Below, in pieces: positions 1-64,000 of a stretch of DNA of 64,000 bases. The notes under the pieces are model-generated. The model did not search any database and was not told where the DNA came from. It was given only the letters and a program-made list of their open reading frames with translations. Made by a program: the position numbers and the translations under genes. The stretch covers positions 1-64,000 of the forward strand of contig NZ_AQXX01000111.1 in the NCBI RefSeq assembly GCF_000376785.1. The letters run 5' to 3'. The stretch's first letter is position 1; each line of letters begins with the position of its first letter. Source of the DNA: Hahella ganghwensis DSM 17046. GTDB taxonomy: Bacteria; Pseudomonadota; Gammaproteobacteria; Pseudomonadales; Oleiphilaceae.

Positions 1-193
1 CCGACGTGGTAGAGCCGAGTTTCTTCGCGTCGCTGATCCAGCGTCGAACCAGATTGGCATTGAGCCCGTTATCCAGAGCGATGGCAGAAACAGAGACCCC
101 CGGCTGTTGGCAGGCAGCAATAATCTTAGCTTTAAATTCTGCGGAATATTGGCGACGTTTTCTGGAGGAGCGAGGTGCGCTTATGACAATCAT
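1..193 (-). CDS. tnpA: IS66-family accessory protein TnpA (partial, 3' end beyond window)
   Basis: The reading frame starts at the ATG at 193-191 and runs off the left edge after 64 codons. The product carries a helix-turn-helix region with the wording typical of IS66 TnpA: RRQYSAEFKAKIIAACQQPG, then VSAIALDNGLNANLVRRWI. TnpA is a small DNA-binding protein encoded ahead of TnpB and the DDE transposase TnpC in complete IS66 elements; those genes would lie to the left. No clear Shine-Dalgarno sequence is visible, but the start fits the homologous N-terminus (short basic tail, then the helix-turn-helix). Confidence 0.8.
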   Translation of the reverse strand, partial: MIVISAPRSSRKRRQYSAEFKAKIIAACQQPGVSVSAIALDNGLNANLVRRWISDAKKLGSTTS

Positions 194-197
194 AACA

Positions 198-225
198 AGT
201 GTCCACTAAAAAATAAGTGGACACT
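198..225. repeat. Perfect 10-bp inverted repeat inside the IS66 leader
   Basis: AGTGTCCACT and AGTGGACACT flank an 8-bp A/T-rich spacer, just upstream of the tnpA start codon at 193. It could be an operator or an mRNA hairpin controlling tnpA. It is distinct from the terminal repeat at 255-273. Confidence 0.6.
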
Positions 226-273
226 ATCCAGTCAGTTGGTAGCGCGCTCAAGATGGGGTTACCGGACGCTTAC

Positions 274-547
274 GCATATAGGCCCGGGGGGCGAACCAGT
301 GTTGATTGATCCTGCCTTGTATTATGGATGGCGTGAGGCAGAGCTGGGTATGACGGCACTGTTTGGTGGATTTCCTGAGAGATTCTATCAGGCCTATGAA
401 GAAGCCTGGCCTCTGGAGTCGGGGTGGCAGGAGAGGCTACCGCTTTATAACCTGTATCATCTGTTAAACCACCTTAACCTCTTCGGTGGTGGCTATTTAT
501 CCCAAGTCCGCAATGTTTTGCGGCGATTCTCCGCTGAACCATCCTGA
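274..547 (+). pseudogene. Fructosamine kinase family (FN3K/YniA-like), C-terminal remnant cut by IS66
   Basis: After the IS boundary the frame reads HIGPGGEPVLIDPALYYGWR, then ELGMTALFGGFP, and LYNLYHLLNHLNLFGGGYL before a stop at 545-547. This is the C-terminal lobe of the fructosamine-3-kinase / YniA family, which phosphorylates ketoamine (glycated) adducts; the IDPA segment belongs to the metal-binding part of the APH-like fold. The ATP-binding lobe and the catalytic HGD motif are missing and should lie on the far side of the insertion. The roughly 90 remaining codons have no start of their own, and the open frame upstream of 274 is IS sequence. Certainty is high for the family and high that the gene is broken here. 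Confidence 0.8.
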
Positions 548-615
548 ATGTGCTTCTTCGTATTACAATCTGGTGCTCTTGTCATCAGGTATTCTGGTGC
601 ATTCTAAAAAGAATC

Positions 616-2430
616 TCAGGGGGCCGCCTGAACAGGTTTTTCCGGTTGTTGATGATGCTGGCATTCACTTGATCGTTTGGATTCGCACTGATTGAAATCC
701 ATAACACAGTTTCTGCCGCTTTCCTTGGCGGTATACAAGGCAAAATCGGCGGCGACAAACAGGTCATTGGCACTATTGAAATTATCATTTTCCAGAGTTG
801 CGTAACCCAGGCTGACTGTCAGATTCAGGCTGCCATGCGTGTTTCTTTCCACCCTGCGGCGAATCCTTTCAGCCAGGACTGATACTTCATGTTGGGAGGT
901 TTGCGGGAGTATCAACACAAATTCTTCGCCACCATACCGACAGGGGATATTAGGCTTGCGAACCGTGGCGTTAAGTATTCCTGCCACTGTCTTCAGAGCA
1001 CTGTCTCCCTGGGCATGACCGTAGGTATCATTAAAGCGTTTAAAGTGATCAATATCGATCACCACCATGGAGAGGGGTTGTTCGTGCTGTCGTGCGCGGT
1101 CGAACTCGATATTGATCTGATCGTCGAAGTAACGCCGGTTGTAGAGTTGGGTGAGCGCATCTTTGTAGGTTTTGCGCTTGAACTCATTCAGGCGGCTGGC
1201 GACGGCCAGGCTCAGCAACACCATTTCAATCAATGACCCAAGTTGGAAGGCATTCTGAGTAAAAGCGTTGTGGGGAAGTATGCCAAAGGTTTTCAGCATA
1301 TATATCACCACACCAATCAGCAGAGATGAGAAGGCCACCATATAATAACGGGAGGCTCCTGATCCCTTCATTAACGCGATGACGGCCATGGCAAATATAT
1401 GGATGGCGATGACTAGTGTCAGCACCGCCAAAGGAACGATCATGGTGTGATAGCTGACAATTGGGGAAGCCACCATGCAAACCAGACTGAGAATTTGTAA
1501 ATAGTAGGCAATACGATCCAGCCTGGGGGAAGCGACCCTTGAAATCAGTATCGATCGGGTGAATTGGAGCCCGCCCATCAGGGAAAGGGAGAGGAGTATC
1601 AACAGGCTATGATTGGCCATCCAGGTATTATCAGGCCACAGATACTGGAAACTCAGACCATTGTGGACGGCCATATAGAGCCCGTAGCTCACCACATACA
1701 GCAGATAGTGGGCGAAAGTGCGTTCCCTCACCGTCAGGAACATGATGAGGTTGTAGATGGTCAGAACGATGAAGCCACCATAATAAATTCCCAAGGCCAG
1801 ATATTCTCCGGCAATCAGGTTCATCAGATCCAGTGGTGAATGGGCAAATAACCCGATGTTCAAAGAGCCTTGAGTCTGGTATCTAAAATAGTAGGTTTGC
1901 TGGCTGTCTGGAGGGACTTCGACAGGAAACAGGAAAACCCGGTGATCAACCGGGCGCTGATCGAACTCAACACGGTCTCCGGTGGCTATCTGATTCCAGT
2001 TGCCCTCTTTGTCTTGAGACCAGAAATCCAGATAGTCGATAAGGGGGTAGTCCTGCCTCAGGATAATGTCGACGGTCTCTGGATAGGGATTAATGACCTT
2101 CAGCTTGATCCAGAATGCTGAGGTTGTGAAACCGAAGTTAGGTGACTCGTCGCCACTGGCAATGAAGCGCTGATCATTGGCTGGCTCGAGAACATCCTCT
2201 ATCGTCAGCTCTCCCGTTGTGTCTTCCAATAGACTGAGATGGCTGGCCAGTGATATTTCTGTCAGTTCTGAGGTAAGTAAAACAGGGTGAGGTGCTGCCT
2301 GTTGATCCGGATTGGCGGCGACTGCCCCCTGAACGCCTAGGCAAAGGAACACCAGTACTTGAAACAGGGCTTTTAGTATTCCAGATCGGGAGAGACAGGG
2401 GGAAGTCTTGAATGTCACAACATCGATCAT
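616..2430 (-). CDS. Membrane diguanylate cyclase, 7TMR-DISM sensor plus GGDEF
   Basis: A 604-residue protein predicted to make cyclic di-GMP from two GTP. Order: a signal peptide ending near residue 39 (GAVAA), a periplasmic beta-rich 7TMR-DISMED2-type ligand domain to about 185, seven or eight hydrophobic helices from about 200 to 400, and a C-terminal GGDEF domain from about 430. The catalytic signature is GGEEF near residue 501, after DIDHFKRFNDTYGHAQGD, which is the usual metal and GTP site. No EAL domain is present and I see no RxxD inhibitory site before GGEEF. It stands alone downstream of the lipase operon, separated by a hairpin. The PilZ protein at 47152 is a possible c-di-GMP receiver in the same genome. 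The signal sensed is unknown. Confidence 0.93.
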   Translation of the reverse strand: MIDVVTFKTSPCLSRSGILKALFQVLVFLCLGVQGAVAANPDQQAAPHPVLLTSELTEISLASHLSLLEDTTGELTIEDVLEPANDQRFIASGDESPNFGFTTSAFWIKLKVINPYPETVDIILRQDYPLIDYLDFWSQDKEGNWNQIATGDRVEFDQRPVDHRVFLFPVEVPPDSQQTYYFRYQTQGSLNIGLFAHSPLDLMNLIAGEYLALGIYYGGFIVLTIYNLIMFLTVRERTFAHYLLYVVSYGLYMAVHNGLSFQYLWPDNTWMANHSLLILLSLSLMGGLQFTRSILISRVASPRLDRIAYYLQILSLVCMVASPIVSYHTMIVPLAVLTLVIAIHIFAMAVIALMKGSGASRYYMVAFSSLLIGVVIYMLKTFGILPHNAFTQNAFQLGSLIEMVLLSLAVASRLNEFKRKTYKDALTQLYNRRYFDDQINIEFDRARQHEQPLSMVVIDIDHFKRFNDTYGHAQGDSALKTVAGILNATVRKPNIPCRYGGEEFVLILPQTSQHEVSVLAERIRRRVERNTHGSLNLTVSLGYATLENDNFNSANDLFVAADFALYTAKESGRNCVMDFNQCESKRSSECQHHQQPEKPVQAAP

Positions 2431-2534
2431 GTTAGGTGCCGGGCTAATTATTCGGATTCAGGCATGGATGTTCGCTGACAGTTATGGAAATCCTGCTCCA
2501 CCGAGCTGACTCAGCTATTCAAGGCTTATCCTTC

Positions 2535-2550
2535 TAGACCTATTGGTCTA
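2535..2550 (-). terminator. Hairpin after the cytochrome/lipase operon
   Basis: TAGACC-TATT-GGTCTA forms a 6-bp perfect stem with a 4-nt loop, four bases beyond the lipase stop codon at 2554-2556. The pairing sequence recurs in part within the stop region (AGACGGTCT). There is no long U tract, so termination may be weak. Confidence 0.4.
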
Positions 2551-2553
2551 AGT

Positions 2554-4701
2554 TTAGACGGTCTCTTTTACGATGTCAGTCAATAAATCCTCTTTATGTT
2601 CTTCATTCTGGCCATATCCGGATAGATGTGAAAACAGTTCGGCAATTGAATGAGTGTCTGAAGGCGTCAAGGAGGTCAGTATGTCCAGTCCCAGTCTGCG
2701 ATAACTGTCAAACTGCATTTCGTCAAAAAACTGATCAACGGTGGATTGATCCGGGAAGCTGGGATTGGCTCGCCAGTATGAATACACATTCGCGCTGGGG
2801 TAATCACTGATTACTGCCTTGATGTACAAAAGCTGCGCTTTGGTTTTGTCCTGATAAGTGACTTCCCCTAGCGCAAAAGGTTTTTTGTGCCGTCCTTTGT
2901 CGTCCACTTCGGTGATCGGACGTATGTCCAGTTTCACGTCGGCGCCGAAGTCTGCCTGGACACGCTGTATCGTGCGCCCCAAGTCGCTCAGGGTCGTGTC
3001 CGGATCGGCACTGGCATCTGAAATGATGATGTATTGGCAACGACGTCTGATCAGCTCATAAAGGCCCAAATTGTCAAAATGCCCGCCGTCGGAAAGATGA
3101 ATATCAGCTTCGGTTTCTGAAAGTCCAATCCCAAGCATTTCACGAAACATGAACCGGTACCATTCCGGCAGCCAGCGACGTTGTTGGAGTGCTTTGGGAT
3201 TACGAGTCCAGAATCCGAGACGGGCGTTGATCAGCACCATCAGTATGCTGATCGCTCGGGAGTTGGTGACATAAGTATTTGGATCAATTGCTGCACCGGA
3301 AATGGAAAATGCATTGGACAGCGTCATTCTACCCTCAAGGTAATCACTGGTATGCCTGTATCCGGTGGCCGTTGAGCCGCAGTAAAGTGGACTGAGAAAC
3401 AGGGAGGCTCCGTTGCGGGTGCGTAATTTCTCATGTTTTGAACTGGTGGTATTTAACGTTGTGTTCACTATATGGAGAGGACCGCCATTCTCCGGCCTGA
3501 TATCGGTCAATAGAAACTTTGCCGGAATTGGCGTGCTGGTTTCGGGGGAACTCATTTCAGGCACTGATATTTCCGGCATATAGGCGTCCGTCAGTCTGCC
3601 CCGATAGTAGCTATGCAGAGACAGGCCATTAATATTGCAGATTAGCGCCAGTATGATGGACAGGCTGAACCAGGTGAAAAAAGCTTTGCTCTCCATCCAC
3701 TCGGTATTGGCGCAAATATGATAGAGCGCGGTCAGCATCCCATAGCACAGCAGTGATAATCCAAGAACCGCCAGAGTATTTCCGGTATTGGAACCGGCTC
3801 TTTTGCGTGCCAGTCTGATCGAAATAAGACCGCTGATAAGAGGGATCAGATAAGTGCTGTGCTTGGTAATCAGTGCCATTCCCTGATGGTCAAAATAGTG
3901 CAAGACCATCTCCTCGGCGCCGGTGAATACGGGTAGCAGTCCCAGAGCTGTGGCAATCACACCGCTTGCCAGCAGTCTCCCCATCCAGATTCGAACTGTG
4001 TTTTCCGGCACCATACTGCGTAGCTGAGAGGTGGTGGTGAGAGCAAACAGAAACAGACTGAGGACAAAGAGAATCAGTCCAATCTGTCCCGCAATCAGCA
4101 ATAACATAAAGCCATCATGGCCCTCTATGGCGTGAGCGCCAGGCAGGTGAAGCCAGAGAGGCCAGTTCATGGTAATCCAGTCTTCGCTGGCGACGGCCAA
4201 CACACCGAGTATGATCGGCAGTAGCACAAACAGATTCAATAGTGTCCCGGCCAGTATGGCGGCTCCCAGCGTCCAGCCGGAGTAGCCAGTACCGTTGATC
4301 AGATAGCTGCCGTGAGCACGCAGCCAGTCCAGAACATTACCATGGCCATTTTTAAGGGGGGTTGATCCCAGGTCCTTATGTCGACTGACTGGAATCTGGG
4401 ATCGTAGCCAGGTGTAGCAAGATGAGATATATCCGCCTCCGGAGACAGAAGACAGGTAATCCACCTGAGTCAGCAGTTCCCGGCGCGAAAGTGCCTGCAA
4501 AATTCCCAGGTTAAAGGTGGCGGAACGAATACCGCCGCCTGAAAAGCCCAGGCCAACCAGGGGGGCATCAGGTTGATCAACCCCGGCAGCAGCCCGTCTT
4601 TTGGATATCCACTTCAGTTCCTGTTTCTGGACATCTTCAAAATTGGTGGTGTACAGCGGTTCATCATGATCTGTTGCCTGGTCCCTGTTGGCATTGCTCA
4701 T
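2554..4701 (-). CDS. Membrane patatin/cPLA2-like phospholipase
   Basis: A 715-residue serine acylhydrolase of the patatin/cPLA2 superfamily. The oxyanion segment GFSGGGIRS lies near residue 53 and the nucleophile motif SVSGGGY puts Ser at about 87. The partner Asp is in SDGGHFDNLG near 535. Between the two halves sit about 220 residues with six strongly hydrophobic helices (about 145-365), so the catalytic domain is split by a membrane domain. The likely reaction is release of fatty acid from phospholipid; the substrate is not known. The start is taken at 4701 because its ATG overlaps the upstream stop as ATGA and has GGGGA eight bases before it; an in-frame ATG at 4725 would add eight residues. 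It is the last gene of an operon with two di-haem cytochromes. Confidence 0.85.
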   Translation of the reverse strand: MSNANRDQATDHDEPLYTTNFEDVQKQELKWISKRRAAAGVDQPDAPLVGLGFSGGGIRSATFNLGILQALSRRELLTQVDYLSSVSGGGYISSCYTWLRSQIPVSRHKDLGSTPLKNGHGNVLDWLRAHGSYLINGTGYSGWTLGAAILAGTLLNLFVLLPIILGVLAVASEDWITMNWPLWLHLPGAHAIEGHDGFMLLLIAGQIGLILFVLSLFLFALTTTSQLRSMVPENTVRIWMGRLLASGVIATALGLLPVFTGAEEMVLHYFDHQGMALITKHSTYLIPLISGLISIRLARKRAGSNTGNTLAVLGLSLLCYGMLTALYHICANTEWMESKAFFTWFSLSIILALICNINGLSLHSYYRGRLTDAYMPEISVPEMSSPETSTPIPAKFLLTDIRPENGGPLHIVNTTLNTTSSKHEKLRTRNGASLFLSPLYCGSTATGYRHTSDYLEGRMTLSNAFSISGAAIDPNTYVTNSRAISILMVLINARLGFWTRNPKALQQRRWLPEWYRFMFREMLGIGLSETEADIHLSDGGHFDNLGLYELIRRRCQYIIISDASADPDTTLSDLGRTIQRVQADFGADVKLDIRPITEVDDKGRHKKPFALGEVTYQDKTKAQLLYIKAVISDYPSANVYSYWRANPSFPDQSTVDQFFDEMQFDSYRRLGLDILTSLTPSDTHSIAELFSHLSGYGQNEEHKEDLLTDIVKETV

Positions 4702-7013
4702 AGTGTTTTCCCCAGTAGTTGGCACTCCGGTGGCTGATAATCTGCGGGTGTCGCGGGTGTGTCCTGGTGAACTTTCAGATATTCCAGGATCGCCATTCTT
4801 TCATCGTGGGTCAGAACCGGTCCGATAACGCCTTGGGGCAAAGGGTGTTCCTTCGGAGATTGCTTGTGCTGAGCCCAGATATCTGGATCTGCCGCAAAGG
4901 CATGCCCGGTATTGAGGTTCCCTTCGATACTGGTATCCATCCAGAAGCCTTCCTTACTGACTCCCTCGGTCTCCCGGGTAATTAACGTATAGCCCAGATT
5001 GACCGGATCATAGTCGCGTTGTCCCAGGAGAAACATCGAGCTTCGGGTTTCGGGCGGTGACAGTAATTGGTAAATAGAGGGGACGGATCCGTTATGCAGA
5101 AACGGTGGTGTGGACCACCCTCCTTCCAGAGGGCGTGGTTTATAGCCCAGAACCTGCTGTGGCAGATCCAGCGTTCCGAACCCCTCCAGGCACTGCTGTT
5201 CGTCAAAATCGACGTTGAAGTCTGCATAAAACCGGTTTTTGATCATAAGACCGACTATATTCAGCGCTTCCCCTTCAGTCAGTTGTTTCACGTTGAGAGC
5301 GTCCATCTGAATTTCTGCATACTCCTGCCCATGCTCGATGTTCCAAAGCAGTGCGATCGTCTGGCAGGTTAAATTGCAGCGATAGGAATCTGATGGAGCG
5401 GTTCGCGCATCTGGAATATTCGGTAAAGGAGAAACTAACTGCGATAGCTCGCTTTTGATTGAGGTAAAGAGTGCTGTTGGCAATTCCACGACTGGAGATT
5501 GTTCAGGATACTGATCCAGCAGGTTTGCCAGATCGCCGGTATTCAGCCCCTGGGCCTGCCGAATGTCGATCACTTCTGTCAGGCGATAACGCACCTCTCG
5601 GATTAACTGGCGATAAAGCAAGGGACGCAAAGTATTACCAATATCTTCATTGGTGACACCGGTACGTGAGAGGTCATAGCGACGTTCAAGGAATCCCTTG
5701 GCCGTAGATTCATCCGTACCAATATGTGAAACGGGGATCACTTCGATTTTCCACTCCACCTCTGGACCGGGCTTCAATGGTGCAAGTGATTTTTGTTGTG
5801 CAGCGTTGGCCGGGTGAGGGCCGTGACAGCCCCGGCAGTTCTTCATGAACAGTTGTTCGCCTTGTGTGGCCAGAGACTGGTCAACTTTTCCAAAAAGATC
5901 TTCAGGCCATTTGGGAGCCTGCAAGGTCTGCAGGGTATGTTCAATTTTCTGTAAATCCGCAATCCTGACAGAGCTGCGGAAGCGTTCCTCTGGAGGTAAT
6001 GGACCTCCGGTGTCATTTAACAGTGGAATTCTGGCCCCTACTCCCAGTGCTTCACCGATGTTACGTGCCAAAGGCTGTGCCACTGAACCGTTGTACTGAA
6101 CCCAGTCGAACTTCCAGATATTCCAGACATAGGGGTAGCTAACCGGTGCGGCTCCAACCTGATAGTTGGATGACACCAAGTGGTCGCCAAAGACAGTATT
6201 GCCGATACGTCCCAGAGCATCAGTCCGCCCGTAACCCTCTACCACCGGATACAGGTGTTTCAACGGGTTATTCTGGGGACTGGTGACAAACTGTTTGATG
6301 GAGGTCCATAACTGGCTGCGCAGATTGGATTTACCGTCCGGATAGCGGCCACCCAACACCCCTTTGGCAAATTCATCAAACTTGAACGGGTTGACCGCCG
6401 TGTAAACCAGCGAGGCAATCAGCATCGGGGCAAAAGCACCTCGGGTGGTATCGCTGATGGCATGCATGGCCTGGCCGCCGTCTATGCGTATTGCATAGGT
6501 CTTACCGTCTTTGGTGTAACTCAACTGACCGTTATGGCAGGCCGCACAGGTCACATCCAGGACGTTGTCCCCGGTATTGGGATCATAGTGTTTGGTAAAG
6601 CCGACAGGCAATTGGTCCGGATTGCTTTGGGTCGGAGCACTGTCAACCAGGAAACGGTATCGCCGCATATGGTCCGGGTCTGCAAAACGCAGATCGGAAA
6701 AGGGTAGTCTCAGATTGATGAATCAGGCGTAGCGAATTGCCCCTTCTGATGCACCTTGAGGCATTGATGTACCCTGTGGGGTGTAGTAATAGGTCTGGCG
6801 GGATTCGGATTCCCTGGTTTCGCCCCAGCCCTGGTCCAGATAAACCAGTTCGTCATAATTTTCTTGTGGGGGAATAGTGGAAATCGGCCATAACACATAC
6901 CAGGCAAAAGTGATGCAGGCAGCCAGGAGCAGGACCAGTGTCAGAATGAGCAGCCACTTCAGTCCTTTTCCGATCCAGGACCAGAGTTGGCCTCCAATTC
7001 CTCGGGAGTTCAT
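4698..7013 (-). pseudogene. Long di-haem cytochrome c peroxidase-like protein (RoxA/MauG class), interrupted by in-frame TGA
   Basis: One continuous frame of 771 residues is broken only by TGA at 6725-6723 (codon 97). Before it: a membrane anchor (residues about 17-42), then YLDQGWGE and YYYTPQGTS. After it: FINLRLPFSD, haem motifs CAACH (about 156) and CRGCH (about 393), and the C-terminal PPFLHNGSVPSIYQLL block typical of CCP/MauG relatives. The neighbouring paralogue has YDWF where this gene has YA-stop-F, so TGA replaces Trp. The downstream part could start again at the ATG at 6668, but that protein would lack an export signal and could not receive haem. Options are a true nonsense mutation, low-level readthrough, or a sequencing error. 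Family roles include peroxide reduction and oxygenation of hydrocarbons such as polyisoprene; the function here is unknown. Confidence 0.8.
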
Positions 7014-7038
7014 AGATAACCTCGGTTTGATATTGTTA

Positions 7039-8697
7039 TTAAATACTCTTCAGATACTCGATCAGGGCATAGCGCTGGGGTTCGGTCAGATCGGTACCGT
7101 AAATGTGTCCATGGTTGTGATTACCTGCCAGCGTGGTGTCAAACAGGCTGCTGTTTTCGCTGGGTGAGGTTTTGAATCCAACCTTGTTGATGTCCAGCTC
7201 CCGGTTTCCGACGTGGAAGCTCGTCGGGCGTTGTGCCGGCGGTAGTAACAGATCGTACAAAGTGGGAACGGAGCCATTGTGAAGGTAAGGCGCAGTGGCC
7301 CAGATGCCACTGAGTGGCCGGGCTTTGTAGTAATCCGGCTTCGGATTGGCGTTGGCACTGAACACCTTGTGATAATCCTTGATGGAGTCAACGGCAGAAT
7401 CAATCGGATGGCGAAGCGAGGCGCCTATCGCGGTGTTGATGACCAGATCGATCGTGCTGGCATTGGTACCAAAGGTAGGACCGACAAAGATAAGTTGCTT
7501 ACGTCCTTCAAAGGCCCCCGTTTTGGCTGTCGCATTGATAAAGTTCTCTGCCATTCTAGGGTCCGTACCAATTTCAGTCAGCGGGACCAGAGTCACCTTG
7601 AGCTGTTGATCCTTCGCATCGCGCTGGCTGAGTCGATGGCAAGACTGGCAGTTTTCCTGGTATAACTTTTCCCCCTGGGAAACTTTACTGTCATCAAGCT
7701 TGCCTAATATCCCTGTTGGCCATTCAGGTGGTTTAAGTTCGTAGAACTTTTCCTGCAAAGTTCCTAATGCGTGGAAATCCACAGAGCTTGGGTAACCGGC
7801 GATGCCGGAGTGGTTTTTAACGTCGGCACTGCCAAATACGGCTAACGCCGTTGTCACGTTTTGTATGAGTGGCCCAGGAGCGGTGTTTGGAGCGGAACCG
7901 TTCCATTGCACCAGGTCCAGATGAGGCGCGTTCCATAAAAACGGGTAGCTTACCGGGGCGTCAGCGGGGCGTGCATTCTCAGGAATACCGAGTAATTGTA
8001 CCGCCACGGTATTGAATATCTGGCCAAACGCGTCCAGTCTGCCATGTCCATAGGGGGTATCTGAGTGGTTCATTTTCTGGCGTTTTTTCAGAAAGCTGAG
8101 TCTCTCTTGAACACTTTTCAGCGTCTTCTCTTGCGCTTTGCCATCTGAAGGGCCGCCCATTACCTTAGCCGTAAAGCTCTTCAGCTTTTCAGGTTGTTTA
8201 ACGACAGCTTCCAACGCATTAATAACATTGCTTTCAAAGGTGGGGAAGTCAATCATCGCGGCACCGCCGTCAATAATAACCTCTTGGTTTTGGTAAGAGA
8301 AACTGCTGGTGTGACATGCCGTGCAGGTTAACCCAACCCAGGCTGTCCCATGTTCATCAATTGCTTTACTGAAGCCTACAGGAAGGGCATCGGGATTCTG
8401 AGGTGTTGACTTCGACGGGATAAATCCAAGCCCGGTCATGAACGCATCATTTCTTATCAGGGCAGAGCTTTCGGCCTGCTCAAGGTGAAGAAACCAGTCA
8501 TAGGGAATCATTTTCGAGCCGAATCCCAGATAATGCATAGTGTCGCGGGTTTGTTGGCTCCACCCCTGCTCCAGGGTGATCATGGACGTATCAGGTGGAG
8601 AAGGTATTGATCCTTGAGTATCCTCGCAACCAGTTGTCATTCCAAACAATAAGCCGCCAATAGCGACCGTTAAGCACCTTTTATACACTGCCAACAT
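7039..8697 (-). CDS. Di-haem cytochrome c (CCP/MauG/RoxA-like), probable lipoprotein
   Basis: A 552-residue exported protein with two c-type haem sites, CTACH at 125-129 and CQSCH at 350-354. The N-terminus has a hydrophobic stretch followed by GMTTGC, so Cys24 is a plausible though weak lipobox. The C-terminal block APYLHNGSVPTLYDLLLPP is characteristic of the di-haem peroxidase superfamily. The two haem motifs are about 225 residues apart, as in long RoxA-like members rather than short CcpA. It is the first gene of a three-gene minus-strand operon: cytochrome, 25 bp gap, second cytochrome, ATGA overlap, lipase. It keeps Trp68 at the site where the second cytochrome has a stop codon. Expected location is the periplasm or outer membrane. 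The substrate is not deducible. Confidence 0.87.
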   Translation of the reverse strand: MLAVYKRCLTVAIGGLLFGMTTGCEDTQGSIPSPPDTSMITLEQGWSQQTRDTMHYLGFGSKMIPYDWFLHLEQAESSALIRNDAFMTGLGFIPSKSTPQNPDALPVGFSKAIDEHGTAWVGLTCTACHTSSFSYQNQEVIIDGGAAMIDFPTFESNVINALEAVVKQPEKLKSFTAKVMGGPSDGKAQEKTLKSVQERLSFLKKRQKMNHSDTPYGHGRLDAFGQIFNTVAVQLLGIPENARPADAPVSYPFLWNAPHLDLVQWNGSAPNTAPGPLIQNVTTALAVFGSADVKNHSGIAGYPSSVDFHALGTLQEKFYELKPPEWPTGILGKLDDSKVSQGEKLYQENCQSCHRLSQRDAKDQQLKVTLVPLTEIGTDPRMAENFINATAKTGAFEGRKQLIFVGPTFGTNASTIDLVINTAIGASLRHPIDSAVDSIKDYHKVFSANANPKPDYYKARPLSGIWATAPYLHNGSVPTLYDLLLPPAQRPTSFHVGNRELDINKVGFKTSPSENSSLFDTTLAGNHNHGHIYGTDLTEPQRYALIEYLKSI

Positions 8698-8818
8698 TCG
8701 TATGATCCATCGATACAGAAATAATTATTAAAATAAGGAAAGGTTTCCGATGGAGTAACTATAGTAGATATCTGATTTTTTTCAGTTTACAAGGTGATAA
8801 AAAGTATTATTGAGGAGA

Positions 8819-8833
8819 GGGCTGCGGCAGCCC
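8819..8833. terminator. GC-rich hairpin between oxidoreductase and cytochrome operon
   Basis: GGGCT-GCGGC-AGCCC forms a compact hairpin about 60 bp past the oxidoreductase stop at 8891. In that direction it is followed by a purine-poor stretch and then CTTTTT some 25 bases on. It could end the oxidoreductase transcript or shield the cytochrome promoter. Weak evidence. Confidence 0.3.
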
Positions 8834-8890
8834 GTGTATTGGGCTACCGACAGAAGTCAGGCGAGATGGTATTGGCAGAATGGGCCAGGA

Positions 8891-9832
8891 TTAGACTGTC
8901 AGAATAATCTTGCCACGGGTGTGACCTTTTTCCAGTTGAGCATGAGCCTGTGCAGCATCAGCCAGAGGGTAGCGTTTCTGGATATTGATGATCAGTTGTT
9001 TGTCGGCCACGTAATCAAGAAGCGTTTGTAATTGCTTGGCGTCAGGGTGGACCGTGTAACCCCTCGCGTGTTTACCCTGCTCCTTGGCCGCCTGGACGAT
9101 TTGTTCTGCGGTAATCGTCGGCAAAGTAACCAACGTGCCTCCAGTGGCGAGAAAATCCAGTGCCTGCAGGCCCGTCTCGCCACCCACAGCATCAAACACC
9201 AGATCCATATCTTTGAGCTGAGAAAGCGATTTCTCATTGTGATAATCCACGGGTTTGATTCCCAGCTCTTCAAGAAAATCATGGTGTGAAGTTGAAGCGG
9301 TACCCCAAACCTGGGCACCGTTATGGCGAGCCAGCTGTGCTGCAATATGTCCGACGCCTCCGGCCGCTGCGAGTACGGCGACTCTTTGCCCAGAACACAG
9401 GTTGCCGGTTTCATAAAGCCCTTGCCAGGCAGTTAAACCGGCCAGAGGCAGTGCCGCTGCCATTTCACTGTTAACTGAATCGGGTACGGAAGCCAGTATC
9501 TCGGGTATAGCCACAACGTATTCACTGTAGGCACCTGCGGGCAGTGGAAAATTCACCATGCCGCAAACACGCTGTCCGACTTCCCAGCCGGTGACGGCTG
9601 AACCTTTACTGTAGATTTCACCTGAAACATCGTAACCGGGTGTCCAGGGTAGTCTGGATTTGGCTTTCTCTGCGACAAATCCAAGGCCGCGGCGGGTTTT
9701 ATAATCGATGGGATTAATGCCGATGGCGTCGACCTTGATAACCACCTGATGAGATTGCGGTTCGGGAATCTCGGCCTCGATACTCTGAAGTACGTCAGGG
9801 GCTCCGAATTCGGTTATCTGGATCTGTTTCAT
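8891..9832 (-). CDS. NAD(P)H-dependent quinone oxidoreductase-like enzyme (zinc-free MDR family)
   Basis: A 313-residue medium-chain dehydrogenase/reductase. The GroES-like N-terminal domain carries KVDAIGINPIDYKTRRG, and the cofactor domain has the AAAGGVGHIAAQLA nucleotide-binding loop near residue 155. The structural-zinc cysteine cluster of alcohol dehydrogenases is absent, which points to the quinone reductase/enoyl reductase branch. Such enzymes reduce quinones or unsaturated carbonyls with NADPH and are often stress-induced. It is a single gene, convergent with nothing and divergent from the L,D-transpeptidase. The start ATG at 9832 opens directly into the conserved MKQIQITEFGAP. The exact substrate is unknown. 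Confidence 0.88.
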   Translation of the reverse strand: MKQIQITEFGAPDVLQSIEAEIPEPQSHQVVIKVDAIGINPIDYKTRRGLGFVAEKAKSRLPWTPGYDVSGEIYSKGSAVTGWEVGQRVCGMVNFPLPAGAYSEYVVAIPEILASVPDSVNSEMAAALPLAGLTAWQGLYETGNLCSGQRVAVLAAAGGVGHIAAQLARHNGAQVWGTASTSHHDFLEELGIKPVDYHNEKSLSQLKDMDLVFDAVGGETGLQALDFLATGGTLVTLPTITAEQIVQAAKEQGKHARGYTVHPDAKQLQTLLDYVADKQLIINIQKRYPLADAAQAHAQLEKGHTRGKIILTV

Positions 9833-10132
9833 GGCGTACCTGTCTTAGTCTGTAATTTTTATTGATTGCCTGCCAGGCCCTTTCCGGTATTGCCGCCCGG
9901 TAAATAACCCGCAAGGTGAATTAAAATGGAAAGAGGCGAAGTATAACCTTTTCGGATTAAGCTCTCCATGGCGAGTCAATGTCGCGTATTACGTGGGGGA
10001 CAGAAAGGATTGCACTATGCGGCGTCCTGCCTGAAAATGCAGAAAGATTATGAATTAGCCAACCGGAGCCCCATCCTGACAGGGAACCCGGTACCTAAGG
10101 TGAAAGAAAGCTCAGTAGAAAGTACATTCAAT
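9833..10132. other. Intergenic region between divergent oxidoreductase and L,D-transpeptidase genes
   Basis: These 300 bases should hold both promoters. An open frame reads in from 9968 to join the transpeptidase, but it does not look like coding sequence and precedes the signal peptide. I see no convincing operator or RNA structure. Confidence 0.5.
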
Positions 10133-11089
10133 ATGTTAAATGCGATGAAAAACATTGTTATCAGGAGATTGAGCCTCCTCCTGGCGGTGTCCATGTCCTT
10201 TGTGACTATTGCCGATGCAGCAGAGTATCCTTGGCAAAAAGGGCAGTCCATTATCGGTGAGGAAAAGGTCCTGATTGCCAAACGGGAATATACTTTTGTC
10301 GATCTTGGTGAGGAATATAACTTCGGATTCAATGAATTGATCCAGGCTAATCCAGAGGTTGATGCATGGTTGCCTGTCGCTGGAGACAAAATTGTCCTGC
10401 CAGGAAAGTTTTTGCTGCCGGATACTCCCCCAGAAGGTATTGTCATTAACCTTCCCGAATATCGCCTTTACTATTTTTCGCCAGAAAAGAAAAAGGTGAT
10501 TTCCTATCCTATTGGAATCGGAACGGTCGATTTCCCGACACCCGAGATGGATACCACTGTGAAAATGGGGTTGGAGAAGCCCACCTGGTATCCGCCGGAG
10601 TCTGTGCGCAAACAACGGTTAAAGGAGTATGGAGAAGTGTTGCCGGCTTCTATCCCTGCCGGTCCCGATAATCCTCTGGGCCCTTTTGCTCTGTTGCTGG
10701 ACTCTAACGGTTATCTGATTCACGGGACTAACAAAGGTGTTGGCATAGGAATGAGAGTCAGTCACGGATGTATTCGACTTTATAACTGGGACATCGAGGA
10801 ACTGGTTTCCATCACGGCTAAGAATACCCCTGTCAGAATAATCAAGCAGCCGGTCAAGCTGGCGATCAATGGGGATCAGATGTGGGCAGAGATTCATGCA
10901 GAAGAAGGCGACAGCATTACGCAGCGAAAGCGGTATTTCATCAACGCACTGACACGGCTGAATATACCCGCATCACGTTATGATCTGGACGCTGAAGCTA
11001 TTGAAAGAATGATCCGGCAGAACACCGGAATCCCTTCCGTTGTTGGCGTCATGATTCAGAAGTCACCATCCCTGGCGGCTGCGCAATAG
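10133..11089 (+). CDS. Periplasmic L,D-transpeptidase (ErfK/YbiS/YcfS/YnhG family)
   Basis: A secreted enzyme of about 318 residues with a signal peptide ending at ADA-AEYPW, a LysM-like segment (YTFVDLGEEYNFGFNELIQA), and a YkuD catalytic domain with IHGTNKGVGIGMRVSHGCIR; the Cys in SHGC is the nucleophile. The family either forms 3-3 peptidoglycan crosslinks or attaches Braun-type lipoprotein to peptidoglycan. The ErfK-like layout with an N-terminal LysM part fits the second role, and an OprI-like lipoprotein ending in Lys lies directly downstream on the other strand. The start is uncertain: ATG at 10133 or 10145 precedes the signal peptide, neither with a strong Shine-Dalgarno site; the frame is open back to 9968. 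Confidence 0.9.
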   Translation: MLNAMKNIVIRRLSLLLAVSMSFVTIADAAEYPWQKGQSIIGEEKVLIAKREYTFVDLGEEYNFGFNELIQANPEVDAWLPVAGDKIVLPGKFLLPDTPPEGIVINLPEYRLYYFSPEKKKVISYPIGIGTVDFPTPEMDTTVKMGLEKPTWYPPESVRKQRLKEYGEVLPASIPAGPDNPLGPFALLLDSNGYLIHGTNKGVGIGMRVSHGCIRLYNWDIEELVSITAKNTPVRIIKQPVKLAINGDQMWAEIHAEEGDSITQRKRYFINALTRLNIPASRYDLDAEAIERMIRQNTGIPSVVGVMIQKSPSLAAAQ

Positions 11090-11090
11090 T

Positions 11091-11109
11091 CGGCGCGGTA
11101 GGCGCGCCG
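11091..11109. terminator. Hairpin between convergent L,D-transpeptidase and lipoprotein genes
   Basis: CGGCGCG-GTAGG-CGCGCCG is a perfect 7-bp GC-only stem one base after the transpeptidase stop codon, between two convergent genes. Neither side has a U tract, so it may act with Rho or protect 3' ends. Confidence 0.5.
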
Positions 11110-11145
11110 GTTACACAATTATCCGAATCAGATTTGTCACAAAAA

Positions 11146-11451
11146 TTATTTGCTGCTGGCTTTCTGCAGCATTCTGCGAGCACGTTCGTTTGCTTCCTCT
11201 GCTGCTTTTTGCGCCGCCAGTGCAGCGGCCAAAGCTTCTTCTGCTTTTGCGTATGCAGCATCTGCACGAGACTGTGCAGAGTTGGCTGTGCTCAGGGCTG
11301 TGTCGGCAGTGTTTTGTGCGTTGGAGACAGCTTGTTCTGCCTGGTTGGCAGTACGGGTGGCGTCATCCAGAGCCTGGCGATCTTGCTCAGACATGCTGGC
11401 ACAACCGGAGGCCAGTGCAATGACAGATCCTAAAACTAAGATTTTCTTCAT
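11146..11451 (-). CDS. Alanine-zipper outer membrane lipoprotein (OprI/Lpp-like)
   Basis: A 101-residue lipoprotein: signal peptide with lipobox LASGC (Cys17), then an alanine-rich heptad coiled coil to about residue 90, ending NERARRMLQKASSK. The tail closely resembles Pseudomonas OprI, and the terminal Lys is the residue that Lpp-type proteins use for attachment to peptidoglycan. It is longer than OprI (about 83) because the Ala zipper is extended. Role: tethering the outer membrane to the cell wall. The start has AGGGGA seven bases before ATG. The L,D-transpeptidase next door is the likely attaching enzyme. Confidence 0.9.
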   Translation of the reverse strand: MKKILVLGSVIALASGCASMSEQDRQALDDATRTANQAEQAVSNAQNTADTALSTANSAQSRADAAYAKAEEALAAALAAQKAAEEANERARRMLQKASSK

Positions 11452-11863
11452 TTGTATCCCCTTAAGTGTGGATTAATTTGTTCAAGTCGTAGTATTGGAG
11501 CCTCTTGTTGATGACCACCGGTGAAACAGCTTAATTCAATCCGGTTTCAACAGCCGAGTGCCGTTCTTTTTATCATTGCCAGTTTAGATGGCTTACACGA
11601 CGGCGTCACTGTGTTGTGCCAGTGTAATAGGGGTTGAAGCGCAAGAAAAGATAATTTACCGAACCTGTTGTCACGATCAATCTACGCGGTCTGCCGTGAG
11701 TTGACCGGAAAATATCAGAGTAAAATACTCCGGTATTTCGCTTCATCCGAGGATAAACAGGCAGCTTTTGAATATCGGTGGCATAATACACGGCAAGGCC
11801 GTAAGAGGTTTGCCAAGTAGTCCCCTACTGCCCGCCATAATAATAAACCGAGGTACCGCTGTT
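11452..11863. other. Intergenic region between divergent lipoprotein and dctB genes
   Basis: About 400 bases that should hold the strong promoter expected for an Lpp-type gene and the dctB promoter. The frame of dctB is open from 11768 (TTG), but the first 32 codons do not look like a sensor N-terminus. No clear sigma-54 site or palindrome was found. Confidence 0.45.
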
Positions 11864-13768
11864 TTGTCAGTCACCCGATATCGACATAATATTATTTTGA
11901 TGCTGATTGTCATGGGATTGGCGGTCGTTATCAGTATCCTGGCCAGGGACTGGGCGCACAGATCTGCCGTGGCGGACCTGGATCGGGATGCAGGCTATGA
12001 GTTGCGTCGAGCGGTTGCCGGTTTACAGGCGATACTGGCGGAATATGATTCGCTGCCACATATTCTGGCAATTGATCCTCGCCTGCAGCAGGCATTGCAG
12101 GATCCCACTAATCCGCAAATTATCGATGAAACCAATCGCTACCTGGAATCTATCAATCAGATCGGAAAATCTTCCGATGTTTACCTGATGAATTCCGAGG
12201 GCACCACTATTGCCGCCAATAACTGGCGCAGTGTGAAATCATTTGTCGGGAACAATTTCCGATATAGGCCCTACTTTCGTGATGCCATGGAAGGGCGTCC
12301 CGGTCGTTATTTCGCATTGGGTACCACCTCCGATATCCGGGGCTTTTATTTTTCTTTCCCTGTCTCGGACGATGACGTCATTGTAGGTGTTGTGGTTGTG
12401 AAAATCAGTCTGTCGGATGTCGAGCAGCAATGGGCAAGCCCTTGGGGACAGAATACCTTTGAAGTCATGGTGACCGACCAGTTTGGTGTGGTATTTATTT
12501 CAACACGAGCTGAATGGCGATTTCGCTACACCAGGCCAATTTCGCAGAATGAGCAGATAATATTGAACGTTGAGCGCCGCTATTCCGATACAGCGCTGCA
12601 GCCGATTCAGTATGAAGAAGCGGAAAATCCGACCAAACTGCTGGCAACTGGAGCCAAGTTTGTCACTGTGGGAACTGATCCAAATGCAACAAAGGTTTAT
12701 CTTGAGCGTGAAGCCGATATGCCGGAGGCTGGGTGGCAGGTGAAATTGCTAATGCCACTGGACAGGGTAAAGCAGGAAGTCAGTAACGTGCTTCTGATGA
12801 GTTTGTCCATGTTCCTGGTCATTGTGTTGCTGGCAATGCTGCTTATGGAGCGCTATCGTCGGGAAAGAGCGATGCGACATGCTCAGGAGCAACTGGAAGC
12901 CAGAGTTGAGCACCGTACCAAAGATCTTTCTGAAGCCAATATTCGCCTTCAGAATGAAGTGGCCGAACGCAAAAGAACCGAGTCAGCCCTCAAGCAGACC
13001 CAGGAAGAGTTAGTGCAAGCGGCTAAACTGGCATTGTTGGGGCAGTTGTCGGCGAGTATCAATCACGAGCTGAACCAGCCACTAACGGCACTGCGCAGCT
13101 ACGCACAGAACGCCCAAGCGTTTATTGATCGGCAATTGCACGATAAAGCCCAGATGAATTTGCAGGAAATTGTGCAACTGATTGACCATATGGCCAGCAT
13201 CATCGGGCAGTTGAAAGTATTTTCCCGTAAGGAAGCGGAGTCCGTGGGAGCTATTCATGTTGGCGCCTGCATATCTGCCGCCCTGAAAATTACAGAGTCA
13301 GAAATTCGGCGTCATCAAATAGATCTAGTGATGAATACGGAAGACCAGGATGTGTTTGTCTTGGCAGATATGGTAAGACTGGAGCAAGTACTTATTAATC
13401 TGATCACTAACGGTGTCCAGGCTATTGCAGAAGCGTCAGCGGATAATTCTGAGCGACGTCTGAATGTCGACGTGACGGAGCACCGGGACCATGTTCGTAT
13501 ACAGGTTCAGGACAGTGGCCCGGGGATATCGGAAGAAGCGCTGTCACATTTGTTTGAACCCTTTTTTACCACCAAGACCCAGTCTCAGGGGCTGGGTCTT
13601 GGCCTGTCAATATCACACAGGATTGCTGAGTCGATGGGAGGAAGCCTGACAGCCCGCAACGCCGTTGGGGGGGGCGCGGTGTTTATCATTTCCCTGCGCA
13701 AGGCGGAGGTCCAGAATGAACCTGAAATGCCGGCAGAGTCAGCGTCTGGTCTATCGATAGACAAGTAG
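11864..13768 (+). CDS. dctB: C4-dicarboxylate sensor histidine kinase DctB
   Basis: A sensor kinase of about 634 residues. An N-terminal membrane helix is followed by a periplasmic double-Cache domain (about 30-270, including DVYLMNSEGTTIAANNW and RYRPYFRDAMEGRPGRYFALG), a second helix, a coiled coil rich in Glu/Arg, then HisKA with SINHELNQPLTALRSYAQ (phospho-His) and HATPase with LINLITNGVQAI, DSGPGI and GLGLGLSIS boxes. In the family it senses succinate, fumarate or malate and phosphorylates DctD. dctD follows after 66 bp. I take TTG at 11864 because GAGGT lies nine bases before it and it puts the first helix at the N-terminus; another TTG at 11768 would add 32 residues. The transport genes dctPQM are not in the window. 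Confidence 0.88.
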   Translation: MSVTRYRHNIILMLIVMGLAVVISILARDWAHRSAVADLDRDAGYELRRAVAGLQAILAEYDSLPHILAIDPRLQQALQDPTNPQIIDETNRYLESINQIGKSSDVYLMNSEGTTIAANNWRSVKSFVGNNFRYRPYFRDAMEGRPGRYFALGTTSDIRGFYFSFPVSDDDVIVGVVVVKISLSDVEQQWASPWGQNTFEVMVTDQFGVVFISTRAEWRFRYTRPISQNEQIILNVERRYSDTALQPIQYEEAENPTKLLATGAKFVTVGTDPNATKVYLEREADMPEAGWQVKLLMPLDRVKQEVSNVLLMSLSMFLVIVLLAMLLMERYRRERAMRHAQEQLEARVEHRTKDLSEANIRLQNEVAERKRTESALKQTQEELVQAAKLALLGQLSASINHELNQPLTALRSYAQNAQAFIDRQLHDKAQMNLQEIVQLIDHMASIIGQLKVFSRKEAESVGAIHVGACISAALKITESEIRRHQIDLVMNTEDQDVFVLADMVRLEQVLINLITNGVQAIAEASADNSERRLNVDVTEHRDHVRIQVQDSGPGISEEALSHLFEPFFTTKTQSQGLGLGLSISHRIAESMGGSLTARNAVGGGAVFIISLRKAEVQNEPEMPAESASGLSIDK

Positions 13769-13834
13769 ATTATATGTTGCGTGAACAGCATAGAAACACG
13801 TTTTTAATCAAGAATGAGAAAGTGGTGAACTCCA

Positions 13835-15232
13835 TTGCCAGAAACTGAAAGCCAGAATGATTATTCAGACCTGCTGAGCAATATGCAGGTGTTGGTGATT
13901 GACGACGACCGTCATGTTGCCAATTCACTGTGTCAGACCCTGGAGCTGGAATCGATCCAGGCCAGAGGATTCTATAATGCCAGGAGCGCTCTGGAGCAAA
14001 TGACCAATGACTGGAATGGCATCATTGTGTCCGATATCAATATGCCGGGGATCAACGGTCTGGAATTGATGGAGCGGGTGCATCAGGTGGACCGGGATAT
14101 ACCGGTCATTCTGATAACCGGGCATGGTGATATTTCCATGGCAGTTTCCGCTATGCGGACCGGTGCATATGACTTTATCGAGAAGCCCTTCAGTAACGAA
14201 CGATTACTGGATACGGTCAAGCGGGGTCTTGAGAAAAGGGCACTGACCATGGAGAACCGGGACCTGAAGCGGGAATTACAGGAACAGAACCTCCCCGGAC
14301 CCAGAATTCTCGGTCGCACCCAGTCTGTCCAAAGACTCAGACGTGTGCTTACTCAGATCATGAATACTCCTGCTGATATTCTGTTGATTGGAGAAACCGG
14401 AGTCGGTAAGGAACTGGTCGCCCGATACCTCCACGAACACAGTAATCGTCGAAACGGTAACTTTGTGGCCATCAACTGCGGTGCGGTGCCGGAGAATCTG
14501 ATTGAAAGTGAGTTATTCGGTCATGAAGCCGGCGCTTTTACGGGTGCCGACAAAAAACGTATTGGCAAGTTTGAACATGCTAACGGCGGTACATTGTTTC
14601 TGGATGAAATAGAAAGTATGCCGCTGACCCTACAGGTCAAGATTCTTCGGGTGTTGGAAGAGCGTAAGGTCGAACGCCTGGGATCAAATCAACTGATTCC
14701 TTTGGATATCCGCGTCATTGCAGCTACCAAGGTCAGTCTGAAGGATATGTCTGATCATAGTGAATTTCGCTCAGATCTCTATTACCGGTTGAATACAGTT
14801 GCAGTGGAAATTCCGCCGTTGAGAGAACGTCTGGACGATGTCCCCTTATTATTTGAACACTTTGCCCTGATTGCGGCTGCCCGTTACCAGCGTGAGACGG
14901 TGCCCATCAGTGTCGAGCACCGCCATAAGTTGTTGACCCATGACTGGCCGGGTAATGTACGGGAGTTGAGAAACCTGGCGGAGCGTTATGTCATCATGGG
15001 GGAGGAATGCTCTTTTGAAATGGAGCAGATGTTGACCGATCAGGAAATCCAGAGTCGGCAGACTTTGTCGGAAAAAGTGGAATTTTACGAGGAAACCCTG
15101 ATCAGGGAATCTCTGGCGACAAATCACGGAAGTATTAAAAATACCATGCTGTCTCTGGGGCTGCCTCGTAAAACGCTTTACGACAAGCTGAAAAAGTATG
15201 GTATCAATCGTCAGGAATACCGTGAGGACTGA
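13835..15232 (+). CDS. dctD: C4-dicarboxylate sigma-54 response regulator DctD
   Basis: A 465-residue NtrC-family activator. The receiver domain (about 15-130) has acidic pocket DDD and phospho-Asp in [11 protein letters not shown]. The AAA+ domain (about 145-375) has Walker A GETGVGKE, the sigma-54 contact loop GAFTGA, and Walker [11 protein letters not shown]. The C-terminal Fis-type helix-turn-helix ends [17 protein letters not shown]. It activates sigma-54 promoters, classically that of the dicarboxylate transporter. It starts at TTG 13835 with a GGTGA site eight bases upstream. It is cotranscribed with dctB. A weak hairpin (CCGGT/ACCGG) lies between its stop and the convergent acetyltransferase gene. 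Confidence 0.92.
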
Positions 15233-15254
15233 CAGAGGCCGGTTGTAATGATTT

Positions 15255-15848
15255 TTATACCGGACTCTTGATCCAGAAAATCATTGGTTTGGAGGTTTCC
15301 TCTGGCTCACCGATATCCTGCCAGCTGTAACAGGTGTTGAGTTCAGGACGTTGTTGATATCCTCGAGCTTCCCAGAATTGATTCAGAGGTCTGTAATTTG
15401 GCGGACGTTGCGGGTGGTTTTCCGGACGTTCGACGGCGCAGAATGTTGTCCATCTGAAGCAATTGTGCCAGGCGAAAGCTTCTCTGGCGTCGAAAAACAT
15501 GTGGCCGATGCCTCTACCCCGAAAGTTTTTATCCAAGACAGACTCCCCGAAATAGAAGTACTGGCTGATATTCAGACCATGTTCTTTAAAGGGGGCTTGA
15601 AATTCTTCATCTGCATCGATCAATGGCAGGCCAGTGGCGGCACCAACGACTTTTCTGTTGACCTTTGCCAGGATAAACACGCTTTTATCGGAGCTTGCAT
15701 ATTTCTTCAGATAGTCTGATTCATAGTCGAGGCTTCCTTCATATAAGTAGGGAAACTCACGAAAAACCTGAAGACGCAGTTTGGCAATATCCTCAAGCCA
15801 GGGGGTAATGTCGCGTCCACTGACCGTGTCTATTTCTATTTGTTCCAC
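15255..15848 (-). CDS. GNAT family N-acetyltransferase
   Basis: A 197-residue single-domain acyltransferase. The acetyl-CoA pyrophosphate-binding motif A reads VLDKNFRGRGIGHMFFDARE near residues 104-123, with the R-G-x-G-I/G pattern. N-terminal strands include LRLQVFREFPYLYEG, seen in a branch of putative acetyltransferases. The C-terminal part has PLNQFWEARGYQQRPE, matching the usual motif B end. The acceptor (protein, small amine or antibiotic) cannot be read from sequence. It is a single gene convergent with dctD; 284 bp separate it from the divergent macro-domain gene. Confidence 0.85.
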   Translation of the reverse strand: MEQIEIDTVSGRDITPWLEDIAKLRLQVFREFPYLYEGSLDYESDYLKKYASSDKSVFILAKVNRKVVGAATGLPLIDADEEFQAPFKEHGLNISQYFYFGESVLDKNFRGRGIGHMFFDAREAFAWHNCFRWTTFCAVERPENHPQRPPNYRPLNQFWEARGYQQRPELNTCYSWQDIGEPEETSKPMIFWIKSPV

Positions 15849-16132
15849 TGTGATTCCCTGATACCCCCTATTTGGTTTAGCTACAGTATATCAACCCTGC
15901 TCCAGCATGCTTACCTTTGAACGGCAAAATGTGGCTATCGCGACCAGAACTTTTTGTTTGGTGCCTCTGCCTTTTGGGTCTAATTGAGACCTGAAGGCGA
16001 GGGTTCCGCTACCCAATGGCCTGCGCAAACCGGATTGCTGTGCAATACTTAAACAAGCATTGGATATTATCGGTTGTCTGATGTGCAGTCTATTACCGGA
16101 AAGTTTCTAACTCAGGATAAGGAGATTGCTTC

Positions 16133-16648
16133 ATGATTGAACTGCTTCAGGGAGATATTACCCTTCTGGAGGTTGATGCCATTGTTTGTCCGGCTCATAA
16201 ATATCTCAGTAAAGGTCGTGGCTTATCTGCTGTCATCCATGAAAAAGCTGGGCCGGAACTGGATCGGGTGTGCGAAACACTCGGAAGTGATTGCACTGCC
16301 GGCAATGCGGTCATCACACCGGGATTTAATCTCCCCTGCAAATTTATTATCCACTCAGTAACGCCGCTTTGGACTGGCGGAGATCAATGGGGCGGTTCCA
16401 CGTTATCTGTACTGGGTGATTGTTTTAGAAACGCCGTCAGGCTTGCTGAAGAGAATAACGTCAACACCATCGCTTTTCCTGCACTGGGTGCTGGCACAAA
16501 TCGTACTCCACATTCTATAGTTGCCCATGAAGCGCTCGAGATTCTGATACCTGCAACGGAGAGGTTTCAGAGATTGATTGTGTGTCTGCACAATCCAGTT
16601 GAGTTAGAAGAATGGAACAAGGTATATCAGAAGTTTTATGGTGATTAG
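16133..16648 (+). CDS. Macro-domain protein with altered ADP-ribose-binding loop
   Basis: A 171-residue protein that is all macro domain. It opens IELLQGDITLLEVDAIVCPA and has KGRGLSAVIHEKAG, CKFIIHSVTPLW and TIAFPALGAGTNRTP at the places of the binding loops. Canonical deacetylases/hydrolases read VNAAN followed by GGGGV; here the segment reads VCPAH and GRGLS, so the Asn residues that position ADP-ribose are missing. The gene is probably a binder or a divergent hydrolase of ADP-ribosyl or O-acetyl-ADP-ribose groups. The Shine-Dalgarno AAGGAG precedes ATG by about nine bases. It is a single gene with no partner ADP-ribosyltransferase nearby. Confidence 0.85.
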   Translation: MIELLQGDITLLEVDAIVCPAHKYLSKGRGLSAVIHEKAGPELDRVCETLGSDCTAGNAVITPGFNLPCKFIIHSVTPLWTGGDQWGGSTLSVLGDCFRNAVRLAEENNVNTIAFPALGAGTNRTPHSIVAHEALEILIPATERFQRLIVCLHNPVELEEWNKVYQKFYGD

Positions 16649-16784
16649 GGAAAGTATATCGTTCCGACATCTGGTGGGTGTTACACAACGATATCCAATC
16701 TCACTAAAATCATGAGAAAGACCGGTATAGATTGGCGTAAGATTATAACTTGGTGAATCAATTAAGCTGTGCGGAAGCCGAAAA

Positions 16785-17720
16785 GTGCCGGGAAGTCTTC
16801 GAACCCTCTTCAAAATATTAATTCTATGCTCATTACCTTTATCTGCCTCAGCGGAAATTTATCGTTGGGTGGATGAAAGTGGCAGAGTCCACTTCAGTGA
16901 CACCAGCCAGAACAAACCCGGGCAAATCGAAGTTAAGCTGAAGACAGAAAAACTGTATTGGAAGAAGCTTGAAATTGATGTCGACGGCAAAGGTGGAAAG
17001 TTAACTGAGAGCGATACTTCCAGAATTCAACAGGATGTGAACAATGTTTATCGGTTTTACGATCAAAAGCTCTATTTTGATATATATAAAACTGTGCCGG
17101 TGAAAGTAGTCGTTTATTCGGATTTCAATAGCTACAACACTTTTGTTCGTTCCAAATCAAATATGGAGCACGGTCGTACTTCAGGGATGTTCTTCAGAAG
17201 GGACAACCTGATCGCCATCTATTTACGCGAGAACATGGAGCAATTCTACCGAACCCTCAAGCATGAGACGAGTCACGCGGTTGTACACATCCTGACGGAT
17301 TATTTGCCAAGTTGGTTGAATGAAGGGCTGGCAGAAAATATGGAAACCTTGATCAGCCGGGATGGTGAACTCATTATTCAGCACCATAGTCATAACTACA
17401 AGCGTGTAAGAATGCAGTTTGAGAAAGGCTCATTGATGGGGATACGAGAGTTTTTATCTCTTACCAGTGGTGACTGGCAGGCTGAAGATAGAAATTCAGA
17501 TTACATACTTCACTCCCAGGCCGGCGAGCTTACCCGCATGCTCCTGTCCTCCCCCAGTCAGAGAAGTTTTATCACGCAATTGATACATGGCTTCAAACGC
17601 GGAAGCAGAGTCCTGACCTTTGCACTGGTTGAAAAGGAATACATCGGCGGGCTTAGTGTGATGCAGACAAACTGGGATAATTGGGTGCGCAGAGAAGAGC
17701 AATTACCTATTAGGCTTTAA
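16785..17720 (+). CDS. Secreted DUF4124 and peptidase MA-like zincin protein
   Basis: A 311-residue exported protein. A signal peptide ends SASA-EIYRW, then comes a DUF4124 segment (EIYRWVDESGRVHFSDT) common at the N-terminus of proteobacterial periplasmic proteins. The C-terminal domain (about 90-300) has HETSHAVVH, the HExxH zinc site, followed by NEGLAENMET supplying the third Glu ligand, as in gluzincins of the peptidase MA-like group. Role: probable periplasmic metallopeptidase, target unknown. It starts at GTG 16785 with GGAAG upstream. It is convergent with the small heat-shock operon, with a hairpin between them. Confidence 0.82.
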   Translation: MPGSLRTLFKILILCSLPLSASAEIYRWVDESGRVHFSDTSQNKPGQIEVKLKTEKLYWKKLEIDVDGKGGKLTESDTSRIQQDVNNVYRFYDQKLYFDIYKTVPVKVVVYSDFNSYNTFVRSKSNMEHGRTSGMFFRRDNLIAIYLRENMEQFYRTLKHETSHAVVHILTDYLPSWLNEGLAENMETLISRDGELIIQHHSHNYKRVRMQFEKGSLMGIREFLSLTSGDWQAEDRNSDYILHSQAGELTRMLLSSPSQRSFITQLIHGFKRGSRVLTFALVEKEYIGGLSVMQTNWDNWVRREEQLPIRL

Positions 17721-17736
17721 TTTAAGTTGAAGAATG

Positions 17737-17770
17737 TCAACCGTGACACAGTTGAGAGTGCCACGGTTGA
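17737..17770. terminator. Bidirectional hairpin between convergent genes
   Basis: TCAACCGTG and CACGGTTGA form a perfect 9-bp stem around a 16-base loop, placed between the stop of the peptidase gene (17720) and the stop of the small heat-shock gene (17793). The flanks are A/T-rich on both sides (TTTAATTTAAG and ATTAATTT). Confidence 0.55.
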
Positions 17771-17792
17771 ATTAATTTCGGTCATCGAAATA

Positions 17793-18398
17793 TTACCCTG
17801 TTTTTTTCGGGATTGTGATCAAGATGTCTTTGCCTTGGTGGCTGATTTCCATCCTGGATTCATCAATAGGATCAGTCAGCTTGATTGATTGCGAGAATCG
17901 ACTGGTAGAGATCGATTTTTTTCGCAGACTGTCGCTGGAATCCTCTTCGCTCGATTTGATTTTACCCGATACGGTCAGAACCTTGTCTGCAAGCTCTGTA
18001 TTGAGCTCCATATCCTGGCTATCAGGTACCGTCACAGTGACAACATACTTATCTGACAGGTTCTCCATGTCGATTTTGGGTGAGGAAGGAGATAGACCGA
18101 AACCTTGCTGACTAAATATCGAATTACCGGGCATCATATTATTCATAAGGTTGTCCATGTAATTCTGCAGTTCAGAGAATTTACCTGTCGGGTCCCAGTT
18201 ATCAGACCATGGGTCCCAGTCTCCGGGCCAAGTATGCGGATTGTTAAACGAAGGATACGGCAGGCCTGAATAGGGCCTGTTTTGCAGGTCTTCAATTTTC
18301 TGATGCAGGCTCCAGGTGTAGTAACCGAGGACTGCTATCACTCCTATGCATATCGCAAGTGCAAGACTGAGCCAAGTTTGCTTTTGATTGGTTTGCAT
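17793..18398 (-). CDS. Membrane-anchored small heat-shock (Hsp20-like) protein
   Basis: A 201-residue protein with one N-terminal membrane helix (about 9-27), a Pro/Trp/Asp-rich linker (30-110, with repeated WDPW/NWDP), and a C-terminal alpha-crystallin fold: DMENLSDKYVVTVTVPDSQ, then VLTVSGKIKSSEE and DESRMEISHQGKDILITIP. The domain is recognisable but lacks the classic A-x-x-x-N-G-V-L motif. The topology suggests the chaperone domain faces the periplasm. GGAGGTGA lies directly before the ATG. It is the second gene of a two-gene operon, 21 bp after the cytosolic Hsp20 gene, so it should share the heat-shock promoter. Confidence 0.8.
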   Translation of the reverse strand: MQTNQKQTWLSLALAICIGVIAVLGYYTWSLHQKIEDLQNRPYSGLPYPSFNNPHTWPGDWDPWSDNWDPTGKFSELQNYMDNLMNNMMPGNSIFSQQGFGLSPSSPKIDMENLSDKYVVTVTVPDSQDMELNTELADKVLTVSGKIKSSEEDSSDSLRKKSISTSRFSQSIKLTDPIDESRMEISHQGKDILITIPKKTG

Positions 18399-18419
18399 GA
18401 TTCACCTCCAAGCTAAATG

Positions 18420-19004
18420 TCACGAGGAGATTGAAATCCGTTTAATGTCATCGTTGTCAGATGGCTTTCTGGGAATTTCCAGTTTAAGGAGACCATCTTT
18501 TAACGTCGCTTTGATATTGTCTGCATTGGCGTCGAGTGGAAGAGACAACGTTCTCTGAAAGCTGCCGTAATGGCGCTCCATACGATAGTAGTGCTTGTCT
18601 TTGTGCTCGTGGTTTTCTTCCTTTTGACCCTTGATCGTCAGTATTTCCCCCTTCACTTCTATAGTGAGGTCATTCGCGGTCATGCCTGGGACATCCAGAG
18701 TAATGTCATATTGGTCATTATCACCTGCAACATCAATTCGTGGGCGATAGTCCTTCATTGCAGGAGATCTGCCTGCAAAGCGTTGATCAGAGATCCTCGG
18801 CTGTAATGTAGGAACACAAAAAGCACTGAAGACATCATCAAAAAGCTGGTCCATTTCCCGGTGAAGACGGAGCAGGGAGCTCGCGCCCGGGCTATATGCA
18901 GGAATTGAATCAGCGTCCTCGCGGGATACTGGTACTTGATCGGTGGTTTCTTGGGAGTCTTCGTGTTTGAACCAGTTCCAGGGATTGAGTTTCTGTAGAT
19001 TCAT
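18420..19004 (-). CDS. Small heat-shock protein, Hsp20/alpha-crystallin family
   Basis: A 194-residue cytosolic holdase. The alpha-crystallin domain runs from about 90 to the end: YRPRIDVAGDNDQYDITLDV, TANDLTIEVKGEILTIKGQK, ERHYGSFQRTLSLP, and the family signature KATLKDGLLKLEIPR. The N-terminal arm is short and Trp-rich (NPWNWF). ATG at 19004 is chosen because GGAGGT sits seven bases upstream; the frame is open back to 19175 but the extension looks non-coding. A sigma-32-type promoter lies at 19097-19122. The membrane-anchored Hsp20 follows. Confidence 0.92.
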   Translation of the reverse strand: MNLQKLNPWNWFKHEDSQETTDQVPVSREDADSIPAYSPGASSLLRLHREMDQLFDDVFSAFCVPTLQPRISDQRFAGRSPAMKDYRPRIDVAGDNDQYDITLDVPGMTANDLTIEVKGEILTIKGQKEENHEHKDKHYYRMERHYGSFQRTLSLPLDANADNIKATLKDGLLKLEIPRKPSDNDDIKRISISS

Positions 19005-19096
19005 CTTCAATACCTCCATTATGGTGCTTGTCCGGCTAGTGTACAGATGGAAACGTTGAAAATTGATTAGCAGATATTGATATCTCACTGAGGGAA

Positions 19097-19122
19097 GTAT
19101 GGGCGGTGTCGGAAATTTCAAG
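19097..19122 (-). promoter_or_regulatory. Sigma-32 (heat-shock) promoter of the hsp20 operon
   Basis: On the minus strand CTTGAAA (19122-19116) is followed after 11 bases by GCCCATAC (19104-19097). The sigma-32 consensus is CTTGAAA, 11-14 bases, CCCCATNT. The -35 is perfect and the -10 differs at two places. It lies about 95 bases before the hsp20 start, with no gene between. Confidence 0.7.
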
Positions 19123-19186
19123 TCCAGACGTAAAGGGAGAATGCAGACAGCCTTGTTTGGAAGACTTTCACCCAAGGGTTTGATGA

Positions 19187-20047
19187 TTATTCAAGATGTG
19201 TCGACAGAAAATCTCCTACCTTTTGTCGGTAATGTGTTGGTGCATAGCGATAAAAGTCAGTGTGTACGGCGCCTTCCACTGCCCAAAATTGTTTAGGGGC
19301 TGCGACCGCTTCATAAAGGCGTCTTGATTCGGCAAGCGGTGTATGTTGATCTTTCATCCCCGCAATAATCAGTACAGGTGCTTTGATCTGTTGAACGGCA
19401 TGGATCGGTTGCAGCGATGCCAGGGGAATATCCAGTCGTAGAGGGATCTGAAGATAAAGCAATGGGGCTAACAAGTTAGCCACGGGTCCCATCCGCATTT
19501 CCAGTCGATGGTAAACCGCGCTCTGAATTGACGGATAAACGGCTTCCAGAATAAACGCATCGACTTCCAGAGGCTTTCTACCGAGTAAGCTTGCTGCGCC
19601 TCCCAAGGAGTATCCTAAGGACACTACTTTCTCACAACCTTGTATGATTCTCAGAAATTTGAGTGCATCAGAGGCACTTTGGGCTTCTCTGAAGCCGAAA
19701 GTGATTTCGCTTCCCGGGCTTTCACCATGAGCCTGCAAATCGATAAGAAAGACAGAGTAACCTTGATTACGAAGAAAGCGGGCTCGGTCTATCATCGCAG
19801 ACCTGTTTGATCTGATGCCATGCATAAGCAAAGCGCAAGAGCTGGCGCCTGTCACAGGAGAAAACCAGCCATGCACTTGCCCGTACACGATAGACTCTAC
19901 TGCAAAATCATCTGGCGGGTTAGCGATAGTTGTCCGGGCGGGAGCTGTTAAAACGGTCCCGGCTATCCATGAGGAGACGACACCGCCCGAAGCCGCCAGT
20001 AATAACAGTACCAGGGCAGTCCTTTTCAAGCGGGAGGGTCGTCGCAT
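19187..20047 (-). CDS. Alpha/beta hydrolase with N-terminal membrane anchor
   Basis: A 286-residue protein with a hydrophobic N-terminus (about 10-32), acting as signal or anchor, followed by an alpha/beta-hydrolase fold. Features are ALLMHGIRSNR (oxyanion region), FLIDLQAHGES, the nucleophile elbow GYSLGG (Ser near 145), the acid region IIAGMKDQHTP, and a catalytic His in EGAVHTDFYRY. This is the general form of the YqiA/BEM46-like serine hydrolases. The substrate is unknown; probably an ester or amide in the periplasm. The gene starts 49 bp after the azoreductase stop on the same strand and could be its operon partner. Confidence 0.82.
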   Translation of the reverse strand: MRRPSRLKRTALVLLLLAASGGVVSSWIAGTVLTAPARTTIANPPDDFAVESIVYGQVHGWFSPVTGASSCALLMHGIRSNRSAMIDRARFLRNQGYSVFLIDLQAHGESPGSEITFGFREAQSASDALKFLRIIQGCEKVVSLGYSLGGAASLLGRKPLEVDAFILEAVYPSIQSAVYHRLEMRMGPVANLLAPLLYLQIPLRLDIPLASLQPIHAVQQIKAPVLIIAGMKDQHTPLAESRRLYEAVAAPKQFWAVEGAVHTDFYRYAPTHYRQKVGDFLSTHLE

Positions 20048-20095
20048 GATGCTATTCTGAATCGTTTTTTAGGAACGGAAAGTGATCGTGCCAGC

Positions 20096-20839
20096 TTAGC
20101 CCGCCTTCTGAACAAAGTCAGGTTTTATTTCCCGCAGCAGACGTTCAACCAGTTGGTCAATTTGTTTTTCGGCTTTTGCCAGTGAATTAATCAGGGCATC
20201 ACCACCGACCTCCTGGTATTCAACGGCAATGCATTCCATATCTGTCAGACCAATGAATTCGAGGGCGGTTTTGACACTGGGTTCCAGGTGGTTCATATAC
20301 GCGAACTCACCTCCCGGGTTCATTCCATAACCTCCCCGAGATGATAGCAGGACGACTTTTCGTGGTCTGTCTGACAGTAGTGGTGTGTACGGATGGTCTG
20401 TTTGATTTGGGTCGAAGTCGAAAGTTCTTCCTATGCGCACGATGTTGTCGATCCAGGCCTTAAAGGCAGAAGGTACACTGAAGTTATACATGGGAATTTC
20501 AAGCACAATGATGTCTGATTGAGAGACTTCGTCGATTAGTTGGTCACTCTCTGACAGAGTCATTTCCATCCAGGGTTCAATGCTGTCAGCAGAAGAAAAG
20601 GCGGCTTGAATCCATTCGCCGTTTACTGGTTGTGGTGGATGGGCACCCACATCGCGATAGATTGTGCGGTGGTGTTCGGACAGATCGCGGCTGTTCTCGC
20701 ATAACTCATTATTGTTTTCCGATAATTCATTCCAGCGGGATACGAAATGATGAGTCAGACGCCGGGTCAATGATCCGTGGGCATGGGTTCCAGAGCGACC
20801 GGGACGGCCGCTCGCATCCAGGTGGAGTAGACAGGTCAT
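20096..20839 (-). CDS. azoR: FMN-dependent NADH azoreductase / quinone reductase (AzoR-like)
   Basis: A 247-residue flavodoxin-fold enzyme opening with LLHLDASGRPGRSG (phosphate loop for FMN). It continues with the dimer and flavin segments VLEIPMYNFSVPSAFKAWID and VVLLSSRGGYG, as in AzoR. These enzymes reduce quinones and azo dyes by two electrons and guard against thiol and quinone stress. It is longer than E. coli AzoR (201) owing to an N-terminal insert around 35-80. It is divergent from a LysR gene, with a palindromic operator directly upstream, so LysR control is likely. Confidence 0.85.
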   Translation of the reverse strand: MTCLLHLDASGRPGRSGTHAHGSLTRRLTHHFVSRWNELSENNNELCENSRDLSEHHRTIYRDVGAHPPQPVNGEWIQAAFSSADSIEPWMEMTLSESDQLIDEVSQSDIIVLEIPMYNFSVPSAFKAWIDNIVRIGRTFDFDPNQTDHPYTPLLSDRPRKVVLLSSRGGYGMNPGGEFAYMNHLEPSVKTALEFIGLTDMECIAVEYQEVGGDALINSLAKAEKQIDQLVERLLREIKPDFVQKAG

Positions 20840-20853
20840 AAAGCCTCCATAAA

Positions 20854-20872
20854 AGATGAATAAAATTCATCT
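20854..20872. promoter_or_regulatory. LysR-type operator upstream of azoR
   Basis: AGATGAA-TAAAA-TTCATCT is a perfect 7-bp-arm palindrome containing TGAAT-N3-ATTCA, a T-N11-A LysR box. It lies 15-33 bases before the azoR start codon. The half-site ATTCATCTAT recurs at 20953-20962 just inside the LysR gene. Confidence 0.65.
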
Positions 20873-20939
20873 ATTGATTGACAGAAACTTAAATAAAGCC
20901 AGATACTCATTCACTTCACAAATGATAAAAATTTGAGTT

Positions 20940-21842
20940 ATGGTTGAGAATAATTCATCTATAGCAACGACCCGAATACCTTCACTTTCTGCTTTGCGGG
21001 CGTTTGAAGTGGCGGCACGCCACCAGAGTGCCAAACGGGCGGCGGAAGAGCTGTCAGTGACGCCGACAGCCATTAGCCACCAGATTCGCCAGTTGGAAGA
21101 GAGCCTCGGCCTAGCGCTGTTTGTTCGAAAACCAAGGCAGCTCGTTTTGACAAGCCAGGGCAAAGAGCTGCAGGCTGTGCTGACGGAGTCATTTGATAAT
21201 ATACGCATGGTTCTTCAGCGTCTTAAATCAACGCCTGCGCGCCAGGGGGTGACTCTGTCGACTACTCCAGCCATTGCGGTGAAATGGCTACTGCCCGGGA
21301 TTTCTCGTTTAAGAAAAACTCATCCCAATCTGGATTTAAGAATTCATGCAACACACGAAGTTGTTGCGCTGGATGGAATCACCGCCGATCTGGCGATACG
21401 TTATGGGAAAGGGCACTGGCCCGGACTGGTCGCTGAAAAACTGTTTGATAACAGGTTTGTGCCTGTATGCAGTCCGAAGCTTGCTATTCGAAAGCCGGCA
21501 GACCTATGTCATTTTCCCTTGATTCACTTTGCGCCGGAACATGCCAAAAGCCTTCCCATGGACTGGCCTGCCTGGCAGCAATGCGCTCAAGTTGCTGGTT
21601 TGGATACATTGGCCGGTCCGGTGTTCTCTGATGAGACCCATGCGATATCGGCGGTGATGAATGGTGAGGGAGTGGCTTTAATGAGCAAGGCTTTGATCAT
21701 GGAGGATCTGATTCATGGTCGTTTGGTGCAGCCTTTCGGTCCGGAACTGAAAGCTGATCCATTTCATCTGATCTATCCGGATAAAAGGAAAAATGATCCA
21801 GTAATCAAAGCCGTTAGGGATTGGGTGCTTGGACTGTCCTAG
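20940..21842 (+). CDS. LysR-family regulator (GcvA-like), divergent from azoR
   Basis: A 300-residue transcription factor. The N-terminal winged helix-turn-helix reads LSALRAFEVAARHQSAKRAAEELSVTPTAI (residues about 16-45). The co-inducer domain has TTPAIAVKWLLPGISRLRK and DLAIRYGKGHWPG, wording typical of the GcvA/AmpR-like subgroup. It should control the adjacent azoreductase and itself from the shared 100-bp region. The coding end overlaps the end of the convergent TetR gene by 4 bp. The inducer is unknown; quinones or electrophiles are plausible from context. Confidence 0.92.
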   Translation: MVENNSSIATTRIPSLSALRAFEVAARHQSAKRAAEELSVTPTAISHQIRQLEESLGLALFVRKPRQLVLTSQGKELQAVLTESFDNIRMVLQRLKSTPARQGVTLSTTPAIAVKWLLPGISRLRKTHPNLDLRIHATHEVVALDGITADLAIRYGKGHWPGLVAEKLFDNRFVPVCSPKLAIRKPADLCHFPLIHFAPEHAKSLPMDWPAWQQCAQVAGLDTLAGPVFSDETHAISAVMNGEGVALMSKALIMEDLIHGRLVQPFGPELKADPFHLIYPDKRKNDPVIKAVRDWVLGLS

Positions 21843-22432
21843 GCATGTGAGCGATGTGCGGAATCACAAGCCTGCCAGGGAAGCCAGGTGAGGCCTGCCT
21901 GTAGCGCCTGAATCATCGATTCTCTTGGACGATCCAGGTATCCATATACCCGAATGCCATAGACATGAATCATCAGACTGGCAGCATAGGTTTCTGCCTG
22001 TTCCCGGGGATACTCCTGGCTTAAACATTCGGCGTAGAGGTCTTCCATTGCACCCAGGTAGGTGCTTACTTTAGTCAATAGGCTGCAGCCTGATGCGGCA
22101 AGCTCCAGTTGGCTTTTAATCAGGAAACAACTGCAATATTCCGCGTCTTCTGATTCATCCACCATTTGGATCAGGAGCTGGCAAATACCTTCGGATACCG
22201 TGGGAGCACTTTCCAGCGTTTGACGCACCATATCCCGGGATTGACGGGAATAATGCTCCAATGCTGCCTCATACAAACCTTCCTTGCTTCCAAACGCCAG
22301 ATAAAGGCTGCCTGGTTTTAGGCCTGTGGCCTTGAAGACTTGCTGCATAGAGGCACCGTTAAACCCCTGTTGCCAAAACAACCGGGTGGAATCCTGTATT
22401 ACCTGTTCTCGGTCAAACTGGGCTCTGGCCAT
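21839..22432 (-). CDS. TetR-family regulator of the GST pair
   Basis: A 197-residue repressor. The DNA-binding head is MARAQFDREQVIQDSTRLFWQ then GFNGASMQQVFKATGLKPGSLYLAFGSKEGLYEAAL (residues 1-56), a classic TetR/AcrR helix-turn-helix. The C-terminal part resembles regulators with a TetR_C AefR/YxaF-type ligand domain and has a CSCF pair (about 100) that could sense electrophiles. It is divergent from two glutathione transferase genes; three identical-type operators lie in the gap. Auto-repression and repression of the GSTs is the natural reading. Confidence 0.92.
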   Translation of the reverse strand: MARAQFDREQVIQDSTRLFWQQGFNGASMQQVFKATGLKPGSLYLAFGSKEGLYEAALEHYSRQSRDMVRQTLESAPTVSEGICQLLIQMVDESEDAEYCSCFLIKSQLELAASGCSLLTKVSTYLGAMEDLYAECLSQEYPREQAETYAASLMIHVYGIRVYGYLDRPRESMIQALQAGLTWLPWQACDSAHRSHA

Positions 22433-22510
22433 ACAACTTTACGTCTCATACCTTCAGGGGCGCTCTTATCAAGAGAGATAGCGCATATCGACGGTGAAAG
22501 TATAACGCCA

Positions 22511-22574
22511 TTTTGAATAAATGTTCAAAATGAACTTGAATAATCGTTCAAGCAGTGTTTGAATGATCGTTCAA
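22511..22574. promoter_or_regulatory. Three phased TetR operators in the tetR/gst intergenic region
   Basis: Three 16-bp palindromes of form TTGAA-N6-TTCAA lie at 22513-22528, 22536-22551 and 22559-22574, exactly 23 bp apart start to start: TTGAATAAATGTTCAA, TTGAATAATCGTTCAA, TTGAATGATCGTTCAA. A further palindrome GTTCA-AAA-TGAAC at 22523-22535 bridges the first two. They sit 40-101 bases before the chosen GST start. Confidence 0.85.
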
Positions 22575-22613
22575 AATGAGTTGACGGCCCGCTATTACCG
22601 ACAGGAAATGAAT

Positions 22614-23300
22614 ATGATCAAGCTCTATTATCATCCCAGCCCCAACCCCATGAAGATTGCATTGTTTCTGGAAGAAACAGGATTACCTTATGAGGTTATT
22701 CCTGTAGATACCTTGAAAGGGGAGCAACACACGGCAGAGTTTCGGGCGATCAACCCCAATGGAAAGACGCCGGCGATCGAGGACGAAGGTGTGCGGGTAT
22801 TTGATTCAACTGCTATTTTACTTTATCTGTCTGAGAAGACAGGAAAACTGGCTGGAGATCTAGAACATCGGGCTGAGTTACTATCGTGGCTCATGTTTAT
22901 TGGTACCGGTGTTGGTCCATATTCTGGCCAGGCAGTCCATTTCAAACATATGGCCCCGGAAAATCTGCCCTATGCCATTAACCGATATCAGCGTGAAACT
23001 CAGCGTCATTATCAGGTTTTGGATCAGCATCTTGTAGAACGCGACTATATCGTCGGTGATCAATACTCCATTGCCGACATTTCAGCCTGGGGTTGGATTG
23101 ATCGGGCTTCCATCGTTTTGGGTGAGGAGGTTCTGGCTTCTTTCCCAAATCTAAAGCGTTGGTTTGAGAGGATCAATAGCCGCCCGGCGGTGGCCAGAGT
23201 GAAAGAAACAGGCAAGAACATTGACTTCAAAAAAGAACGGGATGAGGCAGCTATGAGAGCTTTGTTCCCGCAGAACTATCCCGAGGAAATAAATGGATAA
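22614..23300 (+). CDS. Glutathione S-transferase (YfcG/YghU-like), first of pair
   Basis: A 228-residue thioredoxin-fold transferase. The N-terminal domain has LYYHPSPNPMKIALFLEETGLPYE and the glutathione-binding turn NGKTPAIED with DSTAILLYLSEKTG. The all-alpha C-terminal domain has YSIADISAWGWIDRA. It resembles nu-class YfcG/YghU, which bind two glutathiones and act as disulfide reductases or peroxidases. ATG at 22614 has AGGA seven bases upstream and leaves the three operators outside the coding region; a frame open from 22563 would overlap operator three. It overlaps the next GST by 8 bp. Confidence 0.9.
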   Translation: MIKLYYHPSPNPMKIALFLEETGLPYEVIPVDTLKGEQHTAEFRAINPNGKTPAIEDEGVRVFDSTAILLYLSEKTGKLAGDLEHRAELLSWLMFIGTGVGPYSGQAVHFKHMAPENLPYAINRYQRETQRHYQVLDQHLVERDYIVGDQYSIADISAWGWIDRASIVLGEEVLASFPNLKRWFERINSRPAVARVKETGKNIDFKKERDEAAMRALFPQNYPEEING

Positions 23301-24000
23301 TAGTATGATTGACTTATATTTTTGGCCCACGCCCAACGGGCACAAAATTACAATCTTTCTTGAAGAGGCTGGTCTTGATTACCAGATCACGCCTGTGGAC
23401 ATCAGTGCAGGGGACCAATTTAGGCCGGAGTTCCTGAGAATCTCTCCCAATAATAGAATGCCGGCTATTGTTGATCATGCTCCTTCTGATGGCGGTGACC
23501 CAATATCGGTGTTTGAATCGGGGGCTATTCTGATATATCTGGCAGAAAAAACCCGTCGCTTTTTACCAGAAGACATCCGAGGCCGGAAATCCGTGTTGGA
23601 ATGGCTGACCTGGCAAATAGGTGGGCTTGGCCCCATGGCAGGGCAGAACCATCATTTTGTTCAGTATGCCCCTGAAAGAATTGCCTATGCCATGGAGCGC
23701 TATGTGAATGAGACCAATCGACTTTACGGTGTGCTCGATCAACGACTTTCACATCGGGAATGGGTCGCGGATGAATATTCAATCGCAGATATGGCGATTT
23801 ATCCCTGGGTGGTCCCGCATAAAAACCAACAGCAGGATCTGGATGATTTTCCGCATTTAAAACGCTGGTTTTATGAGATGGCAGAACGACCTGCTGTAAA
23901 AGCCGCATATGAAAAAGCCAAGCCGTGGACTAACAGGCCGGCTGTGACAGAAGAAGGCAAAAAAATACTCTTTGGCCAGACAGCGACAGCTGAGGCTTAA
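23293..24000 (+). CDS. Glutathione S-transferase (YfcG/YghU-like), second of pair
   Basis: A 235-residue paralogue of the preceding gene: LYFWPTPNGHKITIFLEEAGLDY, NNRMPAIVDH, FESGAILIYLAEKT, GPMAGQNHHF, YSIADMAIYPWV. The NGHK turn is the usual Asn-Gly-x-Lys of YfcG-type enzymes. It is translationally coupled: its ATG overlaps the stop of the first GST, with GAGG eight bases before. Both belong to the TetR regulon. A long hairpin follows the stop codon. The tandem arrangement suggests duplication followed by divergence. Confidence 0.9.
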   Translation: MDNSMIDLYFWPTPNGHKITIFLEEAGLDYQITPVDISAGDQFRPEFLRISPNNRMPAIVDHAPSDGGDPISVFESGAILIYLAEKTRRFLPEDIRGRKSVLEWLTWQIGGLGPMAGQNHHFVQYAPERIAYAMERYVNETNRLYGVLDQRLSHREWVADEYSIADMAIYPWVVPHKNQQQDLDDFPHLKRWFYEMAERPAVKAAYEKAKPWTNRPAVTEEGKKILFGQTATAEA

Positions 24001-24009
24001 TCATCGCCA

Positions 24010-24042
24010 GGGAAATGGCCTGAGAGTTTCAGGCCATTTCCC
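24010..24042. terminator. Bidirectional hairpin between gst and lysE-type genes
   Basis: GGGAAATGGCCTGA and its exact complement TCAGGCCATTTCCC form a 14-bp perfect stem with a 5-base loop. It fills the gap between two convergent stop codons (24000 and 24043). No strong U run is present on either side. Confidence 0.7.
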
Positions 24043-24639
24043 TTATCCTAATAACAACCAGATAGCTACAACTATTAGACTTCCGCCAAACAGGACCGCC
24101 TGCATTTTTTGTCCCATTTCCCCCGTCAGTCGTTTCAGCAGGAGTGCGCCTCCGGCGATCCAGGTGATATGGGTGCTGATGTTCAGCACTGCCAGCATGA
24201 CGACCAGCCACAACACTCTGCCGGTAGTGTCCTCGCTCTGACTTCCAAACAGGGAAAACATTAGAAATACCATAATCCAGCCCTTGGCGTTAAGTAATTG
24301 GATTATCAGGCCATCTTTGAATCCTAAAGGCTTAGGTGCAGATAAATCAGGGTTGAATAAGGGGCGAAAAAAATTAAATGCCAAATAGAAAAGATAGCAG
24401 GCCCCAACGCTTCGTATCAGAGCATAGAATTGCGGATATTCCTGCAAAATGGCCCCCAGGCCGAAACCAATAATGAGGGACTTGATAAGAAACATCAGGT
24501 CAATACCCACCATCAGCGGTAATGAGCGTTTTACGCCCATGTGAGCACCACATGCGGCAAATACAATATTTGCTGGTCCAGGGCTGAACACCAGAGGGAA
24601 CATAACGGCCAACCAGGCCAGAATAAAGCTCAATGACAT
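24043..24639 (-). CDS. LysE/RhtB family exporter
   Basis: A 198-residue inner-membrane protein with about six hydrophobic helices. It has the family pattern FSPGPANIVFAACGAHMG near residue 18 and the loop LLNAKGWIMVFLMFSLF near 115. The family exports amino acids such as lysine, threonine or homoserine lactone. It lies downstream of an AraC gene in the same direction, an arrangement in which the regulator usually controls the exporter. The substrate is unknown. A second member of the family is at 33652. Confidence 0.88.
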   Translation of the reverse strand: MSLSFILAWLAVMFPLVFSPGPANIVFAACGAHMGVKRSLPLMVGIDLMFLIKSLIIGFGLGAILQEYPQFYALIRSVGACYLFYLAFNFFRPLFNPDLSAPKPLGFKDGLIIQLLNAKGWIMVFLMFSLFGSQSEDTTGRVLWLVVMLAVLNISTHITWIAGGALLLKRLTGEMGQKMQAVLFGGSLIVVAIWLLLG

Positions 24640-24728
24640 TGATTTACTTCCTGAAGACGATATTAGGTTGAGAGCCCCTGCTAAGAGCCTCTCAAGTTAA
24701 GTTGCGTCAGTAAATCTATGTCAGCGTG

Positions 24729-25556
24729 TTAATGGGATTCTTGTACAAAATTGCATTTACCCAGGCGGCCTGGAGTAATACCGTATACACGCTTGAAGTT
24801 ACGGTGAAGGTGGCTTTGGTCGAAGAACCCACACTCAAGTGCCGCAAGTGACGGTTCTACGCCCCGGTCCAGCATGCGCTTTGCCTGACGAGTCTTCAGC
24901 AGGATCAAAAATTGATGTGGTGTAAGGGAATACTGCTGTTTAAACGTTCTTATAAGCTTGAACCGGCTTTGCCCTGTCAAATCTGATAGCTCATCCAGAG
25001 TGACGTTGCGCTGCCAGTTCTCGTAAAGATAATCCCTGATTCGCTTGTTTCCTGGTACATCATGCCCCTCTTTATGTGGTCGATGCTGCTGATAACTGTG
25101 TCTGAGAAATAACTGATAGAGCATGGTTTCCAGCAGGGAATCCTGCGCTAGCAAGAAACTTTCAACTTCCATTGCCAGATGTAGCTCCAACAGCAGGTTG
25201 AACAATGCGGGGTCATCAATGATGGGGCCTCGGATGAATACCTCGACATTGCTAAAGTTGTCCTCCAAAGTTCTTTTCAGTAAAGACTCCTCAAAATAAA
25301 ACATGCGATACCGCCAGCCTCCATTGCTGGCAGAAAATCCGGTATGAGTCTCCGACGGATTGATCGCAACGATTTTCCCTTGAGGTACAACGATTTTGCT
25401 GCCCTGGTAATCCAGTCCTTCGGCACCCTGCTGGATGATCCCGATGGCTAATTGATCATGCCAATGCCTGGTAAATGCAAAGTTTTTGAACGACGCTGAC
25501 AGCAACTCAATGCCGTCAATACGTGAATTTCCCCAAAGCTTGGAATATTCTTTCAT
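24729..25556 (-). CDS. AraC-family transcriptional regulator
   Basis: A 275-residue regulator. The N-terminal cupin-like ligand domain (about 20-150) has FTRHWHDQLAIGIIQQGAEG and PQGKIVAINPSETHTG. The C-terminal double helix-turn-helix (about 170-268) has VTLDELSDLTGQSRFKLIRTF and AALECGFFDQSHLHRNFKR. This AraC type is often paired with LysE exporters, and a LysE gene follows 89 bp downstream on the same strand. A 76-bp palindromic element lies upstream of its start. Confidence 0.92.
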   Translation of the reverse strand: MKEYSKLWGNSRIDGIELLSASFKNFAFTRHWHDQLAIGIIQQGAEGLDYQGSKIVVPQGKIVAINPSETHTGFSASNGGWRYRMFYFEESLLKRTLEDNFSNVEVFIRGPIIDDPALFNLLLELHLAMEVESFLLAQDSLLETMLYQLFLRHSYQQHRPHKEGHDVPGNKRIRDYLYENWQRNVTLDELSDLTGQSRFKLIRTFKQQYSLTPHQFLILLKTRQAKRMLDRGVEPSLAALECGFFDQSHLHRNFKRVYGITPGRLGKCNFVQESH

Positions 25557-25593
25557 CTTCAGTTTTTTAGAAGCTCTTAAGTTTTTTAAAGAC

Positions 25594-25669
25594 GAACTTT
25601 CTGAGATTTTATTTGCCTGCCCTAATGGGAAATAGTGGCTTTCCGGTCAAATAAAACCTCAGAAAGTTC
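25594..25669. repeat. 76-bp palindromic element (22-bp arms, one mismatch)
   Basis: Arms at 25594-25615 and 25648-25669 are inverted copies differing at one base (GAACTTTCTGAG then A or G, then TTTTATTTG). The 32-base loop holds a smaller hairpin, GGAAA...TTTCC. It lies between the starts of divergent genes (AraC and chemoreceptor), so it is not a terminator of either. It could be a MITE/REP-like element, a small RNA, or a large operator. Confidence 0.8.
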
Positions 25670-25685
25670 AGCCGCAGGCGCTTAA

Positions 25686-25702
25686 CAGGACGTCAGGTCC
25701 TG
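25686..25702. repeat. Short palindrome upstream of chemoreceptor gene
   Basis: CAGGAC-GTCAG-GTCCTG is a perfect 6-bp-arm inverted repeat, 160 bases before the chemoreceptor start. It may be an operator or a minor hairpin. The remaining intergenic DNA to 25863 shows no other structure. Confidence 0.4.
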
Positions 25703-25863
25703 ATGATTAACGGCGTGGCGATGACATATAAGCCGGGCCATATTTCCGCAAAGATACTGCATGTTGTAGTGATTTGTCATAAACCTATAGCGATTATTTA
25801 TCTTCTTCTCAGCCATAGACGCTACACTTAAGTATACCCCCTAGAAAATCAGGAGTGATCGTC

Positions 25864-27558
25864 ATGAAAACACACTCTCTGATCTGGAAGATCACCCTGC
25901 CTGTTGTTGCTGTATTCCTCTTGTCTGTTATTGCCATCTATTTTTACGTTCCGAGCGCAATGGAAACTAATGCCGTAAAAGAGGCAACAGTTTCGGCGGA
26001 ACAAATGGTTCAGCAGTTCAAAACATTGCGTGGCTACTACACGAAAAATGTGGTTCAGAAGGTTCTGGGTAACTCCTCAATGAAGGCATCCTTTGATCAT
26101 CGTCAAAACGTGAATGCCATTCCTTTACCAGCCACGATGATTCATGACCTTAGTTCGGAGTTTTCTCAGGAGGGAATGACACTTAAGCTATACAGTGCTT
26201 TTCCTTTTCCCAACAGAGCCGGGCGAAAATTGGATGGATTTGGTCAGGAGGCATGGAAGAGTCTCAACAGAGAGCCGGATAAAACATTTTCAATGGTGGA
26301 GAAGACGCCCGGCGGCAACTCTATTGTGAGAGTCGCTGTCGCCGATAGAATGGTCGCTGCAGGCTGTGTTGCATGCCACAACTCTCGTCCGGACACTCCT
26401 AAAAATGATTGGAAACTGGGAGATGTCCGGGGTGTCCTGGAAGTTGATATCAATATTGACGAACTCATCGCGAATGGCCAGACCTTGGGAATTAAAGTTG
26501 TTGCGGTCATGATCCTTGTTCTGGTTGCTGTTCTTTTGGTCATTATTGGTCTGTACAGAGTATTGGTCCATCGCAGGGTGCATCGTGTTGCTCTGGCACT
26601 GGAAGGGATATCTGGTGAAGGTGGAGATCTGTCTCACCGTCTGGAAGTTGATGGGGAAGATGAGGTCAGTCGGATTGCAATGGCCTTTAATCGATTCGTT
26701 GAGGAATTAAGTACGACCTTCAGTCAGATTGCCGGACTTTCCAGAGAGGTTGCACAGTCATCCAAATCTCTGTCCCTGATAACTGAACAGACCAGTCAGG
26801 ATATCCAGCTACAGCAGGCCAAGACCGAATCAACGGCGACTTCGGTTAATGAGATGACTGCCACAGTGGATGGTGTAGCTGAAAGTGCCAGCCAGGCTTC
26901 TCAAGCTTCTTCACGGGCTGATGTCGCCTCAAAGGAAAGCCAGAATGTCACCCGCTCCGCTGCGGCTGCGATTGGTCAGGTGTCTGAAAGTATGCAGGAT
27001 GCAAAAGATGTCGTCGATCAGCTTTCTGAAGACAGTCGAGGGATAGGGGCGGTATTGGATGTTATTCGAGGAATTGCAGAACAAACAAATCTTTTGGCTC
27101 TGAATGCGGCGATTGAAGCCGCCAGAGCGGGTGAGCAGGGCCGAGGTTTTGCGGTGGTCGCGGATGAAGTTCGCAGTCTTGCCCAGAAAACACAAGCGTC
27201 AACCGAGGAAATCCACCAAATGATTGAGAAACTGCACTCAGGTACTCAGGCAATGGTGTCAGTGATTGAAAAAGCCTCTGATAAAACCGCGCAGTCCGTT
27301 GATTTTTCGCAAAAGACTTCTCAATCAATGGAAGAAGTATTCAATGCTGTCAATACTGCTAATGAAATGAACGCTCAAATTGCCTCAGCAGCCCGTGAAC
27401 AGCATCAGGTAGTGGAGGAAATTAACCAGAATATTGCGTCCATCAATGAGTTATCGCACCAGTCTTCTGATAGCGCCACTCAGATTGCCGCAAGCGCTGA
27501 AAAATTGTCGCATTTGGCGGAAGAGTTGAATACATTTACCTCCCGGTTCGGTGGTTAA
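25864..27558 (+). CDS. Methyl-accepting chemotaxis protein with c-type haem sensor domain (DUF3365/Tll0287-like)
   Basis: A 564-residue chemoreceptor. A membrane helix (about 8-28) is followed by a periplasmic domain with [19 protein letters not shown] and AAGCVACHN (CxxCH near 167), a Tll0287-like haem domain, then a second helix (about 205-228), HAMP, and the cytoplasmic signalling domain with the hairpin tip [21 protein letters not shown]. The covalent haem suggests sensing of redox state, oxygen or NO. ATG at 25864 has AGGAG eight bases upstream; GTG at 25855 would overlap that site. It is a single gene with no che genes nearby. Confidence 0.9.
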
Positions 27559-27681
27559 TCCCGGGTGTTAGTTGTCTATCCTTGAATCTGCCAATGCAGC
27601 GGGGAAAATGCGCTGATACCTGTTGTGTGATCAGGTAAATGAATCGATGACTTGCTAATTGTAAAGGAGAGAGGAGTATTC

Positions 27682-28038
27682 ATGACTGACGAATTAGTTG
27701 AGATGTTTCGGCCTACAGGCCCTAATGAGTTAGAACTAGTAAAAGCATCTGGTTATAAGTGTTGGCCGCCTCGTTTGCCCGAACAACCAATCTTTTATCC
27801 GGTTACGAATGAACAGTATGCGCGGGAAATCGCGACTCAATGGAATATCAAAGACAGTGGCGTGGGTTATGTTACTCGGTTTTTCGTGAAGGCCTCATTC
27901 ATGCCCAAATATAAGATTGAGCAAGTAGGGGCGGCTCACCATGCAGAATGGTGGGTTCCTGCTGAGGAGCTGGAAAGTCTCAACGATAACATTGTGGGGG
28001 AAATTGAAGTGATTGGTGAGTACCGAAAGTCGGACTAG
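27682..28038 (+). CDS. Small conserved protein of unknown function
   Basis: A 118-residue soluble protein: MTDELVEMFRPTGPNELELV, then PPRLPEQPIFYPVTNEQYA, VTRFFVKASFM and AEWWVPAEELESLNDNIVGE. I recall relatives labelled ADP-ribosylation/crystallin J1-like in public annotations, but no catalytic motif of ADP-ribosylglycohydrolases is visible here and I would not assign a function. ATG at 27682 is chosen for the strong GAGAGGAG upstream; the frame opens ten codons earlier. It stands alone between the chemoreceptor and the M16 peptidase. Confidence 0.75.
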   Translation: MTDELVEMFRPTGPNELELVKASGYKCWPPRLPEQPIFYPVTNEQYAREIATQWNIKDSGVGYVTRFFVKASFMPKYKIEQVGAAHHAEWWVPAEELESLNDNIVGEIEVIGEYRKSD

Positions 28039-28058
28039 TGATCCCCTCCGTTTTATTG

Positions 28059-28077
28059 GGAAGAAAAGCTGTCTTCC
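28059..28077 (+). terminator. Possible terminator after the small conserved gene
   Basis: GGAAGA-AAAGCTG-TCTTCC gives a 6-bp stem followed by TTCTCTGT, 21 bases after the stop at 28038. Moderate only. Confidence 0.35.
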
Positions 28078-28250
28078 TTCTCTGTATTTAACCGTTTTTC
28101 ACGGGTAAGAGATATTTAAGATTGATTAAAAGTGACACTATCTTCCTTTTTTTGTTCTTGGGAATTCCTCTGGTAATGGATTTAGCCATAGCACGGATGT
28201 AACCCTCTCTATTAACCCATCAGATATAGCTCATATTTTCGGAGATTTTC

Positions 28251-31178
28251 TTGTTAGTTCGATTTCTGTTGTCGTTTTGTGTGTGTTTTTCGGGATTGGC
28301 TCTGGCGCAGTCAGATGTGCCGTTGATGCCGAAGCATTGTTCATTTGATTATGACTACCATCAACTCTCACTCGAAAACGGGTTAAAGGTACTCCTGATT
28401 TCAGACCCGGAGGAAACGCAGGCCGGAGTCTCTATGGATGTGGCGGTCGGAACTAAGGATGATCCCAGTGATATGCCGGGGATGGCTCATTTTCTGGAGC
28501 ATATGCTTTTCCTGGGATCTGAAAAGTATTCCGATGCCGATGTCTATAGCCGTTATATTGAGCAACACGGTGGATATGCCAACGCGACGACTGATTATGC
28601 AAACACAAACTATTACTTCCAGATAAATACAGAGTACCTGGAGGGAGCGCTCGCCATATTTGCTGACCAGTTTGTCAGTCCGACACTGGATCCGTATTAC
28701 ATTGAACGGGAGAGTAATGCGGTGAACGCGGAGTATGAATACAGGAAAAATAGACTTTATTGGCGTATGAGAGATGTTGCTAATGAAGTGTATGGAGCAC
28801 GCCATCCGCGGGCTAGGTTTGGCATGGGGAATAGCAGTACGTTAAACCGGGTGTCTGCTGGTAATTTGACCAAAAGGGTTCGGGCCTGGTGGGAAAATCA
28901 ATACAGCGCGGACAAAATGGCTCTTGTCATTCGCTCCTCGCAGCCAATGTCCGAGTTAATTGATATAGCAAACAAGTATTTTTCGGAAATTAAAAAGTCT
29001 GACGATTCGTATATTCGTTTTCCAACACCGCTGGAATATCAGAACCTTCCCGGTGTCGCCAAGTTGGATTTGGGTAAAGCAAAGCGGTATATGGTGCTTC
29101 ATTTTCCTTTAACGGGAGATTTATCTGATATTCACCAGTATGCAGCGGAAGAGTTCGTTAGCTTTTTACTGGAGCAGCAGGTGGAGGGCACTTTCGCAAA
29201 TCGTCTGCTGGTAGATGAATTAGGTGACGGAGTCAGTGTTGAGTTTAATCTGGATGATCCGAACTCCCCCAGAATCGAGATGTATATAGATATTTACTAT
29301 GACGGTTCCCAGCAATATTGGGAGGTCATTCGGCGCTTGATGGCCTATGTAGATCTGTTGCAAAGTTCGACGCTGGAGGAATGGCGATTTGATGAGTTTT
29401 TGCAAATTAAAGCAATGCAATGGTGCTACTCAACCAACTGGGATGCCAGTGAGATGGCATACAACTTTCAGCGTTATGGCTTCAAGTATTCGATTTCGAA
29501 AGGATATGCTGCTGAGAGCTATGACCCCGAGACTGTTAAAAAACTCCTGAGCTTTATCAGAGTGGACAATATGCTGGTATTAGTCAGCAACCCGGATTTT
29601 ATGACGAGTCAGTACTCGCGATGGTTTGGCACAGCATTCGATTATGAGCCAATCGAAGAAAATAACCTTGTGCACTACATGCCCAAGGTCGAGCGAAAAG
29701 TGAGAGAAACCACTCGTAATCCTCATTCGAAGAAAATGGTGGAAAAAGTAGAGGATTATTCGTTAACGCTACCTAAAAAGAATCCTTTTATTCCCAAGCA
29801 TCTGACCAAATCCAGCTTGGTGGACCAGAAAAGCCCTAAAGCACTTGATATTCACCCTAATGTTGATGCGTGGTACGGCAATGATCGAAGCTTTAACAGT
29901 CCTACAAGTATGTTCTATGTTTTGCTTCGGTCTCCGGTAGCAGACAGTAATTCGCAGAATGCAGCACTGGTTTATCTGATGAAAAGCTTTCTTGAGGAAA
30001 ATCTTCAGGAATCGATTTCTGCCGCAACAGATGTGGATACCTATCTGGATATCACACGAGAGGCCAACGGTATCGGTCTGTACTTTGTTGGATATCGGGA
30101 CAGTATAGAGCTTTTGCTGGATGAGGTTCTCAAGCAATTAAGAAATCTAAAGGTTGATGAGGATACCTTTGCCGGCTATCGATACGGCTGGATGGGGTAC
30201 CTAAAACGAAGAGACGAGCAGCCCCCCCTTAGCATCGCTAATCTGTTGCAGACAAAGTTACTGTATGCCCCGGATTTCAGTGACGATGATATTGCTGCCG
30301 GGATGCGTGGCAGTTCTTGGGCAAGACTGGTAAACCTCATGGAAGACTGGAAAAGCGCCATGTGGGTTACTTCTCTGGTATATGGAAATGTCAGTGAAAC
30401 TCAGGCAATCGATTGGAATAAGAAGATCGCGAATTCGTTGATCAAAAAGGAAGGAAAGGTCGAAGTGGTTGAGGCTGTGATGAAGCTTCCCTATGGTATC
30501 AACAGGCTTCTGGATGAGACCGCGTTTTCTGACTCTGCGGTACTGGTGTATCTTCAGGGTGAATCGACCGGACCAGAAGAGAGGGCTAAGTTCCTGCTTC
30601 TAGAGCGGTTGTTGGCCTCTCGATTTTATTCAGATCTCAGAACTGAAGAGCAATTGGGATATGTCGTTGATTCCCGGTATGAAAGTTTCGTTGGTTACCC
30701 GGGAATCACCTTTTCTGTACTTTCACCCGTCGCGGCAGCAAATGTCTTGGAAGACAGTATCCTGGAATTTGTTGAGAAGTTTGCCTCCAACCTTAAAGCG
30801 TTACCTCCAGAGGAATTTCAATCCTATGTCAGTGCGACTGTAACGGAATTGAAGTCAGAGGCAGATGACCAGGAAGAGCAGGCCGACCGGGTGTGGGATG
30901 CAATGAATAATGCGGGTTATAACTTCACTGTCAGAGAGGAAATTGTCAACTCTCTGGAGAACTTGGATAAGGATGCTTTTTTCGATTGGTACATTCAAAG
31001 GGCGCTTCCAGGGAAAAGTCGACTGTTATCGATCCTGATTGAAGGAGATTCCCATTCCTTGAGCTGGGGTTGGAAGAGTCAGATTGGAGATACCCGCATA
31101 GACTCAATTGACGACTTTAGGGAAGTTACTGATTCCTGGAAAATCCTGGCTGGAAAGCAAAACCTCAATCGGGATTAG
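28251..31178 (+). CDS. Periplasmic M16 zinc peptidase (pitrilysin / protease III-like)
   Basis: A 975-residue protein, close to E. coli pitrilysin (962). A signal peptide ends LALA-QSDVP. The inverted zinc motif HFLEH is at about residue 80 within GMAHFLEHMLFLGS, with the distal Glu in ESNAVNAEYEYR near 160. The C-terminal half has the substrate-clamp segment LRTEEQLGYVVDSRYE typical of insulysin-type enzymes. It degrades peptides in the periplasm. It starts at TTG 28251 with GGAG six bases upstream; no ATG precedes the signal peptide. It is a single gene, followed by a hairpin. Confidence 0.93.
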   Translation: MLVRFLLSFCVCFSGLALAQSDVPLMPKHCSFDYDYHQLSLENGLKVLLISDPEETQAGVSMDVAVGTKDDPSDMPGMAHFLEHMLFLGSEKYSDADVYSRYIEQHGGYANATTDYANTNYYFQINTEYLEGALAIFADQFVSPTLDPYYIERESNAVNAEYEYRKNRLYWRMRDVANEVYGARHPRARFGMGNSSTLNRVSAGNLTKRVRAWWENQYSADKMALVIRSSQPMSELIDIANKYFSEIKKSDDSYIRFPTPLEYQNLPGVAKLDLGKAKRYMVLHFPLTGDLSDIHQYAAEEFVSFLLEQQVEGTFANRLLVDELGDGVSVEFNLDDPNSPRIEMYIDIYYDGSQQYWEVIRRLMAYVDLLQSSTLEEWRFDEFLQIKAMQWCYSTNWDASEMAYNFQRYGFKYSISKGYAAESYDPETVKKLLSFIRVDNMLVLVSNPDFMTSQYSRWFGTAFDYEPIEENNLVHYMPKVERKVRETTRNPHSKKMVEKVEDYSLTLPKKNPFIPKHLTKSSLVDQKSPKALDIHPNVDAWYGNDRSFNSPTSMFYVLLRSPVADSNSQNAALVYLMKSFLEENLQESISAATDVDTYLDITREANGIGLYFVGYRDSIELLLDEVLKQLRNLKVDEDTFAGYRYGWMGYLKRRDEQPPLSIANLLQTKLLYAPDFSDDDIAAGMRGSSWARLVNLMEDWKSAMWVTSLVYGNVSETQAIDWNKKIANSLIKKEGKVEVVEAVMKLPYGINRLLDETAFSDSAVLVYLQGESTGPEERAKFLLLERLLASRFYSDLRTEEQLGYVVDSRYESFVGYPGITFSVLSPVAAANVLEDSILEFVEKFASNLKALPPEEFQSYVSATVTELKSEADDQEEQADRVWDAMNNAGYNFTVREEIVNSLENLDKDAFFDWYIQRALPGKSRLLSILIEGDSHSLSWGWKSQIGDTRIDSIDDFREVTDSWKILAGKQNLNRD

Positions 31179-31188
31179 AGTCACGTTG

Positions 31189-31212
31189 TGGAGAGTCCTG
31201 CTGGACTCTCCA
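31189..31212 (+). terminator. Terminator-like hairpin after the M16 peptidase gene
   Basis: A 10-bp perfect stem TGGAGAGTCC / GGACTCTCCA with loop TGCT, eleven bases after the stop at 31178. A U tract is lacking. Confidence 0.55.
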
Positions 31213-31485
31213 TCCTACTGGATCGTCGGAATGAGGCTCACTTGATCGCAATCCATACCCTCCTGGCTTCTTAGTTCAGATTACAGGTGCCTCACCCCTT
31301 CGTACCACTAATAGCCACACTGTCGCCAGATCTCTCAAAAAAACCTTATTGATTGCTCTGAAGTGGAAAGAGTATCCTGGCCTGACACACTTCGTAACAC
31401 AAAGCTGCAAAAGCATTCTGTTCGCCGATAAGGACTAGTACTAAAGTTAGAGGGCAGATCTGTATGAAATTCATAGGGTTACTCC
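31213..31485. other. Upstream region of the Ser/Thr kinase gene
   Basis: Non-coding by appearance. Near its end an ATG at 31464, preceded by AGAGGG, opens a nine-codon frame (MKFIGLLLG) that stops at 31491-31493, overlapping the proposed TTG start of the kinase at 31486. This could be a leader peptide with coupled initiation. Confidence 0.4.
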
Positions 31486-33198
31486 TTGGCTGATAGTAGG
31501 AAAACGGGACTATCTGTCCTGTTGGGCAGACTTTGGCGTTGGTATAGCATCCGTACGCTGGTACTTTTGTGCGCCTGTTTGTTGGTATTTCTGCCAACCA
31601 GACCACCCTCTCTGCAAGCATTGGACATACAATTATTTGAGACAGCCCAGTCTCTTACTCCGATAGCCGCGGTTCGTACCTCCAAACATATTTCCCCCGA
31701 TCAATCCCCATGGTGGACCGGTGTCATCGAGGGTTATCGGTCGGGAACTGAAGCGATTCCGCAGGATCTTTCGGTACCTTACTGGCTTCCCCTGGCAGAA
31801 CGAGTCGCTATTCTACTGATGGCTGTTTATTTGCTGCTGGGACTTTCCCGTATGGGGTTGGCCGCCGGCTTTTGGCTGACGTTTCTGATACTTGCCGGCA
31901 TCACAACGACGGAACTGGGAATGCTGGCCTTACAGGGGAAATGGTGGCCTCTGGGTAGTGCGATTCAGTTTTTGGCAGTGGGTTATCTTCTGATGCTGTT
32001 CTGGTTGCGTCCTCACCAGGAGATCCAGGTGTTGCAGACGAACCAGCATGATTTGGGCCTGAAGCTGGCTGGTCAGTTTTATCAGCAGCAGCGGCTGGAC
32101 CAGGCCATGGAGGCATTGGAGTTCTGTTATGCCACTGATGAGGCTCTTGAACTTTGTTACAGCATTGCCATTGAGCAGGAGAAAAAGCGTCAGTATACCG
32201 CCGCCATCAATACCTATGAGGCAATCCTCGAACAAACCGGGTCATTTCGAGATGTCAAAGAAAGGCTGCAAAGCCTGAGAGCGGCCAACAGTGTTCTGAC
32301 ACAGCACGCCACAGGTTTGGAAATGGCCAGTACACTGGCGATACCTGAAGCCTCGGTTAAGCCTGTATTGGGACGTTATGAGATTCAGCAGGAGCTTGGC
32401 CGCGGTGCAATGGGCATTGTTTACCTGGGCAAGGATCCCAAGATTGCCAGGCTTGTCGCAATAAAAACGTTGAACTATCAGCAGTTCGATAGTCAGGAGC
32501 TGGATGAACTGCGCGAACGTTTTTTCCGGGAGGCTGAGGCCGCCGGACGTTTGAGTCATCCGAATATTGTGGCCGTTTATGATGTGGGTGAAGAAGTCGA
32601 TCTGGCCTATATTGCCATGGATTATGTACAGGGCTGTGCGCTGGATCGATACTGCCGTGCGGATGAATTATTGCCGGTGGCAAAAGTCTATGAGCTGATG
32701 GCTCAGGTCGCCGATGCCTTGCAGTATGCTCATGAGCGCAACGTCATTCACCGGGATATCAAGCCTTCCAATCTGTTGTATAACCCTGAAACCGGCCAGG
32801 TGAAAGTATCTGATTTTGGCATTGCCAGAATATCGGATGATTCAAAAACCCGAACAGGGCTGATGTTAGGCAGCCCTCTTTACATGTCTCCTGAGCAGTT
32901 GAAGGGGAAGGCCATCAAGGCCACAGCCGACCTGTACAGTTTGTCGGTGACCTTTTATCAGCTGCTGACGGGAGCCACACCTTTCAAAGCGGATACCTTG
33001 CCGGAGCTTTCCATTCAGATTCTCAATAAAAAGCACAAAAGTGTGCGGGAGTTGCGTGAGGACCTTCCAGCCAGTGCTGTCCGGATTATCAATAAAGGAT
33101 TGCAGAAAGAGCCCTCCAAACGTTTTCAAAACGCTGGAGAAATGGCCGCAGCGATTCGTGAAGCATTGGTCAGCGACTTCGGTCGCGAGGTCGCCTGA
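31486..33198 (+). CDS. Membrane Ser/Thr protein kinase with short CHASE2-like remnant
   Basis: A 570-residue protein. A first membrane helix (about 20-40) is followed by a short extracytoplasmic loop beginning LQALDIQLFETAQS, which looks like the start of a CHASE2 domain whose body is missing. Three more helices (about 100-170) and a TPR-like stretch (about 185-260) precede the kinase domain (about 295-555). Catalytic elements: GRGAMG loop, VAIKTL Lys, HRDIKPSN, DFG, and SPLYMSPEQ. All key residues are present. It phosphorylates Ser/Thr of unknown targets. The TTG start is uncertain. An FHA gene follows after 33 bp and is the likely phospho-reader. Confidence 0.88.
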   Translation: MADSRKTGLSVLLGRLWRWYSIRTLVLLCACLLVFLPTRPPSLQALDIQLFETAQSLTPIAAVRTSKHISPDQSPWWTGVIEGYRSGTEAIPQDLSVPYWLPLAERVAILLMAVYLLLGLSRMGLAAGFWLTFLILAGITTTELGMLALQGKWWPLGSAIQFLAVGYLLMLFWLRPHQEIQVLQTNQHDLGLKLAGQFYQQQRLDQAMEALEFCYATDEALELCYSIAIEQEKKRQYTAAINTYEAILEQTGSFRDVKERLQSLRAANSVLTQHATGLEMASTLAIPEASVKPVLGRYEIQQELGRGAMGIVYLGKDPKIARLVAIKTLNYQQFDSQELDELRERFFREAEAAGRLSHPNIVAVYDVGEEVDLAYIAMDYVQGCALDRYCRADELLPVAKVYELMAQVADALQYAHERNVIHRDIKPSNLLYNPETGQVKVSDFGIARISDDSKTRTGLMLGSPLYMSPEQLKGKAIKATADLYSLSVTFYQLLTGATPFKADTLPELSIQILNKKHKSVRELREDLPASAVRIINKGLQKEPSKRFQNAGEMAAAIREALVSDFGREVA

Positions 33199-33231
33199 TA
33201 ACTTTTTTATCTTTTTCGCGGAGGATGTTTC

Positions 33232-33582
33232 ATGCCTGTATTAGCTCAACTGGTCGACGATGTGGTGGTCAATAAGTTCAACCTTGAACCCGGGGAGCTC
33301 AAGGTCGGTCGTCATCCGGATTCTGATATCCAGATTAACGATATCGCCGTTAGTGGAAATCACGCCCTGATTGAAGTGGAAGTGAACAAGTATCTGGATG
33401 GTGTGTTTGATGTTTTTATCAGTGACCTTGGAAGTACTAACGGAACCTTCATCAACGATGAGCCGGTTAACAGTCGTCGACGTCTGAATAACAACGATAT
33501 TGTTCGTATTGCATGGAACCAGTTCAAGTTCATCGAAAGCCTTTCCGGTACGTTGGAAAAAACTGCCTATACTCTGGAATAA
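33232..33582 (+). CDS. FHA-domain protein
   Basis: A 116-residue protein that is a single FHA domain: LKVGRHPDSDIQINDIAVSG, NHALIEVE, and SDLGSTNGTFIND. It holds the conserved GR, SG-H (here GNH) and STNGT residues that bind phosphothreonine. GGAGGA lies eight bases before the ATG. It is cotranscribed with the kinase upstream, which suggests kinase and reader work together. No type VI secretion or ABC genes are nearby, unlike many STPK/FHA pairs. Confidence 0.92.
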   Translation: MPVLAQLVDDVVVNKFNLEPGELKVGRHPDSDIQINDIAVSGNHALIEVEVNKYLDGVFDVFISDLGSTNGTFINDEPVNSRRRLNNNDIVRIAWNQFKFIESLSGTLEKTAYTLE

Positions 33583-33651
33583 ATGCTGATTGCCAATCTT
33601 GTTCTGACCTGATAAATCTATCCGTATCCTAACTTTTTAAGGAATCGGCCA

Positions 33652-34293
33652 ATGGATGTTGCTACATTATCCCTTTATACCCTGGTTGCATTTGGGGCAG
33701 TGCTATCTCCAGGGCCGGCGGTACTCCTGGCGATTACGCTCGGTACACAGGTAGGCCTCAGAAAAACCTGGTTTGCCATTGCTGGAAATGTTGTGGGTCT
33801 TGCTCTCGTGTCCTTACTTTCGGCGATAGGGCTTGGGGCTGTACTGGCTGCATCAGGGATGGCATTTATGGTATTGAAGTTCGTCGGTGCGGCATATCTG
33901 ATCTACCTGGGAATTAAGTCCTGGAAGGACAAAAACTTCCTTAGAGTTGATGATAGTGGGCAGGCGATTAATGATCAGGTCAAAGGTCTGGATTTGTTTC
34001 GCAGAGCTTTCCTGATTGCGGTAACCAACCCCAAAGCAATTCTGTTTTTTACCGCCTTGTTTCCTCAATTCGTGAATACCGAAATCGCCGTTGTATCCCA
34101 ATTGGTGGTGCTTACGGCGATATTTATGGGAATATCCTTTACCGTGTTGAGTGGATATGCCCTGATTGGCAGTAAGGCCCAGAAGTGGTTATTTGAGCCA
34201 ATTCGGCTGCGCTGGTTCAAACGGGTAACTGGCGGTCTGTTCGTCAGTATGGGTGTGCTGCTGGCTACCCAGACTCGTGCGCAACCCGTGTAG
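33652..34293 (+). CDS. LysE/RhtB family exporter (second copy)
   Basis: A 213-residue membrane protein with about six helices. The SPGPAVLLAITLGTQVGLRKT motif is near residue 19 and the loop FLIAVTNPKAILFFTALFPQF near 115, nearer to the RhtB/LeuE branch than the copy at 24043. It probably exports neutral amino acids. It lies 69 bp after the FHA gene and may be separate from it. It is convergent with the tandem HAD gene; CAGGCCCT/CAGGGCC pairs across the two ends could end both transcripts. Confidence 0.88.
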   Translation: MDVATLSLYTLVAFGAVLSPGPAVLLAITLGTQVGLRKTWFAIAGNVVGLALVSLLSAIGLGAVLAASGMAFMVLKFVGAAYLIYLGIKSWKDKNFLRVDDSGQAINDQVKGLDLFRRAFLIAVTNPKAILFFTALFPQFVNTEIAVVSQLVVLTAIFMGISFTVLSGYALIGSKAQKWLFEPIRLRWFKRVTGGLFVSMGVLLATQTRAQPV

Positions 34294-34299
34294 TAAAGT

Positions 34300-36003
34300 T
34301 CAGGCCCTGTAGCATGCCAGTATCAGGGCCCAGAACTCCGAAAAATCGTTGACCACGACATCCGGTTTATGAGGAAAACGTTCTGAGCCGGGAAATATCT
34401 TCTGCAGCCAATTCAGATCCCATTGCGCTCCATTAAAAAAGACACTCGTAATTCCCGCTATATTGGCGGAGATTGTGTCGGTTGTACTTTCTCCGACATA
34501 CCAGATCGACTTATCTAATTTACACTCCAGCTTTTTGGCTGCCAGGTAGATTTGATCCGGATGAGGCTTTCTTCTGGGGGCGTCATCACCGCAAACTTCT
34601 ACGTCAAACAGGTGAGCCCAACCGTTACCCTCAACAGCCGCCAGTTCGTGAACGAAAAATTCCCTGTCCCTGTTGGTGATCACGCCCACTTTCAGGTGGA
34701 TGCTTCTCAGGCCTTCCAGCATCATTTGTACCTGCGGTTCGAAAGGCAAAACGGTACCGTAGTGATTACGGTAATGCTGGTTAAATGCCTGGTGTGCAAT
34801 AAGCTTGGCTTCCTGATCTTCACCGAATAGCACCTCGAAAATATCTGTCCGTGATATCTTGCGGTCGGCTTTTACTTTGGGGTGTAGTTGCTGGTAATGG
34901 CGAACATGTTCCACCAGCTTGGCATCCTCTGGTGTTTTGCTCTGCTCTGGTTTAATCAGCCGGTCGATCAGTTTCAGTTCTTCGAGTAAGGGAAGCATGT
35001 CGTCTACGGCGTGGTACATAGCGTCCAGGGTATCTACCAGTGTGGCGTGCCAGTCGAACAAGACCAGGGAGGGTGGGGTCAAGCGATAGGCGTTGGGATG
35101 CCAGTCCGGTTCAATTCTTGGTGGTGGTGGAGGCCTTGGCGGCCACGCCGGGGGGCGGTGATCATGAAGGCGTATGTCAAAAGACGCCAGCTTTTGTTCC
35201 TGCAGGAACTCCAGTGCATCCATCAGTTGTTCGAAACTGTCAATCACCAGTCGTGGTGCTTCGGGATTCTGCTCTATGTTATCTATGATCCTGTCGATCC
35301 ATCTTTCTTCCCAATGAGCGCCGTTATAAAACACCGGTGTAATGCCCGCTATGTAAGCGGTTTGCATGTCTGTATGGCTATCGCCGACATACCAGACATG
35401 GGGAGATATGGGTTCGCCAAGGTTACTCAGTGCCTGATGAATGACATCCGGAGCAGGTTTGTACTCTGTAACATCGTCGGCACAGACACTGGTATCAAAT
35501 AACGGTTTCCAGCGCCCCCCTTCCACCAGGCTCAGTTCGTGATCCAGAAACTCACGGCTACGATTGGTGGCAATCGCCAACTTGATCCCCATTTGGTGGA
35601 GTGTGGAGAGATACTCGTAAATCCCTTCCTGGAAAGGTTTAACGTCACCATAGTGTCGGCGATAGCACTGGTTGTAGGCGTTATGTGCCCGACGTTTGGC
35701 TTCTGTATTGTTGCCGAAGACGGCGTTGAATATTTCGGTTCTGGAAACCCTTCTTTCCGCAAGTATCTTCGGGTGTAATTTCCGGAATATGCGAATGTAG
35801 CGAACCAGTTTGATATCGTCTGGTGATTTACAGAACTCCTCTGGTATCAGCTCCCCCACCAGATCCAGTTCCTCAAGCTGGGGAAGCATCTCCTCCATTG
35901 TCTTGTACATGGCATCCAGAGTGTCCACAAGCGTACCATGCCAGTCGAATAACATTACTCTCGGAGACGGAAGTGAAAGCTGATGAATGCTGGGCTCTGA
36001 CAT
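34300..36003 (-). CDS. Tandem HAD-superfamily protein with DxH active-site motif
   Basis: A 567-residue protein made of two similar HAD domains (about 1-270 and 300-567) joined by a proline-rich linker (PPAWPPRPPPPPRIEP). Each has motif I as DWHGTLVDT or DWHATLVDT, so the second Asp of the usual DxD is His. Motif II is ATNRS / ITNRD, motif III Lys is in EYKPAPD / RRKPHPD, and motif IV is GDSHTD in the first but GESTTD in the second. The first domain keeps more catalytic residues. Substrate unknown, probably a phosphate ester. ATG at 36003 has AGAGGT upstream; ATG at 36054 has no ribosome site. Confidence 0.8.
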   Translation of the reverse strand: MSEPSIHQLSLPSPRVMLFDWHGTLVDTLDAMYKTMEEMLPQLEELDLVGELIPEEFCKSPDDIKLVRYIRIFRKLHPKILAERRVSRTEIFNAVFGNNTEAKRRAHNAYNQCYRRHYGDVKPFQEGIYEYLSTLHQMGIKLAIATNRSREFLDHELSLVEGGRWKPLFDTSVCADDVTEYKPAPDVIHQALSNLGEPISPHVWYVGDSHTDMQTAYIAGITPVFYNGAHWEERWIDRIIDNIEQNPEAPRLVIDSFEQLMDALEFLQEQKLASFDIRLHDHRPPAWPPRPPPPPRIEPDWHPNAYRLTPPSLVLFDWHATLVDTLDAMYHAVDDMLPLLEELKLIDRLIKPEQSKTPEDAKLVEHVRHYQQLHPKVKADRKISRTDIFEVLFGEDQEAKLIAHQAFNQHYRNHYGTVLPFEPQVQMMLEGLRSIHLKVGVITNRDREFFVHELAAVEGNGWAHLFDVEVCGDDAPRRKPHPDQIYLAAKKLECKLDKSIWYVGESTTDTISANIAGITSVFFNGAQWDLNWLQKIFPGSERFPHKPDVVVNDFSEFWALILACYRA

Positions 36004-36172
36004 TAGCGCTGGTGACCTCTTTGGCGGACAGACCGGGCATCGCTCGATATTCATAGGGGTATATAAAAGTTAGCATCCTGCGGATGAGCTGCAAGCAGAA
36101 CTGAGTCAAACGCCATTGACTGACGTATCAACCGAAAGCTTCACTTGCTGTGAATTTCTCGGAGATGTCTTT

Positions 36173-37276
36173 ATGAATCAAACCAGTATTCGGTACTTTG
36201 TTGCCATTTTCTTGTGCTTTGCCCTGCAGACGGCCAGTGTTTCTTATGCAGACCTGAAGGTTCAACCGTTGCTGCGATCACTTGATTCTCCATGGGGCAT
36301 GGCGTTTCTGCCTGATGGCGAAGTCTTGATTACGATGAAAGAGGGGGCGTTGCTGAGAACAGATCTGCAGAACAAGAACCCCCGTTGGATCGAGGGTTTG
36401 CCTGATTCATCGGTGAAGGGGCAGGGAGGCATGCTTGATGTTGCGTTACATCCAAACTTTGAAACCAATCACTGGATCTACCTCACCTTTACCCGCAAGG
36501 TTTCTGGCGGATATACCACCGCGCTTGCGCGGGGGGTGCTCAAGAGCAACAGTCTGGATAAAGTGGTGGTGCTGTTTACGGCCAATGCGGTGAATACTGG
36601 CGGACGCCACTTTGGCTCCAGGTTGGCATTCGACAATCAGGGATATCTTTATATGACTGTCGGCGATCGGGGGGAAAGAGAGTTTGCCCAGGATTTACTG
36701 CACCATAACGGTAAGGTGCTTCGTTTTCATGATGATGGCCGCATTCCTGAAGATAATCCTTACGTGGGGCGATTGGATGCCCTGCAGGAAATATACACCT
36801 ATGGACATCGAAATCCTCAGGGGCTGGTATTTGATGAGAGGAGTGGTCGTATGTGGCTGCATGAACATGGCCCCAGAGGTGGTGATGAGCTCAACCTGCT
36901 GAAATCCGGTGCCAACTATGGCTGGCCGGTGGTGACATATGGCAGGGAATATTCCGGATTTTCCATTACTGATAAAACGGAAATGCCAGGAGTGGAGTCC
37001 CCCGTATTTTATTGGGATCCTTCTATAGCACCTTCTGGATTGACCATTTATCGCGGCAACCTGTTCTCTGATTGGGAGGGGGATCTGATCGTGGGGGCGC
37101 TCAAATATCAATTGGTTACCCGGGTACAGATGTCGGGAGACATAGCGTTGGGTGAAGAGCGTTATCTGGGCAGCCGTAATGAACGCATCCGTGATGTCGA
37201 TGTAGGGGCCGACGGCGCGTTATACGTTCTTACCGATGGCAATGACGCCCAGCTCTGGAGAGTGCTTCCAGAATAG
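36173..37276 (+). CDS. PQQ-dependent aldose sugar dehydrogenase-like protein (YliI/Asd type)
   Basis: A 367-residue secreted six-bladed beta-propeller. A signal peptide ends SVSYA-DLKVQ. Family marks are LDSPWGMAFLPDGEVLIT, GQGGMLDVALHPNF, NTGGRHFGSRLAFD, and YGHRNPQGL with WLHEHGPRGGDELNLL. The last holds the catalytic His and PQQ contacts of soluble glucose dehydrogenases. It oxidises aldoses in the periplasm. ATG at 36173 is preceded by GGAG and the signal peptide starts there; the frame is open from 36116. A 466-bp gap follows. PQQ synthesis genes are not in the window. Confidence 0.9.
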   Translation: MNQTSIRYFVAIFLCFALQTASVSYADLKVQPLLRSLDSPWGMAFLPDGEVLITMKEGALLRTDLQNKNPRWIEGLPDSSVKGQGGMLDVALHPNFETNHWIYLTFTRKVSGGYTTALARGVLKSNSLDKVVVLFTANAVNTGGRHFGSRLAFDNQGYLYMTVGDRGEREFAQDLLHHNGKVLRFHDDGRIPEDNPYVGRLDALQEIYTYGHRNPQGLVFDERSGRMWLHEHGPRGGDELNLLKSGANYGWPVVTYGREYSGFSITDKTEMPGVESPVFYWDPSIAPSGLTIYRGNLFSDWEGDLIVGALKYQLVTRVQMSGDIALGEERYLGSRNERIRDVDVGADGALYVLTDGNDAQLWRVLPE

Positions 37277-37742
37277 GGTCTGCTGACTTACTATCTTGCT
37301 CGATTTGTATCCTATATAGCACTCTGTCGCATTTTTGCGACATGTAACCTATTGAAAAATAAAGCGAAATTTATTGCTATCTTGAAGTTGTCGCAGATTT
37401 GCGACAGTTTTCCGGGTGTCCTCAGCAGTAATCAGTATCGATATAATTCTATCTTATTGATTTTAAATAAAAAATAAATATTGGCATCCATATTGATATG
37501 TATCTGGCATAAGGGAAGCCGATGAGGTGCCCACTGGTAAGCTGGTGTCCATAGGGAATCGGACAAGATTTCGCAGGGATTGTGAAATCTCATTCTTCGG
37601 ATTGTGGCCAGTGCATAAAGTCTACCGCAGCGATTAGCCAGTGAGTATTCCAAGGGGACCCTTTTTACATCGCCAATAAATGGAGGTGGCGGCTCTGGGA
37701 CTTCCGGTCGCCGTCTGAAATTTTCGAGATGAGGTTAGTTCG
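37277..37742. other. Intergenic region with paired palindromes
   Basis: A 466-bp A/T-rich gap between the sugar dehydrogenase and EF-hand genes. It holds two TGTCGCA-N4-TGCGACA palindromes listed separately. Short frames on either strand lack ribosome sites or recognisable sequence. The EF-hand promoter should lie in the last 150 bases. Confidence 0.5.
37325..37406. promoter_or_regulatory. Two identical-type 18-bp palindromes, TGTCGCA-N4-TGCGACA
   Basis: Sites at 37325-37342 (spacer TTTT) and 37389-37406 (spacer GATT) have perfect 7-bp arms and are 64 bp apart. They look like operators for a dimeric repressor I cannot name. The A/T-rich DNA between them could be a promoter. Confidence 0.65.
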
Positions 37743-38030
37743 ATGAAGAACTCTTTAATTAAAAATGTTGCCGTATTTTCTTTTGTTGCACTGACTGCTG
37801 GTGCAGGTAACGCACTTGCAGATGATTCCATGGAAGCTCAAATGCTGGAATCTGAAGCCAAATTTGTTTCTCTGGATGCTGATAAGAGCGGTACGTTGTC
37901 TCAAGACGAGGCTGCTGCCGACAGCGCTTTGGCTGAAGCCTTTGCTTCTGCCGATGCCGACCAGGATGGTCAGATCAGCAAACAGGAATTTGTACTGTAT
38001 AGCGGTGACGCTACCGCTGCAGGGAACTGA
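37743..38030 (+). CDS. Secreted EF-hand calcium-binding protein
   Basis: A 95-residue exported protein. A signal peptide ends NALA-DDSME. Two EF-hand loops follow: DADKSGTLSQDE and DADQDGQISKQE, both with the 12-residue D-x-D-x-[ST/D]-G pattern and terminal Glu. It probably binds Ca2+ in the periplasm as a buffer or sensor. Such small EF-hand proteins are common in marine gammaproteobacteria. GAGGT lies upstream of the ATG (GATGAGGTTAGTTCG). Confidence 0.88.
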   Translation: MKNSLIKNVAVFSFVALTAGAGNALADDSMEAQMLESEAKFVSLDADKSGTLSQDEAAADSALAEAFASADADQDGQISKQEFVLYSGDATAAGN

Positions 38031-38182
38031 TAGTAATCAGTTCTTGGTTGGTGTTGATTAAGCTTCAGTACCAACCGATTTAGCGTCTTGGAAAGACTTG
38101 TCTTTCTAGCCCTGTTGATGTCGTTTATTGAACTCTTTTCTTGAGTTGCCGGCCTCTTCAGCAGTAATTCCAGTTCGGTGGA

Positions 38183-39520
38183 TTATTGCTTCTTGAAGAT
38201 GGCCGGATCTATTTCATATTTTGCCAGTAATTTGTAAAAGTCTGTACGGTTGCGCTGTGCCAGTTTAGCGGCCTGACTGACGCTGCCATTGGTAATGGCA
38301 AGCACCTTCTGCAGATAGCCTGACTCAAAATGTGCCCTCGCCTCGTTAAATGATGGGAACTCCGGTGCCCGATTTGCCAGTGCTTGTTTGACCAGCGCTA
38401 CGCCAATGATTGGTGTGGTGGTCAGAGCAATAGTCTGTTCCACGACGTTGACGAGTTGACGAATATTTCCCGGCCAGTGAGCTTCACAAAGTAGGGCGAG
38501 TGCTTCAGGTGCAATACCTTTCACGAATCCATTTCTTTGATCTCGTTTGCTTGCCAGAATGTGCTGTACCAGAGCTGGAATATCTTCACTTCGCTCATCA
38601 AGGGGAGGAAGGCTGAAGTTGACGACGTTCAACCGGTAGTAAAGATCCTCCCGAAAGTCTCCAGACTCCATGGCTTCATCAAGATCTCTGTGGGTTGCAG
38701 AGATAATGCGAACATTGATGGGGACCGATTCGAGGGAGCCGAGGGCGCGTACCTGACGTTCCTGCAATGCCCGTAACAGTTTGACCTGTAATGCCAGGGG
38801 CATATCACCGATTTCATCCAAAAACAGAGTGCCACCCTCAGCAGAACGGAATAAACCGGTATGGTTTTTTACAGCGCCGGTAAAGGCTCCTTTGATATGG
38901 CCGAAGAGTTCTGACTCCAGAAGTTGTTCCGGTAATGCGCCACAATTAATTGCCACAAAAGGTTTGTCCGACCGGGGGCTGGCTCGATGCACGGCTCTGG
39001 CCAGTACTTCTTTACCTGTTCCACTGGGGCCGGTGATCAGAATGTTGACGTCTGACTGAGCAGCCATTTTTGCCTGATCCAGCAACTGTTCCATGGACTT
39101 GCTGTTCGTGATGATATCTGCCCGCCAACTGTCAGAGAGATGGTGGTGGGAATGTGTCAGTGCATTTTCGATGGAGTCAATCAGTTGGTGTTTTTCGATG
39201 GGCTTGGTGAGAAACCCGAATACTCCCTGCTGAGCTGCAGACACGGCTTCGGGAATAGTGCCGTGGGCACTCATAATGATGACGGGCAGGCCAGGATATC
39301 TCTGTTGTACTTCAGCGAACAAAGCCATGCCGTCCATGCCATCCATTCGCAGGTCAGAGATTAATAGATGAACCGGTTCTCCTTGCAGCTGCTTCAGAGC
39401 GGCAGTGCCGGAAGTTGCTGTGGAAACCCGGTAATTGGCCGATTCGAGGCGAATAGTCAGCAGCCTCAGCAGGCTGGTGTCATCATCAACGAGAAGAATA
39501 TGAGGGGGGCTTGAAGACAT
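38183..39520 (-). CDS. glrR: Sigma-54 response regulator GlrR (QseF)
   Basis: A 445-residue activator. The receiver domain (1-125) has DDD pocket and SDLRMDGMDG. AAA+ (about 140-365) has GPSGTGKEVLARAVH, GAFTGA, and [13 protein letters not shown]. The C-terminal Fis helix-turn-helix is SVSQAAKLAQRNRTDFYKLLAKY, close to GlrR wording. It is the third gene of glrK-qseG-glrR, four bases after qseG. In enterobacteria GlrR drives sigma-54 promoters of small RNAs and rpoE. Here a sigma-54 promoter lies just upstream of glrK on the other strand. No glnB follows, unlike in E. coli. Confidence 0.9.
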   Translation of the reverse strand: MSSSPPHILLVDDDTSLLRLLTIRLESANYRVSTATSGTAALKQLQGEPVHLLISDLRMDGMDGMALFAEVQQRYPGLPVIIMSAHGTIPEAVSAAQQGVFGFLTKPIEKHQLIDSIENALTHSHHHLSDSWRADIITNSKSMEQLLDQAKMAAQSDVNILITGPSGTGKEVLARAVHRASPRSDKPFVAINCGALPEQLLESELFGHIKGAFTGAVKNHTGLFRSAEGGTLFLDEIGDMPLALQVKLLRALQERQVRALGSLESVPINVRIISATHRDLDEAMESGDFREDLYYRLNVVNFSLPPLDERSEDIPALVQHILASKRDQRNGFVKGIAPEALALLCEAHWPGNIRQLVNVVEQTIALTTTPIIGVALVKQALANRAPEFPSFNEARAHFESGYLQKVLAITNGSVSQAAKLAQRNRTDFYKLLAKYEIDPAIFKKQ

Positions 39521-39523
39521 CTA

Positions 39524-40153
39524 TCAAGGTTCCGTTTGGGTCGCTTTTTTCTCAGTCAGGTTCTGTTCGATATTGGTTAGCGCGTCAATCTGCTCTTTTA
39601 ACTGAGAGACTTCTGTTTCCAGCACCTTGTTGGAGTTTTCTATTTTGTGTAGTCGTTTATTTAATTGGGCCAGCGTTTTGAAATTTTCCAGCCGTCTGTC
39701 TAATTCTGTCGTCAGCCAGGATTTATAGCGGCTAAGCTCTGGCGTCATGCTGTCGCTGCCGACATTTTCCAGGATCTCCAGTGCTTTAAGCCATTGTTTG
39801 TGATCTTTTTCATTAACACTGAGAATGGTGGCCTGTTCCATGGTCAGGTTTAGATGATCCTGCGTTGTGGACGCTTCCTGCATCAAGGCGTTGATTGTGA
39901 CCAGTCGTGCCTGGCGTTCCTGTGGGGTAAATGACGCGGCGATACCGTATTTATCCATCCAGGAAAGTGACGGCATGTGTTCTGCTGGAATGGCCGACGG
40001 TGGCGGAAGATCTTCAAGCGACTTTTCCTGAGAAGTAGCACCTGTCAGTTTTGGTTTTTCCAGCATCAGGAAATCCTGCATACCGGCACAGCCTGACAGT
40101 ATATGGATAAAGCCGAGTGACAGGATAAATCTTATTAATGCTCGTTGGTTCAT
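39524..40153 (-). CDS. qseG: QseG-like outer membrane lipoprotein
   Basis: A 209-residue lipoprotein with lipobox ILSGC (Cys22), a Pro-rich spacer (to about 60), a helical middle, and a C-terminal coiled coil rich in Lys/Glu (about 150-200). Sequence conservation is low but position between glrK and glrR and the architecture match QseG/YfhG, which in enterobacteria binds the periplasmic part of the kinase and modulates it. It lies 18 bp after glrK. Confidence 0.8.
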   Translation of the reverse strand: MNQRALIRFILSLGFIHILSGCAGMQDFLMLEKPKLTGATSQEKSLEDLPPPSAIPAEHMPSLSWMDKYGIAASFTPQERQARLVTINALMQEASTTQDHLNLTMEQATILSVNEKDHKQWLKALEILENVGSDSMTPELSRYKSWLTTELDRRLENFKTLAQLNKRLHKIENSNKVLETEVSQLKEQIDALTNIEQNLTEKKATQTEP

Positions 40154-40171
40154 ATCAGAGTTGCCAACATA

Positions 40172-41698
40172 TCATGAAATTCCTTTAACTGATGTTCGAT
40201 TGGCGAAATTCACGTCCTTGGTTAAACCGGGCAGGCAGATACTGAAGCATATACTATCCAGCTTGTTCTCAGCTAACCGTAATTCCCCATCCAGTGATTG
40301 GATACTTTCCCTGGCCACGGATAATCCTATCCCTGACCCTTTTACAGCCCCTGACCTTTTAGCAGATCCCTGAAAAAACGGCTCGAAAATATATTCCGCT
40401 TCTGAGGGCGGTATTGGTGATCCTTCGTTACGTACGTCTATCACCAGGTGGTCATTATTTATTGACCAGACCACCCATATCTTGCCACGTCGGCGTCCGT
40501 AAGCAATGGCATTGGAGATTAAATTATCCAGAGCGGCATGTAGTTTTTCCCTGTGGCAGTTTGGCGATACCTGTGGTCCGCCAATACAGATTTTCTGTCC
40601 GCTTTGAGATAGCGCAAGCCAGTGCTGTTGTGTGGTATGAGTCACCAGATCGTTCAGATCAAAGGCCGGCAAATCTGCAGGAAGGCTGTTTTCATCCTGG
40701 TTTGCAGGAGATTTTTGCCGGTTTTGGGTATCAAAATTCAAACGATTGAATTGTAACAGGTTTTCGATCAATTTCTGTAGGTATTTACCATTTTCGTCTA
40801 CCAGTCTGATCACTTCTTTTTGCTGTAAGGATAATTCGCCTACCAGTTCATCCTGAAGTAAAGATGTACCCTCCCGGATGCTGGCCAGCGGGGTCTTGAG
40901 CTCATGGGACACATGGCGCAAAAACTGCTGCTTCTGCTCCTCAACCTGAGTCAGGCGCTGTTGAAGCGAATTAAGTTCTTCGGCCAGTTGTACGAGTTCG
41001 CTGGGACCGAATAATTGGATTTGCCTTTGTTGACCAGTGCCGAGCCGGCGTATGGCCAGGCGCAAATGCCTGATCGGGCGGACAATCAAAACAGTAAACA
41101 AGGCAATTAACAGCAAAGTAATAGGAACCAGAAACAGCGCTGATTGGAAAACATTCTGGCGCACATCGGAAGCTTTTGTGCCGAGAGCCCCGAGCAGGGA
41201 CTCTGTATGCTGTCGGGTCAGGGTAATTAACTGGTCAAGCTTGTTTTGGATCGTACCCAGGTTGGCAAGGTTCTCTGCCAGAGTTTTACTTTTGGGGCTA
41301 TCGTTCTGGAGGGACCGGGAGAGAGTGGCTTCCGCTTTCTCAATATCCTTTATCAATTGACCGGCGCGGTGACTGCGCAGCAGGTCTTCAATCGTGTGCA
41401 ATGGTGTCAACAGAGACTCGGCAGAAGTGTGGTAGAGGTCCAGCAGTGCTTTGTCCTCCAGCACCACAAATTGTCGGGCGATCCGTTCCATATCTATTAA
41501 CGCCGCTCGTGCACTTCGGCCACTTTCTGCGAGCGTGACGGATTCCTGGGTCACTTCTCTACTGTCAATTGTCAGTGTCTGCAAGGAAATCGCTGTTGAG
41601 TAAAGCAACCAGGCCAGTGGAGTGACCACTACCATCAGCGCCATAACAACCAACTGCCAGACTGTCTGTGGTTGCAGAAACCTGAGTATCCGGCTCAT
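40172..41698 (-). CDS. glrK: Sensor histidine kinase GlrK (QseE)
   Basis: A 508-residue kinase. Two membrane helices (about 15-37 and 180-205) frame a helical periplasmic domain, followed by HAMP (RPIRHLRLAIRRLGTG), HisKA with RHVSHELKTPLASIREG, and HATPase with DNLISNAIAYG and KGSGIGLSVARE. It phosphorylates GlrR. ATG at 41698 has GAGGA five bases before it; ATG at 41713 is in frame but lacks a site. A CGCACC/GGTGCG hairpin lies 108 bases upstream. Confidence 0.88.
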   Translation of the reverse strand: MSRILRFLQPQTVWQLVVMALMVVVTPLAWLLYSTAISLQTLTIDSREVTQESVTLAESGRSARAALIDMERIARQFVVLEDKALLDLYHTSAESLLTPLHTIEDLLRSHRAGQLIKDIEKAEATLSRSLQNDSPKSKTLAENLANLGTIQNKLDQLITLTRQHTESLLGALGTKASDVRQNVFQSALFLVPITLLLIALFTVLIVRPIRHLRLAIRRLGTGQQRQIQLFGPSELVQLAEELNSLQQRLTQVEEQKQQFLRHVSHELKTPLASIREGTSLLQDELVGELSLQQKEVIRLVDENGKYLQKLIENLLQFNRLNFDTQNRQKSPANQDENSLPADLPAFDLNDLVTHTTQQHWLALSQSGQKICIGGPQVSPNCHREKLHAALDNLISNAIAYGRRRGKIWVVWSINNDHLVIDVRNEGSPIPPSEAEYIFEPFFQGSAKRSGAVKGSGIGLSVARESIQSLDGELRLAENKLDSICFSICLPGLTKDVNFANRTSVKGIS

Positions 41699-42089
41699 GA
41701 AATCCTCGTGCACATCAAAACCTCAGAAGTGTAACCCGCGGGCCTGAAGGGTGCCATGCTCCAAAAGGTTCACGCTGGTTGTTTATCCGGTAGATAAGTC
41801 GCTCACGCACCTTGTTGGTGCGGCCGGTGAGTTCTAATGGTGCGGGTAATTGATAAATGAATGACCTAGGGTTTCTCCCTATTTCAAATGGACTAAATAA
41901 AAAATCCTATAAGCCTAGATGCGACGCCGCTTGTCAAGAGATTGTCAGTCGGGTCTGGGTTATAAGTCAATTAGTTGGCATAGCGGTTGCTGGATAGTGC
42001 ATTAAGGTGAACAACCCAATAAATTCCTCGCCTGGTAAGGACATCGTTATCAGGTAATGGCACATCTGAGGTGAGGCAAGGTAGCACTA
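41699..42089. other. Divergent promoter region of glrK and an unknown gene
   Basis: Holds a hairpin CGCACC-TTGTT-GGTGCG at 41806-41822, an A/T-rich block (41880-41915), two direct TTGTCA copies (41933-41948) and the sigma-54 promoter at 41975-41991. I looked for TGTC-N10-GACA, the enterobacterial GlrR site, and did not find it. The leader of the rightward transcript is about 85 bases. Confidence 0.5.
41975..41991 (+). promoter_or_regulatory. Sigma-54 promoter (-24/-12)
   Basis: TTGGCATAGCGGTTGCT fits YTGGCACG-N4-TTGCW with a single mismatch (T for C) and exact 5-base spacing between TGGCAT and TTGCT. The start of transcription should be near 42002, leading into the gene at 42090. Confidence 0.8.
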
Positions 42090-42458
42090 ATGGTCTTCAA
42101 TAAAGAAATGATCGATCTTCTGCAACTGCTCCGAAAGCGGTTTAAAGAAGAACAACTAGGGATTTTACAGCTAAGTAATCCGAATGTGTTGGATGATATG
42201 GTCACTATGGCAACGTTATCCACATGTCACATCACCAAAGATCTGGCTTACGCTGCAATCCAATTGGCAGACTTGTCGCTTTCTCGCCATGATCTTGACC
42301 CTCCTGAATCACACTCTCTTGAAGACCAGGACGAAAAGTCAGCCTATCGGACCTATCGCGGTCAGAAAATCCTGGTGGAGGATAAACCACGTCGCACCAG
42401 CGGGGAAGGTAGTAGTGGTAAGGTACGTATGTACCGGGGGCAAGTGGTGGCCTCCTAG
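42090..42458 (+). CDS. Unknown 122-residue protein driven by a sigma-54 promoter
   Basis: A small soluble, charged protein. The N-terminal half is helical (KEMIDLLQLLRKRFKEEQLG). The C-terminal half has two similar pieces, YRTYRGQKILVE and VRMYRGQVVAS, a YRGQ pair seen in some uncharacterised small domains; no function follows from this. AAGG lies nine bases before the ATG. The promoter upstream is of the sigma-54 type and the nearest activator is GlrR, so GlrR control is plausible. Its 3' end overlaps the convergent nucleotidyltransferase-like gene by 4 bp. Confidence 0.7.
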   Translation: MVFNKEMIDLLQLLRKRFKEEQLGILQLSNPNVLDDMVTMATLSTCHITKDLAYAAIQLADLSLSRHDLDPPESHSLEDQDEKSAYRTYRGQKILVEDKPRRTSGEGSSGKVRMYRGQVVAS

Positions 42459-43360
42459 TAAATATATTCGGAAGGGAGGGTCACAGCTTTTAAGAGATTC
42501 ATTGGGCTTGTATCCCTGATTTGCATTAACTGTTTCGGCGTTTTGGCTAAGAGAGTACCTGCAAATCCTAGAGCGTTGACTGACATGCCTGCAAAGTGCT
42601 CCTGCTTTCTCGGCACTATCATTATCCACTCCCGTGTCATCAGCAAATTATAGGCTGAGGGTTTGTCACTGTCGTTTTCAGCCAGCTTTAACTCACGAAT
42701 CCATTGCCTGTAGATCTGGTGTAAATATCCGGCTGATGTCGGGTAATGATTGTTTAACCGGTGCAGAAATGAGAACCGTTGTGGCAGGCCATCTTCGTCT
42801 CCGGATTGACAAAGCATTTCATAAAGTGGGCAGACTTTATTGATGTTCGCCAGTCCGTAAGTGCCTGATTCGGAATCGTCGGAGTACGGAATTGCCTGCA
42901 AATGCTTATGCCTCTGGCTTGCCCCTGCGAGTTTTCCGCCATTAAAAAACACCAGAGCGGATTGCCGCGCCAATACTTCCAGTGCCACCTCAAAATCCTG
43001 CAGTGTTAATTGACTGTCTTGCTCCTGAAATGTCGAAGTGACCACGAGGAAGTGGTTTGGCAGGACATTGAATTTGTTCAGCAGGCAAACATAACTGTCG
43101 TTGAAATGGCCAACATACAGATCGGGTTCATAGGGTAGGAAAGGATTGGTTTTACCCGCTGGTGCTGAGCCGTCATCGGTAAGTGTCGCAGCCGCTTCAC
43201 GCTCCCGACTCTGTGCAAGGACTCTCAGTAAGAAAGTCAGATTCTGGTCTCTGACGTACTCGTCCCTTGTTGGAATGGAAATCAGTGCTCCGGTTGATAG
43301 TGCGCGTTGAGTAGTGGAGATCAGTGATGAAAGAAAGGAGGAGGCTGGTAGCAAATTCAT
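42455..43360 (-). CDS. ATP adenylyltransferase / Ap4A phosphorylase-like protein (HIT superfamily)
   Basis: A 301-residue protein of the type of yeast Apa1/Apa2. It has NPFLPYEPDLYVGHFNDSYV near 90, LLNKFNVLPNHFLVVT, and the catalytic GASQRHKHLQAIP (His-x-His-x-Gln) near 165, followed by a C-terminal half with YNLLMTREWIMIVPR. The reaction is reversible phosphorolysis of Ap4A to ATP and ADP. The transferred group sits on the middle His. It is a single gene convergent with the unknown 122-residue gene. Confidence 0.87.
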   Translation of the reverse strand: MNLLPASSFLSSLISTTQRALSTGALISIPTRDEYVRDQNLTFLLRVLAQSREREAAATLTDDGSAPAGKTNPFLPYEPDLYVGHFNDSYVCLLNKFNVLPNHFLVVTSTFQEQDSQLTLQDFEVALEVLARQSALVFFNGGKLAGASQRHKHLQAIPYSDDSESGTYGLANINKVCPLYEMLCQSGDEDGLPQRFSFLHRLNNHYPTSAGYLHQIYRQWIRELKLAENDSDKPSAYNLLMTREWIMIVPRKQEHFAGMSVNALGFAGTLLAKTPKQLMQIRDTSPMNLLKAVTLPSEYIY

Positions 43361-43548
43361 TAAGTGATATTGTTTATTCGATAAAGGTAAGCATCATAGT
43401 ATAACGGGCCGGGCAATGGGTGTGGAATAAGACTGGTCGGTAACGCCTTCACAAGAAGGCAACGGAAGTGCCGTGGCAATCCGTTACCATTGCGGCTGTT
43501 ATAGCCAGCCTTGCCTGATTGCGAGGGCTGGCAAATTGAACCGGTTGA

Positions 43549-44121
43549 TCAGGCAGCTCTGTGGCCGGATGAGCCGCTGGTTGGACCCAGTGCGGCATGT
43601 TGTGACTTGCAGAGCTCTGAACCATCAGACCAGTGATAAGTCATCTGAATAATGCGGGCATCGGAACTGGCTCTGTGCCGTCTTAATCCCAGCATTTGTT
43701 CGACCCTTTTACGGGTTTGATGCCAGACATTCTTCTGGGATTCCGTCATCACGGAACTCAAAGGTTCGAGCTTGAACTCCATACTGACGCCAGCCTCCTC
43801 GAACAGCAGGGACAGCCATGCATAATCCTGACCCCAGGCGTCTGAATAGACAGTTTCGCCGGCCAGGTGATGATTGAGCATGTTGGCCACATCCCTGACT
43901 TCACGGCCTCTTTCAGAGAGTACGTCCCGGTTCAGGCCATGTACTTTTGCGGCTTCCGTGTCCCATGCGGTCCAATGTTGCTGGGGCCTGATGAGACTGC
44001 AGAAAGAAGCGCCGTCACTACCGATAAATCCCACCTCAATGGGATAGCTTCCCTGACCGAATCCGGACGCTTCAACATCAATAACAATAGGTAAGCAACT
44101 CTTGCTTTCATTGATTGCCAT
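43549..44121 (-). CDS. DEDDh-type 3'-5' exonuclease-like protein
   Basis: About 190 residues with RNase H-like exonuclease motifs: VIDVEASGFGQGSYPIEVG (Asp/Glu of Exo I), SDAWGQDYAWLSLLFEEAG (Exo II Asp), and HRASSDARIIQ (Exo III His and Asp). It resembles short DnaQ-like nucleases but the nucleic acid target is unknown. ATG at 44121 begins just before the first motif; the frame is open to 44280 but that part overlaps the ansA downstream region and lacks similarity. A paralogue is at 53987. GGCTGG/CCAGCC pairing near 43505-43531 may end the transcript. Confidence 0.85.
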   Translation of the reverse strand: MAINESKSCLPIVIDVEASGFGQGSYPIEVGFIGSDGASFCSLIRPQQHWTAWDTEAAKVHGLNRDVLSERGREVRDVANMLNHHLAGETVYSDAWGQDYAWLSLLFEEAGVSMEFKLEPLSSVMTESQKNVWHQTRKRVEQMLGLRRHRASSDARIIQMTYHWSDGSELCKSQHAALGPTSGSSGHRAA

Positions 44122-44297
44122 GATAACACCATTAGTGCTTGATTTAATTATTATTTTTTTGTGTATACGAACATCATTCGATGCTGTTTTGTTGATCAAA
44201 TTGTGGATCAAGGATGTGGCAAAATGATGAAGACTGCAACCCTTTTGTGAAGCCTGTTGATGCAGATCAACCGGGGGCATTTGTCATTGCGATGAAA

Positions 44298-44348
44298 GCC
44301 TCTGAAAATGCTTTTTGTATCAATAAATTGATATTGTTTTTCAGAGGC
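44298..44348. terminator. Long hairpin after ansA
   Basis: GCCTCTGAAAA (44298-44308) pairs with TTTTCAGAGGC (44338-44348); inside, ATCAAT-AA-ATTGAT forms a second stem. It separates ansA (ending 44375) from the exonuclease gene downstream on the same strand. In the plus direction no gene reads in. Confidence 0.6.
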
Positions 44349-44374
44349 GTGTTAAGGCAGGGATACGGTGCCAG

Positions 44375-45397
44375 TTATTCAGATTTGAGCGTTAATTCAC
44401 CTGCCAGTGGGCTTGCAACCTGCTGGCGTATTTCCTCCGCGCTAAGCTGCATTGCGCACAGATGATGTAATTTCGTATAAGCCGCCTCTACTGTCATATC
44501 GGCAGCGGCAATCAATCCTGTTCGAGCCAGTGCAGAGCCTGCTGCATAGCTGTCGGATTTGACCCTGCCGGTTGTGCACTGAGTCAGGTTGACCAGAGTA
44601 ATTCCCCGGCTGTGGGCATTTTCAAGTGCTTTCATCAGGGCTTTGTTCATACTCGGACCATTGCCGACACCGTAGGTTTTTAATATCAGTGCCCGGCACG
44701 GAGCTTGAGCCAGAAGATCGATGACCTCTGCTTCAAATCCAGGGTACAGGGAAAGCACTCTGACCTGATTCAGATCATAGTTAGGAAGCTGGAACCGGGT
44801 AGTGTCAGGCACGGGGAGAAGCGCGGAGTGATTTAGCTCGATATAAATGCCCACGTTTGCCAGTTCTGGATAATTGGGGCTTTCAAATGCTTCAAAGCCT
44901 GTTGCTTTCAGTTTACTGCTGCGGTTACCTCTGAGCAGGTGCCCATTGAAGTAAAGGCACACCTCCGGAATAACATAACTGCTAGCCAGTTCAATGGAGG
45001 TTACCAGGTTACTTTGGGCGTCGTTACGCAGTTCGCTGAGTGGAATCTGCGACCCGGTCACAATCACCGGTTTGGTCAGACCCTGTAGCAGAAAGGAGAG
45101 TGCCGAGGCTGTATAGGCCATGGTGTCAGTGCCATGCAAGACCACAAACCCGTCATAATCATCGTAGCGATCGCTGATGTCTTTGGCGATTCGCAACCAG
45201 TCCTTTGGCTGTATATTGCTGCTGTCAATGGGATCCGGGTATTCGTAAAGGTCATAACCTGGCATGTCTACCGCGATGCGGGGTGGAATCTTGAGATCAA
45301 TAAGTTTTTGTAGCCCGCCGACGGGAATATATCCCATGGGGGACCTTACCATGCCGATAGTGCCGCCGGTGTAGATGATCAATATATTCTTATGCAT
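44375..45397 (-). CDS. ansA: L-asparaginase I (cytoplasmic, AnsA type)
   Basis: A 340-residue amidohydrolase. The first catalytic Thr is in IIYTGGTIGM (near 12) and the second in VLHGTDTMAYTASALSFLL (near 90), with no signal peptide, hence type I. It hydrolyses L-asparagine to aspartate and ammonia. It retains KTYGVGNGP and the C-terminal region shared with E. coli AnsA (338 residues). It is the third gene of a tight operon after DUF1722 and esterase genes (7-bp overlap, then 3-bp gap). Confidence 0.94.
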   Translation of the reverse strand: MHKNILIIYTGGTIGMVRSPMGYIPVGGLQKLIDLKIPPRIAVDMPGYDLYEYPDPIDSSNIQPKDWLRIAKDISDRYDDYDGFVVLHGTDTMAYTASALSFLLQGLTKPVIVTGSQIPLSELRNDAQSNLVTSIELASSYVIPEVCLYFNGHLLRGNRSSKLKATGFEAFESPNYPELANVGIYIELNHSALLPVPDTTRFQLPNYDLNQVRVLSLYPGFEAEVIDLLAQAPCRALILKTYGVGNGPSMNKALMKALENAHSRGITLVNLTQCTTGRVKSDSYAAGSALARTGLIAAADMTVEAAYTKLHHLCAMQLSAEEIRQQVASPLAGELTLKSE

Positions 45398-45400
45398 GGT

Positions 45401-46174
45401 TCAGTCCTCCACTTGCATAAAGCGCTTCACCACGCGGGCAAATAGCTCAGGTTTTTCGGCATGTAGCCAATGACCGGTATTGGGGATAATCTTGACTTCG
45501 GCATGGGGAAACAGGTTCGCGGTGTGCTCCCGATGATGTGGTTGGATATAGTCAGAATTTCCGCCCTTGATAAACAATAGCGGCCCGGTAAATGGCTTGC
45601 TGCTGCTTTGGCCAGCCATAATTTGCTGATATTGGCTATTGATCACATCCAGGTTCATGCGCCACTGGAATCCACCTGCTCCTTGTTTGACCAGGTTTTT
45701 CAAAAGAAACTGCCGTACAGGAACTTCAGAAACATAGGCCTTTAATATCTCATCTGCCTGTAGTCTGGACTGCAATGTGACTGGGTCAATCTGGGCAAGG
45801 CCTTTCAGTATGCCATCATGATGAGGTGGGTATTGCACCGGGGCGATGTCTGCCACAATAACATGGTCTATTTGCTCCGGATAAGTCAAAGCCAGCTGCA
45901 TGGCCGCTTTCCCGCCCATCGAGTGCCCCAGAACATGCGCACGCTGAATGCCGGCAGATTGCAGATAGTGATGCACGTCTTCTGCCATGCAGGCGTAGTT
46001 CATTTGTGGGTGATGAGGGGAGCGGCCGTGATTTCTCAGATCAAGCATATGCAGTTCAAAGTGATCTGTCAGCAAACGGGCAATGCCCCCTAGATTCTCC
46101 ATGGAACCGAACAACCCATGGAGCATGACCATGGGAGGGCCATTCCCCAGAATGCGATGATTGAGTTTCAGCAT
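45401..46174 (-). CDS. ybfF: YbfF-like alpha/beta-hydrolase (esterase)
   Basis: A 257-residue hydrolase: MVMLHGLFGSMENLG (oxyanion), MLDLRNHGRSPHHP, nucleophile elbow GHSMGGKAAMQLAL (Ser near 93), VIVADIAPVQYP, and catalytic His in IPNTGHWLHAEKPE. This matches YbfF esterases, which cleave short acyl esters and acyl-CoA in vitro. It overlaps the DUF1722 gene and is followed closely by ansA. Confidence 0.9.
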   Translation of the reverse strand: MLKLNHRILGNGPPMVMLHGLFGSMENLGGIARLLTDHFELHMLDLRNHGRSPHHPQMNYACMAEDVHHYLQSAGIQRAHVLGHSMGGKAAMQLALTYPEQIDHVIVADIAPVQYPPHHDGILKGLAQIDPVTLQSRLQADEILKAYVSEVPVRQFLLKNLVKQGAGGFQWRMNLDVINSQYQQIMAGQSSSKPFTGPLLFIKGGNSDYIQPHHREHTANLFPHAEVKIIPNTGHWLHAEKPELFARVVKRFMQVED

Positions 46175-46839
46175 GCAGTATCCGTTGAATGAGTGGAAGG
46201 GAGCGCCCCATTATCAGGATCAAGGCGCCAGCACCAATAGGCAAATTCCCCTAATGCGGTGGAGTGTAACAGATATTGACTGTGATGCCTGACCGCCAGC
46301 GACTGAATCTCACGGAACAACACTGGTAATGGTGTTTCATCTGGTTTTAACTGGCTGGCCGATTTGACGTAACCCCACATATGGTAGACCGCATTGCGTA
46401 GTCCGCCTAACTCCGGAGGCTGTCTTCTGGTTGATTCCAGGAGCTCTCGAAGTGCCTCGAAATCCAGCTTCTCGCTGGCCAGGTCCGGCCCGATCCTGCG
46501 ATAGAGAGCATTACTTCTGGCCATAACTGAATACTTGTACTGAGCCCAGAGCTGGTGGCCTGAAGTCGGTCGAGGAATTCGAGCAGACTCAGATAATGGA
46601 GGCTGTAACCCGCCAGACGAGAGTCTCGTGGATAGTGGAAGTTCCAGCCAGTCCTTGATGAAGGGGCGTGGCAATTTGTCACGAATGGTCATTTCCGCAG
46701 CCAAAAGATTCCAGTTGCGCCGATTACAGGCAGTGTCTTCAGATGGAAGAGAACTTTCTCCCAAGAGAGAGGCAAGTGTGTCCAGATGTTTGAGTATTTC
46801 TTCTGTGCCTAAATAGCCTGGGTCTGGTGTCATCAGCAT
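46168..46839 (-). CDS. DUF1722 (YbgA-like) domain protein
   Basis: A protein of 223 residues (ATG 46839), or 239 if TTG at 46887 is used; neither start has a clear ribosome site. The core HQLWAQYKYSVMARSNALYR and PPELGGLRNAVYHMWGYV is the DUF1722/YbgA fold, known fused to DUF523 or alone next to photolyase genes. Function unknown. Here it heads an operon with an esterase and ansA. The N-terminal 60 residues are poorly conserved. A 16-bp palindrome lies 73 bases upstream. Confidence 0.78.
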   Translation of the reverse strand: MLMTPDPGYLGTEEILKHLDTLASLLGESSLPSEDTACNRRNWNLLAAEMTIRDKLPRPFIKDWLELPLSTRLSSGGLQPPLSESARIPRPTSGHQLWAQYKYSVMARSNALYRRIGPDLASEKLDFEALRELLESTRRQPPELGGLRNAVYHMWGYVKSASQLKPDETPLPVLFREIQSLAVRHHSQYLLHSTALGEFAYWCWRLDPDNGALPSTHSTDTAC

Positions 46840-47151
46840 CGTTGTTGTCGTTTTATTTACGGTGTTAAGAAATGAGCCAATTAACAAAACTGAAAATTAA
46901 CCCTGATATCAAGTGGATGCATCCACTATCGACAACTATAAATTTTATAAGACAGCTTATCTAATTTGCCATTTTGGTACGTCAGTCTGTCTTTGTGCTT
47001 TTGGAAGTCGAATAGACAACTGCAGGTGCATTAAGGAGTTTAAAAGTCATTCCCTCAGGATGCTGCAACCCCGACAATTTCACCTCCTGAACCGGGATCA
47101 AATCAACACCGTCAATATTCTATGTCGTGACACCATTTAAAGGAGAATAAG
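46840..47151. other. Divergent promoter region of DUF1722 and PilZ genes
   Basis: About 310 bases holding a perfect palindrome AGTGGATGCATCCACT at 46912-46927, followed by A/T-rich DNA (46930-46970). Otherwise no structure or gene is evident. The PilZ ribosome site AAAGGAG is at its right end. Confidence 0.5.
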
Positions 47152-47550
47152 GTGACTCCCTCAACTGCTACACAAATGGAAAGACGCCGGGTGCGGCGCA
47201 TACCTGCCATCGAGCTGCAAACCAATATCCGTGAGAAAAAAGGGCTATTTGGTGAAACCTGGTCAGAAGTTCGAGCGATGGACTTTACTCACTCTGGAGT
47301 CTGTATTGACAGCGATCGTCCTCTCAATGTCGGTCAGATCATCACACTCTCTTTCTATCTGAAGATGGAGATTGGCGAGATTAAACTGGAAAAGGTCCAG
47401 GGCGAAGTAAAACACGTAAAATTTCTTGGAAGTCTGTGCCGTTGTGGTGTTGAATTTTCGGGCATTCGTGCTGGGTCAGAGCAAGAGGCACAACTTACCC
47501 GTCTGGAAAGTCTGCTGTCCCGGCATCAAAGTGTGGTGGATAGAATTTAG
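47152..47550 (+). CDS. PilZ-domain c-di-GMP-binding protein
   Basis: A 132-residue protein consisting of a PilZ domain. The N-terminal ERRRVRRIPA supplies the RxxxR c-di-GMP loop, and MDFTHSGVCI supplies the D-x-S-x-x-G type second motif (D/N-x-[ST]-x-x-G). It is a likely cytosolic effector of cyclic di-GMP. It starts at GTG 47152 with AAAGGAG seven bases before it. CGGAGG/CCTCCG pairing at 47570-47593 could terminate it. Confidence 0.88.
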   Translation: MTPSTATQMERRRVRRIPAIELQTNIREKKGLFGETWSEVRAMDFTHSGVCIDSDRPLNVGQIITLSFYLKMEIGEIKLEKVQGEVKHVKFLGSLCRCGVEFSGIRAGSEQEAQLTRLESLLSRHQSVVDRI

Positions 47551-47582
47551 AGCCAGTCCTGACGATGATCGGAGGATAAGGG

Positions 47583-47837
47583 ATGCTCCTCCGGCCTGTT
47601 TACCCCAGAAACTGGCACGTTCGCCTCTTGGCATCCGGTGCGATCAGTTTCTACGATGTCTTAACATCCGCTGGTGCCCCGGTTTTTCATATAGACTGTC
47701 ATGACAATTTTGAGTGCCAAGATGACTCGGCAGTGTCTCCAAGGCAGAGTGGGCATCTCCAATTAATGACGAAAGTCACAGCGCAGATAAGCCATCTCAA
47801 TTGGCGGCGGACAATGGAGCAACGCCTCAAGCACTGA
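47583..47837 (+). CDS. Possible small protein of 84 residues
   Basis: The frame has a strong ribosome site, GGAGG, seven bases before its ATG and lies 32 bp after the PilZ gene. The product (MLLRPVYPRNWHVRLLASGA...) has no recognised domain and an ordinary composition. The ribosome site also forms one arm of a hairpin. It may be chance; without it the 338 bp between PilZ and the molybdoenzyme hold nothing visible. Confidence 0.3.
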   Translation: MLLRPVYPRNWHVRLLASGAISFYDVLTSAGAPVFHIDCHDNFECQDDSAVSPRQSGHLQLMTKVTAQISHLNWRRTMEQRLKH

Positions 47838-47888
47838 CAGATATCCCCGGAGGCGTGCCTGTTCAATAATAATTAAGAGGATAGGGTC

Positions 47889-50252
47889 ATGGATCAAACC
47901 ACGCAGGCTGCACCTGAGGTGCATTTTCGTAACTGTACGCTATGTGAGGCAATGTGCGGAATCAGAGTTGAAACCCGCGGTGAAGAGATTATCAGTATCA
48001 AGGGTGATGCGGAGGATCCCTTCAGTAAAGGGTTTATTTGTCCGAAAGCGGTAGCGCTGCAGGACATCCAGAATGATCCTGATCGATTGCGCCAACCGAT
48101 ACGTCGTACCACAGACGGCTGGGAGGAAATTTCCTGGCAGGAAGCGCTTGACTATACCGCGCAACGCCTTATTCAGGTCCGGGAGGAATTCGGTAAAAAT
48201 GCTGTGGGGGTTTATCTTGGCAATCCCAATGTGCACGATCATGGCAAAATGCTGATGATGGTGCCCTTCCTGCGTTCACTGGCGACACGGAAACGATTCT
48301 CCGCCACCTCCCTGGACCAGCTGCCGCATATGTTGGCCAACCTTAAAATGTTTGGTCATCAGGGATTATTCCCTGTGCCCGATATTGATCGAACAGATCT
48401 GTTTATCTGTGTCGGCGGGAATCCTGCCGCGTCCAACGGCAGTCTGATGACGGCGGCAGGTGTGGATAAGCGTCTGAAGGCTGTTCGCTCTCGCGGTGGC
48501 AGGGTGATAACGATAGATCCCCGCAGGACAGAAACGGCCAGCCTCGCCGATGAGCATATTTTTATCAAGCCGGGAACCGATGTGTTGATGCTGCTGGCGA
48601 TGTTGCACACCCTATTCGAAGAGAACCTTGTTCATCTAGGTCATCTGGAAGGACACCTGGATGATATTGAACTACTGCAGTTGGCCAGTGATGCCTATGC
48701 GCCGGAGACTGTTGCCTCTGCCACCGGTATACCAGCAGAGCGTATTCGTGAATTAGCGCGTGAACTGGCCGGAACTCGTCAGGCACTTTTATATGGACGT
48801 ATGGGGACCAGCGTACAGGAATTTGGAGCGGTCTCCACCTGGTTGATCTATTGCCTGAACATACTCACCGGGCATATGGATCGTCGTGGCGGGCTAATGT
48901 TCACGCTACCGGCACTGGATCTGGTGACCTTTACCGGAATGGCGGGACTGACCGGGCATTTTGGTAAGTACAAGAGTAGTGTGCGGGGATTGCCTGAATT
49001 CGGTGGAGAGTTACCCGCCGCGACGATGGCAGAGGAAATGCTGACAGACGGACCGGAAAAAATACGTGCCATGGTCGTCGTGGCGGGTAATCCGGTTTTG
49101 TCTTCTCCAAATGGCGGCAAGCTCGATGAAGCTCTGGAGCAGTTGGACTTTATGGTCAGTCTGGATATGTATGTGACGGAAACCTCCCGTCATGCGGATA
49201 TTATCCTCCCGCCTACAGGACCTCTGGAGCACAGTTATATCGATGCGGTATTCACTTCCGTGGCAGTGAGGAACACCGTGAAGTATTCGCCCCCGGTATT
49301 TCAGGCCCAACCGGGGAGTTTTCATGACTGGGAAATTTTCCTGGAGCTTTCGCGCCGCCTGAGCAGCCGGGATCTGAAAACTTCAGTGCAGGCGGAAATC
49401 CGACATCGCATTCTAACTTCACTGGGTCCGGATGGTCTGGCGGATATTTATCTGCAGCTGGGGCCCTATGGACGCGAGCTGCCGGCCTCTGATCGCTGGG
49501 GAAAACATGTTGAGAAGGTATTGCAAGTGTTGGATATCAAGCATCCATTACGGCAACTGTGGCAGGCTGGGGCTATGAATGAACAATATCAGGATCTGCC
49601 CAAAGGCCTGAGTCTTGCCAAACTTGAGGAGCATCCTCACGGACTGGATCTGGGGCCTCTGCGACCGATACTTTTGCAGCGTCTGTATACTCGCAACAAG
49701 CATATTCACTTGGCGCCAAGGTTATATCTCCAGGACCTGACCAGAGTCAGAAAACTGCTGAAGCAAGCTGGCAGTGACAATCTCCTGTTGATCGGGCGCC
49801 GTCATGTTCGATCGAATAATTCCTGGCTGCATAACAGCCATCGCCTGGTGAAAGGAAAAAACCGCTGCACCCTGATGATTCACCCCCGCGATGCCAGCCG
49901 GCTTGGTCTGCAAAATGGCATTGAAGCGGAGATAGCTTCCAGAGTCGGAAAGGTTCGCATAGAAGTCGAAGTCACAGACGATATCATGGAGGGAGTTGTC
50001 AGTATCCCCCACGGATGGGGCCATAAGCGGAAAGGTGTGAACTGGAAAACGGCTGCCGAACATGCCGGGGTCAGTCTCAATGACCTTACCGACGAGCAGT
50101 TTATCGACCAGTTGTCAGGAAATGCCGCCTTGAACGGCGTACCGGTCAAGGTAAAGTCAGCCGTTCGTAAGCGCAAAAACAGTACAGGGAAAGTCTCAAC
50201 GCGTAAGGCAAATAGTCGGGCAGCCGTTCTAGCGAGTAATCCACCATTGTAA
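47889..50252 (+). CDS. Molybdopterin oxidoreductase (formate dehydrogenase-like, [4Fe-4S])
   Basis: A 787-residue enzyme of the DMSO reductase family. Cluster ligands are in CTLCEAMCGIRV and GFICPKA (C-x2-C-x3-C then C). ICVGGNPAASNGS and VVVAGNPVLSSPN bind the guanine dinucleotide cofactor. The segment RFSATSLDQLPHMLANLKMFG is where the metal-ligand region lies; no Cys or Sec is there. The C-terminal MopB-binding domain has VRSNNSWLHN. No signal peptide, so cytosolic. A basic tail of about 30 residues is extra. It reads like stand-alone formate/assimilatory-nitrate-like oxidoreductases in Marinobacter-type genomes; substrate unknown. It overlaps the convergent transporter by 24 bp. Confidence 0.88.
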   Translation: MDQTTQAAPEVHFRNCTLCEAMCGIRVETRGEEIISIKGDAEDPFSKGFICPKAVALQDIQNDPDRLRQPIRRTTDGWEEISWQEALDYTAQRLIQVREEFGKNAVGVYLGNPNVHDHGKMLMMVPFLRSLATRKRFSATSLDQLPHMLANLKMFGHQGLFPVPDIDRTDLFICVGGNPAASNGSLMTAAGVDKRLKAVRSRGGRVITIDPRRTETASLADEHIFIKPGTDVLMLLAMLHTLFEENLVHLGHLEGHLDDIELLQLASDAYAPETVASATGIPAERIRELARELAGTRQALLYGRMGTSVQEFGAVSTWLIYCLNILTGHMDRRGGLMFTLPALDLVTFTGMAGLTGHFGKYKSSVRGLPEFGGELPAATMAEEMLTDGPEKIRAMVVVAGNPVLSSPNGGKLDEALEQLDFMVSLDMYVTETSRHADIILPPTGPLEHSYIDAVFTSVAVRNTVKYSPPVFQAQPGSFHDWEIFLELSRRLSSRDLKTSVQAEIRHRILTSLGPDGLADIYLQLGPYGRELPASDRWGKHVEKVLQVLDIKHPLRQLWQAGAMNEQYQDLPKGLSLAKLEEHPHGLDLGPLRPILLQRLYTRNKHIHLAPRLYLQDLTRVRKLLKQAGSDNLLLIGRRHVRSNNSWLHNSHRLVKGKNRCTLMIHPRDASRLGLQNGIEAEIASRVGKVRIEVEVTDDIMEGVVSIPHGWGHKRKGVNWKTAAEHAGVSLNDLTDEQFIDQLSGNAALNGVPVKVKSAVRKRKNSTGKVSTRKANSRAAVLASNPPL

Positions 50253-51155
50253 CAAGGGGATCACCAGGGGCATGCTGGCCATGGCCAGCAGCGTCTGACC
50301 GCTGATCATGGCGGCCATAAGAGGTGCATCTCCTCCCAACTGGCGGGCCAGAATATAGGAGGCTGTTGCTGTTGGCAGGCTGCCAAGTATGGCAAATACT
50401 CCCAAGGTGAAGTCTGGAAGTCCCACCAGCATGCCCGCACCGACAAAGATAACGGGGAAAAGCGCCAATTTGAATAAAGTGGCGCTGAGCATGCTGCTGC
50501 CCTGATTGCTCAGGGCTCTAAGATTCAACGCGGCACCGACACAAAGCAGGCCCATTGGCAGCGCCATATTGCCTACGAGGTCCAGCACCTGATTCACTGT
50601 ATCCGGAAATCTCACTCCAAGAACATTGAAGATCAAACCGGCCAGACTGCCCACTATCAGGGGATTGGTCACAATCGCTTTTAGAATGCTTTTCCATCCT
50701 GGCCGGATCTGTTGTGCATATAAAGCGAAGTTACCGATGCACAGCAGATTCAGCAGAGGAATCATGATTGACATGGAGAGTGCGGCCACTGCCAATCCCT
50801 GATCGCCCATCAAAGAATGAGCAGCAGCCAGTCCGACATAGCTGTTGAACCGAATGCCCCCCTGATATATCGAGGTGAATGCCGGGCCGGACCATTTTAT
50901 CCAGCGTTGCATCAGCCAGAGCAGGATGGTGGCAACTATGAATGCCAAAGAAATGGCGTAAAACAGGCGATCCAACAGCAGACCGTCGCGGTTGGCGTAG
51001 GTCAGTTTGTCCACCAACATTGCCGGAAACAGGAAGTAGTAAAGAAATTTTTCCGCAGGAGCCCAGAATTGATCGCCGGGAAAATCCAGCCTGCGCATGG
51101 CATTTCCAATCACGATCAGAATAAATATGGGTAACAGGGCGAGGGTAATCTGCAT
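50229..51155 (-). CDS. AEC (auxin efflux carrier) family transporter
   Basis: A 308-residue membrane protein with about ten helices: LPIFILIVIGNAMRRLDF at the N-terminus, FNSYVGLAAA, NPLIVGSLAGLIFNVLG, and LPTATASYILARQLGGD near the end, all typical of the AEC family of malate/malonate/small-acid carriers. Substrate unknown. Its last codons overlap the convergent molybdoenzyme gene by 24 bp, so both stops lie inside the other gene. Confidence 0.88.
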   Translation of the reverse strand: MQITLALLPIFILIVIGNAMRRLDFPGDQFWAPAEKFLYYFLFPAMLVDKLTYANRDGLLLDRLFYAISLAFIVATILLWLMQRWIKWSGPAFTSIYQGGIRFNSYVGLAAAHSLMGDQGLAVAALSMSIMIPLLNLLCIGNFALYAQQIRPGWKSILKAIVTNPLIVGSLAGLIFNVLGVRFPDTVNQVLDLVGNMALPMGLLCVGAALNLRALSNQGSSMLSATLFKLALFPVIFVGAGMLVGLPDFTLGVFAILGSLPTATASYILARQLGGDAPLMAAMISGQTLLAMASMPLVIPLLQWWITR

Positions 51156-51320
51156 CCGGGGTTTCTCTTAAAACTACCAGCATTGCCGTTGCGGCGATGA
51201 ATTTTCGTTAAAATGCTGAGTGAAGTTCACATGCCGGGCAATACGCACTAGCCCGCATTAGGGTGAATCCGCTTCGCACCTACGTCATGGCTGGATTCTG
51301 TTTGGGCACGGGGTCGCTTC

Positions 51321-51974
51321 CTAGTCTATTCCAAGAATTTTATGCAGCTGCACGCTCAGCTTCCATTTCGGATGTCTCATGCAATACGCCAGAGCGGCCT
51401 GGGTGTTGGATTGCTTGATATCGTCTTCACCGCTTTTGACCAGGGGATCAGCCATCGGAGAAAGGTAATAGTGATCGGCCTGTATATGGGAAAACTGCTC
51501 CGGCATTGCGGCGGATTGTGGATAAACCAGTTTGAGTTCGTCACAGGATTCTATAACCACAGGCGCTGTACCCTTGGGGCTGACACATAGCCAATCTATG
51601 CCTGGTGGTGAGGGGAGGGTGCCGTTAGTTTCCACAGCCACTTCAAACCCCACATTGTGAAGCGCATCGATCAAGGCAGAGTCCAGTTGTAATAGAGGCT
51701 CTCCGCCAGTACAGACCACAAACTTGCGGGATGACTCCGGTGGCCAGAAGCTGTTTATTCGCTCCGCCAGTTCCTCTGCCGTTGTAAAACGTCCACCGTT
51801 CTGGCCATCTGTGCCGATAAAGTCTGTATCGCAGAAATTGCATACTGCATTGGCCCGGTCTTTCTCTCGCCCGGTCCAGAGATTGCACTTACTGAATCGG
51901 CAGAACACTGCTGCACGTCCCTGTTGTGCTCCCTCTCCCTGCAAGGTATAGAAGATTTCTTTAACGCGATACAT
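51321..51974 (-). CDS. queE: 7-carboxy-7-deazaguanine synthase QueE
   Basis: A 217-residue radical SAM enzyme. The cluster motif is spread as C-N-L-W-T-G-R-E and CNFCDTDF, with the long C-x14-C-x2-C spacing of the QueE type found in Pseudomonas-like bacteria. YTLQGEGAQQGRAAVFCRF and CTGGEPLLQ match the SAM and substrate contacts. It converts carboxy-tetrahydropterin to 7-carboxy-7-deazaguanine in queuosine synthesis. It lies 27 bp after queC on the same strand. Confidence 0.93.
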   Translation of the reverse strand: MYRVKEIFYTLQGEGAQQGRAAVFCRFSKCNLWTGREKDRANAVCNFCDTDFIGTDGQNGGRFTTAEELAERINSFWPPESSRKFVVCTGGEPLLQLDSALIDALHNVGFEVAVETNGTLPSPPGIDWLCVSPKGTAPVVIESCDELKLVYPQSAAMPEQFSHIQADHYYLSPMADPLVKSGEDDIKQSNTQAALAYCMRHPKWKLSVQLHKILGID

Positions 51975-52001
51975 ACAGCATACCTGTCCGGATGATCAGG
52001 C

Positions 52002-52712
52002 TCAGGCCTGATCGGATTCGTAGGGAAGCGGGTCTGTCACACCGTTTTCTGCGAAGGCTTCCAGACGCTCCACGCAGGAACCGCACTTACCGCAGGCTTT
52101 TTCTCTGCCGTTGTAACAGGTCCAGGTGTCGGCATAGTTGAGTCCAAGAGCGAGTCCTTCACGGAGAATGTCAATCTTGGTCATGTGCAGATAGGGCGCT
52201 TTGACTGCCACGGGTTCGTAGTTTGCCAGCAATGAAACTTCATGCATTTTTTCCACGAATGGTGGACGACAGTCAGGGTAAATCGCGTGATCTCCGCCAT
52301 GAGCTCCGTAGTACACGGCTTCAGCCTTCAGCGACACGGCATAGCCGATGGCCAGCGATAGCAGGATCATGTTTCGATTCGGCACGACAGTGGACTTCAT
52401 GTTTTCCTCTGCATAGTGCCCTTCTGCGACATCAATATCGTCGGTCAGCGATGATCCGGCTAACAGGCTGTTGATGCTGGTGATATCGACAGTTTTGTGG
52501 GATACACCGAGCTGTGCACACACTTTTTCCGCACACTGAAGTTCTTTGCTGTGGCGCTGACCATAATTGAAGGACAGCGCATATACTTCTTTGCCTTCAG
52601 CCACTAACTGATTTAACAGGGTAAAAGAATCCATTCCGCCGCTGAAAATGGTAACGACTTTTTCTTTGCCGGGCTGAGGCATTGTTTCCGGGGTAGACTG
52701 TGTGCTGCTCAT
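52002..52712 (-). CDS. queC: 7-cyano-7-deazaguanine synthase QueC
   Basis: A 236-residue ATP-dependent enzyme that makes preQ0 from CDG and ammonia. The PP-loop is [14 protein letters not shown] (near 24), with [12 protein letters not shown] and [15 protein letters not shown]. The C-terminal zinc site is [18 protein letters not shown] at 52712 starts just before the PP-loop; the frame is open to 52775. It forms an operon with queE. I found no preQ1 riboswitch upstream. Confidence 0.93.
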
Positions 52713-53196
52713 GTTCTCAATACAAATTTCTGTTCGTGTAAAAAAAGGGCGCAAAGTATACAGGCGTTTGCACAAAAATTCGCCCTTTATCGAATTTTCC
52801 TGACACCTGTGTTGATACGCTTATATCCGATTTTACTGCTTTTGCTTTTCCAATATTACATATCGATACGATTAATTTTTGACCAAAAAACGACAGTTGA
52901 TAGATTTTCTGCTATATCGATAAGTAGGGCCTGATGACGCAGGAGCCTCTTTAGGTCCAGAGAGATGGTTTGTCTTTCGAGCGCCAAAGTGACGTGAGTG
53001 GCCGCGCCGGATGCTTCAGGAGAGAAGGAATTTCTCTGGTATCAGACCTTTAGAGGTGGCGAATGCGAAGTACACTTTAAAGTCCTTCCTCGGCTGCTTG
53101 GTGTGATCTGCTGAAGAGCCGGACATCGCACTGGGGTACACGCCCGGGTCGGCCGTGCACAGTATCTCCTGCTGTTGTCTGGAAGGAGGTTTTGAA
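52713..53196. other. Long non-coding leader between queC and unknown membrane protein
   Basis: 484 bases with no convincing gene. The first 100 should hold the queC promoter. The last 280 form a leader for the gene at 53197, including a predicted long-range pairing at 52946-53056 and an ACTTTAAAGT palindrome at 53074-53083. Confidence 0.5.
52946..53056 (+). ncRNA. Candidate structured leader RNA
   Basis: CCTCT, GGTC and CAGAGA (52946-52963) can pair in order with TCTCTG, GACC and AGAGG (53033-53056), giving a 15-bp stem interrupted by a small internal loop and a bulge. A competing local hairpin AGAGAA/TTCTCT (53021-53037) uses the same 3' strand, so two folds exclude each other. It lies 140-250 bases before the start of the unknown gene. 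No known riboswitch consensus was recognised. Confidence 0.35.
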
Positions 53197-53832
53197 ATGA
53201 GTACTTCTGGTCTTGCTTCGGTCACAGTCCTAGCCCTAGCCTGTGTGTTGTTAATGGCGGCGGGTGTTGTACTGGTGCAATACAGGCAGCAGGCAAAAGC
53301 GAAAAGAGTTCTTGTGCGACATCACCGGGGACAACCTGGAAAAGAGCGAGTCGGCAGGCCCTTTTTGACGTTGGGTTTTTCCGTGATGCTCGGAGCTATG
53401 ATGGGAGCGGTCCCTCAGGACACTCAGGCATTTGCAGGTTGGTCAGCTCCGGCCGTTGTAAAATTGTCCTTCCAGGCGGTTGATACAGCTTCTGCGGCCA
53501 GTACGGCAGAGGAAATTCTATCAGCGCCCAATCATCCGGATTTTCTGAAGCTACGGAATTACCTGACTCGGCAATTGGTGAGGTCCGAGCAATTTGATCA
53601 GTTTCCATCACCAGTGCTGGTGGATTTATCCAAGCATCATGAAAAAGAGACAATTAAATATCTGATCACTCAGCGTCCCGGAGTCATGTCGGTCATTTAT
53701 TATAGTCAGCAACAGGGACATCAGTTAATGTTGGTCTATTGGCCGGAATTGTCCGGGGAGCAGGTGATTTATACGCCGTTATCAGGGTTTGCGCGGCGGA
53801 ATACTGAAGTCCCTCTGACGTCAGCTCAATAG
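53197..53832 (+). CDS. Unknown inner-membrane protein with C-terminal extracytoplasmic domain
   Basis: A 211-residue protein with two hydrophobic helices (about 5-27 and 57-80) separated by a basic loop (QYRQQAKAKRVLVRHHRG). The C-terminal domain (90-211) has HPDFLKLRNYLTRQL and PGVMSVIYYSQQQGHQLMLVYW; I do not recognise it. ATG at 53197 has GGAGG eight bases upstream and is preferred over 53155. It lies between a possible structured leader and a 12-bp inverted repeat. No operon partner. Confidence 0.7.
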   Translation: MSTSGLASVTVLALACVLLMAAGVVLVQYRQQAKAKRVLVRHHRGQPGKERVGRPFLTLGFSVMLGAMMGAVPQDTQAFAGWSAPAVVKLSFQAVDTASAASTAEEILSAPNHPDFLKLRNYLTRQLVRSEQFDQFPSPVLVDLSKHHEKETIKYLITQRPGVMSVIYYSQQQGHQLMLVYWPELSGEQVIYTPLSGFARRNTEVPLTSAQ

Positions 53833-53843
53833 AGTCATCCTTG

Positions 53844-53904
53844 TTGCCTAAGTGACTCTGACAGGCGAAATGTAAGCAGGATGTAAGGGAAATCACTTAG
53901 GCAA
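53844..53904. repeat. 12-bp perfect inverted repeat with 37-base loop
   Basis: TTGCCTAAGTGA (53844-53855) pairs exactly with TCACTTAGGCAA (53893-53904). The loop has two ATGTAAG copies (53870-53887). It starts 12 bases after the stop of the membrane protein gene and ends 83 before the exonuclease. It could be a terminator, an RNA element or a protein site. Confidence 0.7.
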
Positions 53905-53986
53905 TCTGTGCGGCGAAGCCAGACATTTCAGCGTGCAGGGGGTATCATTTCCGCCCTAAAAAACAAAATTCAAAATAAAAGAGAGA

Positions 53987-54523
53987 GTGGTGAAAGAACA
54001 GCAAAGTCAGACACTGGAAGCGGTGAGTGGCCCTTTGGTTAAGGAGGCACCCTGTTTCATTGATTTTGAAGCATCCAGCCTTGATCTGATTTGCAGTTAT
54101 CCCATCGAAGTTGGTATCTGCCTGCCCAACGGTACTATTCATAGCTGGTTACTGAAGCCTGCCCCCCTCTGGAGAGACTGGTCTCCCGATGCTGAAAAAG
54201 TTCACGGTATCAGTCGCGAGCAATTGGATGCGGAAGGGTGTAACGTTATTGACGTTGCTCATGCCCTGAATGAATTGATTCCCGAGACCACCTACTGTGA
54301 TGCACTGGCGTTTGATTCGTTCTGGCTGCACCGACTTTATAAAGCCGCCAAACTCGAATGCCAATTCCGTCTGGAATCCATTTCCCAGATTCTGACCCCC
54401 CAGCAAATGAATAACTGGGTTGACGTTCGTCGGTCTGTCATCGATGAATTGGGTGTTGATACCCACCGTGCAGCCAACGATACCCAGATTCTCTATCAAA
54501 CCTGGCATAAAATCTCTTTGTAA
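53987..54523 (+). CDS. DEDDh-type exonuclease-like protein, paralogue of 43549-44121
   Basis: A 178-residue protein with FIDFEASSLDLICSYPIEVG (Exo I Asp/Glu), CDALAFDSFWLHRLYKAAK (Exo II Asp) and HRAANDTQILYQTW (Exo III His/Asp). The two copies share the SYPIEVG, EAxKVHG and LEPLS/LESIS segments, so they come from one family. GTG at 53987, following GAGAGA, is the start. Target unknown. Confidence 0.85.
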   Translation: MVKEQQSQTLEAVSGPLVKEAPCFIDFEASSLDLICSYPIEVGICLPNGTIHSWLLKPAPLWRDWSPDAEKVHGISREQLDAEGCNVIDVAHALNELIPETTYCDALAFDSFWLHRLYKAAKLECQFRLESISQILTPQQMNNWVDVRRSVIDELGVDTHRAANDTQILYQTWHKISL

Positions 54524-54822
54524 TTCTGACGCTCGATGAGACGGCTGTCTTATGGGGATGATCTGCTGAATAAATCAGGTTGTGCTTTCTGGCGGGTATA
54601 AAAAAACGGGACAAGATAAATGATCTGGTCCCGCATAGGAGAGCACTTAGTGCTTATCAAGCAATTCGGAGCGTCCGTTAGGGGGTCGCGGAACCACTTA
54701 ATCAAGGCGATATTGAGTATGCGCTACAAAGTGTCATCCGGCTGTAGTGGAATACCGAAAGTCTATTTTTTGATCACTGAGAGCTTTCTGCGCTCAACCC
54801 ATTATTCCTTTATCGCTATCCA
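54524..54822. other. Intergenic region after exonuclease and LysR genes
   Basis: Two convergent genes end here. It holds one hairpin with a U run on the minus strand (54600-54633). A 68-codon frame at 54620-54826 has no ribosome site and overlaps the LysR end; I leave it out. Confidence 0.5.
54600..54633 (-). terminator. Rho-independent terminator, minus strand
   Basis: CGGGAC and GTCCCG (54607-54612, 54628-54633) form the stem, extended inside by AGAT/ATCT. On the minus strand the stem is followed by seven or more Ts (54606 down). It fits the LysR transcript, 190 bases past its stop codon. Confidence 0.65.
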
Positions 54823-55764
54823 TTAGTCTTTTACCACCAAGTCTGGACTGTTCTGTCCACTGATGTTGCCCATGGCTTGTTTAACCTGCTCTCTTAGCCA
54901 GCGATGAGCGGGCTCCTGATCCATGGAGTGATGCCAGTAAAGGTAGAGTTCCAAGGCCCCCAGCGTCATGGGAAAAGGCCTGACCTCGAGCCCCAGGCGA
55001 CGACGCAGTATTTCTGCAAACCGTTGTGGGGCACAGAGCACAAGATCGCTCTGAGCAACGACCAGAGCCGCTCCAAAGAAGTGGGGGGTGCGCAGTCCAA
55101 TTTTACGTTGTAAACCATGCCGGGAGAGCTGTACATCTTCATAACCGGGGCCGTGTTCTCTGGAGGATACCAGTGCGTGCGGCCACTTAAGCATTTCGCC
55201 CAGCGTCCATTCCCGTTCTGATGCCGGATGCCCTTTTCTCAGCAGGCAGACGAGATGATCCTCAGACAGTTTTTCATGGACGATACTATCATCATGGCTG
55301 AGTAATATATCCGCGGCCACATCTACCCTGCCGCTGGCGAGATCGTGCACCAGTTGCTCCCTGGGGACACGCACACAACTGAAGGTCACTTCTGGGGCAT
55401 CATGACGACAACGTCGAATCAGTTCGGGTAACAGCAAAGCCTCAAACATGTCCCGGATACTTAATCTGAACTGGGTATTCAGGCGTCCGGGAGTAAACTC
55501 CACGCTTTGCTGCAGCCCTCGTTGTAGATGATTTAAGGATTGCCTGACAGTGCCAATCAATTGATCTGCGTAAGGCGTCGGCCGCATTCCTCTGGCGGTT
55601 CGTATAAATAAATCATCGGATAGAACGTCCCGCAACCGGGCAAGGGCATGACTGATGGCCGGCTGGGTCAGGTGGAGGACCTCGGCTGCCCGGGTAATGC
55701 TTCCCTCACTGTATATGGCTTCAAAGACAATAAACAGATTCAGGTCGATTCGACTGACATGCAT
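54823..55764 (-). CDS. LysR-family regulator of the acyl-CoA dehydrogenase cluster
   Basis: A 313-residue regulator with the NodD/LinR-like N-terminus MHVSRIDLNLFIVFEAIYSE, helix-turn-helix ITRAAEVLHLTQPAISHALARLR, and IRDMFEALLLPELIRR in the effector domain. It is divergent from the acyl-CoA dehydrogenase gene, with 154 bp between. A palindrome GATATTAATATC lies just before its start. It probably activates the catabolic cluster when its substrate or intermediate is present. Confidence 0.92.
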   Translation of the reverse strand: MHVSRIDLNLFIVFEAIYSEGSITRAAEVLHLTQPAISHALARLRDVLSDDLFIRTARGMRPTPYADQLIGTVRQSLNHLQRGLQQSVEFTPGRLNTQFRLSIRDMFEALLLPELIRRCRHDAPEVTFSCVRVPREQLVHDLASGRVDVAADILLSHDDSIVHEKLSEDHLVCLLRKGHPASEREWTLGEMLKWPHALVSSREHGPGYEDVQLSRHGLQRKIGLRTPHFFGAALVVAQSDLVLCAPQRFAEILRRRLGLEVRPFPMTLGALELYLYWHHSMDQEPAHRWLREQVKQAMGNISGQNSPDLVVKD

Positions 55765-55776
55765 GATATTAATATC
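55765..55776. promoter_or_regulatory. Palindrome GATATTAATATC in divergent LysR promoter region
   Basis: A 12-bp perfect palindrome, one base from the LysR start codon in a very A/T-rich stretch (55765-55815). It is a candidate LysR-binding or -10 region element; it may also be chance given the base composition. Confidence 0.4.
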
Positions 55777-55918
55777 TATATATTTCTATTATTCATTTGT
55801 TTAATTATATGCCGTGGCTTAGCTTTAACCCAACAAACAGTTTTTACCCTACATCAGCTTTAGACTAACTATCCGGAATTGATCTGCAGGGCGCGGATTG
55901 ACGGACAAGAGGTGGATT

Positions 55919-57127
55919 ATGGATTTTGAACATTCGGCACGAGCCCAGTCCTACATTAAACGTGTTCGGGCGTTTGTGAGAGAGCGGATTGTTCCTGCGG
56001 AGGAAGCCTATTACGCGCACCTATCCGCGCCGGGTCAGACCTGGACTCAACCTCCTGTTATGGAGGAACTGAAAGCTGAAGCGAAAAAGGAAGGTCTGTG
56101 GAATCTTTTTCTACCTGAGGAAGAATATGGCCCTGGTCTGACAACACTGGAATATGCACCGTTGGCCGAGGAAATGGGGTATTCGTTTATTGCCCCGGAG
56201 GTTTTCAATTGCAGTGCGCCGGATACCGGAAATATGGAAGTTCTTGCGCGCTATGGGTCCAGTGAGCAGCAGGAGCGTTGGTTGAAGCCGTTGCTGGAGG
56301 GAGAAATTCGTTCTGCATTTGCCATGACGGAACCTGAGGTTGCCTCCTCGGATGCCACCAATATGCAAGGTACGATTGTCGCGGATGGTGATGACGTTAT
56401 TATTAACGGTAAGAAATGGTGGACCTCCAATGCCGGGCATCCGAATACGCGGTTTTTTATTTTCATGGGTTTGACCGACCCGGAGCAAGGCCGACATCAG
56501 CAGCATTCTATGGTGATCGTACCTCGCGACGCTGAGGGGGTTGATATCAAGCGTATGTTGCCGGTATTCGGTCAATTGGATGAGCCTTATGGACATGGTG
56601 AAGTCCACTTCAATAACGTAAGGGTGCCCAAAGACAACATCATCGCAGGCCTCGGCCGTGGCTTTGAGATTGCCCAGGGACGTCTTGGTCCGGGCCGAAT
56701 TCACCACTGTATGCGAGCCCTGGGGGCTGCAGAAAGAGCTTTGCAACTGATGTGTGAACGGGCAACAAAACGTGTGGCCTTTGGTAAGCCTATCGCCAAA
56801 TTGGGAGGGAATCCGGACATCATCGCCAATGCTCGTATTGATATCGAGATGGCCAGACTTCTTACCCTGCAGGCAGCTTATAAGATCGACAAGCATGGTG
56901 TGTTTGCCGCCATGAGCGATATATCACAGATTAAAGTGGTCGCACCTAATGTCTGCCAGCGTATAGTGGACCAGGCGATTCAGATGCATGGTGGTGGTGG
57001 CCTGTCCGATGATTTTCCCCTGACCGGCCTGTTTGCTTATGCCAGAGTGTTGCGACTGGCAGATGGACCCGACGAAGTACACCGGGCACTTATCGCCAAA
57101 TTCGAATTGAAAAAATATAACAAATAA
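55919..57127 (+). CDS. Acyl-CoA dehydrogenase, ACAD10/ACAD11 type
   Basis: A 402-residue flavoenzyme. It contains [70 protein letters not shown] and [16 protein letters not shown], which match the dehydrogenase domain of mammalian ACAD11 closely from memory. In animals ACAD10/11 convert 4-phosphoacyl-CoA made by their kinase domain. ATG at 55919 follows AGAGGTGG by six bases; TTG at 55898 is in frame but less likely. It is the first gene of a plus-strand cluster: SDR, APH-type kinase, phosphatase, SDR. Confidence 0.92.
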
Positions 57128-57171
57128 TTTCCAGCTTACCGGTTGGACTGCACCGACACAGGATAACTGTT

Positions 57172-58065
57172 ATGCAACGATTCCCAGAAAAACGTGTTGC
57201 CATCACCGGGGCCGCCAGTGGCCTTGGGCTGGCACTGACCCGACTGTTCCTGAGCCGTGGATGGCGTGTAGCACTGGCCGACATTCAGGATGAAGCCGGC
57301 GAGAGTATCGTCAAATCTCTGCAATTACCGAAAGACCGGGCATTTTATCAGCGTGTGGATGTCACCAAGGTGCGTGATATCCAGGCCTGGAAAAAGAAAA
57401 TTGTGGAAACCTGGGGCGGACTGGATGTGTTGATTAATAATGCTGGCGTCGCCACACACGGTGCGATCGATACCGCACCCCTGGAGGACTGGGACTGGGT
57501 ATTGAACATTAATCTGATGGGCGTTGTGCGCGGTTGTCGGACCTTTGTGCCTTTGTTCAAGAAACAGAAGTCAGGACATGTGGTAAATATCTCCTCTATG
57601 GCGGGTCTGATCCATTCACCGGAAATGGGGTCTTATAATGCTGCCAAGGCGGGTGTCGTCGCCGTTTCAGAAACCCTGGTGGGTGAACTGGACAGCTTTG
57701 GTGTCGGCACCAGTGTGGTGTGCCCCGGTTTTTTTGCTACTAATCTCGCCAGGAATGGTCGCTTTGCCTCGCCTCAAGTTCATGAAACGCTCGAAAAGCT
57801 GTTCGCATCATCCAAACTCTCCGCTAACGATGTCGCTGAACGCATATATGACGGTGTCGCAAAACAGGATTTTTATATCCTGCCCCATCGCAACTATCGC
57901 TTTTTCTGGTTGCTTAAACGTTATCTTCCCGCGGGATATCTCGCCAGTCTGCGTTCATTGGGTAAACGATTGTTGGCCAAACGCAACGGCTGGGACATTG
58001 ATTCGTTGAAGGAGGATCATGAGGATTCTCAGCAACCGGGTTCATCAAAACCGAAAGTTGCCTGA
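57172..58065 (+). CDS. SDR-family oxidoreductase with C-terminal extension
   Basis: A 297-residue classical short-chain dehydrogenase: ITGAASGLGLALTRLFL (NAD(P) loop), LINNAGVATHG, ISSMAGLIHSPEMGSYNAAKAG (catalytic Ser, Tyr-x-x-x-Lys). The Asp in VALADIQD suggests NAD preference. The C-terminal 60 residues include an aromatic, membrane-facing stretch (NYRFFWLLKRYLPAGYL). It is 44 bp after the acyl-CoA dehydrogenase. Likely oxidises or reduces a hydroxyl/keto group of the same pathway. Confidence 0.9.
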   Translation: MQRFPEKRVAITGAASGLGLALTRLFLSRGWRVALADIQDEAGESIVKSLQLPKDRAFYQRVDVTKVRDIQAWKKKIVETWGGLDVLINNAGVATHGAIDTAPLEDWDWVLNINLMGVVRGCRTFVPLFKKQKSGHVVNISSMAGLIHSPEMGSYNAAKAGVVAVSETLVGELDSFGVGTSVVCPGFFATNLARNGRFASPQVHETLEKLFASSKLSANDVAERIYDGVAKQDFYILPHRNYRFFWLLKRYLPAGYLASLRSLGKRLLAKRNGWDIDSLKEDHEDSQQPGSSKPKVA

Positions 58066-58147
58066 GTAATCTGCTGGCCCGCTGAATCAGAACCTGGGCT
58101 ATTAAACAGCGAGCTGCGAACAAAAAGCATAGAGACGAGGGAAATTG

Positions 58148-59215
58148 ATGAGCTTAGTTGATAGCGCCGGTGCCGTCAGATCCGGTGAAGAGCTGGATGT
58201 AAAAGCGATAGATCATTATATGAAGCAGGTGGTTCCCGGTCTAACGGGGGAGTTGAAAATCACTCAGTTCCCTGGTGGAGCCTCCAACCTGACCTACTTA
58301 TTGAGTTACGACGATCGGGAATTTGTGCTTCGTCGCCCACCTTTCGGACATAAGGCTAAGTCCGCGCATGACATGGGGCGAGAGTTCCGGGTGATGCAGG
58401 GACTGCAGGCAGTCTATCCCTATGTCCCGAAAATGGTGGGATTCTGTGATGACCATGAGGTCATTGGCAGCGAGTTTTATGTGATGGAGCGATTGCGGGG
58501 CATTATTCTGCGAGCAGATGTTCCCAAGAACCTGAATCTGTCTGCATCTGACTGCACCACACTTTGTCATAATCTGGTAGACCGGCTGGTGGATCTGCAC
58601 CAGATTAATTGGAAGCAGACTACCCTCAAAGAACTGGCGCGTCCTGGGGATTACGTCGAACGCCAGATCAATGGCTGGTGTGACCGTTACCTGAAATCTC
58701 ACACAGACGACGCACCGGAATACACCGAAGTGATGGCCTGGTTGAAAGAACGTCAACCGTCACAGATACAGCAATGTCTTGTCCACAATGATTATCGTTT
58801 TGACAATCTGGTGCTGGATCCGGATAACCCGATGAACATCATCGGTGTGCTGGACTGGGAAATGGCGACCATTGGCGACCCTTTGATGGATCTGGGCAAT
58901 AGTCTCGCCTACTGGATTCAGCAGGATGATCCGCAGCCTCTGCATGTTCTGAGGCGTCAGCCCACTCATCTACCTGGCATGCTGAGCCGTCAGCAGGTGG
59001 TGGATTATTATCTGGAGAAATCGGGACTTGATATCGACAACTTCGACTTCTACGAAGTCTATGGCGTGTTCAGGTTAGTGGTGATCATCCAGCAGATTTA
59101 CTACCGCTATTATCATGGTCAGACCCAGGACAAACGGTTTGCCGGATTTATCCAGATGGTGAAGTATCTGGAGGGCTACCTGCGCGACAAGATTTCCGCT
59201 TCCAGCCTAAGCTAG
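58148..59215 (+). CDS. APH-family phosphotransferase (ACAD10/11 kinase-domain type)
   Basis: A 355-residue kinase. ITQFPGGASNLTYLLSYDDREFVLRRPP contains the ATP-contact segment and Lys equivalent, GSEFYVMERLRGIILR is the hinge, VHNDYRFDNLVLDP the catalytic loop (HNDYRFDN) and GVLDWEMATIGDP the metal-binding DWE. It resembles the N-terminal kinase domain of ACAD11 and bacterial LvaA rather than antibiotic kinases. It should phosphorylate the 4-hydroxyl of hydroxyacyl-CoA. ATG at 58148 with GAGGGAAA upstream is chosen over the adjacent TTG. Confidence 0.9.
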   Translation: MSLVDSAGAVRSGEELDVKAIDHYMKQVVPGLTGELKITQFPGGASNLTYLLSYDDREFVLRRPPFGHKAKSAHDMGREFRVMQGLQAVYPYVPKMVGFCDDHEVIGSEFYVMERLRGIILRADVPKNLNLSASDCTTLCHNLVDRLVDLHQINWKQTTLKELARPGDYVERQINGWCDRYLKSHTDDAPEYTEVMAWLKERQPSQIQQCLVHNDYRFDNLVLDPDNPMNIIGVLDWEMATIGDPLMDLGNSLAYWIQQDDPQPLHVLRRQPTHLPGMLSRQQVVDYYLEKSGLDIDNFDFYEVYGVFRLVVIIQQIYYRYYHGQTQDKRFAGFIQMVKYLEGYLRDKISASSLS

Positions 59216-59247
59216 GCCAGAAGCAATCAATTCTGAGTGAGGGAAGA

Positions 59248-59943
59248 ATGGGAGCGGTATATCTCATACGTCATGGCCAGGCCAGTTTTGGTAGCTCGAA
59301 CTATGATCGGTTGTCCGATACCGGTCGACTTCAGGCGGTTCATTGTGGTCGTTATCTGGCCGCCAAAGGACTACACATTGATCACTGGTTCTCGGGCACC
59401 CTGGAGCGCCAGCAGGATACAGCCCGTTTGTCGCTGGCTGCAATGGGGCTGGAGTCTACCAAGGTTATGGAAGACCCGGGATTCAATGAATTTGATCATC
59501 AGGTGGTCTTGTCGAGCATATTGCCAGGGTTGGCTCATGAGCCGGAGATTTCGGCCTTTCTGAATCATGACGTGGACCGGAAGAAAGCCTTCCAGAAAGT
59601 TTTTGAACGCGTGGTGGATGCATGGGTTTCGCAAGACCAGTGGGAAGGAATGGAATCATGGAGCGATGTGGTGGAGCGTGTATCTGGCGCTGTTGAACGT
59701 GCTATCTCTGTAGCCGGGTCAGGAAAAAACGTGGTCGTAGTCACATCCGGAGGGGCGATTGCCGGCATGTTGGCATCAATTCTGAAACTCACGCCACAAG
59801 CTGCGTTACAGCTGAATTGGTCAATCGCCAATGCTTCCATTACCAAAATATTTTATAGCAAAACCCGCCGCTCCCTGGGGTATTTCAACCACTACGCCTA
59901 TCTGCAGCAGGAGGCGGACCGAACCTTGGTGACCTATCGATAG
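59248..59943 (+). CDS. Histidine phosphatase (phosphoglycerate mutase-like)
   Basis: A 231-residue protein starting MGAVYLIRHGQASFGSSNYD, with the RHG phospho-His motif at residues 8-10, and FSGTLERQQDTA and VVVTSGGAIAGML; the usual second His of this motif (SHGG) is Ser-Gly-Gly here, T-S-G-G. This may change or weaken phosphatase activity. It is 32 bp after the kinase gene and its stop codon lies in a 19-bp repeat array. In the ACAD10 fusion a HAD phosphatase is attached instead. Confidence 0.88.
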   Translation: MGAVYLIRHGQASFGSSNYDRLSDTGRLQAVHCGRYLAAKGLHIDHWFSGTLERQQDTARLSLAAMGLESTKVMEDPGFNEFDHQVVLSSILPGLAHEPEISAFLNHDVDRKKAFQKVFERVVDAWVSQDQWEGMESWSDVVERVSGAVERAISVAGSGKNVVVVTSGGAIAGMLASILKLTPQAALQLNWSIANASITKIFYSKTRRSLGYFNHYAYLQQEADRTLVTYR

Positions 59944-60024
59944 TTTAGTGACTTATCGGTGGTGTGGTGACTTATCGATTATGAGGCGACTTAATCAATA
60001 ATGTGGTGGCCTATTCGAAAACCT
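59929..60024. repeat. Five degenerate 19-bp tandem repeats across a stop codon
   Basis: Units starting GTGACTTATCG or close variants begin at 59929, 59948, 59967, 59986 and 60006 (steps 19, 19, 19, 20). The first unit encodes the last residues VTYR and the stop of the phosphatase, and the rest are non-coding. Confidence 0.75.
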
Positions 60025-60106
60025 CGCCACAGCATAAAGGTCGGCAGTCATAAACCATAACAAGATTACTACAACCGCAATTAGCCAATAAAAGGGTACA
60101 GATATC

Positions 60107-60874
60107 ATGGAAAATAATTTATTTGATCTCACCGGCCAGGTCGCTCTGGTAACAGGGGCAAGCCGTGGTATTGGGGAATCTATTGCCAGAACGCTGGCAG
60201 CCTACGGTGCTCATGTCATTGTCTCCAGCCGTAAGCTGGATGGTTGCGAGGCGGTGGCACAGTCTATTCGTGATAATGGCGGCAAGGCCGAAGCCTTTGC
60301 CTGTCATATCGGTGAAATGGAACAGATTTCGGCGCTGTTTTCGCACATCAGAGAAAGTCATGGTCGACTGGATATTCTGATCAACAATGCGGCGACCAAT
60401 CCTTACTTCGGGCATGTGCTGGATACGGATCTTGGGGTATTCCAAAAGACGGTTGATGTGAATATTCGGGGCTATTTTTTCATGTCGGTGGAAGCCGGTA
60501 AAATCATGCGAGAGCAGAAGAGTGGGAAGATAGTGAATGTGGCGTCTGTGAATGGCGTGATACCGGGTGCGATGCAAGGTATATACTCCATCACCAAATC
60601 TGCCGTCATCAGCATGACTAAAACCTTTGCCAAAGAGTGCGCGCCTTTCGGAATTCGGGTGAATGCACTTTTGCCTGGTGGTACAGACACCAAGTTTGCT
60701 TCTGCTTTAACCCAAAATGATGCCATTCGTAAGAAGTTGTTGGAGCATGTGCCCCTGAACAGAATCGCCGAGCCATCGGAGATGGCGGGTGCAGTATTGT
60801 ATCTGGTGAGTGATGCTGCCAGTTACACAACAGGTATCAGCATGCCCGTCGATGGTGGTTATCTGATTTCCTGA
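60107..60874 (+). CDS. SDR-family oxidoreductase
   Basis: A 255-residue classical SDR: VTGASRGIGESIARTLA, VIVSSRKLDGCE (Arg/Lys after Ser suggests NADPH), LINNAATNPYFGH, SVNGVIPGAMQGIYSITKSAV with Tyr-x-x-x-Lys, and the C-terminal TGISMPVDGGYL. Forms in the same cluster as the acyl-CoA dehydrogenase but after a 163-bp gap, so it may have its own promoter. Resembles DHRS4/FabG-like carbonyl reductases found beside ACAD and APH genes. A strong terminator follows. Confidence 0.9.
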   Translation: MENNLFDLTGQVALVTGASRGIGESIARTLAAYGAHVIVSSRKLDGCEAVAQSIRDNGGKAEAFACHIGEMEQISALFSHIRESHGRLDILINNAATNPYFGHVLDTDLGVFQKTVDVNIRGYFFMSVEAGKIMREQKSGKIVNVASVNGVIPGAMQGIYSITKSAVISMTKTFAKECAPFGIRVNALLPGGTDTKFASALTQNDAIRKKLLEHVPLNRIAEPSEMAGAVLYLVSDAASYTTGISMPVDGGYLIS

Positions 60875-60892
60875 TCGCTTTTTCATCATGAA

Positions 60893-60933
60893 AAAAAGAC
60901 TATGGCAGGGTTGGTTACCACCATAGTCTTTTT
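60893..60933. terminator. Bidirectional rho-independent terminator
   Basis: AAAAAGACTATGG (60893-60905) pairs with CCATAGTCTTTTT (60921-60933), 13 bp, with A run before and T run after. It serves the SDR gene from the left and the GST gene (ending 60954) from the right. Confidence 0.85.
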
Positions 60934-60953
60934 CGCCATGCGGTCAGCCCTCG

Positions 60954-61565
60954 TTAGATATTCGGTGGCTGGGTTTCCTGAAAGGAAGGGCGTTCTTTTA
61001 AGCGTTCGAGATAACCTGCCAGTTTAGGGGCATCATTCTGCCAGCCCAAGTCAGGCAACCTGAAGTTCAACCACTCCAAGACCACGCCAACAGAGATATC
61101 TGCGAGGCTGAAGGTGTCGGCGTGCATCCATTCCCTGTCCCCAAGAATGGCCTCTAGCGTTTCTATGCCTCTTTTGATCTTTCCGTGCTGGCGAGTCATC
61201 CAGTCCGGGTTTTGCATGTCTACGGGGCGTTTTTTCTCCAGGAAGATCGCAATACCAGCCTCTACGATACCATCAGCCAGAGCTTCCATCTGTCTGACTT
61301 CAACCGCGCCTATTTTGCCCGGGGGAATCAGCATGTGTTTGGTGTGGAGGGCTTCGATGTACTCTGCGATCACCGGTGAATCGAACCAGGTTTTACCCTG
61401 CTCATCGATCAGAATCGGCACTTTACCCAGTGGATTGTATTGGGGGGCTTTTGAATCCTGATTCCAGGGAATATCTTCCAGTAGGGAAAACGGTATGCCT
61501 TTTTCTAATAGCATGACCCTGATTTTACGAACAAAGGGACTAGTGTAAGAGCCGATCAGTTTCAT
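60954..61565 (-). CDS. yibF: Glutathione S-transferase, YibF-like
   Basis: A 203-residue transferase whose sequence follows E. coli YibF: MKLIGSYTSPFVRKIRVMLLEKG, NPLGKVPILIDEQGKTWFDS, VIAEYIEAL, EALADGIVEAG and LNFRLPDLGW. The Ser at SYTSPF is the likely glutathione-activating residue. Soluble homodimer, substrate unknown. It is divergent from yqhA with 239 bp between. Confidence 0.92.
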   Translation of the reverse strand: MKLIGSYTSPFVRKIRVMLLEKGIPFSLLEDIPWNQDSKAPQYNPLGKVPILIDEQGKTWFDSPVIAEYIEALHTKHMLIPPGKIGAVEVRQMEALADGIVEAGIAIFLEKKRPVDMQNPDWMTRQHGKIKRGIETLEAILGDREWMHADTFSLADISVGVVLEWLNFRLPDLGWQNDAPKLAGYLERLKERPSFQETQPPNI

Positions 61566-61804
61566 GGGGCCTGGTCCTCTTGTTAACCAGCTTTTTGTGG
61601 TTTAACCCGGCGCGAGTGGCGAAACTGGAAATATGCCTGTCAAACGCCGGTTATAGTCTACTAATATGGCACCGACTGGCCAATGATGAAAGTTTGACCA
61701 GACTATCGGTGTTTGAGCGGGATAAATGGTATAAGGCTTGTGTTTTGATAGTTTATTCCCATATAAAGGGCGGGTAATAAATTAAGGCCCTTGGAGACCT
61801 GAAT

Positions 61805-62299
61805 TTGGAACGTTTAATTGAAAATCTGATGTATTCAGCCCGCTGGATACTGGCCCCAATATATCTGGGATTGAGTCTGGCGTTATTGATGCTTGGACTA
61901 AAGTTCTTCCAGGAGCTTGCGCACTACCTGCCGATCATTTTCTCTATGAAAGAAGCTGATCTGGTACTGCTGGTCTTATCCCTGGTGGACATGGCCCTGG
62001 TGGGTGGCTTGTTGGTCATGGTGATGTTCAGCGGTTATGAGAATTTTGTATCTCAATTGGATATCGAAGAAGGCCAGGAAAAACTCAGCTGGTTGGGCAA
62101 AGTGGATTCCGGCACGCTGAAAAACAAGGTCGCGGCTTCGATTGTGGCGATTTCCTCCATTCATCTGCTGAAAATCTTTGTGAATGCGGAGAATGTGGAG
62201 ACGGATTACCTGATGTGGTATGTCATCATCCATCTGACATTCGTCGTTTCTGCTTTTGCGATGGGCTATCTGGATAAGATCACCCGGAAGGAGCATTAA
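61805..62299 (+). CDS. yqhA: YqhA family (UPF0114) membrane protein
   Basis: A 164-residue protein with four hydrophobic helices: [56 protein letters not shown] and [32 protein letters not shown] is the conserved loop of YqhA/UPF0114. Function unknown. It starts at TTG 61805 with GGAG about ten bases upstream, opening [14 protein letters not shown] as in E. coli. It is convergent with the LysR gene. Confidence 0.9.
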
Positions 62300-62317
62300 T
62301 TGTTCTTTTGGAGACGC

Positions 62318-63322
62318 TCATGCAAGCTCATCTACTGAGCAATTCAGTTTTTCAGCCCAGGTATGCCTGGGCGTTTCCCCACCCCGTCTAATTGCCTCTT
62401 CGAGAAATTCGACAAACGCGCGGATCCTGGCGGGCAGAAAAGTTCTCTTGGCATAAATCATCCAAACGCCATATCCCCTGGATCTGAATACTGGTGCGAT
62501 AGGAACAATTTTGCCACTTTGAAGCCAATCCCGGGCAATAAAGTGAGGAATCTGGGTGATTCCTAAACCCTGTGCACATAATTCTGCCATCGCTTCACCA
62601 TCATCCACGACGTACTGTTGTCCCGGGTCAAGATTCAGCTGGTCCGTGGCAGTGTATCCCTCGATACTTGAGGGGAGCGAGCCCTTTCTTGCCGCCAGGA
62701 CGGGCATTAACCTACCTGTCTGGCGAAAACGAAAACGAAAACGAATCCAGGGATGCTGTTCATAGTCTTCTATTCCAATACTGCCATTCTCTTTGAAGTA
62801 GGCTGGTGAAACACAGGTTAAGAAATCGATAGGACTGAGTTGTCTGGCCACCAGGGTGGATTCCTCCAGGGTGCCACTTCGAATACAGATATCGATACCT
62901 TGTTCGATCATGTCCACGTAGGAGTCCTCAAAACTCAGGGAAAGATCAATGTCCGGGTACTGGCGCTTAAATTCTCCGATCAATGGCATGACATACAGCC
63001 TGCCATAGGACACTGGCAGGTTGATCGACAGTCGTCCCTTGGATTCCCCGTTTTTCCTTACCAGCATCTCCTCGCAATTATCCAGCTCGGCCAGCAATTG
63101 CTGGACCGTATGCTGATATGCCTTGCCAGACTCCGTGAGTGTCAGTGTGCGGGTTGTCCGATGAAACAGGTGTAGCTGGAGGTCGTCTTCCAGACGCGCA
63201 ATAGCTTTGCTGACAGTAGAAGGCGACAAGCCAAGGAATGAGGCGGCGGAGGCAAAGCTTCCCTTTTCTGAGGCAACAAGAAAAAGCTTTAGAAGATTGA
63301 GTTTATCCATTCGCTTCGCCAT
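62318..63322 (-). CDS. LysR-family regulator, divergent from DJ-1/PfpI gene
   Basis: A 334-residue regulator of the PA0191/PtxR-like group by wording: LNLLKLFLVASEKGSFASAASFLGLSPSTVSKAIARLE, RTTRTLTLTESG, LSINLPVSYGR. Starts possible at 63322 or 63310. The middle has an RFRFRFR run encoded by a 6-bp repeat at 62724-62745, giving a basic strip in the effector domain. It probably controls the divergent secreted DJ-1-like gene. Confidence 0.9.
   Translation of the reverse strand: MAKRMDKLNLLKLFLVASEKGSFASAASFLGLSPSTVSKAIARLEDDLQLHLFHRTTRTLTLTESGKAYQHTVQQLLAELDNCEEMLVRKNGESKGRLSINLPVSYGRLYVMPLIGEFKRQYPDIDLSLSFEDSYVDMIEQGIDICIRSGTLEESTLVARQLSPIDFLTCVSPAYFKENGSIGIEDYEQHPWIRFRFRFRQTGRLMPVLAARKGSLPSSIEGYTATDQLNLDPGQQYVVDDGEAMAELCAQGLGITQIPHFIARDWLQSGKIVPIAPVFRSRGYGVWMIYAKRTFLPARIRAFVEFLEEAIRRGGETPRHTWAEKLNCSVDELA
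62724..62745. repeat. Hexanucleotide microsatellite inside LysR coding region
   Basis: CGAAAA is repeated almost four times and encodes alternating Arg-Phe on the minus strand. A change by one unit would keep the frame and add or drop two residues. Confidence 0.8.
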
Positions 63323-63368
63323 CGTTATTCGTGAAAATCATTCACAAGTATTGAGAATCAAGTGACAT

Positions 63369-63427
63369 TTAATCACAGGAGAATGCCCAATAGAATCCGT
63401 AGGGTCAACCAAGTTAATCACAGGAGA
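63369..63427 (+). repeat. 14-bp direct repeat in the DJ-1-like leader
   Basis: TTAATCACAGGAGA occurs at 63369-63382 and 63414-63427. The second copy carries the ribosome site for the gene at 63433. The first is followed at once by ATG (63383), opening a 17-codon frame that ends TGA at 63434-63436, overlapping the gene start as ATGA. Confidence 0.75.
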
Positions 63428-63432
63428 GCCCT

Positions 63433-64000
63433 ATGAAACTCGCCACAAAGCAACTGACGATTCTGCTGACACTTGTCTGTCTGACTTTATCGTCACAAAG
63501 TTGGTCTGCAGATAAACGGATTGGCATCATCGTTTTTGATGGTGTACTAACCTCAGATATCACAGCGCCCATCGAAGTATTTGGCATTGCCAGTCGCAAG
63601 AGTTGGTTTTCGGATTACGAAACCATCACCATCAATGTGGGTGAAAGCGATAGCATTACCACGGAAGAAGGTTTGACGCTGAAGGTCGATGCCTACTTGC
63701 GTGATCGTCCTGAAGTGGATGTTCTGCTACTTCCCAGTAGCTACGATATGGATCCCCTGCTGGAAAATGAAGCATTGATTTCCTATATCAAAAATACGGC
63801 CACCCAAGCCGAGTGGATGGCCAGCAATTGCTCCGGAGCATTATTGTTGGCTGAAGCGGGTGTCTTGGATGGACGTAACGCAACCACCTGGGCAGGGGGA
63901 GAATCCGGTATGGCAAGGAACTATCCAGAGGTGAAGGTGCAATACGACCGTAACTATGTCATTGATAGCAGTGCCGATAACGGCAACGTTATCACCTCCA
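63433..64000 (+). CDS. Secreted DJ-1/PfpI family protein (partial, 3' end beyond window)
   Basis: The frame starts at ATG 63433 with AGGAGA five bases before it, and is still open at the window edge (189 codons). A signal peptide ends SQSWSA-DKRIG. The domain reads GIIVFDGVLTSDITAPIEVFG, VDVLLLPSS and WMASNCSGALLLAEAGVLDG, where Cys in NCSG is the nucleophile-elbow residue. This is the GATase1-like fold, like the N-terminal half of many AraC-type regulators, but exported. Role unknown; family members are peptidases, isocyanide hydratases or glyoxalases. The divergent LysR is the likely regulator. Confidence 0.88.
   Translation, partial: MKLATKQLTILLTLVCLTLSSQSWSADKRIGIIVFDGVLTSDITAPIEVFGIASRKSWFSDYETITINVGESDSITTEEGLTLKVDAYLRDRPEVDVLLLPSSYDMDPLLENEALISYIKNTATQAEWMASNCSGALLLAEAGVLDGRNATTWAGGESGMARNYPEVKVQYDRNYVIDSSADNGNVITS

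Follow-up and report, generated by a model that had tools for sequence, protein, structure and literature searches.

Several described enzymes related to the protein discussed here are oxygenases, namely RoxA, which acts on rubber, and PA2077 and PA2078 of P. aeruginosa, which act on fatty acids (PMC4496055). In-frame stops in bacterial genes under purifying selection are likewise a known phenomenon, and they are mostly short-lived (PMC7918605). Of the three stops, TGA is the one that E. coli reads through most readily, mostly by inserting Trp, and a T directly after the stop favours termination (PMC11126739). Here we report an in-frame TGA in a di-haem cytochrome gene of the marine bacterium Hahella ganghwensis DSM 17046. 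The gene lies in a window of 64,000 nucleotides, the whole stretch of DNA analysed, which is part of contig C111 of a draft assembly of 6.56 Mb in 144 contigs. The TGA probably reflects a genuine nonsense mutation of very recent date (TGG to TGA) at the invariant Trp97.

The cytochrome gene and its cluster

The reading frame from 7013 to 4698 on the reverse strand comprises 771 codons and is terminated by TGA (4700-4698). Our retranslation agrees with an earlier note on this DNA in finding it continuous save for a single TGA at codon 97 (6725-6723, reverse strand), where the local translation is GAIRYA-stop-FINLRLPF. Codons 1-96 (6726-7013) encode an N-terminal part with a hydrophobic membrane anchor, which would be the product if the stop is obeyed. 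The undamaged remainder, codons 98-771 (4701-6722), contains the FLHNGSVP motif and both CxxCH haem sites (CAACH and CRGCH), whose intactness had also been claimed; as the earlier note had further stated, this downstream part by itself lacks an export signal.

The part after the stop scores 424 bits against NF040606 (NCBIfam di-heme-cytochrome C peroxidase; cut-off 150), and the intact di-haem paralogue (7039-8697, reverse strand) reaches 576 bits. The haem-site columns C156/C159/H160 and C393/C396/H397 are invariant. The RoxA, RoxB and RoxC models give 37-60 bits over a short stretch only, at cut-offs of 900-1000, which leaves the protein outside these families. RoxA (PDB 4b2n) is nevertheless the best sequence match and the sole significant structural match in the PDB, with a low TM-score of 0.35-0.41. 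A model of the sister protein from Hahella sp. CCB-MM4 (pLDDT 83.7) has an N-terminal helix at residues 6-41 and places W97 close to the beginning of a short helix spanning residues 95-100. The protein is thus a membrane-anchored di-haem cytochrome of the NF040606 group and a distant relative of RoxA. It shares two CxxCH sites and the FLHNGSVP motif with RoxA and NF040606 but differs from them in its N-terminal membrane anchor and in sharing a cluster with another di-haem protein and with a patatin.

The patatin-like phospholipase gene (2554-4701, reverse strand), which matches Pfam Patatin just below the cut-off, starts with ATG at 4701, and an in-frame GTG lies at 4725. The stop of the cytochrome gene and this start share an ATGA overlap (4698-4701, reverse strand) that is conserved in the sister, thereby suggesting translational coupling of the two genes. 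The conserved downstream neighbour (616-2430, reverse strand) encodes a GGDEF protein, named from its sequence. The gene order di-haem, di-haem, patatin, GGDEF (616-8697) recurs in several gammaproteobacteria, being kept in Hahella sp. CCB-MM4 and in several Marinobacterium, and the pairing of a di-haem gene with a patatin is more widely spread than the four-gene order. The first di-haem gene of the Lysobacter and Dokdonella relatives is inverted and located beyond the patatin. In four other genomes of the genus (L004-L007) the GGDEF gene directly follows the di-haem gene, with no patatin match between them. We found no description of the di-haem/patatin cluster or of its function in the papers searched.

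Codon 97, constraint on the frame and other interruptions

The closest homologue, found in Hahella sp. CCB-MM4 (82% identity), is an intact gene with TGG at codon 97, so that one TGG to TGA change suffices, as had been proposed. Among the seven genomes of the genus comparison, the sister alone matches at the DNA level; four further genomes harbor homologues with 57-58% identity, and one member (G003) has none. Gene loss is therefore tolerated, and the cytochrome gene is dispensable within the genus. Further homologues are present in Marinobacter, Marinobacterium, Steroidobacter, Lysobacter, Dokdonella and others, with more distant ones in Acidobacteria. In the alignment, the stop falls on a Trp in all 43 further homologues, and the next residue is always Phe. 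The comparison of this codon with relatives, which the earlier note had suggested for sister strains, finds the stop in none of them, as expected for a nonsense allele (pseudogene). The equivalent Trp of the paralogue lies in PYDWFLHLEQ, which does align with the stop, with the reported spacing of 34 and 33 residues to the NPDxLPVGF block. The codon preceding the stop also differs from the sister (GCC versus GAT, Ala for Asp), and Ala is tolerated at this position in three of the 43 relatives.

Derived residues relative to outgroups are equally frequent in the cytochromes of the window and the sister (34 and 33; in a second alignment 34 and 32, p=0.90), and the paralogue (36/36), the patatin (33/34) and the GGDEF gene (19/28, p=0.24) give comparable counts. 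The window departs from 201 columns that are invariant across 35 nearer homologues only at W97 (the stop) and by A634S, and the sister departs from the same columns by D378N only. Between the two, synonymous sites have come close to saturation. With one non-stop departure, a Poisson bound limits the unconstrained share of the branch to at most about 1.6-3.5%, for an assumed branch dS of 0.3-0.65. Judged by its sequence, the cytochrome gene shows no decay outside codon 97. The combination that the earlier note had named as contradicting it, a stop fixed in relatives and decay of the downstream frame, was accordingly not found. This lack of decay implies that the stop is very recent, or an error, or not inactivating.

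We surveyed interrupted genes by comparing the ORFs from one 393 kb stretch in the sister genome with 1.24 Mb of the 6.56 Mb host genome, made up of the window and further stretches. In the resulting 171 ORF pairs, which include some shadow ORFs, no clear internal nonsense codon occurs other than the cytochrome stop, and there is one frameshift, located at a G5 run in another gene. By inspection, the remaining interrupted matches are explained by shadow ORFs on the antisense strand or by N-termini that were extended too far. When the 1.24 Mb were scanned by coding score, 30 stop-flanked coding pairs emerged (18 TAA, 9 TGA, 3 TAG); most of these are adjacent genes of an operon that share a frame, the second starting just past the stop. 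By Pfam, one pair consists of two distinct cobalamin genes, DBI_PRT and CobS, and in the other pairs checked nothing pointed to a single domain split in two. No further internal TGA, and no sign of TGA being read as Trp, was seen in the 1.24 Mb. The frameshifted gene (L155, about 3754; G000:C144, about 43754) has a receptor-like N-terminus, and its counterpart in the sister is an intact ORF of 776 aa; a recent indel, phase variation or an assembly error may each account for it.

Readings of the in-frame TGA

The likelihoods attached to the readings are our judgements and not computed values. The earlier note had left a recent mutation, readthrough as Trp and an error side by side. The absence of the stop in relatives and of decay in the frame agrees with the first of these, and readthrough gained no positive support. 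Two points count against a recent nonsense mutation: the absent decay is equally expected under an error or under readthrough, and the frameshift at the G5 run together with the 144-contig draft could mean that the consensus contains a few errors.

A wrong consensus base, with G as the true base, TGG as the true codon and an intact gene, is a possible explanation that we nevertheless consider doubtful. It would account for a gene in which everything else is intact and under normal constraint, and both the draft state of the assembly and the possible indel at the G5 run are in its favour. However, the sequence context of the stop, GCCTGATTC, contains no homopolymer, and errors are not frequent, given that the survey of 171 ORF pairs yielded one clear nonsense codon and one frameshift.

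It is unlikely that readthrough is maintained, in the sense that Trp is routinely inserted at the TGA at a useful level and that the cytochrome is supplied at a reduced or condition-dependent dose. Purifying selection across the whole frame speaks for it, and the absence of the stop from every relative against it. The decoding machinery of the host also speaks against it. RF2 exceeds its cut-off and retains its own programmed frameshift site at a TGA; its GGQ motif is embedded in RASGAGGQ, where Ala stands instead of the weak Thr246 found in K-12. ARAGORN identified 56 distinct tRNAs in the tRNA-bearing stretches, among them a single tRNA-Trp with the anticodon CCA and none with a stop-reading (suppressor) anticodon, including UCA. 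The tRNA-Trp has a normal 5-bp anticodon stem and keeps G24; the classic UGA-suppressor change, the Hirsh mutation G24A, is absent, as is the tRNA-Trp variant with a 4-bp anticodon stem (PMC13092985). The RNA that follows the stop shows no unusual structure (fold z=-1.2) and has no Rfam match. The literature speaks for it in two respects: in bacteria, in-frame stops occur commonly in genes whose dN/dS is below 1 (PMC7918605), and Trp is the main residue inserted at leaky TGA in E. coli (PMC11126739). As in the latter system, the TGA occupies a Trp position, and misincorporation of Trp would restore the native residue; in contrast to it, the base directly 3' of the stop is the T that favours termination, and there is no sign of elevated readthrough. 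The stronger proposal that the TGA serves as a maintained, tunable dose control via the near-cognate tRNA-Trp, keeping the gene under selection, is very unlikely.

A split gene, in which the downstream ORF of 656 codons (ATG at 6668) has gained a function of its own, is highly improbable: this ORF is open and conserved, but it has no export signal, whereas haem c is attached in the periplasm, and no relative shows such a split. Recoding of the TGA has a negligible chance of being correct, because a TGA at a Trp codon, although the usual signature of code 4, stands here in a frame that itself terminates in TGA, as does that of the sister, and because the ancestral residue is Trp and not Cys. 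General reassignment of UGA to Trp is refuted by the CCA-only tRNA-Trp with its 5-bp stem and G24, the presence of RF2 and the lack of any other internal TGA in the 1.24 Mb, and selenocysteine is rejected, since neither SelB (best match EF-Tu by sequence) nor tRNA-Sec has a match over the cut-off in the draft genome.

Consequences of a probable recent nonsense mutation

Under a recent nonsense mutation, the explanation that we prefer, translation would end after 96 residues and leave a membrane-anchor stub. The remaining 674 codons would not be exported, because an internal restart, for example at ATG 6668, would lack the anchor, and no haem would be attached in the periplasm. A low percentage of ribosomes may decode the TGA with the near-cognate tRNA-Trp and yield traces of wild-type protein, and since the following T favours termination, full-length protein is expected at most in traces. 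The downstream patatin would perhaps be translated less, via the ATGA overlap. We infer a correct base, a null or near-null allele and a polar effect on the patatin. The case resembles the in-frame stops described for bacterial genes (PMC7918605) in comprising a single stop in a conserved gene with an undecayed downstream part, restricted to one lineage and thus short-lived, and nothing about it is different in kind.

If the base is right, the case is useful mainly as a caution for annotation: the 656-aa ORF that a gene finder would predict from 6668 would falsely appear as a cytochrome without a leader. The stop at codon 97 lends no support to altered decoding in the host and most likely reflects an ordinary event rather than a novel use of the genetic code. 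Provided that the base is correct, the cytochrome gene has been caught just after its inactivation within a conserved four-gene cluster.
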